A DNA stretch of 64,000 nucleotides from Pelagibius sp. Alg239-R121 (GTDB lineage: Bacteria > Pseudomonadota > Alphaproteobacteria > Kiloniellales > Kiloniellaceae): assembly GCF_947331435.1 (NCBI RefSeq), contig NZ_CAMZOF010000003.1, forward strand, positions 1 to 64,000. Reading direction: 5' to 3'. Position numbers and translations under genes: made by a program. Below are positions 1-64,000 of the stretch, piece by piece (positions within the stretch are counted from its first letter, which is position 1; the number at the start of each line of letters is the position of its first letter). Below the pieces are notes generated by a model. The model made no database searches, was not told where the DNA came from, and was given only the letters and a program-made list of their open reading frames with translations.

Positions 1-226
1 GCGTGACCCGGATGAGCGACAATGACCCGAAAGAAACAAGGAAAACGAGCTTGACCCAAACGCCCAATTAGAGAAGCGGTCGTTCACTAGCATTGCCAAT
101 ATCGCGGGTGCGGAACACCGAACCGGACGTTCGCCGCATGTGCTAACTAGACGGATAATCAGTGGTCCGAATGACAGATTTCCGATTAGACCTGCCGGAA
201 TTTTTGCGGTTTTGGATGTATTGCGT
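1..226. other. Left-edge non-coding stretch
   Basis: No open frame here has a credible Shine-Dalgarno, family motif or useful length. It lies downstream of the SMP-30 lactonase stop codon, so it probably holds the 3' end of that operon's transcript. I see no clear terminator hairpin. Confidence 0.5.
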
Positions 227-1105
227 CTACACCCCAAAACGTGGTTCGGGTACGCCCTTGATCCCCAGATCATAGATTGCGAACAGGCTGCCGCGTTGGA
301 CACCGTCGCCGGGGAAGCGCGGTAAGGGTGGCTTGGCCATGGAGGTGACAAAAAGAATGTCCATATTCGGCCCACCGAAGTTGAGGCTGGTGACTTTCTT
401 GACCGGCATGTCGATCACACGATCGAGGCTGCCATCGGAGGCATAGCGCAAAAGCTTGCCGTCATAGACCAGTGCGTTCCAGAGATAGCCTTCGGCATCC
501 ACGGTTGACCCATCCGCCGCACCGCCACCGCTGCCATCGACCGAAGCAAATGTCCGGCGGTTAGAGACCGCACCCGTTTCAATGTCATAATCATAAGCCC
601 AAATGTCGCCGATCCAGGTGTCCTGAAAATAGAAGGTCTTGTCGTCCGGACTGAAGCAAGGGCCATTTGAGCAGATGATACCCTCATCCACCTTGGTCAC
701 GCTGAAATCAGGGTCAACGCGGTAGAGCGTGCCTGAGGGGCCTTCTTCCATTGTGTCCATTGACCCGGCGAAGAACCGGCCGCGGCGATCACATTTGCCG
801 TCATTGAGGCGGTTGGCGGGCAGGTCTGGTTCAGGATCGTGGAAAAGTTCACACTCCCCGGTCTTGAAATCGAGCCGGTGAAACCCGCTCTGAAGACTGA
901 CGATCGCGCCGTCGCCATCTTTGCGCAGCGCCATGGAGCCGATCTTGCCTGGTACATCCCACGCACGGATCTCGGTTCCCTCGGCGGTGCAGCGAAACAC
1001 GCGGCCATCCATGGAGTCGATGAAATACAATCTTTGTTGTTCCACATCCCACACAGGGCCTTCACCAAGTGTGGTTTTGACGTCCAGCAAAACCTCGATC
1101 CGCAT
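227..1105 (-). CDS. SMP-30/gluconolactonase family lactonase
   Basis: A 292-residue six-bladed beta-propeller hydrolase of the SMP-30/gluconolactonase/LRE family, which opens sugar lactones to aldonic acids using a bound divalent metal. Visible landmarks are the N-terminal LGEGPVWD (metal-binding Glu), NRLNDGKCDRRGRF in the middle, SNGPCFSPDD and DGSTVDAEGYLW near the end, in the usual order. I start at the ATG at 1105 because GGGAGGAATTCAA precedes it; an upstream in-frame TTG has no such site. There is no signal peptide, so the enzyme is probably cytoplasmic. It is the last gene of a five- or six-gene minus-strand operon with a sugar ABC transporter, an SDR and a BKACE enzyme, which fits hydrolysis of a lactone made by the SDR. 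The substrate cannot be read from sequence. Confidence 0.9.
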   Translation of the reverse strand: MRIEVLLDVKTTLGEGPVWDVEQQRLYFIDSMDGRVFRCTAEGTEIRAWDVPGKIGSMALRKDGDGAIVSLQSGFHRLDFKTGECELFHDPEPDLPANRLNDGKCDRRGRFFAGSMDTMEEGPSGTLYRVDPDFSVTKVDEGIICSNGPCFSPDDKTFYFQDTWIGDIWAYDYDIETGAVSNRRTFASVDGSGGGAADGSTVDAEGYLWNALVYDGKLLRYASDGSLDRVIDMPVKKVTSLNFGGPNMDILFVTSMAKPPLPRFPGDGVQRGSLFAIYDLGIKGVPEPRFGV

Positions 1106-1132
1106 TTGAATTCCTCCCTCCAATTTCAGTGC

Positions 1133-2074
1133 TCAAAAAGCCACCTGATCGCCGCCTTTGAGCGACAGGATTTCACGCGCCTCATCCGGTGTGGCAACAG
1201 CTAACCCAAGCCCTTCTATGATCTGGCGCACTTTCTTGACCTGCACGGCGTTTGACGTGGCCAGTTCGCCCTTGCCGGCCCAGATACTGTCTTCCAGCCC
1301 GACCCGGACGTTTCCGCCAAGGGCTGCCGCCTGCGCGGCGATACGGAACTGGTTGGAACCAGCACCGAGCACCGACCACCGGTAGTCGTCGCCGAACAGC
1401 CGCTCGGCGGTGCGTTTCATATGCATGACATCCTCGGGGTGAGGGCCGATACCACCCAGAAGACCAAATACCGATTGCACGAAGAACGGCGCCTTGACCA
1501 ATCCCCGGTCAGCAAAATGCGCTAGGTTGTAGAGATGCGAAATGTCATAGCATTCGAACTCAAACCGGGTGCCATTTCCGTAACAGGTCTCAAGGACATA
1601 CTCGATGTTCTTGAAGGAGTTCCGAAATACTAGATCACGCGAACCTTCCAGATGCGCCCGCTCCCAGTCAAATTTGAATTCTTTGTATTTGTTCAAAAGT
1701 GGGAACAACCCGAAATTCATCGATCCCATGTTGAGTGAGGCAACCTCGGGCCTGTAGGCAGCCGCAGGACGAACACGCTCTTCCACCGTCATATAAGGGC
1801 TGCCGCCTGTGGTGATGTTGATCACGGCGTTGGTGCCTTGTTTGACACGCGGCAGAAAGGGCGCGAATGCCTCGGGACTCTGATCAGGTTGCCCGGTGTC
1901 GGGGTTGCGCGCGTGCAGATGCAGGATTGACGCGCCGGCCTCCGCTGCGGCAATTGCCTCTGACGCAATCTCGTCCGGGGTGATCGGCAGGTGCGGGGTC
2001 ATGCTTGGAGTATGGATCGCGCCGGTGACAGCGCAGGTGATGATGACTTTTCCGCCTTGTTTATGCGTTGTCAC
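1133..2074 (-). CDS. Beta-keto acid cleavage enzyme (BKACE, DUF849)
   Basis: A 313-residue TIM-barrel protein of the DUF849 family, whose prototype Kce condenses 3-keto-5-aminohexanoate with acetyl-CoA to give acetoacetate and a new acyl-CoA. The N-terminal IITCAVTGA, the metal-binding HLHARN and the late GLEDSIW (metal-binding Glu) are all present. The start chosen is the GTG at 2074, preceded by GGAAGGAACTCCCCAA; it gives the usual short lead-in before IITCAVTGA, whereas the longer reading from 2107 adds 11 residues. It sits between an SDR and an SMP-30 lactonase. The context implies that the imported compound is oxidised to a 3-keto acid that this enzyme splits. BKACE members differ widely in substrate, so the exact reaction is unknown. 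Confidence 0.9.
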   Translation of the reverse strand: MTTHKQGGKVIITCAVTGAIHTPSMTPHLPITPDEIASEAIAAAEAGASILHLHARNPDTGQPDQSPEAFAPFLPRVKQGTNAVINITTGGSPYMTVEERVRPAAAYRPEVASLNMGSMNFGLFPLLNKYKEFKFDWERAHLEGSRDLVFRNSFKNIEYVLETCYGNGTRFEFECYDISHLYNLAHFADRGLVKAPFFVQSVFGLLGGIGPHPEDVMHMKRTAERLFGDDYRWSVLGAGSNQFRIAAQAAALGGNVRVGLEDSIWAGKGELATSNAVQVKKVRQIIEGLGLAVATPDEAREILSLKGGDQVAF

Positions 2075-2144
2075 TTGGGGAGTTCCTTCCTGGTCATTTT
2101 CTTGCATTCAATCCGCATCCAGTGATCGCGACGCGCAGCATGGT

Positions 2145-2939
2145 TCAGAGAGTCTCCACGTTTCCGTCAACGGCCAGCGATTGTCCAGACAGGTTGGCAC
2201 CGGCGTCCGACAGCAGGAAGGCAACGGTGCGCGCGACGTCTTCCATCGTCACCATCCGGCGAAGGGATGTCTTTTGCAGATAATCTGCCTCCATGTCCGC
2301 ATAGCTGACTCCTGTTGCCGTTGCGCGGTCGCGAATGACGCCCTCAATGCGCGGACCTGCGACAATTCCCGGCAGAATCGCGTTCACCCGGATGTTTTGC
2401 GGACCCAGCTCTTTAGCCAGGCTCTGGGTCAGGCCGATAACGCCGAATTTGGCCGAGGAATAGGGTGTGCGAAACGCATAGCCATGTTTGCCCGCCGCTG
2501 ACGACATGCTGACGATGGAGCCGCCGCCCGCAGCCCTGAGCATCGGAACGGCACGACGTGCGCAGAGGAATTGGCCGGTCAGGCAGATGTCAATGCATCG
2601 CTTCCAGTCATCGACAGTAATGTCCTCAATACCACCGGTGGGTCCGGCAATTCCGGCATTGTTGATCAACGCGTCCAGTCCGCCCAATTTTGTTCCGATC
2701 AGATCAAAAAATCCGTCCACAGCAGCCGGATCGGACACATCCGCCACAATGAACGGGCAATCGCCCAACTCGGAGCGGGCAGTTTCGAGCGCGCGGGCAT
2801 TAACGTCACAAATCGCAACTCTGGCACCCTGTGCATGAAGGGTGCGCGCAATGGCCAGCCCGATGCCGCCCGCTCCGGCCGTGATGGCAACACGCTGGTC
2901 CTTCAGGCCCGGTAGGCGCATGACTTCGCTGTCAGGCAT
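2145..2939 (-). CDS. Short-chain dehydrogenase/reductase
   Basis: A 264-residue classical SDR. It shows the Rossmann glycine motif in TAGAGGIGLA, NNAG at the beta-4 strand, and the catalytic Ser and YSSAK tetrad, so it should be an active NAD(P)-dependent alcohol dehydrogenase. The Asp after beta-2 (VAICDVNAR) favours NAD over NADP. It starts two bases after the permease stop codon, so the two are almost certainly co-transcribed. In the pathway it probably oxidises the transported sugar or hydroxy acid, either to the lactone opened by the SMP-30 protein or to the 3-keto acid cleaved by BKACE; the sequence does not decide which. Confidence 0.92.
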   Translation of the reverse strand: MPDSEVMRLPGLKDQRVAITAGAGGIGLAIARTLHAQGARVAICDVNARALETARSELGDCPFIVADVSDPAAVDGFFDLIGTKLGGLDALINNAGIAGPTGGIEDITVDDWKRCIDICLTGQFLCARRAVPMLRAAGGGSIVSMSSAAGKHGYAFRTPYSSAKFGVIGLTQSLAKELGPQNIRVNAILPGIVAGPRIEGVIRDRATATGVSYADMEADYLQKTSLRRMVTMEDVARTVAFLLSDAGANLSGQSLAVDGNVETL

Positions 2940-2941
2940 GA

Positions 2942-5020
2942 TTATGTAGTCCTTTTTTCGCGCAAGGCGATCACTGCCGCGAGAATGACGAGGCCGAAAA
3001 ATACCGATCGGAAGGCGAACGGAAGTGTTGTTCCGGCCAACAGAGTTTGCATTGCGGTCAAAAGCAGCGCACCGCCGAACATGCCAATATAATGCCCACG
3101 CCCGCCAGTGATCAGCGCACCGCCAACCACGACCACGGCAATTGAGGGCAACAGATAATCATCCCCCATTCCAAGGCTCGCCTGCCCTGAGAACCCGGTC
3201 AACAAGATGCCAACCAGCGCCGCGCAGACCGCCGACATGATGTAGACGCCGATCAGGGTCTTGCCCGTATTCACGCCCGACAGACGCGCGGCAATCTCGC
3301 TGTTTCCGATGGCATAAAGGCGACGTCCAAAGGCTGTACGACCCAACAGCAGGACGGCTCCGATTACAAAAACCGCGAGCGCGGGAATGATCGGTGTGAT
3401 CCCCGCGATCTCACCGGTCATCATCCAGCGTAGCGCCGGGGCAGCAAATCCATCTGGCGTGCCGTTTGAATAGATCAACGCGGCACCCTGCAGGAGGCCA
3501 TTCATCGCCAATGTCACAACGATGGGTGACAGTCCCAATGCCACGACGCCCAGACCGTTCAGAGTGCCGATGGCAACAGAAACGATGAGCACGACAGGTA
3601 TCGCGAAGATCAACGCACCGTTAGAACCGTGAACGATACCTGCGACCAGAATGCCCGACAAACCAATCATCCAGGGCACCGAAAGATCAAGGCCGCCGGT
3701 CAGGATCACCGCCCCCTGTCCAAGCGCCAAAATGGCGAGGAAAGACGAAAGAACCAGCAGCGCATCCCAGTAACGGAAACTGGTGAAGACATTGCCGAGC
3801 ACCATCTGAGTGACGACCAGCACAATCAGCAGGCACGCAAAGGCGGGCAGCGTGTATCGCAACATCACACCATTGCGGATCCAAAAGCCGGGAGCCGGAT
3901 GTTCGGAAGCCTTTGAATGTGCGGCAAAGCGTAATCGATTGTCTGCTGTCGCGCGTTGTGAAACCAGCGTGCCTTTGCGTCGGGCCGCCAAATACTCCCT
4001 TGCTCCTCGCAACTTGTGCGCCAAGGGACTGTCTTTCGACATTGACCCGGCCAGCACAGCAAGTATCAGCACGGCGCTTTCCGCAATTGTCGAATAGTAG
4101 GCTGAAACGTTGAGTGACAAGAGAATATTGACAACCACCATCAAGATGTAGGCGCCAAAGACGGTGCCAACCAGCCCGCCCTTGCCGCCACCCAGCCGCG
4201 TGCCGCCGATCACCACGGCCGCGAATGTCGGCAGTAACAGTGAATTCCCGATCAGTGGATCGCCCGAGCCGGTCTGGGCGCTAACAAAGACGCCTGCCAG
4301 GCCATAAAGTCCGCCTGCCAGCACATAGGTAAAGAATATAATCCAATTGGTGCGCAAACCGGTGGCGGTGGCGGCCTCGGGGTCACTGCCAACCGCATAG
4401 AGCGCCAGACCGAAAGGCGTGCGTTTAAGCCAGAGCCAAAGCAGAATGACGGCCCCGATCAGGACAATCGAAGTCGGTAGGACATTGGGGATGGCGTCGC
4501 CCATATAAACGGCACCGATTGAAGGCGAGATAAAGCCGCCGGGCTTGTCCAAAACCAAAAGGGTAAGCCCTTGAACGATGAACATGGTCGCCAGCGTCAC
4601 CACAATCGGCTGCAGCCGTAAAAAGCCGATGAAAAAGCCATTGAACGCGCCGACGCTCATGCCAACTGCAACGCCGATCGCTGTCCACAAAGGCACGGAG
4701 GCATCGAAATCCGTCGAGTCCATCTGGCTGGCCAGAACGGCATTTACCAATGACACGACGGCGCCTGCCGACAGATCAAACCCGCCCGACAGGATCACCA
4801 ACGTTTGCCCCATCGCGGCAAGCGATGTCGTCGCACCGCCGCTGGCCATGAAGGAGATGTCGAAGTAGGACAAGGGATAGGGGCTGATCGCGCTGGTCAG
4901 ACCCAGTAGGACAATCAAAACCGCAAAGGTCATCACTACAGGACGGCCGTGGCCTAATTCACGCCAAATCCAACTTTTGCGCGCAGCCGGGGCAGGCATC
5001 TGGATTTCGGGATTACTCAC
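2942..5020 (-). CDS. Fused double RbsC-type ABC sugar permease
   Basis: A 692-residue membrane protein containing two complete RbsC/BPD_transp_2 permease domains in one chain, roughly residues 25-330 and 365-690, joined by a charged linker of about 40 residues near residue 340-375. Each half has the family hallmark GG(F/L)DLS after its early membrane helices, and each has its own long hydrophobic series. In most systems of this class the permease is a single-domain homodimer or two separate genes, so this fusion would supply the whole membrane channel from one polypeptide. It starts with GTG overlapping the ATPase stop by four bases (GTGA), implying translational coupling. The substrate is probably a monosaccharide or related polyol or acid. 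Confidence 0.92.
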   Translation of the reverse strand: MSNPEIQMPAPAARKSWIWRELGHGRPVVMTFAVLIVLLGLTSAISPYPLSYFDISFMASGGATTSLAAMGQTLVILSGGFDLSAGAVVSLVNAVLASQMDSTDFDASVPLWTAIGVAVGMSVGAFNGFFIGFLRLQPIVVTLATMFIVQGLTLLVLDKPGGFISPSIGAVYMGDAIPNVLPTSIVLIGAVILLWLWLKRTPFGLALYAVGSDPEAATATGLRTNWIIFFTYVLAGGLYGLAGVFVSAQTGSGDPLIGNSLLLPTFAAVVIGGTRLGGGKGGLVGTVFGAYILMVVVNILLSLNVSAYYSTIAESAVLILAVLAGSMSKDSPLAHKLRGAREYLAARRKGTLVSQRATADNRLRFAAHSKASEHPAPGFWIRNGVMLRYTLPAFACLLIVLVVTQMVLGNVFTSFRYWDALLVLSSFLAILALGQGAVILTGGLDLSVPWMIGLSGILVAGIVHGSNGALIFAIPVVLIVSVAIGTLNGLGVVALGLSPIVVTLAMNGLLQGAALIYSNGTPDGFAAPALRWMMTGEIAGITPIIPALAVFVIGAVLLLGRTAFGRRLYAIGNSEIAARLSGVNTGKTLIGVYIMSAVCAALVGILLTGFSGQASLGMGDDYLLPSIAVVVVGGALITGGRGHYIGMFGGALLLTAMQTLLAGTTLPFAFRSVFFGLVILAAVIALREKRTT

Positions 5021-6558
5021 GCCGCATCCTCATGATCGCCCGGCACGCCGCCCAAAGCCAAATGCATGATACGCGTCTCGGAAATCTCGTGCTGCTCCAA
5101 CCACGCTGTCATGTGCCCCTCGTAAAGAACACCAACGCGGTCGGACATGTGCACCAACTCGGGGATTTCCGTGGAATGGAACAGGACGGCCCCACCAGCC
5201 GAGGCGAAGTCGCGCATCAATGCGTAGAGTTGGTGTTTCGTGCCGACATCGATGCCACGGGTCGGATCGAACAGCAGCAGAATACGACTTTGCGCAACCA
5301 GCCATTTTGCGATTGCGATTTTCTGCTGATTGCCGCCCGAAAAGGCGGTGACGGGCAGGTATTGCGCCCGAGCTGTCACCTGAACCGCGTCAAAGGCTGT
5401 TCGCGTTGCCACGGCCTCGGCTTGCGGGTCAAGAAGCGCTCCACTCCGGAAACGATCAATCACAGGCAGGCTTGCATTCTGTTTGCCGGTCAGCGTCAGG
5501 AACAGACCCTGGGTCTTACGCTCTTCCGGCACCAGACCAATGGCAATTGAGGGATGTAATGCATCTGCGGGCGATCTTAGATGGACCGGCGCGCCATCAA
5601 CACGCATCTCGCCGCTGTCTATCGGGATGTTGCCAAACAAAGCTGCAAACAGATCGTTTTGCCCCATGCCCTGCAACCCAGCCACACCAAGGATTTCACC
5701 TGAATGAAGACCGAAACTGATATTGCGCGATTTGACCCCGGCGGACAGGTTGCAGGCCTCCAGGACCGGCGTACGGCTGTCCGCGTGGGTCTCACCCCTT
5801 TCCGGGAAGGCGCTTTCGACTGATCGACCGACGATCAATTCAAGAATTTCTTCATCCGAAATCTCGTCCACGGGTATGGTCTTAATATGCTGGCCATTAC
5901 GCAAAATGGTCAGGGTGTCACAAAAGGCGCGCACTTCCGGCATCCGGTGCGATATGAACAAAATGGTGACACCGCGCGCCTTGGCACCGGCAATAATCCC
6001 GCCCAGCCATTTGACATCGTCGCCGGTCAGTGCCGAAGTCGGCTCGTCCAGCAACAAAATCCGCGGGTCTCGATAAAGGACGCGGGCAATCTCAATCTTC
6101 TGGCGAGTGGCCAGATCAAGTTCTCCGGCCAAAGCGTCAATTTCAATATTCAATCCCAGCTCGCCGAAATGGGCGGAAACTGCATGGGCAGCCTCGGCGC
6201 GTTTCAGCATTGAGATTGGATTGGTCGCCCCTTTGGGAAGTAACATGTTGTCAAGAACACTAAGGTCCGCGATCAATGTCAGTTCCTGAAACGCCGTTTG
6301 AATACCCGACGCATGCGCGTCGCGCGGAGATTTCAGCGAAACTTCGCGACCATCAACCAGGATCGTGCCGCTGTCGGGTCGGATGAGGCCGGACAACAAT
6401 TTCATCGTTGTTGATTTCCCAGCGCCGTTTTCACCCAGAACCGCGTGAACACTTCCCCGTTTCACACTGAATGAGACGCTGTCATTCGCAATCGTGGGCC
6501 CGTAAGCCTTACTGACATTCACGACTTCGATGACAGGATGGAGGCTCTCTTCAGACAT
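5017..6558 (-). CDS. Sugar ABC transporter ATPase, RbsA/MglA type
   Basis: A 513-residue ATPase with two fused nucleotide-binding domains, as in RbsA, XylG and MglA. The first half has Walker A GENGAGKSTT and Walker B ILLLDEPTSAL. The second half has a degenerate P-loop region (GLQGMGQND) and FSGGNQQK followed by LLLFDPTRGIDVG, in which Phe-Asp-Pro replaces the usual Asp-Glu-Pro Walker B; a weakened second site is common in this family. It works with the fused permease encoded immediately downstream and the binding protein encoded upstream. A strong intercistronic hairpin separates it from the binding-protein gene. Confidence 0.94.
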   Translation of the reverse strand: MSEESLHPVIEVVNVSKAYGPTIANDSVSFSVKRGSVHAVLGENGAGKSTTMKLLSGLIRPDSGTILVDGREVSLKSPRDAHASGIQTAFQELTLIADLSVLDNMLLPKGATNPISMLKRAEAAHAVSAHFGELGLNIEIDALAGELDLATRQKIEIARVLYRDPRILLLDEPTSALTGDDVKWLGGIIAGAKARGVTILFISHRMPEVRAFCDTLTILRNGQHIKTIPVDEISDEEILELIVGRSVESAFPERGETHADSRTPVLEACNLSAGVKSRNISFGLHSGEILGVAGLQGMGQNDLFAALFGNIPIDSGEMRVDGAPVHLRSPADALHPSIAIGLVPEERKTQGLFLTLTGKQNASLPVIDRFRSGALLDPQAEAVATRTAFDAVQVTARAQYLPVTAFSGGNQQKIAIAKWLVAQSRILLLFDPTRGIDVGTKHQLYALMRDFASAGGAVLFHSTEIPELVHMSDRVGVLYEGHMTAWLEQHEISETRIMHLALGGVPGDHEDAA

Positions 6559-6585
6559 TCGGAATTCCCGGCGCGAGTGACATTT

Positions 6586-6613
6586 ACACCCGACGCCTCT
6601 CAGCGTCGGGTGT
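6586..6613 (-). promoter_or_regulatory. Intercistronic hairpin after binding-protein gene
   Basis: A perfect 11-bp inverted repeat (ACACCCGACGC and GCGTCGGGTGT, 6-base loop) lies in the gap between the binding-protein gene and the ATPase gene. No T-run follows in the transcribed direction, so it looks less like a full terminator than an RNA-processing or stabilising hairpin. Such hairpins commonly keep the binding-protein mRNA more abundant than that of the membrane parts. Confidence 0.7.
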
Positions 6614-6635
6614 TGTTGGACATCGTATCAATCTC

Positions 6636-7760
6636 TTAAGGTTCAGGCTGTCCGACAAGCGCCGCGTTCAAACCCACCTCGGGCAGCTCTTGCGAAAAGA
6701 TCGAGGCAAACCAGCCCGGGTTCGAGACAAGCGATGGCAGGAAGGCATTGCAGCCTGCTTTTTGCTCTTCCCACGACCCGGTCTTGCACAGCAGAATCGT
6801 TTCACTTGTTACAATCGGAAGAGGCAGCGTCGTCACGTCTGGCACCTTTTTACCGTCCAGCACGTCGACCGCAAGTTTCAGCGCCAATGCACCTGAATAG
6901 GGTGGCGATGCATAGGAAATACGTGGTGCCCCCATTGGCGTGTAGGGGCCATTAGCGCCCTCTACTTCGGTATCCGCCGGCAACATCTGAATACGACCGC
7001 CATTTGACCCTTCGCCCGCACATGGCAGCAGATTTTCGGCAGCTGCTCCCGCCTCTAACTGCATCGCGTTTGCGGTAAAGCAACCGACCTGCATCCAAAG
7101 TCCATTAATGCTATCCCAGTCGCGCGTGGCTAGTATTTTAGACATTTCGGTGCGTGCAACCGCCTGACTCCACATGCCAACAGCTTCGCCGACCACATTG
7201 ATGCCGTCGTGCTGGGCGAACACCTCTTTCGCAGCCGCCGTACGCGCCGCGTCAACCGAGGTTCCGGGCACGCCGGTAATCATCACAACGTCGCCCTGAC
7301 CGCCCATCTTCTCCACCAGCCATTCAGCTGTCACGCGGCCCGCTTCAAGCTGATCGATGGTCACATTATAGGCGCAGGGTTCAGAAATCTCGCCATCATA
7401 GGCGATGATGGTGACACCTTTGTCGCAGGCATTCTTAACCACATTGTTCAGCGCGGTTGGTGAGATCGGGTATACCACAATTGCATCCGCACCCGCCTGC
7501 ACCATGGCATTGATCTGCTGGATCTGGCGCTGTGCATTCGGCCCGGCAACCTGCACCTGCAGATTGATGCGCTCGGCGTAGTTAGAATGTGACGCCAGCG
7601 CCTTGACCATATTGGCGGCTTCCGCCTGCCAGTCATTACCGATGTAGCTCATCGATAAGTAGATATCGTATTTTTCCTGCGCAAAGGCTGATGTCGCAGT
7701 GATCGCAGACATGCCCGTCGCTATGGCCAAACCGGCCACGGTTTTTCTGAAATTGAACAT
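6636..7760 (-). CDS. Periplasmic sugar-binding protein (ABC, RbsB-like)
   Basis: A 374-residue periplasmic binding protein of the Peripla_BP_4 (ribose/galactose) type. The N-terminus is a signal peptide: basic start, hydrophobic core and ATSAFAQ cleavage region. The mature part opens with YDIYLSMSYIGNDWQ and contains MVQAGADAIVVYP and IIAYDGEI, typical of the first lobe and hinge of these proteins. The start at 7760 is fixed by GGGAGGAACC just upstream; a longer reading begins within that Shine-Dalgarno. It is the first gene of the operon and is divergent from the GntR regulator across an operator-like palindrome. Its length is somewhat above the family norm (about 310-340). Confidence 0.93.
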   Translation of the reverse strand: MFNFRKTVAGLAIATGMSAITATSAFAQEKYDIYLSMSYIGNDWQAEAANMVKALASHSNYAERINLQVQVAGPNAQRQIQQINAMVQAGADAIVVYPISPTALNNVVKNACDKGVTIIAYDGEISEPCAYNVTIDQLEAGRVTAEWLVEKMGGQGDVVMITGVPGTSVDAARTAAAKEVFAQHDGINVVGEAVGMWSQAVARTEMSKILATRDWDSINGLWMQVGCFTANAMQLEAGAAAENLLPCAGEGSNGGRIQMLPADTEVEGANGPYTPMGAPRISYASPPYSGALALKLAVDVLDGKKVPDVTTLPLPIVTSETILLCKTGSWEEQKAGCNAFLPSLVSNPGWFASIFSQELPEVGLNAALVGQPEP

Positions 7761-7804
7761 GGTTCCTCCCATTTTCCGTCGGTGTTTTCCCGTTCGTCTT
7801 AATA

Positions 7805-7826
7805 TTGATCATTGATCTTTGATCAA
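7805..7826. promoter_or_regulatory. GntR/FadR-type operator candidate
   Basis: Between the divergent binding-protein and gntR genes lie TTGATC (7805), a second TTGATC (7812) and the inverse GATCAA (7821), giving an inverted repeat with an extra half-site. FCD-type GntR regulators usually bind short palindromes in such a position. The regulator downstream probably represses both directions through this site; that is inference from position and symmetry. Confidence 0.6.
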
Positions 7827-7892
7827 AAGTCAATAAGCTTTCAAAACCCAAACCCGAAGGTTAAAAGGAACCCGCTAGTCAAGGACCGTGCC

Positions 7893-8579
7893 ATGAGTTC
7901 CGCGTTAAACACCGTCAAACCTGTCCGCCGTAAAACACTTCAGACAGAAGTGTATCAGCAACTTTGCGAGTTGATTCTGGAAGGCAATCTTGCACCCGGC
8001 GAATCGATCACCGTGGCCAGCATTGCCAAGGCTTTCGACGTCAGCCCCATGCCCGTGCGCGAGGCGATTTCCCGGTTGATGGCAGGGGGGGCATTGACAG
8101 TTGTCTCGGGTCGATCAATCGGTGTTCCCCAACTCGACAGGGACGTTTTCTCCGATTTGAGGAACGTGCGTCTTGAAGTCGAATCCTTATGCATCCGATG
8201 GGCAGTTGACAATTCCACGCCTGAGTTCAAACGTGACATCGAACGCAAATTGGACGCCATGATTTCCGCGGAACGCGCCGGTGAGGTAAAGGGATTTCTC
8301 CACGCAAATTATGATTTTCATTTCGCGATTTACCGACAGGCAGGTTCACCGGTGTTGCTCGAGATAATCAGCAATATCTGGTTGCGCATAAATCCCTATT
8401 TCCATCTTCTGCAGAAATTCGGGCACTACAAAATATCCAACGAACAGCACCGGGAGATTGTTAGCGGCCTTGTCGCTGGGAATACAGAACGCGCAGTCAA
8501 CGCGCTACGCGAGGATATCAACAGTGCCTATAACATTATGGTGGCAGCCAACTTCGACATGGAAAACACGGACGCGTAA
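7893..8579 (+). CDS. GntR-family regulator, FadR/FCD subfamily
   Basis: A 228-residue repressor-type regulator. It has an N-terminal winged helix (YQQLCELILEGNLAPGE, then PMPVREAISRL as recognition region) followed by an all-helical FCD ligand domain with the usual metal/ligand histidines in HANYDFHFAIY and EQHREIVSGL. The ATG at 7893 is preferred because AAGGA lies 7 bases upstream; an upstream ATG at 7812 would begin inside the operator-like palindrome. It is divergent from the ABC/BKACE/lactonase operon and is its probable regulator, with the effector likely a pathway acid. Confidence 0.93.
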   Translation: MSSALNTVKPVRRKTLQTEVYQQLCELILEGNLAPGESITVASIAKAFDVSPMPVREAISRLMAGGALTVVSGRSIGVPQLDRDVFSDLRNVRLEVESLCIRWAVDNSTPEFKRDIERKLDAMISAERAGEVKGFLHANYDFHFAIYRQAGSPVLLEIISNIWLRINPYFHLLQKFGHYKISNEQHREIVSGLVAGNTERAVNALREDINSAYNIMVAANFDMENTDA

Positions 8580-9165
8580 TTTACCGAACCCGACTCATCA
8601 ATGAATTTCGGCCATCAACCAAGTGTCATTGTCCGCCCGAGGTCGTTGGATCTGGCAAACTGTGTGTACCGATACATCCAATTTTTACCAGGCAGAAACG
8701 GATTGGCGTGGAATCAACTTTTTTCGAATTAGTAACGCCAGCTTTCCTAAGTGACACCAACCTTTTGCAGCAGCAGCAAACAGTGCACACCCACGAGGTT
8801 TTCGAAAGTCTCACACCCATCCAATGACCGGTTTTAGCGTTTAGTTTCAGAATGGCTGTAGTGCGGCATTGGGTAAAGTGGACTCGAAGCCGACTTACGG
8901 CGCCGAAGTGAGAAGCCCGGTTTAAAGATCGCCTGAATGTCGGCTTTTAACATTGCTGTATCACTGGCTCGCGTTTGCGGCGAATTACGGCACCCCCCTC
9001 ATTGTCCAAACGCATATGTATCCGTCCGGCGGGTTTGTCCCACAAAGCGGACCTGCGCCCGTCCGCGCTTCCATCCGATGTGTCATCGTGGTTCAAGAGG
9101 GATCTGAAATGCGTGACACACTGGATCTGCTCTAAAGGGGCGATAGACCTCCGCTGGCCACGGCG
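8580..9165. other. Intergenic region without a credible gene
   Basis: Nearly 600 bases between gntR and aidB. Short open frames on both strands lack ribosome sites and family motifs. An inverted pair AAGCCGAC (about 8889) and GTCGGCTT (about 8939) spaced by some 40 bases, followed by a similar CGGAC-rich stretch near 9046-9062, suggests an old repeat or element remnant. It also marks the end of the catabolic locus. Confidence 0.4.
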
Positions 9166-10833
9166 CTAGAGCTTCGGCCTGCTGCGTTCGGCGATGGCGG
9201 CGCAGGCGACACCGGTCGGCAGGGTACCGTAGCTGCGGCCCCAGTCGTCGGAGAGACGGCTGGCGCAGAAGGCGTCGCTGATCTCCGGCGGGGCGACCTT
9301 GAGCAAAACCGCTCCCTGCAGACAGATGGCCAGTTGTTCCGTGATCCGCCGGGCGCGAAGCTCGATGTCATTCGGGTCGGTCAGCATGTCCTTGAGTCTG
9401 TCCAGGGCGATGCCCAGGCGGCGATCGGCGGAGCGGCTTTCCTCGATCTCGTCGAGCAGGACATAGATCGATTCCGGTTCGCGCTGCATGGCCCGCAAGA
9501 CGTCCAGGCAGATGACGTTGCCCGAGCCTTCCCAGATGGAGTTCAGCGGGGCTTCACGGTAAAGGCGCGGCAGAATCGAATCTTCCACATAGCCGGCGCC
9601 GCCAAGGCATTCCATCGCTTCGTAAATCAGGTTCGGCGCGCGCTTGTTGATCCAGTATTTTGCGATTGCCACGGCAATCCGGGCGAAGAGACGGGCGCCT
9701 TCGCTTTCGCTGCTCTCGTCGAAGGCGCGGGCGACGCGCATGACCAGGACGCTGGCCGCTTCGGATTCGATCGCCAGGTCCGCCAGGACATTTTGCATCA
9801 GGGGGTGCTGGTTAAGGTGCTTCTGAAAGGCGGAGCGGTGGGCGGCGTGATGGCTTGCCTGGGTAACCGCCTGCCGCATAAGGCCGGCAGGCGCCAGGCA
9901 GGTGTCCAGCCGCGTGTGATGCACCATCTCGATGATGGTTTTCACGCCGCGGCCTTCTTCGCCCAGCATGCGGGCCCAGCTGTCATGATACTCGATCTCG
10001 CTGGACGCGTTGGCACGGTTGCCCAGCTTTTCCTTCAGCCTCTGAATGAAGATCGTGTTTCGCGTGCCGTCCGGCCGCCAGCGCGGAACCAGGAAGCAGG
10101 AAAGACCCTTTTCGGTTTGCGCCAGGGTCAGAAAGGCGTCCGACATGGGGGCCGAACAAAACCACTTATGTCCGTGCAGCAGATATTCGCCGCCGGGACC
10201 GCCGCCGTTGATTGCGGTGGCGGTTGTGGTATTGGCGCGCAGGTCCGATCCGCCCTGTTTTTCCGTCATCGCCATGCCCAGCGTGGCGCCGGTTTTCTCC
10301 GTGGCCGGGATCATCCGCGAGTCGTAGTGGGAGGAGGTCAGGCGCGGCTCCCACTCCCCGGCGATTTCGGGCTGGACGCGCAGCGCCGGGACGGCCGCAT
10401 AGGTCATGGTCATAGGGCAGCAAACGCCCGCCTCGACTTGTGAGAAGAGGTATTCCATCGCAGCATGGGCGACATGACCGCCGGACTGATTTGCCGTCCA
10501 GGCAATTGAGGGGACGCCATATTCGAACCCCAATCCCATCAGGGCGTGATAGGCGGGATGGTACTCGACCTCGTCGATGCGCTGGCCGGAACGATCGAAG
10601 GCACGCAGTTCCGGCGGATGGCGGTTGGCGTCCTCTCCCAGCTTCAGTCCCTGCGTGCCGCCGAGCGTGGCGCCCAGCGCGCGCAGCTTTGTCTCGGCCC
10701 AGCCGGCGCCCTCGCGCGCCACGGCGTCGCGAAGAACGACATCCTGTTCGAAGAGATTGATGTTTTCGAGCGGCGGAACCTGATTGGAGACGTCATGAGT
10801 CGCCAGATGGGTCATCGGATCGCGTGCTGACAT
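9166..10833 (-). CDS. aidB: AidB-like acyl-CoA dehydrogenase
   Basis: A 555-residue FAD enzyme of the acyl-CoA dehydrogenase superfamily, AidB branch (DNA alkylation response protein). The AidB pattern is clear: VPPLENINLFEQDVVL at the N-terminus, MTEKQGGSDLRANTT in the FAD-binding middle domain, and MECLGGAGYVE plus PLYREAPLNSIWEGSGN-like text in the C-terminal domain. E. coli AidB binds DNA and is induced by alkylation, but its catalytic role is unsettled, and some homologues may act on branched acyl-CoAs. The start at 10833 has AGGA upstream. A 283-bp terminal-repeat element begins 50 bases before the start codon and could influence its promoter. An ogt gene for alkylation repair lies about 13 kb away. 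Confidence 0.92.
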   Translation of the reverse strand: MSARDPMTHLATHDVSNQVPPLENINLFEQDVVLRDAVAREGAGWAETKLRALGATLGGTQGLKLGEDANRHPPELRAFDRSGQRIDEVEYHPAYHALMGLGFEYGVPSIAWTANQSGGHVAHAAMEYLFSQVEAGVCCPMTMTYAAVPALRVQPEIAGEWEPRLTSSHYDSRMIPATEKTGATLGMAMTEKQGGSDLRANTTTATAINGGGPGGEYLLHGHKWFCSAPMSDAFLTLAQTEKGLSCFLVPRWRPDGTRNTIFIQRLKEKLGNRANASSEIEYHDSWARMLGEEGRGVKTIIEMVHHTRLDTCLAPAGLMRQAVTQASHHAAHRSAFQKHLNQHPLMQNVLADLAIESEAASVLVMRVARAFDESSESEGARLFARIAVAIAKYWINKRAPNLIYEAMECLGGAGYVEDSILPRLYREAPLNSIWEGSGNVICLDVLRAMQREPESIYVLLDEIEESRSADRRLGIALDRLKDMLTDPNDIELRARRITEQLAICLQGAVLLKVAPPEISDAFCASRLSDDWGRSYGTLPTGVACAAIAERSRPKL

Positions 10834-10882
10834 GGCCCTGATCCTTTCTTCCGAACGGAAAGAAACAACTATGTCATGATCT

Positions 10883-11165
10883 TATACCAAGGAGCGTTGA
10901 TAATGACTCATAGAGACGTCTTTACGCGTCTTTCAGATAGGAGCGAGCGGCGCAGCGATGCGGGGTTCGCAAGCCGGTGCATCGGAAGCCGCACGGGACG
11001 CAGCCTGAAAGTCGTGCGAAGCCGCCGTTTCGGTTGTCTACAGGGACCTTCGGAGGTCGGCGTCGAAAGGCCTTACCGATACTGCCGTATCGCCGGCGCC
11101 CCTTCTCCTGCCCGAAGGCCCCTATAGACAATCTCTATGGGGCATTATCAACGCTCCTTGGTATA
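10883..11165. mobile_element. 283-bp MITE-like element with ~40-bp inverted ends
   Basis: The two ends are inverted copies: TATACCAAGGAGCGTTGATA continues through AATG, three variable bases, CATAGAGA and a further part-matched stretch, about 40 bp in all, with the first 23 bp identical. The ends start with TA, compatible with the TA target duplication of Tc1/mariner-IS630-type elements. Inside are further short inverted segments (CTTTCAG and CTGAAAG) but no transposase, so it would be non-autonomous. It lies in the gap between aidB and the MBL-fold gene. Its 16-bp end core recurs at 11928 and 29853. Confidence 0.8.
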
Positions 11166-11262
11166 GGCTATGCTTGAAGTCGGCACCAATGTTAAAAGCT
11201 GGGCACGACGATCTGCGGCGGGACCGCGGGACGTTGAAATTTGATAAGGGCGGTGAAAGCGA

Positions 11263-11865
11263 ATGCGTGAAGTTCTTGAAGGAATCCGGTCCTGGTCCCG
11301 TCTGTCCGAACCGCACGGTTATGACTTCAACGGGTACTTTTTGACGCTGCCGTCGGGCAATCTGGTCATCGATCCGGTGGACCCGGAGGAAGCCGACCTT
11401 GAACGGATGGTCTCCGAAGGCGTCGCAAAGATTTTGCTCACCAACCGCAACCACAGCCGTGCCGCCAATCGTATCCGCGAGGCCACCAAGGCCCAGACCC
11501 TGATCCATGCCGACGATGTGCGCCACGCCAGGTCCCAGGGCTGTGAGGTCGACGGCGAACTCACGCCCGGATCGCAGGTCGGTCCGCTCCATATCCTGTC
11601 CGCTGCCGGAAAGTCGCCCGGCGAGGTGGTGCTTTACTGGCGCGAGCGGCGTCTGGCCTTTATCGGCGATCTGGTGATCGGCAACCCTCCGGGACGCTGT
11701 TCGTTGCTGCCCGACGAAAAGATGGATGACCCAGCGCGGTTGCGTGCCAGTGTGAAAACACTGCTGGATCTCGAGCTCGATTGCCTCCTGATGGGCGACG
11801 GCGTTTCGATCATGACCGATGCCAAGGCGGCTTTGCGGGAGCTGGTGTCCGGCTTTTCCGATTAA
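11263..11865 (+). CDS. MBL-fold protein with degenerate metal motif
   Basis: A 200-residue protein with a metallo-beta-lactamase fold outline: YFLTLPSGNLVIDP (opening strands), ILLTNRNHSRA where active enzymes carry HxHxDH, HADDVRHA, and FIGDLVIGNPPG matching the GD-x-L motif. Because the first and second metal His of the canonical HxHxDH are replaced (TNRNHSRA), hydrolase activity in the usual two-metal manner is doubtful; only one His remains there. It may bind a single metal or nucleic acid or ligand instead. It stands alone on the plus strand after the MITE-like element. The function is unknown. Confidence 0.8.
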   Translation: MREVLEGIRSWSRLSEPHGYDFNGYFLTLPSGNLVIDPVDPEEADLERMVSEGVAKILLTNRNHSRAANRIREATKAQTLIHADDVRHARSQGCEVDGELTPGSQVGPLHILSAAGKSPGEVVLYWRERRLAFIGDLVIGNPPGRCSLLPDEKMDDPARLRASVKTLLDLELDCLLMGDGVSIMTDAKAALRELVSGFSD

Positions 11866-11927
11866 TGTAGCCGCCTGATCCACGATCGCTTCCAGCGCCT
11901 TGCAACATAGAAGTTCGACGAAGGCAG

Positions 11928-11945
11928 CAACGCTCCTTGGTATTA
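11928..11945. repeat. Solo copy of the 16-bp repeat core at lysR stop
   Basis: CAACGCTCCTTGGTAT at 11928-11943 is identical to the end core of the 283-bp element. The complementary-strand stop codon of the LysR gene (TAA, 11943-11945) begins on its last base. No second arm is present here, so it could be a remnant end after deletion of an element, or a 3'-end repeat in its own right. Confidence 0.75.
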
Positions 11946-12827
11946 GACGGCGGTTGTTCTTACGGTGTCGACGAATCTTTTTACGGTGTCAGAGTTTCCC
12001 GACTTCCGAAACGCGACATACAGCTCGATTAGGTTTTCGCATGGTTCAAACGGGACGAAGGAAACGCCAGGTGGGGCGATATTCTTGACCCAGGCCGGTG
12101 CCAACGCAATCCCGAGCCCGTGGGCCACGAACTGCAGCAGAGTGGACTTGTCGATGATCTCGCAGACAATGTTTGGTTGGGCGCCGATTTGCCGGAAACC
12201 CTTCCACAATGCCTCGTGCAGGATTGGTCGCGCGTGCTTGGGATAACCAACGATCGGTTGGTCGGCGATATCAGATGTGGAAAGGGACGCAGAACCTGAA
12301 AGCGGGTTGGTATCGGCAAGGACCACCACGATGGGCTGACTATGCAAAAGTTCGCTAGTAATGAATTCGTCTTCCTGAGATGTCCGTACGAAGGCCACAT
12401 CTGTCCGATGGCCGATCAACTCCTGGGAATGCTGTTCAGAGGACGAGATTTCCAATACCTGCACATGGACCTTCGGATCGATCTGGCGAAATGCAAGGAG
12501 AGCCCGGGGCAACAACATCGAAATTGCCTCGTCGACGCCGCTCACGCGGATGTGGCGTAGGTCAGACTCGGCGGTGTGGCGAACACTGGAGACCGACCTT
12601 TCGATATCGGCAAGGATCCTTCTGGCATCCTGGACGAACTCCGACCCGGCTTGGGTCAGGCTGACTTGCCGGGTCGTTCTGAAAAACAGCCGGGCGCCGA
12701 GATCGTGTTCCAACGCGGAGACCCGTTCAGACAGAGCGGATTGGCTCAGCCCCAAACGTTCGCCTGCTCTTCGGAAGTGCAGTTCTTCCGCGACGGCAAC
12801 GAAGCATTCCAGTTGTCTGATGTCCAA
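11943..12827 (-). CDS. LysR-family regulator of the hydro-lyase operon
   Basis: A 294-residue LTTR with the N-terminal helix-turn-helix (LECFVAVAEELHFRRAGERLGLSQSALSERVSALE) and a LysR substrate-binding domain (LLPRALLAFRQIDPKVHVQVLEI onward). The start is a TTG at 12827, with AAAGGG a few bases upstream. It is the last gene of the operon hydrolase-leuC-like-leuD-like, 19 bases after leuD, and the TRAP transporter diverges from the other end. It is the natural candidate regulator of both transcripts, with an organic acid as inducer. Its stop codon falls on the edge of a repeated 16-bp sequence. Confidence 0.9.
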   Translation of the reverse strand: MDIRQLECFVAVAEELHFRRAGERLGLSQSALSERVSALEHDLGARLFFRTTRQVSLTQAGSEFVQDARRILADIERSVSSVRHTAESDLRHIRVSGVDEAISMLLPRALLAFRQIDPKVHVQVLEISSSEQHSQELIGHRTDVAFVRTSQEDEFITSELLHSQPIVVVLADTNPLSGSASLSTSDIADQPIVGYPKHARPILHEALWKGFRQIGAQPNIVCEIIDKSTLLQFVAHGLGIALAPAWVKNIAPPGVSFVPFEPCENLIELYVAFRKSGNSDTVKRFVDTVRTTAV

Positions 12828-12846
12828 TCCGTTACCCTTTGTTCGT

Positions 12847-13467
12847 TTATTTGATGACGCTTACCCGCATTCTGTGCTCCAAACCGGCCTCAAAATCGCG
12901 GATCGCACCTGCATGTTCCAGTGAGTCAAGCGTATCATCGCGACCTCGTATCAGCGACGTTCGTGTGGCATCGCCCATCTCGAAAGGCACCGAAATTTCG
13001 CCTGCCGTTATCGTTCGGCTATCAAGGTCAATCGATATCTCGGCACCGCTGGTGTTGCCGGCGAATTGCAAGAGAGCGTCCCGTGTCTCGGGGGAAACAA
13101 CCGGCAGTGCAAGACCATTTTTGCGGGCATTGTCGTAAAAAATCCCGGCGAAACCTGTCCCGATGCAGGCCCTGATTCCAAGCTGGCGCATCCCCCAAAC
13201 GGCATGTTCCCGGCTTGAACCACACCCAAAATTGTCGCCGACAACCAAAATCGTGGCCTGCGTCCAAGGCGCATTGTTCAAGATGAATTCCGGGCGCTGT
13301 TGACCAGCGTTGTCAAAGCGCAGGTCGGCAAAAGTGCCGTCGGCCAACCCTTCGCGGGTGATCGTGATCAGAAACCGCTTAGGCATGATCACATCGGTAT
13401 CGACATTGGCCAGTGGCAATGGGGCGGCGATCCCTTTGATGGTTTTCGTCATCTGCGTGTCTTTCAT
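12847..13467 (-). CDS. LeuD-type hydro-lyase small subunit
   Basis: A 206-residue swivelling-domain subunit of the 3-isopropylmalate dehydratase family. Family landmarks are VDTDVIMPKRFL, VVGDNFGCGSSREHAVW and GTGFAGIFYDNARKNGL. It pairs with the large subunit encoded just upstream, overlapping it by four bases (ATGA). In leucine biosynthesis this complex isomerises 2- to 3-isopropylmalate, but here the partners are a dehalogenase-like hydrolase and a dicarboxylate transporter and no leuA or leuB is present. I therefore infer a catabolic dehydratase/hydratase acting on another di- or tricarboxylate such as a malate or citraconate derivative. Confidence 0.9.
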   Translation of the reverse strand: MKDTQMTKTIKGIAAPLPLANVDTDVIMPKRFLITITREGLADGTFADLRFDNAGQQRPEFILNNAPWTQATILVVGDNFGCGSSREHAVWGMRQLGIRACIGTGFAGIFYDNARKNGLALPVVSPETRDALLQFAGNTSGAEISIDLDSRTITAGEISVPFEMGDATRTSLIRGRDDTLDSLEHAGAIRDFEAGLEHRMRVSVIK

Positions 13468-14843
13468 TTAAAATCACGCACGTCAGCCAGGTGCCCGGCG
13501 ACGGCAGCCGCGGCCACCATTGCTGGTGACATCAGATGGGTGCGTGCGCCGCGGCCCTGACGTCCTTCGAAGTTTCGGTTGGTCGATGAGGCGATCCGCT
13601 CGCCATCCATGGCAATGTCGTCGTTCATCGCCAGACACATCGAACAGCCCGCCTCAGGTCGCCATTCGAACCCGGCGGTCTCGAAAATTCCACGAAGGCC
13701 TTCGGCTTCGGCCTTGATGCGTGTCATGGCAGAACCTGGCACAACGATTGCTTCGACGCCTTCGGCCACTTGGCGACCTTCCAGTATTTTGGCTGCCTCT
13801 CGTAAATCTTCGATACGACTGTTGGTACAAGAGCCGATAAATGCCGTGTCGATTTTTATCGACTGGGCCGATTGCCCCTCGGTCAACCCCATGTACTGCA
13901 ATGAGCGTTCCAGCGCCGCTTTGGCCTTGGGAGAGACATAGTCCAGCGCAGACGGTATATTCGCAGTGATTGGTACTGACTGATCCGGGCTGGTGCCCCA
14001 AGTGATCAGAGGTTCGATATCGGCCCCTGAAATTGTGAACTCTTCATCAAATACGGCTTCGGGGCCGCTGACCCAGCTTTCACCTTTGAATGCAAACTGA
14101 CCGCTATGGGAGTGGCCCTTCAACGCCGCTTCGGTGATTTCATCCGCTGCAATCAAAGCCGCGCGGGCACCCAGCTCAACCGCCATATTGCAAACGGTCA
14201 TACGCCCGGCCATATCGAGGCCGCGAATGGCCGAGCCAGCAAACTCCACCGCATATCCATTGGCCCCACCTGCCCCAACTACTTGCACAACCTTCATGAT
14301 GATGTCCTTTGCCGTCACGCCGGGAGCAGTGTCTCCCTCGACGGTGACGCGCATGGTTTTCATGCGTTTGTAGCGCAGCGTCTGGGTTGCCAGCACATGT
14401 TCCACTTCCGAGGTGCCGATACCAAAGCCCAATGCGCCAAAGGCCCCATAGGTGGTGGTATGGCTGTCGCCGCAAGCGATCAGCATGCCCGGCGCAACCA
14501 GCCCCTGTTCCGGCACCACGACGTGCTCGATGCCCTGTCGCCGGTCGCCAAGACCGTAAAAGGCGATACCGTGTTTGGTGCAGTTTGCCTCTAAATTGTC
14601 GATCAGCAGTTTAGACGCAGCATCATGCGGCTCTCTGCTTCGGGTAGCGTTCACATGGTCAACCACTGCCAGATGCGCCTCAGGTCGCCAAACGCCCAAC
14701 CGCTTTGCGTCCAGCCCCGAAAAGGCCTGAGGGCTGGTGTATTCGTTCATGATGTGGAAATCGACGTAGACCAATATGTCGCCGTCAGGCAAATCGCAGA
14801 CCTTGTGGGCGTCGACCAGTTTGTCGTACAGCGTGCGGCTCAT
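13464..14843 (-). CDS. LeuC-type hydro-lyase large subunit (non-leucine?)
   Basis: A 459-residue aconitase-superfamily subunit carrying the [4Fe-4S] cluster ligands in IGSCTNSR and GCSMCLA, plus ACGDSHTTTYGAFGALGFGIG. Compared with genuine LeuC, the early substrate-region sequence is altered: LVYVDFHIMNEYTSPQAF here against the usual IDRHLVHEVTSPQAF, so the conserved Arg is replaced by Phe and His-Glu-Val by Asn-Glu-Tyr; VVDHVNAT likewise stands for the usual MDHNVPT-like text. That argues for a different hydroxy acid substrate. It overlaps the upstream hydrolase stop and the downstream leuD start by four bases each, an unusually tight three-gene unit. Confidence 0.9.
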   Translation of the reverse strand: MSRTLYDKLVDAHKVCDLPDGDILVYVDFHIMNEYTSPQAFSGLDAKRLGVWRPEAHLAVVDHVNATRSREPHDAASKLLIDNLEANCTKHGIAFYGLGDRRQGIEHVVVPEQGLVAPGMLIACGDSHTTTYGAFGALGFGIGTSEVEHVLATQTLRYKRMKTMRVTVEGDTAPGVTAKDIIMKVVQVVGAGGANGYAVEFAGSAIRGLDMAGRMTVCNMAVELGARAALIAADEITEAALKGHSHSGQFAFKGESWVSGPEAVFDEEFTISGADIEPLITWGTSPDQSVPITANIPSALDYVSPKAKAALERSLQYMGLTEGQSAQSIKIDTAFIGSCTNSRIEDLREAAKILEGRQVAEGVEAIVVPGSAMTRIKAEAEGLRGIFETAGFEWRPEAGCSMCLAMNDDIAMDGERIASSTNRNFEGRQGRGARTHLMSPAMVAAAAVAGHLADVRDFK

Positions 14844-15745
14844 TTTGCAGCCTCCGCATGGATCGGGTTGCGAGAAAAGAAACCAGACATGCGTGCGGCG
14901 ATGTCGTCCGGGATTTCTTCGGCCATGTAATGTGTGGCGTTGAGCGCTTCGCCCTCAACCCTTTCAGCCCGCTGACGCCAGAGGCCAAGGGCGTTGAAAC
15001 AGGTCTCGATCACGCCGCGCTTCGCCCAGAGCGCCAGTACGGGCATTACAAGCTTTTTTCCCTGGTCCGCGTCGTCATGCTCGATGTCAATGCTCGCGGC
15101 TGCGCGGTAATCTTCACAGCTTGAGTGAATTGCGTCCGGCCGCTTAAAGGCAGCCAGATACTCCGCCAAAGCCTCGGTAGAAAACGGGTTTCCGCCGCGT
15201 GCCTGATTGAAACACTTTAACTTCCAGAACCCTTCGGGATCTGCAGAGATAATTTGTTCGGGCAGCGGCTGTGGTTGAGCCAGGAAGAACCAGTGCCAAT
15301 AGGCGCGCGCGAATTCGGCGCTGGTGCCGGCATACATCTCTCGGGTCGGCGCGATATCGAGCAGAACCATGGCTTCCACGTAATCGGGATGGTCGAGGCC
15401 GAGCCGATGCGCCACCCGTGCGCCTCGATCGTGGGCGCCAACAAGGAACCTTTCATGCCCCAAACGCTGCATAACGGCGACTATATCCTGGGCCATGGCA
15501 CGCTTGGAGTAGGGAAAGTGCGAAGGGTCGGAGACCGGCTTTTCAGACCCGCCATAGCCGCGCAAATCCGGGCAGACGACCTGATACGAGCGTGCCAGAA
15601 TTGGCGCCACACCGTGCCACATGGCAGAAGTCTGCGGATAACCATGAAGAAGTACAAGTGGCGGCGCACCTTGAGGTCCAGCGCGACGGACGAACAAAGT
15701 CGCACCGTCTCCTTCGATACGCTCGTCCACGAATTCGTGGAACAT
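14840..15745 (-). CDS. Fluoroacetate dehalogenase-type alpha/beta hydrolase
   Basis: A 301-residue alpha/beta hydrolase matching the haloacetate/fluoroacetate dehalogenase family. From the ATG at 15745 (GGGGAG six bases upstream) every signature residue of that family is present: nucleophile Asp106 with carboxylate-binding Arg107 and Arg110 in AHDRGAR, acid Asp130 in LLDIAPT, halide-pocket His151-Trp152 in YWHWFF, Tyr213 in CEDYRA and catalytic His272 in ATHYMAEE. Spacing between the first six is the same as in the characterised Rhodopseudomonas enzyme. It should hydrolyse a halogenated short acid through an aspartyl ester, in the cytoplasm. It is first in an operon with the LeuCD-type hydro-lyase and LysR, divergent from a dicarboxylate transporter; another carbon-halogen or ester substrate is possible. 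Confidence 0.87.
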   Translation of the reverse strand: MFHEFVDERIEGDGATLFVRRAGPQGAPPLVLLHGYPQTSAMWHGVAPILARSYQVVCPDLRGYGGSEKPVSDPSHFPYSKRAMAQDIVAVMQRLGHERFLVGAHDRGARVAHRLGLDHPDYVEAMVLLDIAPTREMYAGTSAEFARAYWHWFFLAQPQPLPEQIISADPEGFWKLKCFNQARGGNPFSTEALAEYLAAFKRPDAIHSSCEDYRAAASIDIEHDDADQGKKLVMPVLALWAKRGVIETCFNALGLWRQRAERVEGEALNATHYMAEEIPDDIAARMSGFFSRNPIHAEAAK

Positions 15746-15780
15746 TTCAAACTCCCCGGGGAAAAACACTATCCATTATC

Positions 15781-15821
15781 CCAGATTAAACTGGAATATT
15801 TAATCGTAAAAACTGATCAGT
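15781..15821. promoter_or_regulatory. Palindromes between hydrolase operon and TRAP genes
   Basis: Two palindromes sit in the divergent gap: CCAGATTAAACTGG (15781-15794, 12 of 14 symmetric) and the perfect ACTGATCAGT (15812-15821). Their position fits binding sites for the LysR protein of the adjacent operon, controlling both directions. This is inferred from symmetry and place only. Confidence 0.4.
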
Positions 15822-15923
15822 ATTGCGGACTAATTCTCACGGCAAATCCCGGTAGTCTTTGGCGACACGAGCCGCTCCAGAAGAAATCTGGAGGCGCGGC
15901 GAAGCGTATCAAAGGAGGATACC

Positions 15924-16925
15924 ATGAAGTTTCTGCTAACCACGGCACTGTCCCTGACATTGTCGTTCAGCGCGACATCCGCGTTGGCGGCCTGCGACGA
16001 GGGCGAAGTCGCCATCAAGTTCAGCCATGTCACCAACACTGACAGGCATCCCAAAGGCATCGCGGCGACTCTGCTTTCGGAGCGTGTGAACAAAGAGATG
16101 AACGGCAAGGCCTGCATGGAGGTGTTCCCGAATTCGACCCTCTATGATGACAACAAGGTGCTTGAGGCGCTGCTCCAGGGCGACGTTCAATTGGCCGCGC
16201 CGTCGCTCTCGAAATTCGAAAAATTCACCAAACAGTTCCGGATCTTCGATCTGCCGTTCATGTTCGAAGACATCAAAGCAGTTGACGCATTCCAGGCTTC
16301 TGACGCCGGTCAGGCTCTTCTTGACAGCATGCAGCGCCGCGGCCTTCAGGGTCTAACCTTCTGGCACAACGGCATGAAACAAATGTCTGCCAATGTGCCG
16401 TTGATGTCACCAGCGGACGCTGAAGGGTTGAAATTCCGCGTTATGTCGTCCGACGTGCTGGTGGCGCAGATGGAGGCCATCGGAGGCACGCCGCAGAAGA
16501 TGGCCTTTTCGGAAGTCTATGGTGCGCTGCAGCAGGGCGTAGTCGACGGGCAAGAGAACGTCTGGTCTAACATCTATGGTAAGAAATTCTTCGAAGTGCA
16601 GGACGGCATCACCGAGACCAACCACGGGGTCATCGACTATCTGGTCGTGACCAATGCCGATTGGCTCGACAGCCTGGATGCGGATGTCCGCGACCAGTTT
16701 CTGACGATCTTGAGCGAGGTCACCGAGCTTCGGAATGCCGAGTCGTTCGCCGTCAACCAGGCCAACAAGCAGGCCATCATCGACGCTGGCGGCGAGGTAC
16801 GCACGCTCACGCCTGAAGAACGCCAGGCCTGGGTCGACGCCATGAAGCAGGTATGGGATCAATTCGCCGATGACGTCGGCCAGGATATGATCGACGCCGC
16901 GCAATCCTTCAGCGCCGGAAGCTAA
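15924..16925 (+). CDS. dctP: TRAP transporter solute receptor DctP
   Basis: A 333-residue periplasmic receptor with a clean signal peptide ending ATSALAA, then FSHVTNTDRHPKG and the conserved carboxylate-binding Arg segment GLKFRVMSSDVL. The C-terminus (MKQVWDQFADDVGQDMID) closely resembles the C4-dicarboxylate DctP of Rhodobacter as I remember it, more than receptors for sugars or ectoine. AAAGGAGGATACC precedes the ATG. It heads dctPQM and is divergent from the hydrolase-hydrolyase-LysR operon, so it probably imports the acid that those enzymes degrade or a related dicarboxylate. Confidence 0.93.
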   Translation: MKFLLTTALSLTLSFSATSALAACDEGEVAIKFSHVTNTDRHPKGIAATLLSERVNKEMNGKACMEVFPNSTLYDDNKVLEALLQGDVQLAAPSLSKFEKFTKQFRIFDLPFMFEDIKAVDAFQASDAGQALLDSMQRRGLQGLTFWHNGMKQMSANVPLMSPADAEGLKFRVMSSDVLVAQMEAIGGTPQKMAFSEVYGALQQGVVDGQENVWSNIYGKKFFEVQDGITETNHGVIDYLVVTNADWLDSLDADVRDQFLTILSEVTELRNAESFAVNQANKQAIIDAGGEVRTLTPEERQAWVDAMKQVWDQFADDVGQDMIDAAQSFSAGS

Positions 16926-16982
16926 CCCGGGAGCCTCAGGGGGGCGGATAGACCGCTCCCCAATACATTGGAAGGACTCGCG

Positions 16983-17648
16983 ATGGACTATTCAAGATCG
17001 TTCGCCGATCGCATCGAAGAAACCCTGATGGCGGGCATTCTTGGGGCTATGACAGTGATCACCTTCGCCAACGTCGTGGCGCGCTATGCGTTCAATTCAA
17101 ACATTCTTTGGGCGCTCGAGCTGACCGTCTTCATGTTCGGTTGGCTGGTGCTTCTTGGTGCGTCCTACGCAGTCAAGAAAGGCGCGCATCTGGGCGTCGA
17201 TATCATTGTGAATATGCTGAACGAGGGGCCCCGGCGGCTAATGGCACTGGTTGCCGTCGCGCTTTGCCTTGTATTTACGTTTCTCATGCTGAAGGGCGCC
17301 TGGGATTACTGGGCGAACTTCGCCAACCTTCCCGGCACTGATGGCCGCTGGTTCCCGCTCGGATTCGAAGAAAAGTTTCGCGGCAAGGGATGGTATGAAG
17401 TCGAAAGCGTCTTCATGCCGGAAGCTCTGCAGTGGATGGCGGATGTCTTCAACGAAGGCGAGCGATACGAAAACATCCCGCGCCTGATCCCCTATTCGGT
17501 CATTCCGGTCGCGATGGCGCTGATGCTGTTCCGCTTCATTCAGGTAGCGGTGCGGATCTGGACCGGCGAACTTGACCGGCTAGTTGCCAGCCACGAGGTC
17601 GAAGACGAGCTTGCAGAAATCGAAGCGCAGCAAGGGAGGGCGTCATAA
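16983..17648 (+). CDS. dctQ: TRAP transporter small permease DctQ
   Basis: A 221-residue membrane protein with four hydrophobic helices (about residues 20-40, 50-70, 90-110 and 175-195), typical of DctQ. Between helices 3 and 4 is a long soluble stretch (FANLPGTDGRWFPLG onward) that also occurs in C4-dicarboxylate DctQ proteins. The ATG at 16983 is chosen because GGAAGGA lies 6-7 bases upstream; the frame can extend to a TTG at 16968 that overlaps this site. The stop overlaps the dctM start (TAATG). Confidence 0.92.
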   Translation: MDYSRSFADRIEETLMAGILGAMTVITFANVVARYAFNSNILWALELTVFMFGWLVLLGASYAVKKGAHLGVDIIVNMLNEGPRRLMALVAVALCLVFTFLMLKGAWDYWANFANLPGTDGRWFPLGFEEKFRGKGWYEVESVFMPEALQWMADVFNEGERYENIPRLIPYSVIPVAMALMLFRFIQVAVRIWTGELDRLVASHEVEDELAEIEAQQGRAS

Positions 17649-19066
17649 TGGAAGTCGTCCTTCTGTTCTCGATGGTGATCGGCTTTCTGCTGATTGGTGT
17701 GCCGATTGCCGTGTCGCTTGGCCTTTCGTCTGTTCTGTTTCTGCTGTGGTTCTCCGACAGTTCGCTCGCCTCAGTGGCGCAGACGCTTTTCTCCGCGTTT
17801 GAGGGTCATTTCACGCTTCTGGCCATCCCGTTTTTCATTCTTGCATCCAGCTTCATGACAACCGGCGGCGTGGCGCGGCGGATCATCCGGTTTTCGATTG
17901 CCTGCGTCGGGCATTTTCCGGGCGGTCTGGCCATTGCGGGTGTCTTCGCCTGTATGATGTTCGCGGCCCTTTCAGGGTCGTCGCCCGCAACTGTTGTGGC
18001 GATCGGCTCGATCGTGATCGCCGGCATGCGGCAAGTCGGATACACCAAAGAATTCGCCGCCGGCGTTATCTGTAACGCAGGCACGTTGGGCATTCTCATC
18101 CCTCCATCCATCGTGATGGTCGTCTACGCCGCCTCGGTCGAAGTTTCTGTGGGCCGAATGTTCCTTGCTGGCGTGATCCCCGGTCTTCTGGCCGGTTTCA
18201 TGCTGATGGTGACGATTTACGTCATGGCAAAGATCAAAGACCTGCCCAAAGGCGAATGGCAGGGCTGGGGCGAAGTTGCTACTTCGGGCCGCGAGGCGGG
18301 CTGGGGCCTGTTCCTGATCGTGATCATCCTCGGCGGCATCTATGCCGGTATTTTCACACCCACCGAAGCCGCCGCAGTCGCAGCCGTCTACGCGTTCTTC
18401 ATCGCGACATTTGTTTACAAAGACATGGGGCCACTCACCGAACCGCGGGCCAAAAGCCTTTCGGCTGCTGCATTGGTCGAAGGCGCGTCTGCGGGCGATA
18501 AATTGCGTCTTAGTCAAAAACCCTGGGCGCTTGTCTCGGCCTTTTTCCATCGCGACACTCAGCAGACGCTTTTCGAAGCCGGCAAACTGACCGTGACGCT
18601 TCTTTTCGTCATCGCCACGGCGCTGATCCTGAAACACGTCCTGACCGAAGAGCAGGTGCCCCAACAAGTCGCCAATGCTATGCTTTCTGCCGGATTCGGG
18701 CCGGTCATGTTCCTGATCGTTGTGAACGTGATCCTGCTGATTGGCGGTCAGTTCATGGAACCGTCGGGATTGCTCGTGATCGTCGCGCCACTGGTCTTTC
18801 CGATCGCCATAGAGCTGGGCATCGACCCGATCCATCTGGGCATCATTATGGTCGTCAATATGGAGATCGGGATGATCACTCCTCCGGTGGGCCTGAACCT
18901 GTTCGTGACATCTGGCGTCGCGGGTATGTCGATGATGAGCGTCGTCAGGGCCGCATTGCCGTTCCTGGCCGTGCTTTTCGTCTTCCTGATCATCGTGACC
19001 TACGTGCCGTGGATCTCGACTGTGCTGCCAAATGCGGTGATGGGGCCTGAAATCATTGTGAATTAG
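17648..19066 (+). CDS. dctM: TRAP transporter large permease DctM
   Basis: A 472-residue multi-spanning permease of the DctM/IT superfamily. It has LLAIPFFILASSFMTTGG, the FAALSGSSPATVVAIGSI segment, LGILIPPSIVMVVYA, and near the end GMITPPVGLNLFVTSG, all in their usual order. It catalyses the sodium-coupled transport step with DctQ, receiving substrate from DctP. It is longer than typical members (about 425-440) because of a soluble loop around residues 255-305. Translation is coupled to dctQ by a one-base overlap. It is the last gene of its operon; a terminal-repeat element follows within 35 bases. Confidence 0.93.
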   Translation: MEVVLLFSMVIGFLLIGVPIAVSLGLSSVLFLLWFSDSSLASVAQTLFSAFEGHFTLLAIPFFILASSFMTTGGVARRIIRFSIACVGHFPGGLAIAGVFACMMFAALSGSSPATVVAIGSIVIAGMRQVGYTKEFAAGVICNAGTLGILIPPSIVMVVYAASVEVSVGRMFLAGVIPGLLAGFMLMVTIYVMAKIKDLPKGEWQGWGEVATSGREAGWGLFLIVIILGGIYAGIFTPTEAAAVAAVYAFFIATFVYKDMGPLTEPRAKSLSAAALVEGASAGDKLRLSQKPWALVSAFFHRDTQQTLFEAGKLTVTLLFVIATALILKHVLTEEQVPQQVANAMLSAGFGPVMFLIVVNVILLIGGQFMEPSGLLVIVAPLVFPIAIELGIDPIHLGIIMVVNMEIGMITPPVGLNLFVTSGVAGMSMMSVVRAALPFLAVLFVFLIIVTYVPWISTVLPNAVMGPEIIVN

Positions 19067-19099
19067 GCGTATTGGTCAAAACAGATTGTTGGCGCCTGC

Positions 19100-19274
19100 C
19101 TAGAGCATGTTCCAATCATATGGAATCATTTGACCGGGAAGGTTTTCGGTTCTGACAAGACGCGGTTCGCGATGCGATGCCCGTAGATCCACCGCGCATC
19201 GGATAAGAACTGCAACACAGTCAGAGCGGAATAGAACCCATCAAATGATTCTATATGATCGGAATATGCTCTAG
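19100..19274. mobile_element. 175-bp MITE-like element with 35-bp inverted ends
   Basis: The left end reads CTAGAGCATGTTCCAATCAT and goes on TATGGAATCATTTGA; the right end is its inverse with four mismatches (ATATTCCGATCATATAGAATC...). The outermost CTAG/TA could include a target duplication. No coding frame inside. This is a second family, unrelated in sequence to the 283-bp element, and it marks the boundary between the dctPQM operon and a decayed region. Confidence 0.78.
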
Positions 19275-19601
19275 CTGCCGCCATTTCTCTGTGTGTGTGT
19301 CTGAGGCGCTTACGATTTGAGCTTCGGTCGCGTCGGTTTGGCAGACCATTTTGTTCCGTCGTCCTCTGTCCAGAAACGTCAGCTTCACGCGTATCCCGCC
19401 CATTGGAGCAACCCGCAGCATCGGTCACTCTGGCTCGCTCCGGCTATTCCTCGCACCGTGAACGAATGGCCGCTTTCCTTAGCGTAGTCTTCTGCCCGCC
19501 TACCGGAACCGACCCCTGTTGTGGCGGGCTCTGTAAGCGGAAAAAGAAAAGCGTGGAGCGCGGCGACTCGGCATTGAACGAACCGGGCGATGACCAGACC
19601 G

Positions 19602-19649
19602 GGTACAGTCCGGGCCAGGTACAATTTGGACCAGATACAGTCCGGGCCA
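19602..19649. repeat. Three 16-bp imperfect tandem repeats
   Basis: Units GGTACAGTCCGGGCCA, GGTACAATTTGGACCA and GATACAGTCCGGGCCA follow one another head to tail. The first and third differ at one base only, the middle one at four. No function is evident; it lies in decayed DNA. Confidence 0.75.
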
Positions 19650-19754
19650 GGCAGCGCCTAAACGCGCCAACGCCAAATGCGGCAGCACCCGAACGCGGCA
19701 ATGGGGTCCGGTGCCCAGAGCGAGTTGAAGGGACTCTGCCCTACCGGCTGCCCT

Positions 19755-20275
19755 TCACGATCCTCGGAAAGTACTGGATTTGGCCGTTCGGATCATCCTG
19801 TTCGCGACGGCAACATCTATAGCGGCTTCTTTCTGCTGCGGCCTGAAACTGCGGGCGCGGAGGTCATCGTCGCCGAGGCTCCTGAGCCACCCGATCACGG
19901 TCATGCCTACGCCCACGCCCAATGAGCGTAGGCCGTAATCATGGCGCTTCCGCCAGGCGATACCGCCAAGGCTGGTAATCTCCGCCGCATGACTTTCTCG
20001 CTCACTGCCGCCGTGCGGCGTGCCCGGCGGCCGGAGCGGCTGCGGAGAGACAGAGCCAACATGAGTGTTGTCTCGATCGCCAGCTTGAAAATGACAGCCT
20101 GTTCGCCTGGTATCTTGCGAAGAGGCGCCGGCCAGGCTCCAAGAGCTGATTCCTCGATCCGGAAAAGAATGTCGCCGCGCTGAACCGGTCCACGTTCGCA
20201 ATCCTGCCAATTTGTCACGCGGTAGCGGGCTTTCTCGAACGTGTGACGGTAAGCATCGTGATATCTGAAGGGCAT
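19755..20275 (-). pseudogene. IS5-family transposase remnant, core deleted
   Basis: Two separated pieces of an IS5-type DDE transposase remain on the minus strand. The N-terminal piece starts at the ATG at 20275 (MPFRYHDAYRH, then KARYRVTNWQDCERG, RGDILFRIEESALGAW and LAIETTLMLALSLR), matching the conserved opening of this family. After about 85 codons the frame degenerates. A second frame then gives WRKRHDYGLRSL and GDDDLRARSFRPQQKEAAID ending near AVANRM, which is the family's C-terminal signature. The central catalytic part with two of the acidic residues is missing, so it is a dead internal-deletion copy. Confidence 0.78.
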
Positions 20276-20640
20276 GAACTTCCGGAAACTTAGATACCGG
20301 GCCGGCGTCATAATCGATCGGACAGTCCATGCACCAATCCCAGTGAGCGCTGGGAGGGGAGCGAGGCCTACGGAGGCAGGTGTGTGTTCGGCTGACTCGG
20401 AGCCGTTGGAGGGAAGAGGCGCCTGCAAGATACCTTGAACCAAAAAGCCGAGCATATGGGCTCGGTGAGCGCTGAAGGCCGTTCGCTTTCCGGTTAGTCC
20501 TTGATAAAGCAGTATATTATCCGTTTCCAGATACCCGTTGTGCCCCCTCAAATGTTGAACGCATATTCAGATTCTGTATTTAGAATGCAGAATTCAGAAT
20601 TTTATTTCTTGTGTTAATGTCGATCTTGAGCCTGCTGGTC

Positions 20641-21690
20641 TTATCTGCTTTGCAGGGGCTCGACTTCGGATCTCAGCCAGTCGCGAAAGAGTTCGGCGGC
20701 TGGTCGCAGGGCGCTCGCCGAAGGGTAGGTGAGATAATAGGATTGGGTGCCCTGAACTGAGAAGCGCTGGGAGTCCCGGCTTGACCGGGCACCGCTCTCT
20801 GCGGACGGCGGCAGAGCGCAAGGAACCAGTCCAAAGGTCCGGACCAGCCGGTCCGTCGCGGGGGCGCGGGCAAGGGCGATGCCGTATCCTTCCGCCGCCA
20901 GCGCCAGTGCAAGCTGTGTGGTGTCGGCGAAGCTGATGTCTGCGGTTTTGAGTCTGGCTGTTTTTTGCCCGTTTCTTGGGTGCTGGGCAGTTGAATGCTG
21001 GGAAGAAACCGGCTCTTCCGGCATGACCCCGTTTTCTTCGTCATCGCTAGGTGGAGCGGCGTCCTCCTGGTCAAGGCTCTGGAGGAGCTGAAACCAGCCG
21101 GTCCGGTGGCTTGCGATTTCAATCAGGCGATGGTCGAGCAGGTCGTCTGCCGACGTGATGACCTCAGCGAGCTTGGGTATGGCGACCGGATAAAGAGTTT
21201 CTCCGAACAGCAGCTCTCCTTCTTCATTCAGATCGGGCCCGGATCCGAACACAATCCGCAGGTCCGCCCCCGGACGCCGGAAGTCCTCATTGTAGTTGCC
21301 GGTCATGAGGTGAAGCTGGACATCCGGGTTGGCCGCACGAAATGCGGACAGGCGCGGGGCCAGCCAGGAACAGGCGAACATCAGGCTTGCCTGCACCGTC
21401 AGGGGTTCGCGTGCGCGGCTTCCGAAGAGGGCCGCCGCCGTGGTTTCCACTGATTGGAAAGACTGCTGGACAACCGGCAGGAAGGCCTTGCCCGCATCGG
21501 TCAGGGTCACCGAGCGCGGGCCGCGTTCGAACAGGGGCTTTCCCAGATAACTCTCAAGCGCCTTGATCTGCTGGCTGACCGCCGGCGGGCTCATGTTCAG
21601 CAGCTCCGCCGCCCGGGCAAAACTCTCGGTGCGCGCCGCGGATTCGAACACCCGGAGCCAGTTGAGCGAAGGGATGCGGGTAAAGCTCAT
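20641..21690 (-). CDS. LysR-family regulator (GcvA-like) with insertions
   Basis: A 349-residue LTTR; the family normally has about 300. The DNA-binding part is typical (LNWLRVFESAARTESFARAAELLNMSPPAVSQQIKALE) and the effector domain begins at LTVQASLMFACSWLAPRL as in GcvA/AmpR-like members. The extra length comes from an acidic, low-complexity insert around residues 206-250 (QEDAAPPSDDEENG and on through HSTAQHPRNGQ) and a smaller one near 300-320 (SAESGARSSRDSQ). Both fall in the effector domain and probably form surface loops. It diverges from the PhyH-HD gene pair and is the likely regulator of that operon. Confidence 0.88.
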   Translation of the reverse strand: MSFTRIPSLNWLRVFESAARTESFARAAELLNMSPPAVSQQIKALESYLGKPLFERGPRSVTLTDAGKAFLPVVQQSFQSVETTAAALFGSRAREPLTVQASLMFACSWLAPRLSAFRAANPDVQLHLMTGNYNEDFRRPGADLRIVFGSGPDLNEEGELLFGETLYPVAIPKLAEVITSADDLLDHRLIEIASHRTGWFQLLQSLDQEDAAPPSDDEENGVMPEEPVSSQHSTAQHPRNGQKTARLKTADISFADTTQLALALAAEGYGIALARAPATDRLVRTFGLVPCALPPSAESGARSSRDSQRFSVQGTQSYYLTYPSASALRPAAELFRDWLRSEVEPLQSR

Positions 21691-21797
21691 GGAGTAAGGA
21701 TAAGTTGAGCTTAATCATAGAGGCAAGAAACAAAGCTTTTCGCCGCGTGGGCTTTTGAAGCAAATGAAGCGAACGCACAACGCGCGGAGCAAACACC

Positions 21798-22679
21798 ATG
21801 GCCCCAACTCCTGCCTCATCTCTTGCCGGATCTCTTGCTCCTGCCGCCGTCGACCGCTATCAGCGTGACGGTTTTCTGTTTCCGCTGAATGTCTTCGACG
21901 CCGCAGAAACGGCCCGGCACCGCGCCGCCATCGAGGCTCTGGAGGCCAGGGACGATCCCGCCTTGCCCCGTCCGCTGGGCCAGTACTTCAGGGTCAATGC
22001 GCACTATGTGCTGCCGCTGGCGGTGGAACTTGCCCTGACACCCAAGATCCTCGATATCGTGGGTTCGATCCTGGGGCCGGATTTACTGGTCTGGAGCTGC
22101 GAATTCTTCATCAAGGAAGCGGGCACGCCCAAGATCGTCTCCTGGCATCAGGACCTGACCTACTGGGGCCTGGGCGAGACGGACGGGGAGATGACCGCCT
22201 GGCTCGCCTTGTCGCCGGCGACCCCAAAATCCGGGTGCATGCGGTTTGTCGCCGGGTCGCACAGGAAACACATCCAGCCGCACAAAGACACCTTCAACGC
22301 CGACAATCTGCTGTCGCGCGGACAGGAGCTTGCGGTGGCGGTTGACGAAGCGGACGCCACGGACGTGGTTCTTGAACCGGGACAGATGTCGCTTCATCAT
22401 GGCCGCATGTTCCACGCGTCCGGCCCGAACCATTCGGACGACCGGAGGATCGGCGTTGCGATCCGTTACGTCACCCCCGCCGTCCGCCAGATTGTCGGCA
22501 AGCGCGACTACGCCATGCTGGCGCGTGGAATGGACCGGGACCGGAACTGGATCAACGTCGCGCCCCCAGGCGGGAACTTTGAGCCGGCGGCTCTGGCACG
22601 TTATGAAACCATTCTTGCCGATCAGACCGAGGCTCTGTCGGCAGGGGCGGCGCAGCCGGTCGGACTCTATGCGACCTAA
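21798..22679 (+). CDS. PhyH-family Fe(II)/2OG dioxygenase, PhnY-like
   Basis: A 293-residue dioxygenase of the phytanoyl-CoA hydroxylase family. The iron ligands are visible as His-Gln-Asp in SWHQDLTYWG and the distal His in FHASGPNHSDDRR, with the 2-oxoglutarate-binding Arg a few residues later (DRRIGVAIRY). TAWLALSPATPKSGCMRFV and EPGQMSLHHGRMFH are the middle family blocks. PhnY, which hydroxylates 2-aminoethylphosphonate, belongs to this branch and shares these blocks in memory. It is immediately followed by an HD-domain gene with the metal-ligand pattern of PhnZ, the enzyme that completes C-P cleavage. No phosphonate transporter is seen here, so the substrate remains open. GGAG lies nine bases before the ATG. 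Confidence 0.87.
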   Translation: MAPTPASSLAGSLAPAAVDRYQRDGFLFPLNVFDAAETARHRAAIEALEARDDPALPRPLGQYFRVNAHYVLPLAVELALTPKILDIVGSILGPDLLVWSCEFFIKEAGTPKIVSWHQDLTYWGLGETDGEMTAWLALSPATPKSGCMRFVAGSHRKHIQPHKDTFNADNLLSRGQELAVAVDEADATDVVLEPGQMSLHHGRMFHASGPNHSDDRRIGVAIRYVTPAVRQIVGKRDYAMLARGMDRDRNWINVAPPGGNFEPAALARYETILADQTEALSAGAAQPVGLYAT

Positions 22680-22688
22680 CCCGAGCGT

Positions 22689-22724
22689 CTTGGCAGACGC
22701 GACCGCCTTGGCAGACGCGACCGC
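22689..22724. repeat. Perfect 18-bp tandem duplication in spacer
   Basis: CTTGGCAGACGCGACCGC is repeated twice head to tail, followed by a partial third CTTG, in the 61-base gap between the PhyH and HD genes. It looks like a recent slippage duplication. It lies outside both coding frames and upstream of the HD ribosome site. Confidence 0.85.
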
Positions 22725-22740
22725 CTTGCAGGAGATCGAA

Positions 22741-23388
22741 ATGACTGAGGCCATTGCAGCGCAAGATTCCGTCGAACCCGGTGACACGGAGGACCGGACG
22801 GTTTCCTTCACCCAGATGAAGGACGGGACCAGGGAAGAGTATCTGCTTTTGCAGCGATACGAGGCCGCGCATCACACGGATACGGCGGAACGGCTGCTGC
22901 GCGAGATGCGGCTGCAGGCTGAAGAGACCATCCCGGGCTATCAGATCACCCGCCTGGAGCATGCGCTTCAGTCGGCGACGCGGGCCCACCGCGAGGGGGC
23001 TGGCCTGGATTGGGTGGTTGCGACCCTGCTGCACGATATCGGTGACGGTCTGGCGCCGCAAAACCACGATCGGTTTGCCGCTGAGATTCTGCGCCCCTTC
23101 GTGCGCGACGAAGTCACCTGGGTGGTCGAACGCCACGGTGCCTTTCAAATGGTCTACTACGCGCATCACTACGGCTGGGACCAGTACGAGCGCGAAAAAT
23201 ACCGCGATAATCCCTACTACCAGACCTGCGTCGATTTCTGCGAGCGCTGGGACCAGTCCTCTTTCGATCCGGCCTATGAGAGTGAGCCGCTTGCGTTCTT
23301 TGAGCCGATGGTGCGGGAGGTCTTTCTGCGCAAAGCCTATGACGAGGCTGTCCTGCAGACCGGCGTGGTGAAGGGCCTGGCTGCCTAA
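22741..23388 (+). CDS. HD-domain protein, PhnZ/MIOX-like mixed-valence type
   Basis: A 215-residue HD-domain protein. Counting from the ATG at 22741 (AGGAG seven bases upstream), possible metal ligands are His74 (RLEHALQSA), His98-Asp99 (LLHDIGD), His109, His132 (VERHGAF) and Asp171 (RWDQSSFDP). The set H-HD-H-H-D is that of PhnZ and myo-inositol oxygenase, which use a di-iron centre for oxygenation, and the first spacing (24 residues) equals PhnZ. A tyrosine (Tyr67) just before the first His also matches the PhnZ substrate-gating region. Together with the upstream PhyH gene this suggests an oxidative C-P (or similar) cleavage pair. A plain phosphohydrolase is the alternative. Confidence 0.83.
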   Translation: MTEAIAAQDSVEPGDTEDRTVSFTQMKDGTREEYLLLQRYEAAHHTDTAERLLREMRLQAEETIPGYQITRLEHALQSATRAHREGAGLDWVVATLLHDIGDGLAPQNHDRFAAEILRPFVRDEVTWVVERHGAFQMVYYAHHYGWDQYEREKYRDNPYYQTCVDFCERWDQSSFDPAYESEPLAFFEPMVREVFLRKAYDEAVLQTGVVKGLAA

Positions 23389-23441
23389 ACCCGAATTCAC
23401 CGCTGCCGGCGGCTGTCGGGCCGGGTTCCGGTTCTTTGCCG

Positions 23442-24089
23442 TCAGACCACAATCGGCCGGCTGCCGGTCCGTTTGGCGATGATCAGGCGGCCGGGGCGCT
23501 CGAGGGCATCCATGTAATTGGAGCTTTCGATCTTCTCGACTTCCCAAAAACCCGCAGACTGCAGATCGCGGAATCTTCTTGGGTAATCCCGTTCTTCGTA
23601 GGGCAGGGCGTTCATATAGATGACCATCGGCGCGCCCGGTTTGACCACTCGGATCAGTTCGCGCAGGTTATCGGGGCCGACGTGCCCACCGCCGAAAGCG
23701 CCGACACAGATCAGGGCGTCGTAACTGGCATCCGGAATGCTGGTCCGTTTGGTCAGATTGCCGGGCAAAAGCTGCCGGTAGATGCCGAGACGCCGCGCCT
23801 GGGACAGCATGCCCGGCGAGATGTCGAGGCCGTCGATCCTCGTATAGCCGTTCGATGCCAGCTTTCGACCGACCAGTCCGGTGCCGCATCCAAGGTCGAT
23901 GATCGTCGCCTGCCGGTCCGGGGCGGCAGTGAGAAAGGCTTCAACCGCGATCCGGGGGGCGACGTAACCGTAGGTGTGAATCAGATCGGCGTCGTAATCC
24001 GCAGACCAGGCGTCGTAGTGTTCCTGAGGATTTATGTCCGTACGCGCACCGCTGACGGCGGCAAGTTTCCCCTCCGGCTGCTTCGGCAT
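23442..24089 (-). CDS. Class I SAM-dependent methyltransferase
   Basis: A 215-residue methyltransferase with the class I fold: TIIDLGCGTGLVGRKLA (motif I), IDGLDISPGMLSQARRLG (motif II), YDALICVGAFGGGHV (motif IV region) and a C-terminal lid. The N-terminus (DAWSADYDADL) is typical of UbiE/Williams-Beuren-type methyltransferases. The ATG at 24089 is preferred because AAGGAG lies eight bases upstream; the GTG at 24098 overlaps that site. It is convergent with the PhyH-HD operon and its substrate is unknown. Confidence 0.88.
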   Translation of the reverse strand: MPKQPEGKLAAVSGARTDINPQEHYDAWSADYDADLIHTYGYVAPRIAVEAFLTAAPDRQATIIDLGCGTGLVGRKLASNGYTRIDGLDISPGMLSQARRLGIYRQLLPGNLTKRTSIPDASYDALICVGAFGGGHVGPDNLRELIRVVKPGAPMVIYMNALPYEERDYPRRFRDLQSAGFWEVEKIESSNYMDALERPGRLIIAKRTGSRPIVV

Positions 24090-24213
24090 GACGGTCACTC
24101 CTTAATTTCGACACCTTGTATCAGAGCCCGTGCGCTTTTCATTGCTTCAGGAAAAAACGCGGGGCGCAATCTGTGAGTTTAAGAGGAGATTGACCGTTCA
24201 GGCAACGCGTTGC

Positions 24214-24741
24214 TTACGACAGTGCGCCTTCGTGTTCCAGCAGCCAGCGCTTGCGTTTCAGCCCGCCGGCATAGCCCGTCAGCTTACCGGTACTGCCGAT
24301 AAGACGATGACAGGGGACCACGATCGATAAGGGATTCCGGCCATTGGCAGCACCGACCGCGCGCGGTGCGTCGGGGCGCTTGAGTTTCTTCGCCATTTCG
24401 CCGTATTGCCAGGTCTGGCCGGCCGGAATCGTACGCAGCCGCTGCCAGACCTGCTGTTGAAAGCTGGTGCCGCCACTGTCGATTGGAAGACTGTCGATCG
24501 CGGCCAAGTCGCCGTCGAAGTAAGCCTCCAGTTGTTTGTGGTAGCCGCCGGGGATCTTGGTGAGACGCACGTCGTATTGCGCAAACCGGGCCTTTAGGTT
24601 CTTGAGCAGGCGGTCGGCGCAGTCGTCGAATTCGACCGCGCAGAGGCCGTGCGCCGGACCTGTTTCAGGCTTGCCGTCCCGGGCCACCAGGACGACACGG
24701 CCGATAGGCGAAGGGATTTCATCGATCAGGAGAGTGACCAC
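24214..24741 (-). CDS. ogt: O6-methylguanine-DNA methyltransferase (Ogt type)
   Basis: A 175-residue DNA repair protein that transfers alkyl groups from O6-alkylguanine to its own cysteine. The active-site block IVVPCHRLIGSTGKLTGYA has the acceptor Cys in PCHR, and the helix-turn-helix block QQVWQRLRTIPAGQTWQYGE is also clear. There is no Ada-type N-terminal metal domain. I place the start at a GTG (24741) that precedes LLIDEIPSPIG closely, as in other Ogt proteins; a TTG further upstream gives an unusual charged lead. It stands alone between the methyltransferase gene and the marR gene. Confidence 0.92.
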   Translation of the reverse strand: MVTLLIDEIPSPIGRVVLVARDGKPETGPAHGLCAVEFDDCADRLLKNLKARFAQYDVRLTKIPGGYHKQLEAYFDGDLAAIDSLPIDSGGTSFQQQVWQRLRTIPAGQTWQYGEMAKKLKRPDAPRAVGAANGRNPLSIVVPCHRLIGSTGKLTGYAGGLKRKRWLLEHEGALS

Positions 24742-24908
24742 GGCAGCTCTGCGTCCTTTTCCATCGGTTTGGCCTTTCCCCGTTCCGGGCAATGAAGCCA
24801 GGGAGTTTCGATCTCAATAAGCGTTGAATCAAGCGGCAGGGGATAAGCCACCGGAGAACAATAGATTGGCGATGCACGAACCGCTGGCCGGAAGCGGCTG
24901 TCATAAGG

Positions 24909-24927
24909 TAATTGACAATGTCAACTA
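24909..24927. promoter_or_regulatory. Candidate MarR operator palindrome
   Basis: TAATTGACAATGTCAACTA is a near-perfect inverted repeat (TTGAC, three-base centre, GTCAA, with TA on both flanks). It is about 100 bases upstream of marR and within the only upstream space of the marR-dehalogenase pair. MarR proteins typically bind palindromes of this length. Functional assignment is inference. Confidence 0.6.
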
Positions 24928-25023
24928 TCTTGCGGAAACTGATAATGCCTGGCGGCTTTACACGTTGTGCGGGGAAGACGTGAATCAGCTTCCACGTCAC
25001 GGAGTTGAGGTTAAAGCAGGCCA

Positions 25024-25482
25024 ATGGACCAAAAAGCGCTCTCTTACAAACTGCGAGATGGATTGGGTTACCGGGTGTCGCGCCTCGCCCGTGTGATGGA
25101 ACGCGACTTCGAGCGTCGGCTTGCCGGTTTGGGCATCACCCGTCTGATGTGGTGTGTTCTGCCCACTGTGGGGTTGGAAAACATCGAGCGGCCGTCCGAT
25201 ATCGCCGAGCACATTGGCGTCGACCGGACGGCCCTTTCACGGGTCCTGCGCGAAATGGAAGCCAAGGACCTGGTGCGGCGTGCGCGGGATGACAGCGATG
25301 GACGGTCAACGCGCGTAAGTCTGACCAGGAAGGGGCGGCGTTGCCTCGATGGTGCCTTGCCGCAATCCCAGGGGACGACCAACCATTTCGGCGGCAAACT
25401 GAATTGCCGGGAAGTCGAAATTCTCCATCGCCTGATCGATAAACTGCTTTCCGGTGAAGAGGGCGCGCTTCCCGGAATCTAG
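25024..25482 (+). CDS. MarR-family regulator beside reductive dehalogenase
   Basis: A 152-residue winged-helix regulator. DIAEHIGVDRTALSRVLREME is the helix-turn-helix and RRARDDSDGRSTRVSLTRKG is the beta-wing with the DxRS signature; the flanking helices form the dimer interface. MarR proteins often sense aromatic acids or phenols. The next gene, about 90 bases downstream in the same direction, is a catabolic reductive dehalogenase, whose known substrates are halogenated phenols and hydroxybenzoates; direct regulation by the substrate is likely. Confidence 0.92.
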   Translation: MDQKALSYKLRDGLGYRVSRLARVMERDFERRLAGLGITRLMWCVLPTVGLENIERPSDIAEHIGVDRTALSRVLREMEAKDLVRRARDDSDGRSTRVSLTRKGRRCLDGALPQSQGTTNHFGGKLNCREVEILHRLIDKLLSGEEGALPGI

Positions 25483-25571
25483 AGTCGGATTCACGGTTTT
25501 TACCAAAACAGTGAAAAACGATCTGCCTCAGACTCTGGAACGCGGGCAGGTGACACGAAGGGATGAAAAGC

Positions 25572-28500
25572 ATGCGGTTGTTTTCCTACAAGAACAGGCC
25601 GGTCCATCTGGGACCTTATCCCTTGGAGCGCCTGAAACGGCAGTCGGAAATGCCGGACCTTGCCGATGTCCCGGTTATGCAGCAGCTCGCGTTTCTCGAT
25701 GCCGATAACCCTGAGAGTCTGTCCAACCCCATGGCCCTCTTTATCGGGATGCTCGATGCCATACGGGACGGATCGATTGCAGTGAACCGCTCCGAGATTC
25801 CGAGCGAGCCGGAGGCGCGCAGCGATCATCTCAAGGCGGCCGGTTATTATTTCGATGCGACCCAGGCCGGCATCTGCAAACTCCCCGCGGCGGCGTTCCT
25901 CGCGCAGCCTTTTCGCAATCCGGTTCTGGATCAACTGGTTGCTCAGCTGGAGGGCAGCCAGCCCAAGACCTTAGCCTCCGGCATTGACGTGGTGATGGCC
26001 GACGTGAAGGAATCCGCCAAGGCGGTACCTGCACCGATTGACCATCACAGCTATGCGATTGTCTATCTGGTCGAGCATCCGCGAGATCCCGATCCACAGG
26101 AAGCAGGATCGGACTGGATTACCGGAACCTTGGCACAACGCTCTGCCGTGCGGGCGGCCGAGACAGCCGTGGTTCTCGCGAACTATCTCCGTATTCTGGG
26201 GTTTGAGGCGCGGGCGCATACAGCCAGTTCCTCGGACGTGGATTTGGGCAAGCTCGCCCTTTCGGCCGGCTTAGTGGAAAAGCGGACCGGTGAAGAAGGA
26301 TCGGTCACGTTGGTAAACCCCTACGTCGGGGCACGCTATAGCCTGGCGGCAATCAGTACCACCCTCGAACTGGCCCCCGACGCTCCCTTGGCGCCGCGTG
26401 GTCTTGCCGGCCGCTGGCGTTCCCACGGACCGCGATGGTGGCTTGGCAAAGGGACCTTTAAGAGTGCTTTCAACCGAACGCCCTATGACCACCGACCCTT
26501 TGCCAAGGGGGCCTTGCCCTTCGAAAAGATCAAGCAGCAGGACGAGCCCACCACCTTTATCGATGCCGAACGTATTCCGCGCGTGCCTAAACGCACAGAC
26601 ATGTTTGCGCGCGCCCTCTTTGGCGATATGGGCAAGGTGGTGCAGGAGGGATCGAAGAACGGCTACTACGTTCTGAAAAATCCCATGGGTTATTGCTCCC
26701 GCCGCGCGCTGGGCGCATTGATCCTGTTGCAGGATGGAGAACCCGCCGTTGAGATCGCCGAAAGCGCGAAGGACCCGCAACGCAATGCCGACAACGTCAA
26801 GGCCTCCCTTTACTACCTCGGCGCTGATGCGGTCGGGCTCTCGCCCGCACCGGATTGGGTCTATTACTCGCACGATGCCGCCGGCAACGAATTGGCGCCT
26901 TACCACAAGAATGCCATCTCGATCCTGATCGACCAGGGGCACGAGACCATGGATGCGACCAGCGGCGACGACTGGATCTCCGCGGCGCAATCCATGCGCG
27001 CCTATCTGCGTTCTTCGTTGATCGGCGGGATCGTGGCTGAACAGATCCGGCGGTTGGGATATGGCGCGCGGGTGCACTCGGTGCTGGACGGCGAAGTGTT
27101 GCAGCCGCCACTGCTGCTGCTGTCGGGTCTGGGAGAGGTTAGCCGGATCGGCGAGGTGATTCTCAATCCCTATCTGGGACCCAGATTGAAGTCGGGTGTG
27201 GTCACGACCGACATGCCTTTCACCTATGACAAACCGATCAATTTCGGCATGCAGACCTTTTGCGGGAATTGCAATAAGTGCGCCCGTGAGTGCCCGGCCG
27301 GGGCCATCACTGCCGGCCCCAAGGTCATGTTCAACGGTTACGAAATCTGGAAGTCGGATTCCGAGCGTTGCGCCCGCTACCGTATTACCAACCTGCTGGG
27401 CAGCATGTGCGGCCGCTGTATGAAAACCTGCCCCTGGAACCTGGAGGGGCTTTTCAAGGAGACGCCGTTCCGCTGGCTGGCCATGCATTATCCCAAGGCC
27501 GCCAAATGGCTTGCGAAGCTCGACGATAAGGTCGGGAACGGTCAGATCAACCCGGTGAAGAAATGGTGGTGGGATCTGGAACTGCAGCCCGACGGGCGCT
27601 ACATCCCCGCACAGGAAACCAATGCCCGGGCGCTGAGCCTCGATCTGGACCTCAAACACGAAGATCAAACGCTGGCGGTCTACCCGGCGCATCTCGCGCC
27701 GCCGCCCTATCCCGTGCCTTTTCCAATGGACCGGGAAGCAGGTCTGGAGGCCTTTCAGAACCTGCTCAGCCCTGATGAGCACCAGGCGCGGTTGGCCAGG
27801 GGGGAGACCGATGGATTGGTGCCGCAATTCCAGCTGCCCGAGGGGCCGCCGCCGGTCATCCCGGTCAAGGTGTCGAAAAAGCAGGATATGGCTGAGAACA
27901 TTGCGCGCTACGAATTTAGCGCGTCCGAGGGTTCGGAGTTGCCGAAGTTCGAGGCCGGTGCGCACATCGACGTCGTCGTGGCGCCCGAGTATTTCCGCCA
28001 ATACAGTCTCGCCGGCGATCCTGCGGATCGCTCCAAATATGTGGTTGGCGTGTTGCAGGAGGAGGATGGGCGCGGTGGCTCAAAGCTCATGCACCGGATT
28101 TTCGAGGAAGGGCGAAGGGTCTTCATCTCACCGCCGCGTAACCACTTTCCATTGGCGGAAGAGGCGCAAAGATCCCTTCTCGTCGGCGGCGGGATCGGCG
28201 TGACGCCTTTGATCGCGATGGCACATGAACTGCATGCAAAGGGAGCCGCTTTCGAGTTGATCTACTGTGCGCATCAGCGTGAAACGGCCGGCTTCATCGA
28301 GGATCTCGAAACAGCGCCCTGGAAAGACCGCGTCCGTTTCTGCTTCTCTACCGAGGGCAATCGCGCGGACCTGGACAGTCTGCTGGCCGGATACAACACG
28401 GGTGATCAGCTCTATACCTGTGGCCCCTCAAACTTCATGGATGCGGTTTTTGCGGCGGCGGACGGGAACGACTGGCCCGAGGATGCGCTTCATCGTGAGT

Positions 28501-28802
28501 ACTTTTCGGTTCCTGAAGACGCCGAGTACGAAAATCACGACTTCACAATCCGGCTGGCTAAAGACGGCCGGAGTTTCGCGGTGCCGGCGGAGAAAACCAT
28601 TACGGATGTCCTCGGAGAGGCAGGCATTCATGTCGACGTGAAGTGCTCGGAAGGCATCTGCGGAGTCTGTGCCGCGCGCTATATTTCGGGCGAAGTTGAA
28701 CATCGCGATTTTGTCCTGGGAAAAAAGGAGCGCGCGGAAAAAATGATGACCTGCTGCTCCCGTGCCCGGACGGCTGGAAGCGAAGTCATCTTGGATCTTT
28801 GA
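25572..28802 (+). CDS. Self-sufficient reductive dehalogenase (RdhA-reductase fusion)
   Basis: A 1076-residue cytoplasmic enzyme with a B12-type RdhA module fused to its own reductase, as in BhbA of aerobic bacteria. Residues 1 to about 550 form the cobalamin half and contain two related segments (DWITGTL...FEARAH at 181-216 and DWISAAQ...YGARVH at 467-502). Two [4Fe-4S] clusters follow: Cys564, 567, 570, 574 (CGNCNKCARECP) and Cys600, 613, 616, 620. From about 760 is a phthalate-dioxygenase-reductase-like part: RQYSL flavin motif (809-813), GGGIGVTP nucleotide motif (872-879), CGP (950), and a plant-type [2Fe-2S] domain with Cys1025, 1030, 1033 and 1061 or 1062. No Tat signal and no RdhB partner, so it is catabolic rather than respiratory, fed by NAD(P)H. 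GAAGGG nine bases upstream picks the ATG at 25572 over 25563. Confidence 0.93.
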   Translation: MRLFSYKNRPVHLGPYPLERLKRQSEMPDLADVPVMQQLAFLDADNPESLSNPMALFIGMLDAIRDGSIAVNRSEIPSEPEARSDHLKAAGYYFDATQAGICKLPAAAFLAQPFRNPVLDQLVAQLEGSQPKTLASGIDVVMADVKESAKAVPAPIDHHSYAIVYLVEHPRDPDPQEAGSDWITGTLAQRSAVRAAETAVVLANYLRILGFEARAHTASSSDVDLGKLALSAGLVEKRTGEEGSVTLVNPYVGARYSLAAISTTLELAPDAPLAPRGLAGRWRSHGPRWWLGKGTFKSAFNRTPYDHRPFAKGALPFEKIKQQDEPTTFIDAERIPRVPKRTDMFARALFGDMGKVVQEGSKNGYYVLKNPMGYCSRRALGALILLQDGEPAVEIAESAKDPQRNADNVKASLYYLGADAVGLSPAPDWVYYSHDAAGNELAPYHKNAISILIDQGHETMDATSGDDWISAAQSMRAYLRSSLIGGIVAEQIRRLGYGARVHSVLDGEVLQPPLLLLSGLGEVSRIGEVILNPYLGPRLKSGVVTTDMPFTYDKPINFGMQTFCGNCNKCARECPAGAITAGPKVMFNGYEIWKSDSERCARYRITNLLGSMCGRCMKTCPWNLEGLFKETPFRWLAMHYPKAAKWLAKLDDKVGNGQINPVKKWWWDLELQPDGRYIPAQETNARALSLDLDLKHEDQTLAVYPAHLAPPPYPVPFPMDREAGLEAFQNLLSPDEHQARLARGETDGLVPQFQLPEGPPPVIPVKVSKKQDMAENIARYEFSASEGSELPKFEAGAHIDVVVAPEYFRQYSLAGDPADRSKYVVGVLQEEDGRGGSKLMHRIFEEGRRVFISPPRNHFPLAEEAQRSLLVGGGIGVTPLIAMAHELHAKGAAFELIYCAHQRETAGFIEDLETAPWKDRVRFCFSTEGNRADLDSLLAGYNTGDQLYTCGPSNFMDAVFAAADGNDWPEDALHREYFSVPEDAEYENHDFTIRLAKDGRSFAVPAEKTITDVLGEAGIHVDVKCSEGICGVCAARYISGEVEHRDFVLGKKERAEKMMTCCSRARTAGSEVILDL

Positions 28803-29195
28803 TGAGTTAAGTGCCCGCGTTTCAGGCCCTCCGATTGACTCCCGTAAGTTGGGTGCCGGTGCATTCGCTCTATCGAAAATACAACTATAAATAAACTCTG
28901 CTCTCAATTATAGATTTTTACTTACTTAATTCCCGAAAAAGAAAAAATCAATCTAAGATATCAAGTAATTCTCCGTTAAGTTGTGATTGATATTTCTTAA
29001 AAGTTATTGATAAAAAACAAGATAATGAAACATTTCCGACAAAACTGGATGCTGAGCGCCAGCGACTTTAACACTCTGTTAACCTTCTCAATGATAGTTA
29101 ATTAATCGCGTAAAACAACTAGAGAGGAGCATCTAACGCTCACCTCACCAAAAAAAGTACGCGCTTAATAAAACCATAGATAAGGAGTATGCATT
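28803..29195. other. AT-rich intergenic stretch
   Basis: The middle of this gap (about 28870-29130) is strikingly AT-rich compared with the flanking genes, with no coding frame. It holds the promoter region and a clear ribosome site (AAGGAG, 29182-29187) of the PEP-CTERM gene. The base composition suggests foreign origin or a curved promoter region. I cannot pick a convincing -35/-10 pair. Confidence 0.5.
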
Positions 29196-29849
29196 GTGAG
29201 GAAAATCTACTCGCTTGTGTTCGGCGGGGTGTTTGCCATGGCTACGATTGGCTTGCTCTCCCACGCGGCACAGGCTGCGGTAATCTTGAATACCTCCAAC
29301 GGCCAACTGATTGGTGCTCAAAACGTCGATGTTCAGGGAACGCTCTACGATGTGTCTTTTGTGGATGGTACCTGCATCGATATCTATTCGGGTTGCACTG
29401 ACGCTGCATCAAATTTCACCTTCACCGATTTCGACAGCGCGTTCGCGGCTGGTACAGCGCTTCTTGAACAAGTCTTTCTTGATACAGTCGAGGGCCTTTT
29501 CGGTTCCAGGACGGAACTAACACAGGGTTGCGAGAGTTTGGTCACATGCTTTTCAGTGATTCCTTACAGCCTCAGGCGTTCTGCCTTTGACGCAGTGGTC
29601 GCAGAAAATCTGAGTTCGGATGGTACAGAGCGTGTGTTCGTTTCGAACGCATCGCCAGCCTTTGACCTTACAATACTCGACAACAATACTTTTGCTGTTT
29701 TCTCGCTGGCTTCAGGTTCTCCAGCAGAGATTGACGAGCCATCAACGCTGCTCTTGTTCGGCGTTGCAATGCTCGCTCTGGGAACAGTTTGCCGTCGAAA
29801 ACAGCGTGCTGCTGAGCTTCGGCATCAAAACACGCAGGAAGCCTGCTAA
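29196..29849 (+). CDS. PEP-CTERM-sorted exported protein
   Basis: A 217-residue secreted protein starting at GTG (AAGGAG eight bases upstream). It has a signal peptide (SLVFGGVFAMATIGLLSHAA, cleavage after AQA) and near the end a PEP-CTERM tripartite tail: EPST, hydrophobic LLLFGVAMLALGTV, then CRRKQR. Exosortase removes such tails and the protein ends up at the surface or in the extracellular matrix. Five Cys in the mature part could form disulfides. Unusually, about 15 residues follow the basic cluster, whereas family members normally end within a few; the stop codon lies on the edge of a repeated palindrome. No exosortase or polysaccharide genes are nearby, and its function is unknown. Confidence 0.85.
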   Translation: MRKIYSLVFGGVFAMATIGLLSHAAQAAVILNTSNGQLIGAQNVDVQGTLYDVSFVDGTCIDIYSGCTDAASNFTFTDFDSAFAAGTALLEQVFLDTVEGLFGSRTELTQGCESLVTCFSVIPYSLRRSAFDAVVAENLSSDGTERVFVSNASPAFDLTILDNNTFAVFSLASGSPAEIDEPSTLLLFGVAMLALGTVCRRKQRAAELRHQNTQEAC

Positions 29850-29870
29850 TACCAACGCTCCTTGGTATAA
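29847..29870. repeat. Palindromic copy of the 16-bp repeat core
   Basis: ATACCAA-CGCTCC-TTGGTAT (29849-29868) is a palindrome flanked by TA on the left and AA on the right. It contains the exact 16-bp core of the 283-bp element ends. It begins on the last base of the PEP-CTERM gene's TAA and lies in the gap before the convergent EamA gene. It may be a collapsed element whose two ends are now almost adjacent, or a hairpin at a transcript end. Confidence 0.78.
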
Positions 29871-29916
29871 GGCGATTTGAACAGACGATCCTGGGCGCTT
29901 TCGTTGACGCGGGCGC

Positions 29917-30873
29917 TCAGGACCGGGCTTTACGGGTTGCCAGATAGATTCCGGGCAGCACCATGGCGGCGCCGATCAGGTGATAGAATTCAAGCGTCTC
30001 GTCGAGCAGGAAAAAGGCCAGAACCCCGTTATAGAGCGGGATCAGATACATCAGCAGAGACGTCGGTCCTGCGCCCAGGGTCCGCTGTATCTTAGCGTAG
30101 GAGAGATACGCTCCGCAGGACGGCACCAGCGCGAGGAACAGAATGGTGGCGAGAGTGGAGAGATTCCACGTCGTGAGATCGCCCGCCGCCATTTCCCCAA
30201 GGTAAAAGGGAATCATGATAATCAAGCCGCCCGCCGTTATCGCGGCGAACCGGGCAATCATCGGAAGACCGCTGTCCCGGTGCCTTAAGAGCAGCGAATA
30301 AACTGCCCAGGCCGTTGCGGCAGTCGCAATCCAGAGATCACCCACAACGAATCGCAGCTCAAGCAGGATATTCGGGTCGCCTTTACAGACAATTGCCAAG
30401 ACGCCGATCAGGCAGACGACCACCCCGAGCGCCTGCAGGCCGGAGAGAGCTTCGCCGTAAAACAACCGCGCAAAGAGGACGATCAGGATTGGAGAGGCCG
30501 CGTAGATCAGGCCTATGTTCGTAGCTGTCGTGCTGTCTGCACCGATATAGACAAAGGCGCCGCAAACGCCCATGCCAAGTCCACCAAGGATTAACAGGTC
30601 CAGCCATTCACGCCGCAATGCCGCGCGATGCCGCCAGAGCACGGCAAAGGTAATCGGCGAAAGCAGAACAAATGTGACTGCCCAGCGCCAGAACGCGAGG
30701 GCGACCGGTGGGATCAGGTCGTGTGTGGCCCGGGCCACCAGCATATTGCTGCAGAAAAATGCCGGCGCAAGCGCCAGCAGGACGAATGCAATTTGCCGTT
30801 CGGTCAATCCTAAAAACCGGGTTGCGGGCTGCACGGCTGCGTCATGCGTCTTGAGGGGCAGGCTTTCTGTCAT
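29917..30873 (-). CDS. EamA/DMT-family transporter
   Basis: A 318-residue inner-membrane protein with ten hydrophobic helices arranged as two EamA repeats, the RhaT/YdcZ drug-metabolite transporter fold. PPVALAFWRWAVTFVLL in the first half and LSYAKIQRTLGAGPTSLLMYL with YNGVLAFFLLDETLEFYHLIG in the second are the diagnostic repeat ends. Such proteins export amino acids, nucleosides or other metabolites. No neighbouring gene hints at the substrate. It is convergent with the PEP-CTERM gene. Confidence 0.92.
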   Translation of the reverse strand: MTESLPLKTHDAAVQPATRFLGLTERQIAFVLLALAPAFFCSNMLVARATHDLIPPVALAFWRWAVTFVLLSPITFAVLWRHRAALRREWLDLLILGGLGMGVCGAFVYIGADSTTATNIGLIYAASPILIVLFARLFYGEALSGLQALGVVVCLIGVLAIVCKGDPNILLELRFVVGDLWIATAATAWAVYSLLLRHRDSGLPMIARFAAITAGGLIIMIPFYLGEMAAGDLTTWNLSTLATILFLALVPSCGAYLSYAKIQRTLGAGPTSLLMYLIPLYNGVLAFFLLDETLEFYHLIGAAMVLPGIYLATRKARS

Positions 30874-30971
30874 CGCTTCGATATATCGGATGCCTCTGCG
30901 AGCGGCAAATTCTACCCCCGATGCTGAAATTGCATGGCTTGAGGTTGCTGGCGCGAATCTAGTGTGGTGGA

Positions 30972-31805
30972 CTAGGGCCTGTTCAGCGACTCTGGGTTAC
31001 GATCCAGCTCAAGAGCGAGATAGAAATCGGCCGGAATGCCGGCGGCACTGCGGGCCGGCTCGTTGAAAGGCGGCTTCAGAGCACCGCGAAAATGGCGCTG
31101 GACCAGTTCGCGCCACGCCTTCTGAGGCACTCGCTGCTGACGCTTGCACAAATAGTCGAACCAATGCTTGCCGCAGGCTACGTGGCCGATTTCTTCGTCA
31201 TAGATGATCTGCAGGATTGCAGCACTTTGTGCGTCGCCGACGGCGCTCAGTTTCGCGATCATGCCTGGCGTGACGTCCAGGCCTCGCGCTTCCAAGACCA
31301 TGGGCACGATCGCGAGCCGCGCCAAAAGATCGTGTGCCGTCTCTTCGGCCGCCTGCCAGAGTCCGTCATGGGCTGGCAGGTCCCCGTAGGCTGCTTCCAG
31401 CTCCGACAGGCGCTGTGCCAGTAGATCGAAATGTTTGGCTTCCTCGTCACCGACCTTAACCCAGCCATCATAAAAGGCTTTGGGCAGGTCCTCGCCGGTA
31501 AAACGCGCAATGATGTCCCAGGCCAGGTCGATTGCGTTCAGTTCGATGTGTGCCAAGGCGTGCAGAAGGGCAACCCTGCCTTTGGTGCCCTGATTGATCT
31601 TACGTTTCGGCACATCGCGGGGCGCCATCAGGGGTGGTCTTTCCGGCCGCTGGGGCCTGGATGGAGGGAGTGCGTTTCCGATACCGCTGAGCTCGCCGCT
31701 GCGCCAGAGCGCCGCCGTAGCGCGGGATAATCTCACCTTTTCTATCGGATCGGCCGCCGAGAGAACGGCGACCGCTGCCGCACTCAGGCTGGTTGGTTCG
31801 GTCAT
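30972..31805 (-). CDS. DUF455 ferritin-like protein
   Basis: A 277-residue helical protein of the DUF455 (ferritin-like) family, with the di-iron ligand series seen as Glu in HIELNAIDLAWD, GDEEAKHFDLL, and EEIGHVACGKHWF (E-x-x-H). A carboxylate-bridged di-iron site is therefore likely, but the reaction is not known; the family is distantly related to tRNA hydroxylase MiaE. The ATG at 31805 is taken; a TTG nine bases earlier is also in frame. It is followed 15 bases upstream on the same strand by bcp, suggesting a small oxidative-stress unit. Confidence 0.88.
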   Translation of the reverse strand: MTEPTSLSAAAVAVLSAADPIEKVRLSRATAALWRSGELSGIGNALPPSRPQRPERPPLMAPRDVPKRKINQGTKGRVALLHALAHIELNAIDLAWDIIARFTGEDLPKAFYDGWVKVGDEEAKHFDLLAQRLSELEAAYGDLPAHDGLWQAAEETAHDLLARLAIVPMVLEARGLDVTPGMIAKLSAVGDAQSAAILQIIYDEEIGHVACGKHWFDYLCKRQQRVPQKAWRELVQRHFRGALKPPFNEPARSAAGIPADFYLALELDRNPESLNRP

Positions 31806-31820
31806 GAAACCCAACCGACC

Positions 31821-32282
31821 CTATAGGGCCTGGGTTGCGGCGAGAACTTCGTCGACGTGGCCCTTGACCTTTACTTTCCGCCAGATATTCCGAATGACGC
31901 CCTTTTCATCGATCAGGAAGGTCGCGCGTTCGATCCCCATATATTTTCTGCCGTACATGGATTTTTCCACCCAGGTGCCGTAGGCCTCGCAAACGCTGCC
32001 GTCCTCGTCGGACCCTAGTGCAAAGTTGAGTTCGTGCTTGGCCTTGAACTTATCGTGTTTGGCGACGGTATCCTTGGAAACGCCGACGATCTCGGCATCG
32101 ACGCTGGTAAAGTCCGGCAAGGAATCGCGAAAACCGCAGGCCTCCGTTGTACAGCCGGGCGTGTCGTCCTTCGGGTAGAAGTACAGCACAATCTTTTTGC
32201 CTTTCAGGCCCTTGAGGCTGACATCTCCGGCACCGTCCGTGCTCATCTTGAATTCCGGCGCCTTTTGTCCGACCTCGACCAT
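31821..32282 (-). CDS. bcp: Thioredoxin-dependent peroxiredoxin Bcp
   Basis: A 153-residue atypical 2-Cys peroxiredoxin (PrxQ/Bcp). The peroxidatic Cys is in YPKDDTPGCTTEACGFRD, and the second Cys five residues later is the resolving one, as in E. coli Bcp. It reduces hydrogen peroxide and organic hydroperoxides with thioredoxin in the cytoplasm. GGGAG lies before the ATG. It probably shares a transcript with the DUF455 gene downstream. Confidence 0.96.
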   Translation of the reverse strand: MVEVGQKAPEFKMSTDGAGDVSLKGLKGKKIVLYFYPKDDTPGCTTEACGFRDSLPDFTSVDAEIVGVSKDTVAKHDKFKAKHELNFALGSDEDGSVCEAYGTWVEKSMYGRKYMGIERATFLIDEKGVIRNIWRKVKVKGHVDEVLAATQAL

Positions 32283-32538
32283 CGCATTTCTCCCTGTTTT
32301 TCTGCTGGATGTTTAGGAAGCTACAAAAATTGTTTGCGAATGCGCTCGGGTCAATAGCCAGTTTCACAAATAGCTGCCTGGATTGAGAGATTAAGACGGC
32401 TTTGAGGGATAGGGACGCAAGGCTTGTCATTTTCATCGTTCAAGGAGAAACTTGCACGAGCTGCTGAATGTCAATTTTGGCAAACGATTTTTTTCAGCCC
32501 GATTTTTTTACGAAGTTATATTCGCTATTGGAAAGTAC

Positions 32539-33198
32539 ATGTTCGAAAAAGCGATTGCTCAACCTCTTTTCCCGACGCACATCTGGATTCACTGTCTGAA
32601 AGACCAAGAGGCGAAGCGGATCAATAAGTCTGCGGTGGGGTCCCTTTCACGTATGATGGGCTGCGCCTCGGCGGAACCAAGGGGCGGTAGCCGCCAATCG
32701 TCCCAGAATCTGCATTGTTTTCCCGAGTTTGCCGAGCTTGTAGGGATTTTTAATCACGCGTCCCGTGCCGTTCTCGATACCATGCGCGTGAAGTACGAAG
32801 CTTTCGAAATCACCGGCTGCTGGGCCAATATCGCAGGATCCGGCGCGTCACACGCCATGCATACCCACGCCAATAACTTCCTGAGTGGCGTTTATTACGT
32901 TCAGACACCACCCGGCACCGGCGCCATCTGCTTTCAGGATCCACGCGATCAGCGCGATATCATTCAGCCCAGGTTCGAAGAGACCAACCAGTTCAACATC
33001 GTGGTTCAGCAGGTGGCGGTCGAAGCGGGCACCCTGATCATCTTTCCGTCCTGGCTCAAACACTCCGTGCCGACGAACACGGGTCAGGATGAGCGAATCA
33101 GCATTAGCTTCAACGTAATGTTTTCCGATTACGCCAAAACGATCAGCCCGCCGCGCTGGAGCGGAATTCCGCTGCAGAGCGGATCATCCTCAACCTAG
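32539..33198 (+). CDS. TIGR02466-type 2OG-Fe(II) oxygenase, copy 1
   Basis: A 219-residue putative 2-oxoglutarate/iron oxygenase. MFEKAIAQPLFPTHIWIH at the start, HTHANNFLSGVYYVQTP with the proximal iron-binding His, and LIIFPSWLKHSVPTN with the distal His are shared almost word for word with the copy at 34255; Arg in DERISISFNVMFSDY would bind 2-oxoglutarate. I set the start by alignment with that copy; the frame extends upstream to 32452 but that stretch has no counterpart. Its stop codon overlaps the stop of the convergent methyltransferase gene (shared CTAG). Family members lack a known substrate. Confidence 0.82.
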   Translation: MFEKAIAQPLFPTHIWIHCLKDQEAKRINKSAVGSLSRMMGCASAEPRGGSRQSSQNLHCFPEFAELVGIFNHASRAVLDTMRVKYEAFEITGCWANIAGSGASHAMHTHANNFLSGVYYVQTPPGTGAICFQDPRDQRDIIQPRFEETNQFNIVVQQVAVEAGTLIIFPSWLKHSVPTNTGQDERISISFNVMFSDYAKTISPPRWSGIPLQSGSSST

Positions 33199-34028
33199 AC
33201 CCATTTCATCAGAGCGTTGGGATGAGGCACGTAGTCGTTCGCTTCGATCTTGATCCAGGCCGTACTGTTCTGCGCGCGCTTTACCTTTTCGACGAGGTGG
33301 ACAAGCGTAAAGCGGCGCTGGGACACCAGATCGGTCAGCTTTTGACGCATTTCCGGTGATTTCCCGACCAGGAACCGGCGCGGCACTTTGCTGTGGTTTA
33401 ACTGGGTGATCAGGTTTTCCAGAAACAGATAGCTGGTGAGGCTGGTCGATGCCGAATCGATGAAGATCGAGGCAAACTCCGACATATGCGGAAGCAGGAA
33501 ATAAAGGGCATCCAGAATGTCGCTGGGCTTGCGGTTGATGTCCAGAAACACCAGATCGATCGGCTGCTCCAGGAACGGATATCGCGCTGCCGTGAAACCC
33601 TCTTCGCTCTCCATATCGACACGGTCGTGCAGAAAGGTCATGTGGCGTTCAAGGGCAAGAATCGATGTCAGGCGGTTGACGAAGGTGGGATAATCCAAAT
33701 CCGGGTCGTCGATCACACGGAAGCTTTCCGACGACATCAACGGGGCGATCGAGTGCCGGAACTGGTTTCTGTCGAGCCACTGGCTGCCGTCATCGATGGT
33801 CCAGACGTGGCCCTTGCCGACTTCCTTGACCGCCTGGGCCATCCAGAAAGCGGTCACGCCTAAGCCGGTACCGAGCTCGACCACGTTCAGTGGCTGCTCG
33901 CGTCGGATCAGGGAATAGAACAGCATTGAGATGTCTTCGCTGCCATAGACGAAGCCAATGCGGTTGCGCAGCTCGAGCAGTTGGACGAGGGACGGAATAT
34001 CGCAGCTGCTGCTGTGTTCTTCTTGCAT
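33195..34028 (-). CDS. Class I methyltransferase between paired oxygenases
   Basis: A 277-residue SAM-dependent methyltransferase-like protein: LNVVELGTGLGVTAFWMAQ is motif I, GHVWTIDDGSQWLD the following acidic strand, and QPIDLVFLDINRKPSDILDA motif IV with Asp. It resembles cephalosporin hydroxylase/rhamnosyl O-methyltransferase-like proteins (Methyltransf_24 kind) rather than UbiE. An ATG at 34028 is used; a TTG at 34079 is also possible and neither has a good ribosome site. It is sandwiched between two paralogous 2OG oxygenases on the other strand, so a joint role in tailoring one compound is possible. Confidence 0.78.
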   Translation of the reverse strand: MQEEHSSSCDIPSLVQLLELRNRIGFVYGSEDISMLFYSLIRREQPLNVVELGTGLGVTAFWMAQAVKEVGKGHVWTIDDGSQWLDRNQFRHSIAPLMSSESFRVIDDPDLDYPTFVNRLTSILALERHMTFLHDRVDMESEEGFTAARYPFLEQPIDLVFLDINRKPSDILDALYFLLPHMSEFASIFIDSASTSLTSYLFLENLITQLNHSKVPRRFLVGKSPEMRQKLTDLVSQRRFTLVHLVEKVKRAQNSTAWIKIEANDYVPHPNALMKWV

Positions 34029-34254
34029 AATGCGCGGGTCTTCTCGAAGAGTGAATCCTATCGGCTGCAGCCTTTTCAATCGCGCCGCCGATCAGGGCGG
34101 ACCGTGCCAGATCACTTCTGCGATGGCAACCGGATGCAGCAGATGACAAGGCGCGGGGCTTTGATCTAGGTTGGCCCCGGCAGAGTTTCGTCGTTTCGTC
34201 CGGCAAACTGATCTGTCCGATGTTGTAACCCTTTTCGAAAAAGACAGCGCCTCC

Positions 34255-34902
34255 ATGTTTGAACAGGCTATCGCACAACCGATCTTTCCGACTCATGTCT
34301 GGCTGCACGCCCTGAAGGCCGAAGATGCCGCGCGTCTGAACCAGGAGATTCTGGCCGGCCTGGACAAGCGTATGAAACCCTTGCCGGCGATCGCGCCGGG
34401 CCAGTCCTGGCAGTCTTCTCAGGATTTGCATCACTTTCCCGAATTCGCGGAGCTGGTGAAGATCTTCACCCATGCCTCGAAGTCGGTTCTCGACACCATG
34501 GAGGTGGATTACGAGACCTTCGAGATCACCGGTTGCTGGGCGAACATCAATCCGCCGGGCGCGCCGCATCCGCCCCATACCCACGCCAACAACTATCTGA
34601 GCGGGGTTTACTATGTTCAGATGCCGGCCGGGGCGGGCACGATCTGCTATCACGATCCGCGTCAGCAGCGCGATGTTCTTGAGCCGAAGTTCAAGAAGCT
34701 GAACAAATTCAACAGCCTGTTTCAGAACGTCAAGGTCGACGCCGGCACCTTGATCATCTTCCCCTCCTGGCTGGGGCATTCAGTGCCGCCAAATCCGAGT
34801 CAGGGCGAGCGGATCAGCATTAGTTTCAATATTATGTTTAGCGACTACGCCCGGACGATCAGTCCGCCGCGCTGGAACGGGATCCAGTTGAAACGGGATT
34901 GA
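34255..34902 (+). CDS. TIGR02466-type 2OG-Fe(II) oxygenase, copy 2
   Basis: A 215-residue paralogue of the gene at 32539, sharing most blocks: MFEQAIAQPIFPTHVWLH, QSSQDLHHFPEFAELVKIF, FEITGCWANI, HTHANNYLSGVYYVQMP and LIIFPSWLGHSVPPN. Iron ligands should be the His of HTHAN and of LGHSV. This copy keeps the more regular text (AIAPGQSWQSSQ) where copy 1 has a diverged CASAEPRGGSRQSSQ, so copy 1 looks like the faster-evolving duplicate. The substrate is unknown. It is convergent with glnE. Confidence 0.85.
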   Translation: MFEQAIAQPIFPTHVWLHALKAEDAARLNQEILAGLDKRMKPLPAIAPGQSWQSSQDLHHFPEFAELVKIFTHASKSVLDTMEVDYETFEITGCWANINPPGAPHPPHTHANNYLSGVYYVQMPAGAGTICYHDPRQQRDVLEPKFKKLNKFNSLFQNVKVDAGTLIIFPSWLGHSVPPNPSQGERISISFNIMFSDYARTISPPRWNGIQLKRD

Positions 34903-34929
34903 TGGTGGCGAACGACGCGGTTAACCAAA

Positions 34930-37890
34930 CTACGTCTCGAGCTTAGCGTAAGGACGGCCGATAATTTCCTGGTAGATCTCGTAGCAGGCATCGGTCTGCT
35001 CGATCATCGCCTTCTTCAATGACTGGAAATCCTCAAAGCCCGTTGCTCTGCACAGAGCGATTTTAAGATCGTCGGACGCGGTTTCCTCCTCGAATGAATC
35101 GCCGACCGTCAGCCGCAGGAGACCCTGAATCTCCCGAAGCAGCCGGTGGGTGGCGATCAGTTGCCCGGCATCCTTGGCAGACAGGATCCCGGCCTCGCTG
35201 CACTTGGCAAAGCTTGTCTGGCTGGAGGGTGATAGAATCTCCGGGAAATCGGCGGCGTGTCTGAGTTGCAGGTACTGCACGAGAAACTCGATATCCACTA
35301 ATCCACCGCGGAAGTGCTTGCTGTCCCATGGCGATTTTGCCCTGCGTTCACGCTCGATTCGTTCACGCATCTCCGCAACGTCGCACAGAAGCTTCACCGG
35401 ATCGCGCTTTTGGCAGAGAATCTTGCGAACTGCGGTCTCAAAACGTCCCTTAAGTGCGGAATCCCCAATAATCACCCGCGCCCGCGTCAATGCCATGTGC
35501 TCCCAGGTCCAGGCACTCGATTCCTGATACTTGACAAAACCGGACAGGGACGAGGCCACCGGGCCCGCATTGCCGGAGGGGCGCAGCCGCATATCGACCT
35601 CGTAGAGCCTTCCTTCGCCCGTCGGGGCGGTTAAGGCGTTGATCAGGCGCTGTGTAAAGCGGACAAAGTACACACCGGGATCAAGTGGGCGGGCGCCGTC
35701 GGATTCCGTGCCGTCGGGCGGGGGGTCGTAGAGGCACAGCAGATCCAGATCCGACGACACCGTCATTTCCTGCGCGCCGAGCCGTCCCATTGAAATAACC
35801 GCCATATCGGGCCCGTTCAGGCGACCGTGCCGGACCGCAAGTTCCTCGAGAACCGGGTGATAGAGGCCGCGAACGATGGCGTCCGCGACATTGCTTAAGG
35901 ATTCGCCGGTTTCCTGTGCGTCGCCAGTATGGCGCAGAATATGGACGCCAATCTGGAAACGGTGGTCGTTGGCCCAGCGTCGCGAAAGGTCGAGAACATC
36001 CTCGAAGTCCCGTGCCCGTCCAAGGGTGGCCTTCAGATCCGCCTCAAGGACTTCGACATCCGGCGCAGGATCGAAGAAACCGGGCGTCAGAACTGCATCC
36101 AACAGGCCGCTATTCTGACTCAAGCGGTCGGCCAAAACCGGTGCGCCTCCCATGATTTCCGCGATCAGACCAAGGAGCGTAGGGTTTGCGCTGAGCATGG
36201 AAAAGAGTTGAACGCCTGCCGGTAACCCGCCAAGGAAGCTATCGAACTTGGTCAGTGCGAAGTCCGGCTGCGCCGTCTCGCCTAAGGCCCTTAGCAACGA
36301 TGGCAGAAGTTCCCCAAGGATGCGTTGGGCGCGTGGCGACCGCGTGGCGCGGTAACGGCCATGCTGCCAACCGCGTATTAGGTGAAAGACCTTGGAGCCG
36401 TCACTGAAACCCATGTTTTCCAGGGTTTCGAGAACTGCCTCACTGGGCTCTCCCTCGGTAACGATCAGGCTGACGTCGGATTTCTGGGCCGTGTCGTCTT
36501 CAAACAGGCGCGCATAGTGTTCCTCGACGCAACGAAGCTGCTTGAGGAGATCATCCCGAAAGGCCTGGCTATCGTCATAGCCCATGAAGGCGCCGATCTC
36601 GGCTAGACCTTCCTCGTCCTTGGGCAGGTTATGAGTCTGCTGGTCGTCAACCATCTGCAGCCGATGCTCGACACGGCGCAGGAACCAGTAGGCGGTCGTG
36701 AGCTGCTCGGAGGCTTCCTGATCCAGATGTCCGGTCTCGACGAGGTCTTTTAAGGTTGCCACGGTTTTCGCGTTACGCAGGCGAACATCCCGACCACCCC
36801 AGATCATCTGTTGGGTCTGGGCAAAAAACTCTATTTCCCGGATACCACCGCGCCCAAGTTTCACGTTGTGGCCGAGCAGGGCGATGGCATCGCTGCCTTT
36901 ATGGGCGTTGATCTGCCGCTTGATGCCGTGGATTTCCTGAATGGCCGCGAAATCGAGATGCTTGCGCCAGACGAAGGGGTGCAGCTCGCGCAGAAACATC
37001 TCGCCGAGGGCCAGATCACCCGCGCAGGGCCGGGCCTTGATCATCGCTGCCCGTTCCCAGTTTTTCCCCAGGCTTTCGTAGTAGGTCAGTGCGGCTTGCA
37101 GGGAGATCGCGAGCGGTGTGGCACTTGGGTCGGGCCGCAGGCGCAAATCCGTTCGAAAGACGTAGCCGTCCTTCGTGCGATCCTGCAACAGGCGAACAAG
37201 CTCTTGCGTGAGGCGCACGTAGCCTTCCTGAGGGCCGCGGTGATGGAGGTAGTCGACCTTATCCCGGTCGAACAGCACCACGAGGTCGATATCGGACGAA
37301 TAGTTGAGCTCACCGGCCCCCAGCTTACCCATGGCCAGGACAACGTAACCGCAGTCCTTCTCAGGCTCGTCGGGATTTGGCAGCTGCAGCTCACCACGTT
37401 GATGGGCCGCACGCAGCAGGTGGCCGATCGCGGCTGAAAGAGACGCATCTGCAAAATCGGACAAGGCCTCGACGACTTCTTTATCGTTCCAGAAGCCACA
37501 GAGGTCGGCGAGGGCCGTGACCAACGCCATACGCCGCCGCGACACGCGCAAGCCCTCGGAAAGGCTGGCGAGTGTCGCCGTTGTGGAGAGATCGTTCTTG
37601 AGGCCGTCTAAAAGCTCGCTTAGAACCTTTGAAGGGCCGTGGGTTAAAACTGAGAAAAAGGTCCCAATATCTGAGGTTAGAGCATGTGTCAGGAAAGGGC
37701 TGTTTGCGAAAACCGCGTCGAGGAGGGGCTTTCCGGAATCCGAGGCTGGAAGCGCTTCCGCAAGGCTTTTGAGAGCAGGATCTTCCAGCCTTTCAACCTG
37801 TTCGGTCCAAAGATTCTGACCCAACGCCACTCGTTCGGCGTTGCGTGGTTTAGGCAGTTGGTTTTTTGAAATTTGATCTAAGTACTGCAT
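34930..37890 (-). CDS. glnE: Glutamine synthetase adenylyltransferase/deadenylylase
   Basis: A 986-residue bifunctional enzyme that adds or removes AMP on glutamine synthetase according to nitrogen status. Two nucleotidyltransferase domains are visible: NYSSDIDLVVLFD in the N-terminal (deadenylylating) half and TVSSDLDLLCLYD in the C-terminal (adenylylating) half, each with the paired Asp ligands. RGGIREIEFFAQTQQ and RGGLVDIEFLVQYLQLRHA are the paired GlnE motifs after each catalytic domain. Length is normal. It diverges from the AsmA-like gene and PII control is expected from the family. Confidence 0.97.
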   Translation of the reverse strand: MQYLDQISKNQLPKPRNAERVALGQNLWTEQVERLEDPALKSLAEALPASDSGKPLLDAVFANSPFLTHALTSDIGTFFSVLTHGPSKVLSELLDGLKNDLSTTATLASLSEGLRVSRRRMALVTALADLCGFWNDKEVVEALSDFADASLSAAIGHLLRAAHQRGELQLPNPDEPEKDCGYVVLAMGKLGAGELNYSSDIDLVVLFDRDKVDYLHHRGPQEGYVRLTQELVRLLQDRTKDGYVFRTDLRLRPDPSATPLAISLQAALTYYESLGKNWERAAMIKARPCAGDLALGEMFLRELHPFVWRKHLDFAAIQEIHGIKRQINAHKGSDAIALLGHNVKLGRGGIREIEFFAQTQQMIWGGRDVRLRNAKTVATLKDLVETGHLDQEASEQLTTAYWFLRRVEHRLQMVDDQQTHNLPKDEEGLAEIGAFMGYDDSQAFRDDLLKQLRCVEEHYARLFEDDTAQKSDVSLIVTEGEPSEAVLETLENMGFSDGSKVFHLIRGWQHGRYRATRSPRAQRILGELLPSLLRALGETAQPDFALTKFDSFLGGLPAGVQLFSMLSANPTLLGLIAEIMGGAPVLADRLSQNSGLLDAVLTPGFFDPAPDVEVLEADLKATLGRARDFEDVLDLSRRWANDHRFQIGVHILRHTGDAQETGESLSNVADAIVRGLYHPVLEELAVRHGRLNGPDMAVISMGRLGAQEMTVSSDLDLLCLYDPPPDGTESDGARPLDPGVYFVRFTQRLINALTAPTGEGRLYEVDMRLRPSGNAGPVASSLSGFVKYQESSAWTWEHMALTRARVIIGDSALKGRFETAVRKILCQKRDPVKLLCDVAEMRERIERERRAKSPWDSKHFRGGLVDIEFLVQYLQLRHAADFPEILSPSSQTSFAKCSEAGILSAKDAGQLIATHRLLREIQGLLRLTVGDSFEEETASDDLKIALCRATGFEDFQSLKKAMIEQTDACYEIYQEIIGRPYAKLET

Positions 37891-37981
37891 TGTCTCTCAA
37901 TTCCGGCTTTCCGGAAGACTGCGAGACCCTGCGCGGCGGGTCAAGCATGCGGCAGGGGTCATAGAGGAAGTTTCCGGAGAA

Positions 37982-40900
37982 ATGCGAAGATTTGGCATCC
38001 TTGCCGTCGAATGCTGTATCGGATTGATCGCCGGTGCCGCGCTGCTGGTCGGCATCGTTTTCTGGCGTTTGACAGAAGGCCCTGTCGCTATCGACTTCCT
38101 GGTGCCCTACGTGGAAGAGGCATTGGGCGGCTTCGAAGAGGACGCCAGCGTCGAGGTTGCGGAAACGCTTTTGGCCTGGAACCCAAGCCAGAGAGCGGTC
38201 GAAGTTCGCGTGCGCCGGGCCGTGGCGCGGGATGCCGAAGGTGTCGTCGTCGCGAGTTTTCCGGATGTTGGCGTTGAACTGAGTCTGCGTGCCCTGGCTC
38301 AGGGCACCTTTGCGCCGACCGAGGTCGAGGTCAAAGGTGCACGAATCTATCTGGTACGCGATGTTGACGGGCGTTTTTTCCTCGGCGGCGAAGCCATCTC
38401 CGATGAAACCGACATTGGGGTTGGGGCTGCCAAGCCTCAGGACGAAGACGACGTTTCGGGAAGTTCCGCAGCGCTCGAACGGGCGCTGAATGAGCTGATG
38501 TCGCAACCGGATCCCGATCATCCGCTGGCGTTTCTCCGCGAAGTCCGGATCGTCGGCGGTACGATACATCTGGATGACCGGCGTTCGGGCATGCTGTGGT
38601 ATGCGCCTGACGCGAACGTCTCCCTTCGGCGTGATACTGCCGGTCTTGCCGGCGAGGTCGACCTGTCCCTGCAGACCGGATCAGAGCGTGCGACGCTGAA
38701 TGGCGCATTTCTGTACGATAAATCCGTTGATACGCTCGACCTGGCTGCGACGCTCGGGAATCTCTCGCCTGCCGCGATTGCGCCTGCGGCATCGGAACTT
38801 CGGCCCTTGAGCGGGTTTTCTGCGTCACTGGGCGCCAGTGTGTCTGCATCGATGAGCTTGGGTGGCCGTGTCGACTTTCTGCGCTTTACACTGACTCTCG
38901 GGGCCGGCGACCTCGCAGTTGCCGGACTTCTGCCGGATCCCCTTCCGGTCAGGGGAATGGAGATCAAAGGCCGGTTTGACGGTCCAACACAGGAACTTGT
39001 TGTCGACAGCGGCAGCTTGCAACTGGGGTCGGAAGATGACGTTGGGCCCGAAATCAACTTTGCCGGAGACTTACAGGTCCGTGACGGCATCTTCGAGGCT
39101 TCGGGCAGTGTCGAAACCTCGAACGTCAAAGCGGACGATCTTGGCCGTTACTGGCCGCCGATCGCAAGTCCCAACGCCCGCGAGTGGGTTTTGGAAAATG
39201 TTCGCCGGGGGATCGCCGAATACGCGAAGGTGGAAGTTTCGGCCTCTGTGCCGGAAGACGACCTCGAAGCCGTTGTCGTCCATTCCGTCAAAGGCAGTAT
39301 GAAGTACCGCGGCCTCGACATCCATTTCTTGCGGCCGATGCCGCCGATTTCTGGTGTTCATGGTACCGCCAGCTTCGATGCTTCCGGTATGCACTTTCAG
39401 CCTGCCGGAGGACGGCTCGGAGATCTGATCGTTCATCCCACTGACGTAAGGATCGAAGGATTCGACCGAGATGGCCCTGAAACGATGGCGATCCGCAGTC
39501 TCGTAACCGGACCGGTCCGGGACGCTCTCTTGTTGCTCAATCACGAGCGGCTGAAGCTGATCGACAATCTGGGGATTAATCCCGAGGACACCGGCGGGTC
39601 CGCTACCACGGAACTCAGCTTCGATTTTCCACTGATCGCCGCCCTGGATTTTGACGATATTGTTTTGTCTGCCAAAGCACAGGTTCAGGATGCGGCAGTC
39701 AAGCAGGTGTTGTTCGGGCAGGACGCGACCAGAGGACAGCTGGAACTGGATCTCACCCACGCACAGATGCAGTTGAAGGGGCCGGTCGAACTCGGTGGGG
39801 TTGCGGGAACGTTGGATTGGTTCGAACCTTTTGACTCTAAGCTGCCGACCGGCAGCGTTATCAAGGCCCTCGTTCCCTCAATTGACAATGCGGGACGTGA
39901 GCGGTTGGGATTTGATTTTCTCCCTTATCTGGATGGTCCCGTGTCGGCCTCTGTCATTTACACGGCGCGTAGGAATTTGCCAGACGAAGTTCAATTGGTT
40001 GCCAACCTCGAGGCTGCGAAAGTCGCGGTCGAGCCGCTTTTGTGGGCAAAAGACCCCGGTAAAACCGGTGAAATTCGGGCCGTCGTCGAACTGGTCGACG
40101 ATCGGGCGACCCGTATCAAGAATGTCGAACTGACTGCGGGCGACCTTACTGCGACCGGCAATGTCTTGATGGATGATGCGGGCCGGGATATCTCGGAGAT
40201 CTTTGCCGATAGCCTGCGTTTTGGCCGCACGGCGGTGACCGCTGTGCATCTGCGACGGCTTCCGGGAGAGGTCGCCGTTTCCATCGGTGGCGGAACTGTT
40301 GACGCGCAGCCTTACCTAGCCCGGGATCCCGCCAAGGCTTCAGCACAAGGTCAGTCAGGGCAAAATCAGGCTCCTCAGAACACGACGGAAGAGCCTCGCG
40401 ATGCCTTTTCCATCACGACAAGGACATTGGATACGCTACTGTTCGGAGAAGATCAGTATCTGGAGGCGGTGACTTTTTCTCTGCAACAGTCGACGGCCGG
40501 ATGGGAGCGGATCGCCCTCGACGGCGAGATTCCTGAGCGTTTCTGGACGCCCCGGGTCGCCGGGGAGGCGTCTGAAGACACGAAGACGGATACCAATACT
40601 GCGGAAGCCGCGCCCCAAGGCAATCCGGCGGACGATAAAAAACGGGTGAGTATAGATTTCCGCCCACTGATCGGAAGCAAGCACAGCCTGCGGGCCAAAA
40701 CCAACGATATGGGGGCGGCGCTGCGGGTCATGAATATTCTCGATACCATCGAGGGCGGCGTTCTGGAAGTTCGAGGTGAAAGTGACGGGCCTTCACCGGC
40801 CTTTCCCATCAAAGCGAGCCTGCAGGCGCGCGACTACCGTGTCGTGAACGCGCCCGTTCTTGCCAAGGTGCTGACTTTTGGGTCGCTGACAGGTGTGCTG

Positions 40901-41305
40901 GATACTCTGTCCGGCGACGGGATCGAATTCGAGCGGCTGATTGGTGACTTCGTGCTCAACGATGGCGTTGCAAGCTCCGAGATGATCCGCGCCTACGGCG
41001 CCGCGATAGGCCTGACCGCTAAAGGACAGGTCGATGTGGACGCCAGGAGATTCGACATCAAGGGGACCGTTATTCCGGCCTATACGGTCAACCGGGTTCT
41101 CGGCAAAATTCCCTTGCTGGGGACGATCCTGACGGGTGGCGAAGGTGGCGGTGTTCTGGGCGTAACCTATGGTGTCGGCGGTCCCTTTGAAGAACCCGAG
41201 GTTTCGGTCAACCCCCTGTCGGCTTTGACTCCCGGTTTCCTGCGCGGGCTCTTTGAAGGAGAAGGCGAAGTGACGGCGCTCCCCGACGAGAGACATCAGC
41301 CCTAA
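37982..41305 (+). CDS. YhdP-family AsmA-like envelope protein
   Basis: An 1107-residue protein anchored by one N-terminal membrane helix (about residues 8-28, CCIGLIAGAALLVGIVFW) with a very large periplasmic part rich in beta strands. It belongs to the DUF3971/AsmA-like_2 (YhdP) class: MKYRGLDIHFLRPMPPISGV in the centre and, near the C-terminus, VLTFGSLTGVLDTLSGDGI and RVLGKIPLLGTILTGGEGGG. Relatives form long lipid-binding grooves thought to move phospholipids to the outer membrane. A Gln/Ala-rich spacer (around residue 790) and an acidic one (near 880) interrupt it. It starts about 90 bases from the divergent glnE. Confidence 0.9.
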   Translation: MRRFGILAVECCIGLIAGAALLVGIVFWRLTEGPVAIDFLVPYVEEALGGFEEDASVEVAETLLAWNPSQRAVEVRVRRAVARDAEGVVVASFPDVGVELSLRALAQGTFAPTEVEVKGARIYLVRDVDGRFFLGGEAISDETDIGVGAAKPQDEDDVSGSSAALERALNELMSQPDPDHPLAFLREVRIVGGTIHLDDRRSGMLWYAPDANVSLRRDTAGLAGEVDLSLQTGSERATLNGAFLYDKSVDTLDLAATLGNLSPAAIAPAASELRPLSGFSASLGASVSASMSLGGRVDFLRFTLTLGAGDLAVAGLLPDPLPVRGMEIKGRFDGPTQELVVDSGSLQLGSEDDVGPEINFAGDLQVRDGIFEASGSVETSNVKADDLGRYWPPIASPNAREWVLENVRRGIAEYAKVEVSASVPEDDLEAVVVHSVKGSMKYRGLDIHFLRPMPPISGVHGTASFDASGMHFQPAGGRLGDLIVHPTDVRIEGFDRDGPETMAIRSLVTGPVRDALLLLNHERLKLIDNLGINPEDTGGSATTELSFDFPLIAALDFDDIVLSAKAQVQDAAVKQVLFGQDATRGQLELDLTHAQMQLKGPVELGGVAGTLDWFEPFDSKLPTGSVIKALVPSIDNAGRERLGFDFLPYLDGPVSASVIYTARRNLPDEVQLVANLEAAKVAVEPLLWAKDPGKTGEIRAVVELVDDRATRIKNVELTAGDLTATGNVLMDDAGRDISEIFADSLRFGRTAVTAVHLRRLPGEVAVSIGGGTVDAQPYLARDPAKASAQGQSGQNQAPQNTTEEPRDAFSITTRTLDTLLFGEDQYLEAVTFSLQQSTAGWERIALDGEIPERFWTPRVAGEASEDTKTDTNTAEAAPQGNPADDKKRVSIDFRPLIGSKHSLRAKTNDMGAALRVMNILDTIEGGVLEVRGESDGPSPAFPIKASLQARDYRVVNAPVLAKVLTFGSLTGVLDTLSGDGIEFERLIGDFVLNDGVASSEMIRAYGAAIGLTAKGQVDVDARRFDIKGTVIPAYTVNRVLGKIPLLGTILTGGEGGGVLGVTYGVGGPFEEPEVSVNPLSALTPGFLRGLFEGEGEVTALPDERHQP

Positions 41306-41527
41306 AGCTTGGTTGTTATTCACTGAACTTTTGAAGAACAGTCCGGTTTTAAAGGCAGAACTCGCCATGTTTGGAGCTTGAGCCTGCGTTATGAAGCCGT
41401 TGTATCAGAGTGGTTCTTCAAGGCTCTGAAGGGCTCTTCAGATTGCGCCCAAGAAATCCTGCCAAGTTGACCTTTCTCATCAGGCGCATTAAGAATTGTG
41501 TGTCTAACCGAACCAAGGGAGGGTCGG
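41306..41527. promoter_or_regulatory. Spacer with hairpin and putative promoter
   Basis: After the yhdP-like gene, TCTGAAG-GGCT-CTTCAGA (41425-41442) forms a short stem that may end transcription, though no T-run follows. Then TTGACC (41467-41472) and TAAGAA 17 bases later make a weak promoter-like pair. A very strong ribosome site (AAGGGAGGG, 41515-41523) follows and belongs to the small frame at 41528. Confidence 0.4.
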
Positions 41528-41587
41528 ATGAATATCGAACGATACAGAACACGCGGCCCTGTCTCCGCCCTGCAAATTCGTTTGTAG
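41528..41587 (+). CDS. 19-residue leader peptide candidate before ABC-F gene
   Basis: ATG at 41528 with GGGAGG five bases upstream opens a frame encoding MNIERYRTRGPVSALQIRL and ends in TAG at 41587. This is the best ribosome site in the region, far better than that of the ABC-F gene 86 bases downstream. Short translated leaders with a following hairpin over the next start are a known way of controlling ABC-F resistance factors by ribosome stalling. The peptide has five Arg and ends IRL, a plausible but unproven stalling sequence. Could also be chance, since the frame is very short. Confidence 0.4.
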   Translation: MNIERYRTRGPVSALQIRL

Positions 41588-41604
41588 GGCTGATCGAAGG
41601 ACAT

Positions 41605-41670
41605 TCACGTCACGACGATCTGCCCCGATGGCAGCCTGTTTGGCTGAGCATTTTGGATCGAAAGACGTGA
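41605..41670 (+). promoter_or_regulatory. Nested hairpin covering the ABC-F start region
   Basis: TCACGTC (41605-41611) is perfectly complementary to GACGTGA (41664-41670), just four bases before the ABC-F ATG. An inner stem CTGCC-CCGAT-GGCAG lies at 41620-41634. The outer stem would occlude the only ribosome-site-like bases of the ABC-F gene. It would open if a ribosome stalled on the upstream small frame. Folding energy was not computed. Confidence 0.45.
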
Positions 41671-41673
41671 CAC

Positions 41674-43185
41674 ATGACCTTGATCAACCTGCGCAATCTC
41701 GGCGTAACCCTTGCGACCCCGCTGTTCTCCAATCTCAACCTGACGATCGGCAAAGGCGACAGGATCGGCCTTGTGGCTGCCAATGGCCGTGGAAAGTCCA
41801 CCTTGCTTCGTGTCGTCTCTGGAGAGGCCGATACGACCCAAGGTGAAATCACAACTGTCCGTGGACTGCGGATCGGACTTGTGTCTCAGGACGTGCCCGA
41901 AGCACTGCTGGCTATGTCCATGTACGACTCCGTACTTTCCGCCCTCGCTAGCGATCAGGTTGAGCATGAAAGCTGGCGCGTTGATGTCGCGCTTGATCAG
42001 TTAAAGATCCCGCCTGAACCGCGGCAGACAGCGCTCGGGGCATTATCCGGCGGTTGGCAACGCATTGCATTGCTGGCGCGGGTTTGGGTGACTGAACCCG
42101 ATGTCCTCTTGATGGATGAGCCGACCAACCATCTGGACCTAAACCGCATCGGCATTCTGCAACACTGGCTGAGCACTGTTGCGCGCGGTACGCCCTTTCT
42201 TGTGGCGAGTCACGATCGCTCATTTCTTGATGCGGTGACGAACCGGACTTTCTTCCTGCGGGCCGAGCAGTCGCATTCGTTTGCTTTGGCCTACAGCAAG
42301 GCTCGGGACGCTTTAGACGAAATGGATGTTGCAGCTGCACGCCAGTTTGAGAACGAGATCGCCAAAGCCAACCAACTGCGGCGGCAGGCGGCAAAACTCA
42401 AGAATATTGGCTTTAACTCAGGTTCGGATCTACTGCTGAACAAAACCAAGCAGTTGAAGGTCCGGGCGGAGAAGATCGAAGAGTCCGCGCGTCCGGCATT
42501 TAGCGAGCGCTCCGCCGGAAAAATCCGCCTGGCCAACTCGGGGACGCACGCCAAAGCGCTTGTCGCAATCGAGGAATCGGAGATCACGATCCCCGATGGG
42601 CAGTCCTTGTTCCGCGTCGGGCCACTCTGGATCAACCGGGGCGACCGCGTCGTTGTGCTTGGGTCAAATGGCAGCGGCAAAACTCTGCTTTTGACCCGTG
42701 TGATCAACGCCTTGCAAAGAGATCAATCAGGTATCCGTGTCGCACCATCGGTCGTGCCCGGCGTTTCGGATCAGACTCTGTCACAGCTAGACAGGTTTTC
42801 TTCGCCCATGGACGCGGTTACCGGCAGCTCCGAGGTTGGTGACCGCAGTGCGCGAGCGCTGCTGGCCGGTGCAGGTGCCGGCATTGATGTTCAAGAGCGT
42901 TCGATCTCGACCCTTTCAGGAGGACAAAGGAGCCGTCTCGCGATGCTGTTGTTGCGATTGGCAAAACCAAATTTCTATATTTTGGATGAACCGACGAACC
43001 ATCTTGATATCGAAGGCCAAGAAGCACTCGAGTATGAGATACTGGAGCACAACGCGACCGCATTACTGGTAAGTCATGATCGAACATTCGTACGGACGGT
43101 TGGTACAAGGTTCTGGCAGATCGACCGTAACCGGTTGATCGAAGTGGAAGGGCCGGAAGAATTTTTCTCGAAGCAGCTGGAATAA
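41674..43185 (+). CDS. ABC-F family ATPase (ribosome-associated)
   Basis: A 503-residue soluble protein with two ABC domains and no membrane segment. First domain: Walker A GLVAANGRGKSTLL, signature ALSGGWQR, Walker B VLLMDEPTNHLDL. Linker: a charged helical segment about residues 205-285. Second domain: GSNGSGKTLLL, TLSGGQRSRLAML, FYILDEPTNHLDIEG. ABC-F proteins act on the ribosomal E site, either as translation factors (EttA, Uup) or as antibiotic-resistance factors. It is smaller than EttA, with Arg and Trp replacing typical residues in the first P-loop and signature (GRGKS, GGWQR). The possible leader upstream favours an inducible role. Confidence 0.92.
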   Translation: MTLINLRNLGVTLATPLFSNLNLTIGKGDRIGLVAANGRGKSTLLRVVSGEADTTQGEITTVRGLRIGLVSQDVPEALLAMSMYDSVLSALASDQVEHESWRVDVALDQLKIPPEPRQTALGALSGGWQRIALLARVWVTEPDVLLMDEPTNHLDLNRIGILQHWLSTVARGTPFLVASHDRSFLDAVTNRTFFLRAEQSHSFALAYSKARDALDEMDVAAARQFENEIAKANQLRRQAAKLKNIGFNSGSDLLLNKTKQLKVRAEKIEESARPAFSERSAGKIRLANSGTHAKALVAIEESEITIPDGQSLFRVGPLWINRGDRVVVLGSNGSGKTLLLTRVINALQRDQSGIRVAPSVVPGVSDQTLSQLDRFSSPMDAVTGSSEVGDRSARALLAGAGAGIDVQERSISTLSGGQRSRLAMLLLRLAKPNFYILDEPTNHLDIEGQEALEYEILEHNATALLVSHDRTFVRTVGTRFWQIDRNRLIEVEGPEEFFSKQLE

Positions 43186-43237
43186 GGGGCTCCAACTCAA
43201 AACGGGCATTGGCTGTCGTGAGAGAGGCGGGCTGCTC

Positions 43238-43807
43238 TCAACTCTCGTTGTGAAATACGTCGATCCGCTCTCGGGTGCCTTCAGTAACGTCGTAGACGTG
43301 GAAGGAGTTCATGGCACGGCCGTACAGATGCAGGCTGACGGTCTGCTCGCGGTCTTCCGGTACGCCGGTTTTGTGGATGTGGTCGGGGTTGGGAACGAAG
43401 GTGGTGACCGTGCCCTCACCCAGGAGAATCGGCCCTCCACGGCGCAGGTCGATTCCGGTGTCGCGGGTTTGATCGGGATCGACACGGATCAGGTTGCGTT
43501 CCTCCAGCACTCCCTGAACGACGCCGACGACTCCCCATGTGCCGTGATCATGGATCGGGGTCCACTGGCCCGGCAACCAGACCAGGGAATAAAGCGAGAA
43601 CCCGCCGTCAGCATCGACGTGAATGGCGTTACGCGCATAGCAGTCCGGTTTGCTCTGAAAATGCTCGGGCTTCAGGAAGTCCCTCGATCCGTTGATTAGA
43701 CGGTGCAGAAGCGGCGCCACCGCTTCAACACAGTCGGCGGGCTCTCCTGCTTGCGCGATTACCGTTTGGGTCTCCGCCAGAAACTCATTTAACCCATAGC
43801 CGCTCAT
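43238..43807 (-). CDS. Cysteine dioxygenase-type cupin
   Basis: A 189-residue cupin of the cysteine/3-mercaptopropionate dioxygenase family, which oxidises a thiol to a sulfinate with O2. The iron ligands are the two His of WTPIHDHGTWGVVGVV and the later His of HIHKTG; the catalytic Ser-His-Tyr relay seems present as SLHLYG with RNAIHVDADGG ahead. I use the ATG at 43807 with GGGAG upstream; the frame extends to 43861 inside the GST gene. It lies 22 bases after the GST stop, so both are probably one transcript: glutathione- or cysteine-thiol chemistry. Confidence 0.87.
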   Translation of the reverse strand: MSGYGLNEFLAETQTVIAQAGEPADCVEAVAPLLHRLINGSRDFLKPEHFQSKPDCYARNAIHVDADGGFSLYSLVWLPGQWTPIHDHGTWGVVGVVQGVLEERNLIRVDPDQTRDTGIDLRRGGPILLGEGTVTTFVPNPDHIHKTGVPEDREQTVSLHLYGRAMNSFHVYDVTEGTRERIDVFHNES

Positions 43808-43829
43808 GTGGTCAGACTCCCGCTCGGGT

Positions 43830-44531
43830 TTAGCAGCAGCTGTCCGTTGCACAGGCTTCACTGAAGGAACCGTCTACGACGCGACAGCCGCGGCCGAGGT
43901 AGGTTTCATCTGACAGGTAAAATGCGGAGAAAGCTTCCACAAAATCAGCCGAAACGGATTTTTCTGCGAGCCCGGTCTTCAGGAGTTCTTGTCGCCACTT
44001 CTTCATTTTGGGACGGTCGCCGACGAAATCGTAGCACGAGTGTTTGTTCACAATATCCGTGCGATGCAGCAATGTCAGCCAGGCGATGTCTACCATGCCG
44101 ATCTTATCTCCGCTGAAGAACGGCGTGTCGCCGAGCTGTTTTTCGATTCGGTCGAAAGCCTTTCCCAGCTTCGCACTCCGTTCCTTTAAAACGTCTTCGT
44201 CAGGACTGCGCTGTGCGCTGCATTGAACCAGATAATTCTTCGACGCCAGATAGCTCCACGCCCGGTTTGCTGCCTTCTCTTCAAGCGTGATGCCAGACTG
44301 AAGCGGGGGATAGGCTTCCTCGATGTATTCGACGATCGCATCGCTTTCAAAGAGCGTTTTGCCTTCATCCGTGATCAACACTGGAACCTGACCGTTTGGC
44401 GAGATATCGAGAAACCACTGCGGTTTGTCGCTCAGGCTGATGAACTCGAGCTCGTAGTCGATGCTTTTAGCTTCAAGCAACGCCGTGACGCGTTGGACAA
44501 AGGGGCAAATCTTAAAACTAACGACTTTCAT
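43830..44531 (-). CDS. Glutathione S-transferase-like protein with CC tail
   Basis: A 233-residue GST: thioredoxin-fold N-terminal domain starting VVSFKICPFVQRVTALLEA, with Cys in a CPFxxR active site as in omega/beta-type members, then SPNGQVPVLITDEG with the cis-Pro and LFESDAIVEYIEEAYPP, followed by the helical domain. The chain ends EACATDSCC, an unusual cysteine-rich tail. It is divergent from an ArsR regulator that also ends in cysteines, and co-transcribed with a cysteine dioxygenase-like gene. A role in thiol-dependent detoxification of a soft metal or an electrophile is a reasonable inference. Confidence 0.9.
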   Translation of the reverse strand: MKVVSFKICPFVQRVTALLEAKSIDYELEFISLSDKPQWFLDISPNGQVPVLITDEGKTLFESDAIVEYIEEAYPPLQSGITLEEKAANRAWSYLASKNYLVQCSAQRSPDEDVLKERSAKLGKAFDRIEKQLGDTPFFSGDKIGMVDIAWLTLLHRTDIVNKHSCYDFVGDRPKMKKWRQELLKTGLAEKSVSADFVEAFSAFYLSDETYLGRGCRVVDGSFSEACATDSCC

Positions 44532-44595
44532 GGGGGGAATCCTCGTTTCTCAATCCGTTGTCTCGGCTTGATCGGCAGCCTGTAGAGAGAGTATG

Positions 44596-44625
44596 ATATC
44601 TATAATTCAACATTTCAAGAGATAT
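44596..44625. promoter_or_regulatory. ArsR operator candidate
   Basis: ATATCT (44596) and AGATAT (44620) bracket an AT-rich core with two TTCAA blocks, in the short gap between the divergent GST and arsR genes and ending seven bases before the arsR start. ArsR/SmtB repressors bind AT-rich imperfect palindromes in such places and usually control their own gene too. Confidence 0.45.
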
Positions 44626-44631
44626 TGAGAT

Positions 44632-44961
44632 ATGAAAGAAAAACAAGCCCTCGACATGCTCGGAGCGCTGTCGCAGGAAACCCGGATTAGGATTGTCAGG
44701 TATCTGGTCGGATGCGGGGAGCAAGGCGCTGCAGCCGGCGATGTGGGCAAGCAAGTCGGAGCGACTTCCTCGCGGGCCTCGTTTCATCTGTCGACACTGG
44801 AACAAGCAGGCGTGATCTCGTCTGAACGCCAGTCGCGCAAAATTATCTACCGGGCAAATTTCGATCGCCTCGGCGGCCTCATCTCTTTCCTGTTGGACGA
44901 CTGCTGTGGCAGTCATCCGGATATTCGGGCCTGCTGTCTGGGGCAAAAAGCGTGCTGTTGA
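44632..44961 (+). CDS. ArsR-family regulator with C-terminal Cys cluster
   Basis: A 109-residue winged-helix repressor. GDVGKQVGATSSRASFHLSTLEQAG is the helix-turn-helix region and RQSRKIIYRANF the wing. There is no CxCxxC in the recognition helix as in plasmid ArsR; instead six cysteines cluster at the end (LDDCCGSHPDIRACC and QKACC). A C-terminal vicinal Cys pair is the inducer site of the Acidithiobacillus-type ArsR, so arsenite or a similar thiophilic metalloid is a likely signal. No arsB, arsC or acr3 is adjacent; the divergent GST and cysteine dioxygenase-like genes are the apparent targets. Confidence 0.92.
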   Translation: MKEKQALDMLGALSQETRIRIVRYLVGCGEQGAAAGDVGKQVGATSSRASFHLSTLEQAGVISSERQSRKIIYRANFDRLGGLISFLLDDCCGSHPDIRACCLGQKACC

Positions 44962-45267
44962 ACGACGGGCTTCCCAACCGAAAGCTGATATTCATGCTGA
45001 CGATCGTGTAGGCAGAAGAGGCGGGTTTTTAGCCCTTCGGGTATCTGGCTTGACCTTGACGAACTTCCGAACCTGGCGCGAGCGGGCCGTACATCCTTTC
45101 AGGGCGAAGGTTCACCCGTTGGGTCCAACACTCAAACCGGACGCCAGTATTTAAAGAAATAATAAGCCCCGACCCGCTCTCTCTCATGTGGCTAGGGAGT
45201 ATTCGCCGGGACGACGGATCTAATCTAGACGATTACGCTCTAAGACATTGAAAGCGGTTTGACAGGA
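44962..45267. other. Non-coding gap before tyrS
   Basis: Convergent gap of about 300 bases between arsR and tyrS. The segment GGCGGGTTTTTAGCCC near 45021 could form a weak hairpin. No frame has coding support and no RNA gene was recognised. Confidence 0.5.
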
Positions 45268-46545
45268 TCAGACCGCTTTCACCAGAGCATGCCGTTTCTT
45301 GCCAGCTGAGAGCTTCACGACGCCCTCGGCGTTGAGATCGCTCAAGCCGATGGTGTGATTTTCGCTCGGTATGGCGACATCGTTGATTCGCCCGCCGCCG
45401 CCCTTAATCAGCCGGCGTGCCTCGCCGTTGCTGGCGGCCAGTCCGACCTGACGCAGGAGTTCGTAGGCAGGGATGCCGGCATCGAGCAGGCTGCGTTGAA
45501 TCTCGGTGGTCGGCAGGTCCGAGGCGAGCACGCCTTCCTCGAAGGTCTTTCGGGCAGTTTCCATGGCCTTTTCAGCCTGATCGCGACCACGGCAAAGCGC
45601 CGTTGCTTCGGCGGCCAGCACTTTCTTGGCGTCGTTGATCTCCGAACCGTCTAACTTTTCAAGCCGGGCGATCTCATCTTCCGGCAGTTCGGTGAAAAGC
45701 CGTAGGAAGCGGCCGACGTCGGCATCCTCGGTGTTGCGCCAGAACTGCCAGTAATCGTATGCGGACAGGCGCTCTTCGTTCAGCCACACCGCTCCGTCTG
45801 CCGTCTTGCCCATCTTGGTGCCAGACGAGGTTGTCAACAGCGGCGTCGTGAGGCCGTAGACCGTGGACTGATTGATCCGGCGCGTCAGATCGACGCCGTT
45901 TACGATGTTGCCCCACTGGTCGGAGCCACCCATCTGAAGCATGCAATCGAACCGCTGGTTCAACTCCAGGAAGTCGTAAGCCTGGAGAACCATGTAGTTG
46001 AACTCCAGAAACGACAAAGGCTGCTCCCGGTCCAGGCGGAGCTTGACGGAATCAAAGCCGAGCATGCGGTTGACGGAGAAGTGCCGTCCGAAATCACGCA
46101 GAAAGTCGATGTAGTTCAGCTTTTCGAGCCAATCTGCGTTGTTCACCATGACCGCGTCGCTCGGACCGTCCCCAAAGGTCAGGAATTGTGCGAAGATCCG
46201 CTGGATTCCCGCTACGTTCTTCGCGATGTCTTCCGTTGTGAGCAAGCGGCGCTGGTCGTCCTTACCGCTTGGATCGCCGACCTTCGACGTGCCGCCGCCC
46301 ATCAGGACAATTGGTTTATGGCCCGCGCGTTGAAGAGCGCGCAGCATCATGATCTGAACCAGACTCCCGACATGCAGTGAGTCTGCGGTCAGGTCGAACC
46401 CGATATAGGCCGCAATCGGGCTTTTTGCGCTAAGGGCATCGAGGCCCTCGGTATCCGTGCACTGGTGAATGAACCCGCGGCGGGTCATCTCCTGCAAAAA
46501 GTCTGATTTCAAGTTCGAATTCAAGGATGTCATGGTCCGTTGCAT
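45268..46545 (-). CDS. tyrS: Tyrosyl-tRNA synthetase
   Basis: A 425-residue class I aminoacyl-tRNA synthetase charging tRNA-Tyr. The HIGH-like motif is HVGS in [16 protein letters not shown], the KMSKS-like loop is TKMGKTADG, and [14 protein letters not shown] is the TyrRS nucleotide/tyrosine block. The C-terminal S4-like RNA-binding domain reads [15 protein letters not shown]. Length is normal. The start may be 46545 or the ATG four codons later at 46533; neither has a strong ribosome site. It diverges from anmK. Confidence 0.97.
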
Positions 46546-46689
46546 TTAAGTTTTTTGTTGGCGGGCGGTGGCATAAAGGCTTCTGAAACCTGTGTGCTTC
46601 ATACCTGAAGCCTGATGTCTTGCCCTGGGCGGGCCGATTTAACACAATCGCTGCAAGTTCTCAAATAGACCTGTTGCAAGAAGGGTTTC

Positions 46690-47793
46690 ATGCAGGATTT
46701 TTCCAAGTTCTGGACCATCGGATTGATGAGCGGTACGTCTCTGGACGGAATCGATGCGGCGCTGCTGAAGAGCGACGGCCACAAGGTTCTTGCTTTTGGA
46801 CCGCGCCTGACGCTGGACTACGACGATACGTTCCGTGAATCGCTGCGTGCACTCCTCGGAGGCCAAAGCCCTGTCGAAGCCGTGGAGCGCGAACTGACCC
46901 TGCGTCATGCGGCGGCGGTCCGGCAGTTGATCAAACAGGCCGGAATCGAGGCGAGCGAGGTCGCGTTGCTGGGGTTTCACGGCCATACTATTTTCCATGC
47001 GCCGGATCAGGGGCGGACCTGGCAAATTGGTGATGCCGGACTCCTGGCCCGTGAAACCGGGATCGATGTGATTGCCGATTTCCGCAGCCGGGATGTATCT
47101 TTGGGCGGGCAGGGTGCGCCTTTTGCACCGCTCTTCCATGCCGCCCTGGCCCGCGATCTCGAAAAGCCGCTGGCCGTCCTCAATATCGGCGGTGTGGCGA
47201 ATGTGACCTGGATTGGTGCGGCTGGGGCACAGGGTGTCGAGATGACTGAAGAAAACCTGATTGCCTGCGATACCGGTCCGGGAAATGCCCTGATCAATGA
47301 CTGGGTGGAACGCCACACCGGCCAATCGATGGATGAAGGCGGCAGGTTGGCGCAGACAGGCAAGGTGCGGGCTGAAACTCTGGCACAGATGCTGGATCAT
47401 CCCTACTTCGCACTGCCTCTGCCGAAATCCCTGGACCGGGATGATTTTGATCCGGCGCCCGTAACGGGGCTGAGTCTGGAAGACGGCGCCGCGACCCTTA
47501 CGGCTTTCACCGCCTCGGCCATCGCCCGCGTGGTACCGAAATTACCCGAAGCGCCGATGCGCTGGCTGGTGACCGGTGGCGGACGTCATAACCCCACACT
47601 GATGGCGATGCTGTCTCGGGAGCTTGCCGTGCCCGTTGAACCGGTCGAGGCAGTAGGCTGGGACGGTGATGCCCTCGAGGCACAGGCTTTCGCCTATCTG
47701 GCGGTCCGCTCGCGCCTGGATCTACCGCTCTCGCTTCCTGGAACGACCGGGATCAAACAAGCGGCAAGCGGCGGCATGTTCACCGCCGCCTGA
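46690..47793 (+). CDS. anmK: Anhydro-N-acetylmuramic acid kinase
   Basis: A 367-residue sugar kinase of peptidoglycan recycling; it converts 1,6-anhydro-MurNAc to MurNAc-6-phosphate. The family blocks are LMSGTSLDGIDAALL at the start, LLGFHGHTIFHAP, LAVLNIGGVANVTWI, ACDTGPGNALINDW and WLVTGGGRHNPTLM. Cytoplasmic. It diverges from tyrS, an arrangement seen in many alphaproteobacteria. AAGAAGGG lies before the ATG. Confidence 0.96.
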   Translation: MQDFSKFWTIGLMSGTSLDGIDAALLKSDGHKVLAFGPRLTLDYDDTFRESLRALLGGQSPVEAVERELTLRHAAAVRQLIKQAGIEASEVALLGFHGHTIFHAPDQGRTWQIGDAGLLARETGIDVIADFRSRDVSLGGQGAPFAPLFHAALARDLEKPLAVLNIGGVANVTWIGAAGAQGVEMTEENLIACDTGPGNALINDWVERHTGQSMDEGGRLAQTGKVRAETLAQMLDHPYFALPLPKSLDRDDFDPAPVTGLSLEDGAATLTAFTASAIARVVPKLPEAPMRWLVTGGGRHNPTLMAMLSRELAVPVEPVEAVGWDGDALEAQAFAYLAVRSRLDLPLSLPGTTGIKQAASGGMFTAA

Positions 47794-47822
47794 AGGCTGT
47801 AGCCAATCCCCGACACAACGCG

Positions 47823-48488
47823 TCAGCGGGCGACGGCCGTTTGATCTCCGTCTTTGAGCGTTTTGTTCAGATAGTCGTCGAGGTGTGTATTCAACTCGTC
47901 CATCTGATCGCCGAAAAAGTGTCCGGCGCCGTTGAGGACGCGATAATCGATTGCGATGCCGCGCTGACTGGAAAGTTTGTCGACCAGCTTCGCCACCGAG
48001 GGTTCGGGCACGATATCGTCCTGATCGCCTTGTAAGATCAGACCTGACGATGGGCAGGGCGCCAAGAAGGTGAAGTCGTGCATGTTGGCCGGCGGTGCAA
48101 TGGATACGAAGCCATTGATTTCAGGCCTGCGCATTAAGAGCTGCATGCCGATCCAGGCACCGAAAGAAAAACCGGCAATCCAGCAGGCCGACGCGTTCTC
48201 GTTGATCGTTTGCAGCCAGTCGAGCGCGGAGGCCGCGTCAGACAGCTCACCCTCGCCGCGGTCGAAAACACCCTGGGAACGGCCAACGCCGCGGAAATTG
48301 AAACGGAGGACCGAAAAGCCTTGCCGCGCAAATGCGTGGAATAAGGTGTAAACGACCTTGTTGTTCATTGTGCCGCCGTGCTGCGGATGCGGCTGCAGCA
48401 TAAGAGCAATCGGCGCATTGGGGGACTTGTTGTGCTGATAGCGTCCCTCTAGTCGACCTTCGGGGCCGTTTATGATCACGTCTGGCAT
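47823..48488 (-). CDS. Small alpha/beta hydrolase
   Basis: A 221-residue alpha/beta hydrolase with the nucleophile elbow GFSFG, an Asp in QGDQDDIVPEP and a His in NGAGHFFG, i.e. a complete catalytic triad. LQPHPQHGGTMNNKV and RFNFRGVGRSQG are typical of a widespread proteobacterial family of unknown substrate, often described as dienelactone-hydrolase- or peptidase-like. No signal peptide. It is convergent with anmK and divergent from the cysE operon. Confidence 0.9.
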   Translation of the reverse strand: MPDVIINGPEGRLEGRYQHNKSPNAPIALMLQPHPQHGGTMNNKVVYTLFHAFARQGFSVLRFNFRGVGRSQGVFDRGEGELSDAASALDWLQTINENASACWIAGFSFGAWIGMQLLMRRPEINGFVSIAPPANMHDFTFLAPCPSSGLILQGDQDDIVPEPSVAKLVDKLSSQRGIAIDYRVLNGAGHFFGDQMDELNTHLDDYLNKTLKDGDQTAVAR

Positions 48489-48593
48489 CTAGCCGATCTT
48501 CCTCATCATAATCTCTTCCACGCTTCGGCAGCGCGGTATAACCCAGTTGTGAGCTGGGTCAAGGTTTCATCCATTTCTGGGGTCAAAAGCGCT

Positions 48594-48626
48594 ATACTTG
48601 ACCTCTGTAGTCGGATTTACTATATC
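48594..48626 (+). promoter_or_regulatory. Promoter overlapping an IscR type-1-like box
   Basis: TTGACC (48598-48603), a 17-base spacer and TATATC (48621-48626) form a good sigma-70-like promoter. The same bases carry ATAcTTGAC, a seven-base centre, then TAGTCgg, matching most positions of the E. coli IscR type-1 consensus (ATASYYGACTRWWWYAGTCRRSTAT). Such overlap means repression by holo-IscR, encoded two genes downstream. It lies about 100 bases ahead of cysE. Confidence 0.65.
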
Positions 48627-48724
48627 GCGAGAACAAGTCCTTATGCTGTCTGCCGACAGACAAACGGCTGGTTCGCGCCAATTGTCCGAATACAAGCGTG
48701 CATCATAGCACGAGGGATAGAGCC

Positions 48725-49531
48725 ATGTTCAAGGGTCTAAGACGAGAGATCGAGTCCGCAATGGCTCGCGACCCGGCCGCGCGGTCCTGGTTGGAGGTCG
48801 TGTTGTGCTATCCAGGGTTTCAGGCCGTGCTGATCTACCGGCTGTCGAGCGCCCTCTGGCGGCACCGGCTTTACCTCCTGGGCCGCTTCGTTTCGCATAT
48901 CGGCCGCTTTCTGACGGGCATCGAAATTCATCCTGGCGCCAGGATCGGCCAAAGGGTGTTTATCGACCATGGCATGGGTGTGGTGATCGGCGAGACCAGT
49001 GAAATCGGCGATGGTGTCACGCTCTATCATGGGGTGACGCTGGGCGGCGTTGCGCCGAGCGTCGATAGCGACAGTCAACGCGGCGCTAAGCGGCACCCGA
49101 CGTTGGAAGCCGGGGTCATTGTGGGCTCCGGCGCGCAGATTCTCGGACCGGTTACCGTCGGCAAGGCTGCAAAAGTAGGGGCCAATGCGGTCGTGACGCG
49201 CAATGTTCCCGCCGGTGCGACCATCGTCGGTATTCCGGGGCGACGCGTTCCCACGAACACTGCCATTGCCGGAGACACCAAGGCGAAAATCCCTTCGGAG
49301 CCGCGCTTTGCAGCCTATGGAACGCCACTTGGCGATATTCCTGACCCGGTCGCCAAAACGATCGAGGGACTGATGAATGAGCTGCAGATGCTTCGGACCA
49401 GAGTAAAAGCCTTGGAGGCCGCACAGGCGGTGCCCGAGGCAGATGGTGACGCCGTACCCGATGCCACGGTCCGGGCCAAAGGGACACAGGACGACAAGAA
49501 CCCGGGTGGCGATCATGCCGGCCGCCTCTAA
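48725..49531 (+). CDS. cysE: Serine O-acetyltransferase
   Basis: A 268-residue enzyme making O-acetylserine for cysteine synthesis. It is the short SAT type: the helical N-terminal domain is brief, then left-handed beta-helix hexapeptides begin at [20 protein letters not shown], with the catalytic His region and YHGVTLGG. After the catalytic domain is an extra helical tail ([19 protein letters not shown], likely coiled coil) and a charged end. The ATG at 48725 has GAGGGA upstream. Being first in the iscR operon links cysteine supply to cysteine desulfurase demand. Confidence 0.95.
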
Positions 49532-49670
49532 AGCGGCTTCAGTGGAACGACAGATCGTCTTTGGCGATCCCGTCTAACCGGAATCTGTGATCGGGCGGCT
49601 AAGGACAGTGAGTCCGAATTCCGAACCGGCACTGGCACCGGCACGTAGATGATCGAAAGAGAGGAGCGCA

Positions 49671-50255
49671 GTGAAGCTTAATACCAAAGGGCGTTATGCC
49701 GTCATGGCGATGGTCGATCTGGCAGCAAACTGCAATGAAACCGGTGAGGGGCACAACGGTGTCTCAGCCTTGCGCTGCAGGCCCATCCCCTTGGCGGAGA
49801 TCGCCGAACGGCAGGAGATCTCGCTCTCTTATCTCGAGCAGCTCTTTGCCAAGCTGAGGCGCGGCGCTCTGGTACAGTCCGTGCGCGGTCCGGGTGGCGG
49901 CTATCTGTTGGCCCGCGCGGCCGAAGACACACGGATCGCCGATATTATTCTAGCGGTCGACGAACCGATCAGGGCAACCCGCTGTATGCCTGGGCAGCCG
50001 GTGGGATGCCGCGGCAACAGCAGCCGCTGTCTGACTCACGACCTTTGGGAAGAGCTGGGCAACCAGATCTATCTCTATCTGAACTCGGTGAGCCTCGCCG
50101 ACGTGGTTGCCCGGCGCGTTCTCGGGACCAGCGGTCTTTTCGCCACAGCCTGTTTTGGCGAACCGCCGCAGCCTGACCTTGCAGCAGAAGTGGAAACCGA
50201 CACTTGTCAGACCTCGAATTTAGATGAGAATGATCCCGCGCATGCAGCTGAATGA
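49671..50255 (+). CDS. iscR: Fe-S cluster regulator IscR
   Basis: A 194-residue Rrf2-family repressor with an N-terminal winged helix (MKLNTKGRYAVMAMVDLA, ISLSYLEQLFAKLRRGALV, VRGPGGGYLLAR). Cluster ligands appear as Cys105, Cys113, Cys120 and His123, the same C-C-C-H order as E. coli IscR with the final Cys-His spacing identical, so it should bind [2Fe-2S]. Start GTG with AGGAG five bases upstream. It probably represses the whole operon through the box at 48594. A 30-residue segment with extra loop (NETGEGHNGVSALRCRP) is inserted before the recognition helix. Confidence 0.95.
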   Translation: MKLNTKGRYAVMAMVDLAANCNETGEGHNGVSALRCRPIPLAEIAERQEISLSYLEQLFAKLRRGALVQSVRGPGGGYLLARAAEDTRIADIILAVDEPIRATRCMPGQPVGCRGNSSRCLTHDLWEELGNQIYLYLNSVSLADVVARRVLGTSGLFATACFGEPPQPDLAAEVETDTCQTSNLDENDPAHAAE

Positions 50256-50307
50256 CCACAGAAGGCCTGTTTCAATGCATAGCCCCAGGGATTAACCGGA
50301 AGCCGAG

Positions 50308-51447
50308 ATGCAGCAGCACTATATGGACTTCAACGCGACGGCGCCGATCCGCCCCGAGGTGATTGAAGCCGTGACCAAAGCGTTGTCTACGGTCGGCAAC
50401 CCTTCCTCCGTGCACGGGTTCGGGCGCAGCGCGCGGCGGCTTGTCGAAGATGCCCGCCGTTCTGTTGCGGCACTCGTGGGCGGACGAAGCCAGGATGTGG
50501 TCTTTACCTCGGGCGGCACGGAAGCCAACAACATCGCCTTGAAGGGAAGTGGCCGGGAGCGTTTGCTCGTTGGTGCGGGTGAGCATGATTCGGTGCTGCA
50601 GGCAGCCCCGGACGCCATCCGCGTCCCCTTGAACGCCGATGGGACGCTGGACCTCGAAAGACTGGAACATCTGCTCGCCGCCAGTGCGGCGCCGGCGTTG
50701 CTGTCGGTCATGCTGGGTAATAATGAAACCGGTGTGATTCAGCCTGTTTCGGAGGCTGCGGCGATTGCACGTCGTCACGGTGTCATGGTCCATTGCGACG
50801 CGGTGCAGGCGGCTGGGAAAATGCCGCTGGATATCGCAGCTCTCGACGTGGATATGCTGACCCTTTCAGCGCACAAAATCGGTGGCCCGCAAGGGGTTGG
50901 AGCATTGGTTCTTGCTCCCGGCGTCGAATTGAAACCCCTGCTGCGGGGTGGAGGCCAGGAACGCCGCCGCCGCGCCGGCACCGAGAATGTCGCAGGCTGT
51001 GCAGGATTTGGGGTTGCGGCGGATCTGGCGGCGGCACAGCTGACCAAAGCCCAGTCACTCGCCAGTTGGCGGGATGAGATGGAACGGAAGATCTCCGTGG
51101 TTTCGCCAGCCAGTAAAATCTATGGGCAGGAAGCTCTCCGTCTGCCCAACACCACTTGCGTTACAATGCCCGATGTCGCCGCGGAGACCCAGGTGATGGC
51201 TCTCGATCTCGCCGGCATCGCGGTCAGCTCGGGGTCGGCCTGTTCTTCGGGCAAAGTCCAGCCTTCGCATGTTTTGAAGGCGATGGGGGCCAGTGATGAA
51301 GACGCGGCGAATGCCATCCGGATCAGTCTCGGTTGGTCCAGCGAAGCTGAGGACATAGAGGCTTTCGTGAAAGCCTGGACAGCATTGTTTCATCGTCACG
51401 CGGGGCGGGATACCTCTCCCGCTGCTCCCGCCAGTTCAGTTGCTTAG
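50308..51447 (+). CDS. Cysteine desulfurase, NifS/IscS-like, copy 1
   Basis: A 379-residue PLP enzyme that removes sulfur from cysteine as a persulfide. The PLP lysine is Lys190 (LSAHKIGGPQG), and the catalytic Cys312 lies in SSGSACSSG. MDFNATAPIRPEV and FTSGGTEANNIALKG are family blocks. It is the shorter of two tandem desulfurases in this operon and less like canonical IscS, so it may serve a separate acceptor. A 52-base gap follows iscR. Confidence 0.95.
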   Translation: MQQHYMDFNATAPIRPEVIEAVTKALSTVGNPSSVHGFGRSARRLVEDARRSVAALVGGRSQDVVFTSGGTEANNIALKGSGRERLLVGAGEHDSVLQAAPDAIRVPLNADGTLDLERLEHLLAASAAPALLSVMLGNNETGVIQPVSEAAAIARRHGVMVHCDAVQAAGKMPLDIAALDVDMLTLSAHKIGGPQGVGALVLAPGVELKPLLRGGGQERRRRAGTENVAGCAGFGVAADLAAAQLTKAQSLASWRDEMERKISVVSPASKIYGQEALRLPNTTCVTMPDVAAETQVMALDLAGIAVSSGSACSSGKVQPSHVLKAMGASDEDAANAIRISLGWSSEAEDIEAFVKAWTALFHRHAGRDTSPAAPASSVA

Positions 51448-51457
51448 GGGGGCGGGT

Positions 51458-52699
51458 GTGTCTGAGGACATGGATTTAGAGGCGCGGCAACGCGAGGATT
51501 ACGTGGTTGAAGAATTACCCGAACCGGCCGGAAAAAACCGCATCGTTGCGTCGATTTATCTCGATAATCAGGCAACGACGCCGACCGATCCCCGGGTGAC
51601 CGAGGCGATGCTGCCGTATTTCACCGAGAAGTTCGGTAATCCCCATTCCGCCGACCATGGTTACGGTTGGGATGCGGAAGACGCAGTCGAGCAGGCCCGG
51701 GCGCAGGTTGCTGCGTTGATCGGGGCCGAACCACGCGAGATCATCTTTACCTCGGGGGCGACCGAGGCAAACAATCTTGCGATCAAGGGCGCCGCCAGAT
51801 TTCACATGGAGCGTAAGCCGCACGTCGTCACCTGCACGACCGAGCACAAATGTGTCCTTGAAAGCGTGCGCAGGCTGGAACGCGAGGGGCACCGCGTGAC
51901 CTTTGTGCCCGTCCTGCCCGATGGGCTGATCGATCTGGCGGCACTGAAACGGGCAGTAAATGAAGAGACCTCCGTCGTTTCCGTCATGGCGGCGAACAAT
52001 GAGATCGGTGTACTTCAACCGCTTGAGGAGATTGGCGCTATCTGCCGCGAAAAGGGCGCCTATTTCCACAGCGACGCTGCCCAGGCGATTGGCAAGATCC
52101 CCATCGACGTGCGCGAAACGCCCATCGATCTGCTGTCGATATCGGCCCATAAGGCCTATGGGCCGATGGGAATTGGGGCACTCTTCGTTCGACGCCGTCC
52201 TCGCGTACGGCTGGAGGCGGAGATCGATGGCGGTGGGCAGGAGCGCGGTCTGCGTTCCGGCACACTTCCGGCGCCGCTCTGCGTGGGTTTCGGTGAAGCC
52301 GCCCGGATTGCGCGCGAAGAGATGGAAGAAGAGGTCAAGCGGGTCGGGGCGCTCACGAAACGGCTCTATCGTGGCTTGAGCGCTGCCTTGACGGGCGTGC
52401 ATCTGAACGGACACCCGACACAACGCCTGTCGGGCAACCTCAATCTTTCTTTCGCAGGGGTCGATGCAGCCGCTTTGCTGCGGGCGGTGCCCAAACTTTG
52501 CCTTTCCACCGGATCGGCCTGTACCTCGGCATCGGTTGAGCCGTCCTATGTGCTGCAGGCCCTCGGTGTCGACGCGGACTTGGCGCGCGGCAGCCTGCGC
52601 TTCGGGGTCGGTCGCTTCAACAGCGAAGCGGAGATTGACGCCTCAATTACCATGCTGGTGGCAGCGGTTTCGAAGATACGGGCCGAAAATCAAGGTTAA
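51458..52699 (+). CDS. iscS: Cysteine desulfurase IscS-like, copy 2
   Basis: A 413-residue class I cysteine desulfurase. PLP Lys232 (ISAHKAYGPMG) and catalytic Cys355 in STGSACTSASVEPSYVL agree with IscS. YLDNQATTPTDPRV replaces the N-terminal start typical of IscS after a 30-residue acidic extension (EDMDLEARQREDYVVEELPE), which is unusual. A GTG at 51458 with AGGGGGG upstream is the best start; ATG at 51470 is possible. It starts ten bases after the first desulfurase ends. No iscU, iscA, hscA or suf genes follow. Confidence 0.94.
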   Translation: MSEDMDLEARQREDYVVEELPEPAGKNRIVASIYLDNQATTPTDPRVTEAMLPYFTEKFGNPHSADHGYGWDAEDAVEQARAQVAALIGAEPREIIFTSGATEANNLAIKGAARFHMERKPHVVTCTTEHKCVLESVRRLEREGHRVTFVPVLPDGLIDLAALKRAVNEETSVVSVMAANNEIGVLQPLEEIGAICREKGAYFHSDAAQAIGKIPIDVRETPIDLLSISAHKAYGPMGIGALFVRRRPRVRLEAEIDGGGQERGLRSGTLPAPLCVGFGEAARIAREEMEEEVKRVGALTKRLYRGLSAALTGVHLNGHPTQRLSGNLNLSFAGVDAAALLRAVPKLCLSTGSACTSASVEPSYVLQALGVDADLARGSLRFGVGRFNSEAEIDASITMLVAAVSKIRAENQG

Positions 52700-52812
52700 G
52701 CGGAAGATTTTTGCATTTGGCGGCGAGAGAGCGCTCGCCTTTCTCTCCGTGAGGTTCTAATAAGCATCCGGTTTTTTTTGCATCGGACGAGATGAAATAG
52801 GAGTTTGGCTGC

Positions 52813-53145
52813 ATGCCGAAGATGGTGTTCATCGAGAGAGACGGCTCCCACAAGGAAGTGGATGCGCCTCTGGGCCTCTCGGTGCTGGAAATCGCCCATC
52901 GCAACAATGTCGACATCGAGGGTGCCTGTGAGGGCTCTCTGGCCTGCGCGACCTGTCACGTCGTGGTCGATGCGACTTGGTACGAGAAGCTCAATGAAGC
53001 GAGCGAAGACGAAGAGGATATGCTCGACCTCGCCTTCGGCCTGACCCGGACCTCGCGCCTGGGCTGCCAACTGATCATCACCGATGCATTGGACGGCCTA
53101 ACGGTAACGTTGCCGGGGTCTTCACCCAGCATGCTGATGGATTGA
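52813..53145 (+). CDS. fdx: [2Fe-2S] ferredoxin, Isc/adrenodoxin type
   Basis: A 110-residue ferredoxin. Cluster ligands are in [17 protein letters not shown] (Cys-x5-Cys-x2-Cys) and a fourth Cys in RLGCQLII, the adrenodoxin/Fdx spacing. It donates electrons during Fe-S cluster assembly. AGGAG lies nine bases before the ATG. The 113-base gap after iscS contains a GGCGAG/CTCGCC hairpin and a run of eight T, so part of the transcript may end there. Confidence 0.95.
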
Positions 53146-53154
53146 TTCAGCTCG

Positions 53155-53868
53155 ATGTCTGACTTCACTCCGGCGTGGGAACAGGGCGTTTTCGCGGCAT
53201 TGAAATCCGAAAACCGGGCGGACTGGGAAGCCTATGTCGATCACGAGTTTGTCCGTCGGCTAGGTGACGGAACTTTGCCAGAGGCCTGCTTCCGGCATTA
53301 TCTCGTGCAGGACTATCTGTTCCTGATCCACTTCAGCCGGGCCTATGCGCTTGCCGTCTACAAGAGCGACAATCTGGACGACATGCGCAAGGCCGCTGCC
53401 ACTATGGAAGCCTTGCTGAACGAGGAAATGCAGCTACATCTGCGGTATTGCGAGCAATGGGGTCTGAATGAAGCCGATATGGCGCGAGTCGACGAGGCAT
53501 CCGAAAATCTTGCCTATACGCGTTTTGTCCTGGATGCGGGGCTGTCCGGCGATCTGCTCGACCTCTTGACGGCCCTGGCGCCTTGCGTGGCCGGATACGG
53601 TGAAATCGGGCTGAGGCTGGGAGCGCGGAGCAGCGAAGATCTGTCAGGGAATCCTTACCGGGATTGGATCGAAACCTACGCTGGCGACGGTTATCAATCG
53701 GTTGTGGAAGCCTCGTTACAGCAATTAGACCAGGTTGCCACGGTCCGTGCCGGTGACGACATCAGGCAGAGCGGCCGCTGGAAGTCTCTGAGTAAGACCT
53801 TCGGCGCAGCCACGCGTTTGGAAGTCGGTTTCTGGAACATGGGTATGTCTCCAAACAGCACCGGTTGA
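53155..53868 (+). CDS. tenA: TenA/thiaminase II family protein
   Basis: A 237-residue all-helical protein of the TenA family, which hydrolyses aminomethyl-pyrimidine during thiamine salvage or acts as thiaminase II. The catalytic-Cys region is LAPCVAGYGEIGLRL (commonly PCPWGY), and FRHYLVQDYLFLIHFSRAYA is the family's first block. It starts nine bases after fdx, so it belongs to the Fe-S operon; a link to thiamine biosynthesis, which depends on Fe-S and sulfur carriers, is plausible. Confidence 0.9.
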   Translation: MSDFTPAWEQGVFAALKSENRADWEAYVDHEFVRRLGDGTLPEACFRHYLVQDYLFLIHFSRAYALAVYKSDNLDDMRKAAATMEALLNEEMQLHLRYCEQWGLNEADMARVDEASENLAYTRFVLDAGLSGDLLDLLTALAPCVAGYGEIGLRLGARSSEDLSGNPYRDWIETYAGDGYQSVVEASLQQLDQVATVRAGDDIRQSGRWKSLSKTFGAATRLEVGFWNMGMSPNSTG

Positions 53869-53964
53869 TTTCACACCCTGCAAACGCTTGATGCAGATCA
53901 ATGCGTGCGCTTGCTTCAAGGCTCATCCTTTTCGAGCATTGCGCAGTTTGGGAGGGAGAAAACA

Positions 53965-54219
53965 ATGGGTCTGTTCAATAAACTGAACGAGCGTGTGGAG
54001 CTCATGGGTGAGATGTTTGCCCAGACAGACGCTCTGCAAGACTCGCGGAATTACGGCTGGTCGCTGGAAGGCAAACTCAAGAATGCCATGTATGCCTGTG
54101 CCGGATGCCAGGACACCGACAAGTGCCGCAAATGGCTTGCTGAAGGACGCCGCCATGCGGACCCTCCGGGTTTTTGCCCCAATGCGGCGCGCATCCGACA
54201 ATTTCGCAGCGACTTTTAA
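53965..54219 (+). CDS. DUF6455-like four-cysteine small protein
   Basis: An 84-residue protein with GGGAGG before the ATG. The C-terminal half carries Cys-x2-Cys-x5-Cys (ACAGCQDTDKCRKWLAEG) and a fourth Cys in GFCPNAARI. This arrangement, found again in the protein at 57780-58166, suits a zinc knuckle or small Fe-S site. The N-terminal half is helical and includes MGEMF. Function unknown; it closes the Fe-S operon region, 97 bases after tenA, and might be co-transcribed. Confidence 0.8.
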   Translation: MGLFNKLNERVELMGEMFAQTDALQDSRNYGWSLEGKLKNAMYACAGCQDTDKCRKWLAEGRRHADPPGFCPNAARIRQFRSDF

Positions 54220-54407
54220 GCCCTCTTCAAACTGTAGTTCTGCGGCGAATCCCGAGTTCTTGTCGCGGTAGTGTCCGCGCGGCGGCAGACGTTAAGCTGT
54301 TGTTCCTATTGACCTGATTGAAGCCGCGAAGCTCAACAACGTCGATCCCTGGTTCCGGTACAAGCGCTCTATATAGCGTACAAACATCTTGGCGATCGTC
54401 GAGCGCG

Positions 54408-55307
54408 TCAGCCTTCTCCATCCGATCCGCCGTTCGTTTTAAAGAAATCGGAGCCGCCATCGCGGATCTTTTTTGTCGCGAACTCAAAGAAGGCATGGAC
54501 CCTGGCGCTCCGACGGATGTCGGGATGAGCTAATATCCAAAGATCTGTATTGAATTCTGCCTCAGGCTCATCGAGCCGGATCAGCTCCGGACTGTTCTCA
54601 CCCATATAGCATGGCAGTACAGCGATACCGAGGCCGCCGCGAACCAGATCAAACATCCCCATAACTGAGCTGGTGATCGTTATCGGCGCACCCTCTGCCT
54701 TGCGCTGGGCTGTAATCTGACTCATGGGGGATTGGTTCAGACTGTCGTCGAGCCTGACCCAGCGAAGCTGTTCCGGGGCCAGATTCCGCGAGGCTTTCAC
54801 ATAATCTGAATGAGCGTAAGTCGTATAGGCGACCGGCAATAGATTGCGGCCAATCCAGTGTTCCGGCGGATGCCGGGTGGGACGCAAGGCAATGTCGGCG
54901 TCACGCTTCATCAGATCGAGAGGACGGGTGTCGGATAAGAGACGCAGTTCGACGTCTGGATACGCCTGTTGAAACGCCAGGAAGACGGAGGTGAGACGAT
55001 GGAGCAGAGAATCGGTGGTTGTAACGGTAAGAACACCTTCGAGGCGCAGGTCCTGTCCAATTAATTCACGTTGAATACGGGTCACGCCATCTTTCAGGAC
55101 AAGACCATGCCGGAAGAAATGTTCGCCGGCCGCTGTCATGACGTAGCCATGACTCAAGCGTTCAAACAGTGCCACACCAAGTTTTTCTTCCATTCCCTCA
55201 ATACGGCGAAACACCGTTGAGTGGTTGACGCCGAGCTGTCGGGCTGCACCGGAAAGACTACCCGTTTCACAAACGGCGAGCACAAAAGGAATATCACTCC
55301 AATCCAT
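54408..55307 (-). CDS. LysR-family regulator
   Basis: A 299-residue LTTR. The DNA-binding block is VLAVCETGSLSGAARQLGVNHSTVFRRIEGMEEKLG and the effector domain begins around LEGVLTVTTTDSLLHRL. It resembles the TyrDxx/GcvA-like LTTR class that has His-Ser-Thr in the recognition helix. It diverges from a binding-protein gene (55580) and an SDR gene, which it may control. No obvious palindrome was picked in the 272-base gap. Confidence 0.92.
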   Translation of the reverse strand: MDWSDIPFVLAVCETGSLSGAARQLGVNHSTVFRRIEGMEEKLGVALFERLSHGYVMTAAGEHFFRHGLVLKDGVTRIQRELIGQDLRLEGVLTVTTTDSLLHRLTSVFLAFQQAYPDVELRLLSDTRPLDLMKRDADIALRPTRHPPEHWIGRNLLPVAYTTYAHSDYVKASRNLAPEQLRWVRLDDSLNQSPMSQITAQRKAEGAPITITSSVMGMFDLVRGGLGIAVLPCYMGENSPELIRLDEPEAEFNTDLWILAHPDIRRSARVHAFFEFATKKIRDGGSDFFKTNGGSDGEG

Positions 55308-55579
55308 AATCTGTGCATTTTTGCAAAGTCTCTTTGCAAAATCCAGAAATTAGCTTGCGTCAATTGCCGAACTATATTCAAGCCCGTACGCAGATTGGTG
55401 GCATGCCGTGAGTCGCTATTCCTCATTGAAAGCTGCGCAGTGGCGTAAGGCTTTTTACGCCAGGATGTATGTCTCATTTGCAGATCAATCAAAACGAGCC
55501 CGGCACGCGGACCGGGCAGTCGATCAAACGGTCTCTCTTCCGGCCGGATGCCTGATCGATCAAAAACTGGAGACTGAAT

Positions 55580-56653
55580 ATGAAGCGCATTCTTATGGGC
55601 GCAATAGCGTCCGTGATGATCTCAACGGCGGCACCCGCAGTAGAAATTGAAAGCAGAACCCTCGATCAGCTCTACACAGCCGCTAAGGAAGAAGGCGGCA
55701 ATCTGGTCCTGTGGGCCGGTGGCGACAAGCCGGATCAGTCGGATTTCATACTTGATATGTTCAAGGAGGATTTCCCGGACATCAACGTCATCCACAGGGT
55801 TGATCTGAGCAAGTATCACGCGCCGCGTTTCGACAATGCCTTGGAAAACGGCGGGGAGGTGCCCGACGTGATTCAACTGCAGACGCTGTACGATTTCGAC
55901 TATTGGACAAGACGCGGCGAGCTGCTGGCCTACAAGCCAAAAGACTGGGACAAAGTGTACCCGGCCTACAGGGATCCAAACGGACACTGGACGGGTCTTT
56001 TCGGTGTCTCGTTCAGCAATCTGATCAATACTGACCTGATTGGCGAGGACAAAGCCCCGCGCGATGCCATGGATTATCTGGATCCGGCGCTCAAGGGCAA
56101 AGTGATTCTGACCTACCCTCACGATGATGACGCCGTTCTCTACCAGTTCTGGCATCTCAAGCAGAAATACGGTTGGGACTACCTTGAAAAACTTGTTGCC
56201 AATGAACCGGTTTGGGTGCGCGGCACTTCCATGCCTTATGTCGCGATCGGATCCGGCTGGTATCCCGCAAGCTTCACGACGTCCTGGAGCCTTGTGCCTT
56301 TTCAGGACAGCCCGGTGAAATTTCTGCTCCCGAAGAAGGATTTTTTCCTCACCTGGATTCAAACCGCTGCCATTCCTGCAAAGGCAAAAAACAAGGCAAC
56401 TGCGAAACTCTATACGAGCTGGATGCTGTCTAAGAGATTCCAAAGCAAATGGCTTCAATGGCCGGTGCGTACGGATGTGGAAGCCCCCGGCGGCTTCAAA
56501 GCTGTCCAACACCACAATACCTCTCCTGAAGACTTCCACAGGTTCATGCTGGACCGGGCAACGCAGGAGCGCTTCCGTTTTCAGATGGAGCAGCTGGTCG
56601 GTCCAATTGAGGGTGTCTCACCCCTCGACATGGACTACGGCCTGAAGCCTTAA
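55580..56653 (+). CDS. ABC-type extracellular solute-binding protein
   Basis: A 357-residue periplasmic protein with a short signal peptide (RILMGAIASVMISTAAPAVE). The mature part begins LDQLYTAAKEEGGNLVLWAGGD, typical of the AfuA/iron-or-spermidine binding superfamily (SBP_bac type 6/8). The ligand pocket cannot be deduced; the Trp/Tyr-rich segment PVWVRGTSMPYVAIGSGWYP suggests an organic ligand rather than ferric ion. No permease or ATPase genes are adjacent, so it is an orphan receptor. GGAG lies seven bases before the ATG. Confidence 0.87.
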   Translation: MKRILMGAIASVMISTAAPAVEIESRTLDQLYTAAKEEGGNLVLWAGGDKPDQSDFILDMFKEDFPDINVIHRVDLSKYHAPRFDNALENGGEVPDVIQLQTLYDFDYWTRRGELLAYKPKDWDKVYPAYRDPNGHWTGLFGVSFSNLINTDLIGEDKAPRDAMDYLDPALKGKVILTYPHDDDAVLYQFWHLKQKYGWDYLEKLVANEPVWVRGTSMPYVAIGSGWYPASFTTSWSLVPFQDSPVKFLLPKKDFFLTWIQTAAIPAKAKNKATAKLYTSWMLSKRFQSKWLQWPVRTDVEAPGGFKAVQHHNTSPEDFHRFMLDRATQERFRFQMEQLVGPIEGVSPLDMDYGLKP

Positions 56654-56816
56654 ATCGGATCGTGCTCCGCCGGAGCCGCTTTGAGGTTTCGTCCCAGCAT
56701 CTGCATCCATCCGACATCGAAAAGTTGAAACAGACTCACCGGGTCGATAGTTCGCTCGAGGCGATACCAGTGAACCCGGACCCACTCCAGGGACATCCTT
56801 CAACCGGAGAAATTTC

Positions 56817-57419
56817 ATGAAGATTCTTATTATCGGAGCCACCGGAACAATCGGTAAAGCCGTTGCAGAACGCCTTTCAGAGAAACACGAGATCGTCCGG
56901 GCCGGGCATCGCGATGGCGACTTCCAGGTTGATCTTGGCTCGAAGGCATCCATCGAAGCGTTGTTCAGTGCCGTCGGTACGATCGATGCAGTCATCTGCA
57001 CGGCTGGAGCCGCAAATTTTGCTCCGTTCAGCGACTTGGACGATGCTGCCTTCGATCTTGCTCTAACCAACAAGCTGATGGGGCAGATCAATCTTGTGCG
57101 GATTGGCCGGGATCATGTCAGTGACTCGGGATCTTTCACCTTGACCGCTGGCATTTTGTCCCGCGATCCAATGCCTGGATCGGTTGTCATCAGCATGGCG
57201 AATGGGGCGCTGGAATCCTTTGCACGCGCCGCCGCCCTCGAACTTGATCGGGACTTGCGCGTGAACACGGTCAGCCCGGTGTTCGTTAAAGAAACAATGG
57301 AGATGATGGGCATGGACCCGACCCCGGGCCTATCAGCCGCTGATACCGCAAAAGCCTATGTGGCGGCCGTTGAGGGCGATTACAACGGCGTTACTCTCGA
57401 CGCACCGGACTACGTGTGA
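56817..57419 (+). CDS. SDR-fold protein lacking the catalytic Tyr-Lys
   Basis: A 200-residue short SDR. The dinucleotide motif GATGTIGKAVAERL and CTAGAANFAPF are standard, but where YxxxK should stand the text is VVISMANGALESFARAAALE: Met-Ala-Asn-Gly fills the place of Tyr and no Lys follows four residues on. It belongs to a group of small SDRs (about 200 residues) with that altered site, some annotated as short-chain dehydrogenases. Whether it catalyses oxidoreduction is uncertain. It lies 163 bases after the binding-protein gene. Confidence 0.85.
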   Translation: MKILIIGATGTIGKAVAERLSEKHEIVRAGHRDGDFQVDLGSKASIEALFSAVGTIDAVICTAGAANFAPFSDLDDAAFDLALTNKLMGQINLVRIGRDHVSDSGSFTLTAGILSRDPMPGSVVISMANGALESFARAAALELDRDLRVNTVSPVFVKETMEMMGMDPTPGLSAADTAKAYVAAVEGDYNGVTLDAPDYV

Positions 57420-57424
57420 TTCGG

Positions 57425-57461
57425 ATGGCCGTTCAAACTAAATGCGAGCTTGAGCGGCCAT
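57425..57461 (+). terminator. Hairpin after the SDR gene
   Basis: ATGGCCGTTCAA and TTGAGCGGCCAT can form a 12-bp stem with one G-U pair and a 13-base loop, six bases after the SDR stop codon. No T-run follows, so termination by itself is doubtful. It may act as a 3'-end stabiliser. Confidence 0.4.
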
Positions 57462-57779
57462 CAAGCACACTTCTTGACTGCCGCCATCGGGCACTCATGA
57501 AGAGACGGCGTTCTTTCTCAGGGAGGTGTTGAGCGATAGCGCTCGGCACTCAACGGGCCCAATCTCAGATGAGCCAGATCGTCTGAGGCTCAAGGGGAAA
57601 TCGACTTCTGTGTCAGCGATCGCAAGGGATTTCCGGTCCAAACGGAAGGACGTGGGACAGGTGGTTCGATTTCCAGAGGAGATCCGGGTTAAACGGAGCG
57701 CCGTGGACGACCTGTCCTCCCGGTGAGTCTACTTGAAGCATATGAAAAAGCGCGGAAGCTGATACACGTCTGCAGAGAT
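57462..57779. other. Non-coding gap before DUF6455-like gene
   Basis: Short open frames are present, including one of 66 residues at 57526-57726, but none has a ribosome site or familiar motif. I see no repeats. The region separates the SDR gene from the convergent DUF6455-like gene. Confidence 0.45.
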
Positions 57780-58166
57780 TCAATGAAAAGGTTCTGAATT
57801 CAGCTCGTCAAAGGCAGTGGCATTCGGACAGAAGAAACGATAGCTTTCGCGAGATCCTTCTCCTGCTTGCCACTTACGGCAGAGCTTCCGCTCGCGGCAG
57901 GCCGCGCAGGATCGTGCCATGTCGACCGCCCGCCAGTGCTCCTCGTTTAAGCGCGCTGCAGGAATCCCGAGCTTTTTCGCCATAGCTTCCAGGCGCTCTT
58001 TGGCATCCGATGCGCCACCGGCAATCGCCGTCAAATCCGTGCGGCAGACACCCATATCGGCAAACTGCTGCGCGTCCATCTTGGAAAGCTGATTGAGTTC
58101 GCGCATTTGCCGCAGGCGCCGCCGTGCAGCGAAACCGATGCTTGCTATCAAATCATGAGCTGACAT
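57780..58166 (-). CDS. DUF6455-like four-cysteine protein, longer
   Basis: A 128-residue relative of the protein at 53965. The shared end is Cys-x2-Cys-x5-Cys (CAACRERKLCRKWQAGEG) with the fourth Cys in FFCPNATAFDEL. An extra N-terminal part reads MDAQQFADMGVCRTDLTAIA, a helix-rich segment with RQMRELNQL. GGAGAG lies six bases before the ATG at 58166; a longer frame up to 58262 has no site. The function is unknown, though having two members 4 kb apart suggests a shared role, perhaps in metal or redox handling. Confidence 0.8.
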   Translation of the reverse strand: MSAHDLIASIGFAARRRLRQMRELNQLSKMDAQQFADMGVCRTDLTAIAGGASDAKERLEAMAKKLGIPAARLNEEHWRAVDMARSCAACRERKLCRKWQAGEGSRESYRFFCPNATAFDELNSEPFH

Positions 58167-58607
58167 TTCAGTCTCTCCCACTGAATCAGAAATTCTACAG
58201 CAGTGAGATTGGCACTCCTTGAGGGCATGATCTTTGATTTGGATCATGCTGCAGGCGCTCAACGTCTGATTGTTTTACACTGAATAAGCGAAAAACGATC
58301 GCGCGCTAGGTTGAGGCCTCCTATTCCTTGGTGGCCTTGATCGTATTTTGGGAGGTTTCAGGCCGGAGGGATCTTGAAAGCGGGCCTTGAAGGCCCGGTG
58401 AGAGGGTACGACGCCCCTGAACTCTCCCAAAATACGACCCCGTTTGGGCGACAAGACCATGAGTTCTGGGAACCACGTTCTGGACAGCGTTGCTTCGTCA
58501 GTCCAATTCTGGCAGAGGCACGATGCATCAGCATCGCTCCGCTCCTAACTTCTTGCCAGAAAACACAATTTTGTCGTCAAGATCGTCAAGGAATAGGAGT
58601 TCCCAAC
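58167..58607. other. Intergenic region with structured repeat
   Basis: Non-coding stretch between the DUF6455-like gene and the histidine kinase. The 97-bp inverted element at 58341-58437 is its main feature. The remainder has no coding frame or recognised RNA. Confidence 0.5.
58341..58437. repeat. 97-bp inverted repeat with central hairpin
   Basis: The outer arms TCGTATTTTGGGAG (58341-58354) and CTCCCAAAATACGA (58424-58437) are perfect complements; the match continues, with two mismatches, to CAGG/CCTG on the inner side. In the middle CGGGCCT-TGA-AGGCCCG (58381-58397) forms a tight second hairpin. No coding frame. It may be a small mobile element of the MITE or REP kind or the gene of a structured RNA. 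Confidence 0.7.
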
Positions 58608-60818
58608 CTAGGCCTGAAGCAGGTCGCTTGCCGGGTGAACGCGGTGCCTGGGGAAAATCAGTTCAACGGTGGTGCCCTTGTCAGGCAGGCTATGCAGGCG
58701 CAGTTCGCCGCCGTGGCGTTCGATCAGAGATCTGGTGAGTGGCAAACCCAGACCTGTGCCGGGATTGGCATGCTCCAAGCCCTTGCTGACCTGCCCAAAG
58801 GGTTCCATGACGGTTTTGATATCGCTCGGCGCAATACCGACTCCGGTGTCTGAAACGCCAAGCCTGAGGGCGCCGTTGCGCTCGAGCCGTCCGACAATCT
58901 CAATCTGCCCCTTTGGCGGCGTAAACTTAATCGCATTGGACACGAGATTGAGGAGCATTTGCCTGAGCGCTCTGCGATCTGCGCAAAGATGCGGAAAATT
59001 GACCGGGATCGCGTTGACAAGCTGCAGACGTCCGGCGGTCAGCTTGGGTTCCATCAGCTTCTGAATCTCTTCGACAAAATCGTCGATGGCAATCTCTTCG
59101 ATATCTAGCTCAAATTTCCCGGCTTCGACCTTGGAGAGGTCGAGCAGGTCGTTGATCAGGCTCAAAAGGTGCTCTGCGCTGCTGTGAATATTGTCCGAAT
59201 ATTCCTTGTAGGTCGGCGAAAGCTGGCCGAAGAGTTCGAGTTGCATTGCTTCTGAAAAACCGAGAATGGCGTTCATCGGGGTCCGCAATTCGTGGCTCAT
59301 ATTGGCGAGGAACTCGCTTTTGGCCCGATTGGCGTTTTCCGCCTCTTCCTTCGCTTCCAGCAATGCTTGCTCGACTTTTTTGGTTTCGCTGATATCAACG
59401 ATTACGCCGTCCCAGATCGTGTCGCCGTTCTCGTGCCGTCTCGGGATGCCAAAAGAGCGTGCCCATTTTGCCTCGCCCGATCGTCCGATAATGCGAAATT
59501 CATGAGTGTGCGGATCGAGGGTGCTGGCCGACTCGTCGATGGCCCAGATCAGCGGTGAGACATCCTGCGGATGAACGACCTGGGTCAGATTGTCGAGCAT
59601 GGGTCTGTGGCCATCGAGCTCGAGGTCGAACTCGTTCCGGGCACCGGCTCGCAGAAATGGATAGCTGATGTCGCCGTTTGCCATCCGGATCCGGCGGTAC
59701 AACAGGCCGGGGATATTGGCGGCGATCGAGCCCAGGCGCTCCATGCCCTCTTGCCGGGTGCGCTCGGCCAGCGCGCTATGGTCATCCTGTATCTGTTGTG
59801 CCATGGCATTAAAGCCGTGGGAGAGAGTCCGGAATTCGATTGGCGCCAGCTTCGACAGTGGTGGAACGCGGCGATCTCTATTGCCGCTCGCAAAATCCTG
59901 TGCGGCCTGAACCACAGCCTCGACAGGCTGCGTCAACAGGCCGGAAAGCGTCCAGCCCAGAAAAGCTGCCGCTGCGAGGCCGACGGCAACGATTGCAAAG
60001 ACTGCACGTTGAACCTTGTTGGTTTGTCCGGTCAGCTCACTGATCGGCTGGGGCACCATGACACCCCATCCGACGTTCTTGGCGACGGAGAAGCCAGAGA
60101 TCATCTCTTCGTTCAAAGCCGGTGAAACAAATCTTGTGACACCGGTCTCGCCGTTCATCATGCGCTTTACGGGGGGAAGCGCAGAGAGATCGCGTACTTC
60201 TTTGCGCCAAAGCTCCCTCGGATGGGCGATGACCCGGCCCTTGGCATCGACAATCGCAGCGTGGCCTTTTTCGCCGAACGCGATCGATTTCTGAACCTTG
60301 ACGATGTAATCCGTAGAGAGTTCGCCGACCGCCAGTTTTTGGCTTTCAAGCGGTTTAACCAGATAAATAGTCGGTTGACCGCTGTCATTTCTTGAAACAC
60401 CGCTGAAGCGTGGCTCCGGCGCGATGGCGAGCGAACGCACTTTTTCAGCCAGGTATTTCACGTTCCGGGCAGGACTGGCAACGGGGGACATCAGGTCATA
60501 TGTGACCTGATCCTCGCCCGATAAAATAAAGAATGCCCTAAATCCCAGGTGCTCAGCAAATGCCGCGAGCTCGACCGAATTCTGCTCCTCATTCGAGGTT
60601 TCGACGAAATAGTTGAACGCTGCCTCTACATCGAAGAGGTAATGTTCAAGACTCGATGTGATGTTTTGCGCCAGTAGGAGATGTTTTTCCGTGGCCGACT
60701 GTATTTCGTTGGGAAGGGCGTTCTTTTCCACCCAAAAGCCAAGCAGCAGGACGGGAACCGTCGCAACCAAAGTGAATGCGAAGGCCAACAGATAGCGTAG
60801 TCTAAGAGTACCCCTCAT
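58608..60818 (-). CDS. Membrane sensor histidine kinase (dCache-HAMP-PAS-HisKA)
   Basis: A 736-residue sensor. Two membrane helices (about 9-30, LLAFAFTLVATVPVLLLGFW, and 275-295, VFAIVAVGLAAAAFLGW) flank a large periplasmic dCache-like domain with a kinase-typical IAHPRELW motif. Then HAMP, a PAS/PAC domain (GDISYPFLRAGARNE and TIWDGVIVDISETKK), a HisKA domain with the phosphoryl His in FLANMSHELRTPMNAI, and a HATPase domain with N box NLVSNAIKF, G1 VSDTGVGI and G2 GTGLGL. There is no receiver domain and no neighbouring response regulator, so it is an orphan. The ATG at 60818 is used; a TTG start at 60860 is possible. The sensor domain suggests binding a small organic ligand. Confidence 0.93.
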   Translation of the reverse strand: MRGTLRLRYLLAFAFTLVATVPVLLLGFWVEKNALPNEIQSATEKHLLLAQNITSSLEHYLFDVEAAFNYFVETSNEEQNSVELAAFAEHLGFRAFFILSGEDQVTYDLMSPVASPARNVKYLAEKVRSLAIAPEPRFSGVSRNDSGQPTIYLVKPLESQKLAVGELSTDYIVKVQKSIAFGEKGHAAIVDAKGRVIAHPRELWRKEVRDLSALPPVKRMMNGETGVTRFVSPALNEEMISGFSVAKNVGWGVMVPQPISELTGQTNKVQRAVFAIVAVGLAAAAFLGWTLSGLLTQPVEAVVQAAQDFASGNRDRRVPPLSKLAPIEFRTLSHGFNAMAQQIQDDHSALAERTRQEGMERLGSIAANIPGLLYRRIRMANGDISYPFLRAGARNEFDLELDGHRPMLDNLTQVVHPQDVSPLIWAIDESASTLDPHTHEFRIIGRSGEAKWARSFGIPRRHENGDTIWDGVIVDISETKKVEQALLEAKEEAENANRAKSEFLANMSHELRTPMNAILGFSEAMQLELFGQLSPTYKEYSDNIHSSAEHLLSLINDLLDLSKVEAGKFELDIEEIAIDDFVEEIQKLMEPKLTAGRLQLVNAIPVNFPHLCADRRALRQMLLNLVSNAIKFTPPKGQIEIVGRLERNGALRLGVSDTGVGIAPSDIKTVMEPFGQVSKGLEHANPGTGLGLPLTRSLIERHGGELRLHSLPDKGTTVELIFPRHRVHPASDLLQA

Positions 60819-60863
60819 ACAGCGACCAGCAACGAAAAGTGGCTTATGACCAACACACAAGCC

Positions 60864-60896
60864 ACTGAGCCCCGAGAATGAAAGGGCTCAGTTTTT
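60864..60896 (+). terminator. Rho-independent terminator on the plus strand
   Basis: ACTGAGCCC (60864-60872) pairs perfectly with GGGCTCAGT (60884-60892), and four further T follow (60893-60896), making a textbook plus-strand terminator. The nearest plus-strand gene upstream ends more than 3 kb away, and the histidine kinase gene runs the other way. On the minus strand the T-run is missing. It could end an unannotated or antisense transcript. Confidence 0.75.
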
Positions 60897-61060
60897 CGTA
60901 TATAGCGGTCCTTGGGAAGCAAAATCTGGCAATCGCCAGTGGGCATGCAGGGGATCGAACTCACAACTATTCGTGAGCACCCGAAATTCGGGCAGCTTTA
61001 CAAAGCTTTTGCTCGGCCTGGTATGTATTTTATTAACCAGACTCAGCCGCTGCCGGAAGT

Positions 61061-61522
61061 TTACTTCGTTGCAATATCGGAAAACTTGCTGAGTGCGCCC
61101 GATATTTTCTCGATGACCTTAGCTTTCTCGCCCAAATCGTGACGCTCGCTCAGGTATTTCGGATCGTTGTACACGAGGTACACCTTTCCAGCTTCGTCCT
61201 CGTAGGCCAACGCCTTGAGGGGGAGGTCGACGCCAACGGCCTGATTGCTCTGCATCAAGGGCGTGCCGAGTTTGGGATTGCCGAAAATAAGCAGCTCTGT
61301 CGGACGCAACGACTGATCCACTTTGGAGGCGCCGGCCGCATGATCAATCCGGGCAAAGATGGTGATGCCCTTGGACTTGAGAGTCTCTTCAAGCAGCGTA
61401 ATGGTCTCGGAAACGGAGCGGTTGCTCTCTTTGACGATGGTACCGTTCTCGGCGAGGGCGGTAAGCGATGCCGATGTGATCAGCCCGAGTGAGAAGGCTA
61501 TCGTTAGAAAAAGCCGATGCAT
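61061..61522 (-). CDS. DUF302-domain exported protein
   Basis: A 153-residue protein with an N-terminal signal peptide (LFLTIAFSLGLITSASLTALAE) and a DUF302 domain: SVSETITLLEETLKSKGITIFARIDHAAGA and LRPTELLIFGNPKLGTPLM are the conserved blocks. DUF302 proteins are small periplasmic or cytoplasmic proteins of unknown activity. It is the only gene between the histidine kinase and the alpha/beta hydrolase, and no coupling to either is visible. Confidence 0.88.
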   Translation of the reverse strand: MHRLFLTIAFSLGLITSASLTALAENGTIVKESNRSVSETITLLEETLKSKGITIFARIDHAAGASKVDQSLRPTELLIFGNPKLGTPLMQSNQAVGVDLPLKALAYEDEAGKVYLVYNDPKYLSERHDLGEKAKVIEKISGALSKFSDIATK

Positions 61523-61664
61523 TGCAATCTATCCTGTAATTTACGATCTACAGCCGCGATCATAGTGGCACGAATGGTGATCGGTGGTGATATGTTTGTG
61601 AGTTTCAACCCGACGACTAGTTGACTGTGGTAGATATGCTGGAAACCAATTTTATTTTAGGCCA

Positions 61665-63086
61665 TTGTTTGTGAACGCGCCAGTTTCTCTCGAAAAGGAC
61701 TCTTCCGCCCGTCTCCCCCGGCCGATGTTGGTCAAGACTTTTGACGGTCTGCAGGGTAGGTTTCTGCTGCGTCCGTGGTACGACTGGTGTGGCGTTCGCG
61801 CCATTGTAAACTGGTACTTTCCGCTTTCGCGAGCGTGGGCTGCCGCACTTCAGGCAGAGGGAGACCTTGACGCATTTAATGGCGCGCTCGGAACCCGAAT
61901 TCGGAATTCGGGTTTGATACGTTCTGCGTTGGAACAGACATCCCTTGCCGACCGGGCTTATCTTGACTGTCATCAGCGTTGGGAAAGCTGCTTTTTCGGC
62001 GAAGGGAATAGCCATAAGACCGGCATGGCAACGGCTGAAGTGGAGCGCCAGGCACTTTCCAAACGACGAATGCTCTGCCGCAAGGCTTACCTGCCATGGC
62101 GACGAAAGTTCCCGAAACTGTTGTGGGCAGTCTCTCCTCGAGAAGACGTCGAGCGAGATCATGGGAAGCGGCTACTTGATTTGGATTCGGCCTTTGCCGC
62201 GCCATCCCTTCCTGTGCTGGAGCAATCCGGCATTCTGCACGGCAACTGGGATTCGGATGCTCCCTATCGGCAATATTGGCTGAGATTTCCGTCTTTGGTA
62301 TCGGGCGAAGAAGGCAAGGCCTGGGCGAAGGTTTACGAGCCCGAAACCGGTGCAACCGACGCACCCTGTATCATTTTTCTCCACGGGATCGGCATGGAGA
62401 CGGATTTTTGGGGGGAAATGACCGACCCTGTGAACATGCTGACCAAGCAGGGTTTTCGAGTCATCCGCCCGGAAGCCCCCTGGCACGGACATCGCAGGTT
62501 GCACGGCCAGTTTGGCGGTGAGCCGGCCATTGGACAGGGTCCCTTGGGGTTTATCGGGTTGTTTCATGCCTGGGTAAGGGAAGTCGCGCAACTGATCGAA
62601 TGGGCGCGCCGGAATGGATCCCCGCAGGTAGCCGTTGGCGGCTTGAGCCTCGGTGCTTTGACGGCTCAAATTGTTGCGACCCAGGCCCGAAACTGGAGTT
62701 CGGAACGGCGCCCGGATCAGTTGCTTCTAATTACGACCAGCGAGGATATGCTGGATATTGCGCTGCGCGGGAGCATGGCTCGCCTCTTAGAGATGCCAAG
62801 GCGTTTCGCTGAGGCCGGTTGGGCCGAAGCCGATCTTGCCCGTTGGACACCCTTGTTGGAACCCCATGGCGATCCTGTGATGGCTGCAGATCGGATTGTC
62901 ACTCTGCTTGGTAGGGCGGACGATCTGACGCCGATCAAAGGCGGTGAAAACCTGATGCGCCGCTGGAATGTCCCTGAAAACAACATCTTCAGAAAGTATC
63001 AGGGACATTTTTCGGCCTCCCTCGGGCTTTATCAAGATAATAGCGTCCTGATGCGTCTGGCCGAAATAATGAAGGCTGATAGGTGA
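61665..63086 (+). CDS. Large alpha/beta hydrolase-fold protein
   Basis: A protein of up to 473 residues. The C-terminal two thirds are an alpha/beta hydrolase: oxyanion region FLHGIGMETDFWG, nucleophile elbow GGLSLGALTAQ, an acidic residue in GRADDLTPIKGG, and a His in YQGHFSASLG. The N-terminal 150 residues are Trp- and Arg-rich (WYDWCGVRAIVNWYFPLSRAW) and are not familiar; a cysteine-containing stretch YLDCHQRWESCFFGEGN lies near residue 105. Start uncertain: a TTG at 61665 or a GTG at 61671, neither with a good ribosome site. A small repertoire of such two-part hydrolases exists in alphaproteobacteria, with unknown substrate. Confidence 0.78.
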   Translation: MFVNAPVSLEKDSSARLPRPMLVKTFDGLQGRFLLRPWYDWCGVRAIVNWYFPLSRAWAAALQAEGDLDAFNGALGTRIRNSGLIRSALEQTSLADRAYLDCHQRWESCFFGEGNSHKTGMATAEVERQALSKRRMLCRKAYLPWRRKFPKLLWAVSPREDVERDHGKRLLDLDSAFAAPSLPVLEQSGILHGNWDSDAPYRQYWLRFPSLVSGEEGKAWAKVYEPETGATDAPCIIFLHGIGMETDFWGEMTDPVNMLTKQGFRVIRPEAPWHGHRRLHGQFGGEPAIGQGPLGFIGLFHAWVREVAQLIEWARRNGSPQVAVGGLSLGALTAQIVATQARNWSSERRPDQLLLITTSEDMLDIALRGSMARLLEMPRRFAEAGWAEADLARWTPLLEPHGDPVMAADRIVTLLGRADDLTPIKGGENLMRRWNVPENNIFRKYQGHFSASLGLYQDNSVLMRLAEIMKADR

Positions 63087-63180
63087 CGTTGACGCGAGGT
63101 CGCTCCAGACGCCTTTCTTTATGTGCAGAATTTCCGCCTGAAACCTTGCGTGTTTGACACTTTCTCCTATATTCGCGCCT

Positions 63181-64000
63181 ATGAACTCGCTCGGTTTCGA
63201 TAAAGCGCCCGCGGAGACCCGCGTGGTGGTCGCCATGTCTGGCGGCGTGGACAGCTCGGTCACGGCCGGATTGCTGCACGCCGAAGGTTATGACGTGGTT
63301 GGGGTGACCCTGCAGCTTTACGATCATGGCGCCGCAATCGAGCGCAAGGGCGCCTGTTGCGCCGGACAGGATATCTACGATGCCCGCCAGGTCGCCGAGC
63401 GGCTGGATTTTCCGCACTATGTCCTGGATTACGAGTCCAAGTTCCGCCAGAGCGTGATGGACGACTTTGCCGACAGCTATCTGCGTGGCGAGACGCCGAT
63501 CCCCTGTGTGCGCTGCAATCAGACTGTCAAATTCCGGGATTTGCTGGCCACGGCGCGCGATCTGGGGGCGGAAGCCCTGGCGACCGGGCATTATGTCCAG
63601 CGGGTCATGGGTTCAAAGGGTGCGGAACTGCATCGCGCAGTCGATCCAAGCCGGGATCAGAGTTATTTTCTCTTTTCGACCACGGACGAGCAACTCGATT
63701 TTCTGCGTTTCCCCCTAGGCGGAATGCCGAAGACGGAGACCCGAGCGCTGGCTGAAAAGATGGGGCTGGAGGTTGCCGACAAGCCGGACAGCCAGGATAT
63801 CTGCTTCGTGCCGAACGGATCCTACGCCAGTGTCGTGGAAAAGCTGCGCCCAGGCGCCATTGAGCCCGGCGATATCGTCCACGTGGATGGCCGCGTTCTG
63901 GGACGGCATGAAGGCATCATCAAGTACACCATCGGACAGCGCCGCGGCATCGGCATTGGCGGGACGGCCGATCCGCTGTTCGTGGTTCGGCTGGATCCGG
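63181..64000 (+). CDS. mnmA: tRNA 2-thiouridine synthase MnmA, 5' part
   Basis: The frame starts at ATG 63181 and runs off the window after 273 codons. The PP-loop [14 protein letters not shown] binds ATP; catalytic Cys pair members are in [13 protein letters not shown] and DSQDICFVP. MnmA thiolates uridine 34 of tRNA-Lys, -Glu and -Gln using sulfur that derives from cysteine desulfurase. The sulfur donor genes lie about 12 kb to the left. The C-terminal RNA-binding domain is beyond the window. Confidence 0.95.

Follow-up and report, generated by a model that had tools for sequence, protein, structure and literature searches.

Identification of the fusion gene

The locus raises two questions: what the long fusion gene in the 64-kb stretch of DNA analyzed here (the window) encodes, and whether the MarR-family gene just upstream belongs with it. 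A preliminary description had read the gene as a self-sufficient catabolic reductive dehalogenase under MarR control. The coding region comprises the following features.

25572..28802, + strand: rdhA-PDOR fusion, self-sufficient catabolic reductive dehalogenase (family, fold and start-spacing evidence)
25626..26477, + strand: N-terminal degenerate copy of the cobalamin-binding core, residues 22-305 (hhalign; RDH model)
26568..27443, + strand: functional cobalamin core with two [4Fe-4S] sites, residues 336-627 (RDH stretch; conserved residues)
27858..28799, + strand: phthalate-dioxygenase-reductase-like part, residues 766-1079, flavin/NAD(P)H and C-terminal [2Fe-2S] (2pia; Fer2)

The longest open reading frame (ORF) of the gene spans 25563-28802 on the + strand (1079 aa), and 25572 is its second in-frame ATG. 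The start at 25572 is likelier than that at 25563, because a GAAGGG sequence at 25557-25562 lies 9 nt before the former and 0 nt before the latter; the printed chain of NpRdhA, which opens MRLYS, agrees with this start. Residue numbers here count from 25563, and those of the preliminary description, which started at 25572, are 3 lower.

The protein scored 195.5 bits with the NCBIfam reductive dehalogenase (RDH) model TIGR02486 (cut-off 160.35), with the RDH stretch at residues 448-627. Residues 3-108 and 161-745 aligned with NpRdhA (E 6e-164), which was also matched by Foldseek (E 3.5e-58); the AlphaFold model of the fused protein had a mean pLDDT of 79.4 and a pTM of 0.82. Residues 766-1079 matched phthalate dioxygenase reductase 2pia (E 5.4e-61). 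A Fer2 domain was found at residues 1000-1068, with [2Fe-2S] cysteines at 1028, 1033, 1036 and 1064, confirming the fused flavin/NAD(P)H reductase and plant-type [2Fe-2S] domain described earlier. Taken together, the RDH cut-off, the NpRdhA alignment and the reductase matches confirm a fused, self-sufficient catabolic reductive dehalogenase at 25572-28802.

The enzyme had also been described as having neither a Tat signal nor an RdhB membrane partner, and its soluble form was confirmed. A twin-arginine pair is absent from the first 40 residues (sequence read by eye), in keeping with the lack of a Tat signal, and no candidate small same-strand ORF for an RdhB membrane partner lies directly 3' of rdhA. 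When all ORFs of at least 35 aa across 28700-29250 were searched, the sole + strand ORF ending within 28802-29196 was a 42-aa frame overlapping the end of rdhA. The next gene downstream encodes a PEP-CTERM-like protein of 217 aa, which scored 19.7 bits, below the cut-off of 20.7.

Duplicated core and active site

Two short segments, at residues 184-219 and 470-505 in the present numbering, had been noted as a possible repeated module. They fall within a true domain duplication: residues 22-305 aligned with residues 336-602 (hhalign Prob 99.7, E 4.2e-26), and eight column-shuffled controls gave E values of 0.076-0.78. The RDH model also detected the N half separately (25806-26390, E 8.8e-10), and this module, without the Tyr, the Lys and the cysteines, is a degenerate copy. 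Such a vestigial duplication in catabolic RdhAs has been published previously (PMC10463259).

The iron-sulfur signatures proposed earlier are all present (Cys567/570/573/577 and Cys603/616/619/623), and two [4Fe-4S] clusters are predicted from the eight cysteines in place. F348, A474, S477, M478, Y481, K543 and R607 are identical to NpRdhA F291, A419, S422, M423, Y426, K488 and R552, whose roles were taken from PMC7565698. F348, S477, M478, Y481, K543, R607 and the first-cluster cysteines were kept in 86 of 86 aligned sequences, and the second-cluster cysteines were invariant in a 41-sequence subset. One of the 86 was suspected of an N-terminal fusion from its 1,128-aa frame; Pfam showed a ferredoxin part only, and we regard this protein as NpRdhA-like and unfused, preceded by a frame that is open by chance.

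The pocket departs from that of NpRdhA at five positions (M347, S364, Y369, V370 and V507 here; F290, K307, F310, P311 and N452 there), four of which sit in gapped, less certain stretches of the alignment. Because of these differences, the substrates of NpRdhA cannot be transferred to this protein. Position 474 is Ala, as in NpRdhA, in the window protein, three congeners and Salinarimonas; among the 86 sequences it is also Val (68), Cys (8), Gly (3) or Ser (2). Since the NpRdhA equivalent, Ala419, lines the pocket for a second halogen, Ala474 is suggestive of similar room here by analogy. Position 474 was kept as a hint only, and the attempt to predict a precise substrate from the pocket was dropped.

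Could the protein instead be a tRNA-modification enzyme, such as epoxyqueuosine reductase (QueG), to which a reductase has been added? QueG belongs with RdhA to the class III cobalamin family (PMC10463259), and the QueG model TIGR00276 did give a weak match. That match reached 28.1 bits of the 200 needed, while the RDH cut-off is passed; the NpRdhA-type Tyr, Lys and Arg and the duplicated core are present, and rdhA is scattered, occurring in 9 of 385 genomes sampled across the Alphaproteobacteria. We consider a QueG-type function highly improbable. Membership of the RDH family above cut-off would equally fit a respiratory, energy-conserving dehalogenase, but the absence of a twin-arginine motif and of a small membrane partner downstream, the fused reductase and the duplicated core make that reading just as hard to credit. 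The preliminary description had proposed comparing the RdhA half with characterized dehalogenases; neither of the refuting outcomes it named was obtained, because this half matches NpRdhA, passes the RDH cut-off and carries Y481, K543 and R607, and QueG falls far short of its own cut-off. The gene product is very probably a reductive dehalogenase of the BhbA/JtRdhA kind, soluble, dependent on cobalamin and driven by NAD(P)H, and its expression is probably controlled by the upstream MarR.

The MarR gene, its candidate operator and the neighborhood

Two features lie upstream of rdhA.

25024..25482, + strand: MarR-family regulator, 80 bp upstream of the rdhA ORF (PF01047, 38 bits against 24.6)
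24912..24924, no strand: candidate MarR operator, TTGACAATGTCAA, palindrome TTGACA-N-TGTCAA (unique in the window; recurs in MarR-rdhA loci)

The pattern TTGACNNNGTCAA matched once only in the 64 kb, at 24912-24924, where 0.11 matches were expected. The palindrome aligned in three congeners, one base off, and recurred before the MarR genes of other MarR-rdhA loci, including 4 of 10 held-out regions. More than two mismatches were found in 8 of 18 linked regions of the first set and in 6 of the 10 held out; at MarR genes unlinked to rdhA, the palindrome occurred within one mismatch in 2 of 18.

Fused rdhA was present in all four genomes of the window's genus, in none of 19 others of its family, and, in a sample of 295 genomes from one other alphaproteobacterial family, in 112. 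In a tree built by a quick method, the window sequence fell in a group of 11 (support 92) whose other members come from Aminobacter, Salinarimonas, Pseudovibrio and betaproteobacteria; no donor was drawn from it, because the Aminobacter branch is long and several of the forks stay open. No tRNA gene that might indicate an integration site was found by ARAGORN, and Rfam gave no match at the gathering threshold, to a cobalamin riboswitch or any other known RNA, in the whole window.

No catabolic operon surrounds rdhA in the window, where the nearest other neighbors are a DNA-repair methyltransferase, the PEP-CTERM-like protein and an EamA transporter. A conserved catabolic operon was also sought among relatives and rejected: the 81 upstream neighbors scanned spread over many families, led by MarR (6-7), FAD oxidoreductase (5), LuxR-type (5), TRAP large permease (4) and tricarboxylate receptor (4), as ranked from the best 25 of 73 family matches at E ≤1e-5. 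Single picks may be wrong, because the genes were chosen by a simple longest-ORF rule. All-against-all clustering of neighbors was noisy, lost the main gene in three loci and was given little weight. A TRAP transporter in the window (DctQ, DctM; 16968-19063) was considered as an uptake system and not counted, because it is about 6 kb away and the matched upstream families of the congeners differ. Elsewhere, the genome encodes a 4-hydroxybenzoate 3-monooxygenase (pobA family; 684.8 bits against a cut-off of 538.7) and CobN of aerobic B12 synthesis (1645 against 822).

Regulation and physiological role

The MarR gene might be a chance neighbor that controls something else. In the 295 genomes, 95 of 113 fused rdhA genes had no adjoining MarR among the matches listed (E ≤1e-12; contig ends disregarded), 39 of 57 MarR matches were not near rdhA, and further MarR-like genes occurred elsewhere in rdhA loci, eight at 2.6-7.5 kb upstream and two at 5.6-6.8 kb downstream. 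In the class-wide set of 385 genomes, nine of which have rdhA, the MarR (E ≤1e-20) was found in only two, both of the window's genus. By contrast, 17 of the 57 lay within 250 bp upstream of a fused rdhA and one more at 2,957 bp upstream, with none close downstream. A search of 72,556 plasmid records gave three MarR matches (E ≤1e-10), all on plasmids with fused rdhA and two of them directly adjacent, and the palindrome recurs at MarR-rdhA loci. A chance placement is accordingly improbable, and from these comparisons the gene looks like a recurring partner of fused rdhA. The MarR control proposed earlier gained support from the recurrent linkage and the shared palindrome, although most fused rdhA genes are without such a neighbor. 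The enzyme itself might act mainly in detoxification or halogen scavenging of bromo- or iodophenols, or in other phenolic reduction, rather than in growth. Catabolic genes are absent directly beside rdhA in the window and the neighbors of fused rdhA are diverse, both of which fit such a role; however, TRAP or tricarboxylate transporter genes adjoin some relatives, and one plasmid relative lies near pobA and dioxygenase genes. These genes favor a hydroxyaryl acid as food, and we regard a role outside growth as rather unlikely.

For the preferred reading of a catabolic dehalogenase, we infer the activity from homology to NpRdhA and JtRdhA. In the C-terminal reductase part, flavin would accept a hydride from NAD(P)H, and single electrons would then travel by way of the [2Fe-2S] domain and both [4Fe-4S] clusters to cobalamin in its base-off state. 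The substrate phenolate would be gripped by S477, K543 and R607, an ortho halogen lying at the cobalt, and proton donation from Y481 would complete cleavage of the carbon-halogen bond. The released hydroxyaryl compound could enter ordinary aromatic catabolism, possibly through the 4-hydroxybenzoate 3-monooxygenase of this genome. By analogy with JtRdhA, the enzyme probably performs NADPH-driven removal of bromine or iodine from phenols, and we infer ortho-bromo- and ortho-iodophenols as substrates; the wider class named earlier, a halogenated phenol or hydroxybenzoate, is plausible by homology. The palindrome at 24912-24924 is the likely binding site of the upstream MarR, which may be released or changed by a related phenol or by the halogenated substrate itself.

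A broader proposal is that a dedicated MarR switch with the operator TTGACA-N-TGTCAA travelled with self-sufficient rdhA across unrelated Alphaproteobacteria, as a portable sensor-plus-enzyme cassette for natural bromo- and iodophenolic acids in aerobes; we see the case for it as evenly balanced. The MarR and its predicted operator make the natural substrate testable by gel-shift or reporter screening of halogenated phenols, and could serve as a halophenol biosensor.

Comparison with known systems

This kind of enzyme is already known from BhbA and JtRdhA, and the window protein adds a further case. A further copy alone changes little, because the kind is characterized; the added value of the locus is its regulator, with a recognizable candidate docking site. 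JtRdhA of Jhaorihella thermophila likewise has a duplicated core and a PDOR-like reductase, no Tat signal and the same catalytic residues, and is driven by NADPH (PMC10463259). Its substrates have been measured, whereas the window protein, known from sequence, is likened to it by that published description. In that study JtRdhA, the only fused enzyme to have been examined closely, used NADPH at about 1:1, was active under aerobic conditions and attacked bromo- and iodophenols, while the chlorinated compounds tested only inhibited it.

BhbA (Comamonas sp. 7D-2, plasmid pBHB, NC_021077, WP_015585978) shares the end-to-end architecture, catalytic residues and clusters at 52.5% identity, but has Ser at position 474 where the window protein has Ala. 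Unlike the window gene, it adjoins protocatechuate 4,5-dioxygenase genes and part of a tripartite tricarboxylate transporter; the window MarR had no match on pBHB at E ≤1e-10. NpRdhA (Nitratireductor pacificus; PDB 4ras, 6zxu, 6zxx, 6zy0 and 6zy1) shares the whole RdhA half, the fold and the active-site residues, including Ala419/Ala474, but is without the fused reductase. Phthalate dioxygenase reductase (PDB 2pia), matched over residues 766-1079 including the C-terminal [2Fe-2S] domain, is a separate protein there and fused here.

For the regulator, the likenesses are drawn from published descriptions. BhbR2 of Pigmentiphaga kullae H8 (PMC12016517) is a MarR beside halo-hydroxybenzoate genes that recognizes a palindrome like the present one in type, TTGATT-N5-AATCAA; unlike the window locus, it activates a hydroxylase-containing operon. 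Rdh2R of the anaerobe Dehalococcoides mccartyi (PMC6299228) is likewise a MarR, and acts on rdh genes.

The fused dehalogenase and its upstream gene

The locus lies on contig C3 (bases 1-64000) of an 8.0-Mb genome, and its nearest named relative is Denitrobaculum tricleocarpae (RdhA 87% identical). The features are as follows, with residues of RdhA counted from 25563:

25563/25572-28802 (+): fused rdhA, one long gene
25024-25482 (+): MarR-type gene, 80 bp upstream of fused rdhA on the same strand
24912-24924: candidate MarR operator, TTGACNNNGTCAA, 112 bp ahead of the MarR start

GAAGGG at 25557-25562 may be a ribosome-binding site; its spacing favors 25572 over the first ATG, so the start chosen in the preliminary description is the better placed. 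The fused RdhA passed the cut-off of the NCBIfam RDH model (195.5 versus 160.35 bits) and missed that of the epoxyqueuosine reductase (QueG) model (28.1 versus 200 bits), bearing out its identification as a dehalogenase, for which QueG had been the alternative to test. The best matches in a Protein Data Bank search were to NpRdhA, the unfused dehalogenase of Nitratireductor pacificus (6zxu, E 6.1e-164; 4ras, E 3e-163), and spanned residues 161-745 and, at the N terminus, 3-108. Reductases of the phthalate dioxygenase reductase (PDOR) type matched next, at about residues 766-1079 (6kbh, E 2.5e-62; 2pia, E 5.4e-61), followed by PceA (4uqu, E 1.7e-22). When an AlphaFold model (36 sequences; mean pLDDT 79.4, pTM 0.82) was searched with Foldseek, the top 14 matches were NpRdhA chains only (E 3.5e-58 to 6.4e-56; TM-score 0.87-0.89, target length), and PDOR-like proteins came after them. 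Confidence in the model was low for 463-468, 524-533 and 580-599, stretches close to the active site and to an iron-sulfur site. The observation of a fused reductive dehalogenase is confirmed, and its interpretation as a self-sufficient enzyme under MarR control is supported.

On the other side of the MarR gene, and divergent from it, is a gene for O6-methylguanine-DNA methyltransferase (24214-24792, -), a homologue of which is likewise placed in three congeners.

Linkage of MarR to fused rdhA

Among 80 loci, MarR relatives were directly upstream of rdhA in five (three congeners, L043 and L063); eight others lay 2.6-7.5 kb upstream and two 5.6-6.8 kb downstream. Against 72,556 plasmid records (E up to 1e-10), the window MarR had three matches, and all three plasmids carry fused rdhA. 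MarR is annotated 33 bp upstream of it in the Aminobacter plasmid, and is adjacent and divergent in the Jannaschia plasmid. In the Yoonia plasmid (L110, 6258-8987), the two flank a TRAP transporter operon, a hint that an acidic substrate is imported. The MarR-rdhA distance in genome G521 is similar to that in L110.

We then considered 295 genomes of one family, that of G079 (MarR, E up to 1e-12; rdhA, E up to 1e-200). There were 57 MarR matches in 55 genomes and 113 rdhA matches in 112, with both in 36 genomes (Fisher p 5.5e-6, kinship of genomes ignored). MarR was on the upstream side of rdhA in all 19 pairs sharing a contig; the distance was at most 250 bp in 17 of them (14 on the same strand, 3 divergent), and 2,957 bp and 106 kb in the other two. 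Exclusive pairing is argued against by the 39 of 57 MarR matches not near rdhA and the 95 of 113 rdhA matches with no listed MarR match nearby. Further points against it are that the best-scoring MarR match in this family (G578, 47% identity) does not share a contig with the rdhA of its genome, and that a class-wide sample of 385 genomes had MarR (E up to 1e-20) only in the two genomes of this genus, compared with rdhA in 9. The proposed MarR-rdhA link now has comparative support and merits a simple test.

Candidate operator

TTGACNNNGTCAA occurs once in the 64-kb window (0.11 expected), and it aligned in three congeners with one change, the surrounding upstream DNA being less conserved. Upstream regions were scored at up to 2 mismatches to TTGACANTGTCAA, with expectations for the MarR genes taken from shuffles that keep base composition only, not dinucleotides; the counts leave out L139 (unlinked, internal stop) and three rdhA loci whose upstream DNA was too short. 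Matches were found for 10 of 18 rdhA-linked MarR genes (four of this genus; 0.12 expected) versus 2 of 18 unlinked ones (0.13 expected). For rdhA without an adjacent MarR, there was 1 match in 75 (0 in 75 at up to 1 mismatch). Because the motif had been seen in the first set, we added ten held-out regions previously unused for it, comprising seven further linked regions plus L110, L111 and L076. Four of the ten matched at 2 mismatches (0.1 expected); these were the four same-strand cases, the divergent or distant cases giving 0 of 6. The single divergent case of the first set had no match at up to 2 mismatches.

Distribution and genome context

In a set of 58 genomes from this genus and related ones, all 4 of the genus carried the fused gene and none of the 19 others of its family did; one further match, in the same order, was an unfused NpRdhA-like gene. 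The fused gene occurred in 9 of 385 sampled Alphaproteobacteria (two of this genus), in 112 of the 295 genomes, and, with 80% or more of its length covered, in 8 of 72,556 plasmid records. This distribution suggests horizontal transfer, into this genus too. One match, in genome G704 (C1:2007668-2009680), covers residues 406-1077 only, with an in-frame TGA, and is probably decayed. Antisense to rdhA of Salinarimonas rosea runs an open frame of 1,751 codons (L013, 9671-14926, -), probably a by-product of high GC.

The host genome encodes a 4-hydroxybenzoate 3-monooxygenase family protein (684.8 versus 538.7 bits) and CobN (1645 versus 822 bits), which could take care of the product formed from a halogenated 4-hydroxybenzoate and of the cofactor, respectively. 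A further RDH protein encoded there, which is not fused, also exceeds the cut-off (171.5 versus 160.35 bits):

C7:350843-354436, ORF 910-2199 (L089): second RDH protein, about 430-449 aa, between iolB and a GcvT-like gene

A 329-aa relative (L091, C8:99629-103141, ORF 1096-2085) is below both cut-offs (RDH 91/160 bits, QueG 47/200). Its catalytic positions are occupied by Tyr and Arg, and it fits neither the dehalogenases nor QueG clearly. Elsewhere in the window, a PhyH-family protein (21798-22679, +) is weakly like chlorinating enzymes (75 of 226 bits); its HxD motif (WHQD) is more suggestive of a hydroxylase than of a halogenase. A closely spaced pair of similar 2OG-Fe(II) oxygenase genes (PF13759; 32452-33198 and 34171-34902, +) has an opposite-strand ORF in between.

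Comparison with known systems

A text search of PMC10463259, which describes the fused class and its NADPH-driven activity on bromo- and iodophenols, found no mention of MarR. Literature searches on reductive dehalogenases together with MarR regulators, among whose results were PMC12016517 and PMC6299228, gave a weak negative for a link between a MarR and the fused enzyme, most subscription literature being outside their scope; combining MarR with Roseobacter returned no papers in the literature searched.

The cluster motifs of the C7 protein, CNICTKCADQCP and CAICMRVCP, resemble the CDICTKCADACP and CAICMRVCP of Ros_A3X954, a marine debrominase (PMC13101508); in the C7 protein the Tyr is kept, with Arg and Trp in place of the Lys and Arg of the fused enzyme.

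The internal repeat guessed in the preliminary description proved to be a true duplication. When the profile of residues 1-330 was compared with that of 331-760, 239 columns aligned (probability 99.7, E 4.2e-26), versus E of at least 0.076 in controls (eight column-shuffled, 0.076-0.78; two against the reductase part, 0.19 and 0.27). The N-terminal copy is degenerate, since Ala195 and Ser260 stand opposite Tyr481 and Lys543 and the cysteine cluster is absent. The feature is already known, agreeing with the vestigial duplication of catabolic RdhAs described in PMC10463259.

F348, S477, M478, Y481, K543, R607 and the first four cysteines were kept in 86 of 86 sequences (the window, 80 loci retained from 464 relatives, one further relative and four plasmid loci); the second-cluster cysteines, 603, 616, 619 and 623, were invariant across a 41-sequence subset. 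Roles of the NpRdhA active-site residues are described in PMC7565698. NpRdhA F291, A419, S422, M423, Y426, K488 and R552 are identical in the window RdhA (F348, A474, S477, M478, Y481, K543 and R607), whereas F290, K307, F310, P311 and N452 are replaced by M347, S364, Y369, V370 and V507. The fused RdhA belongs to an already known kind of enzyme.
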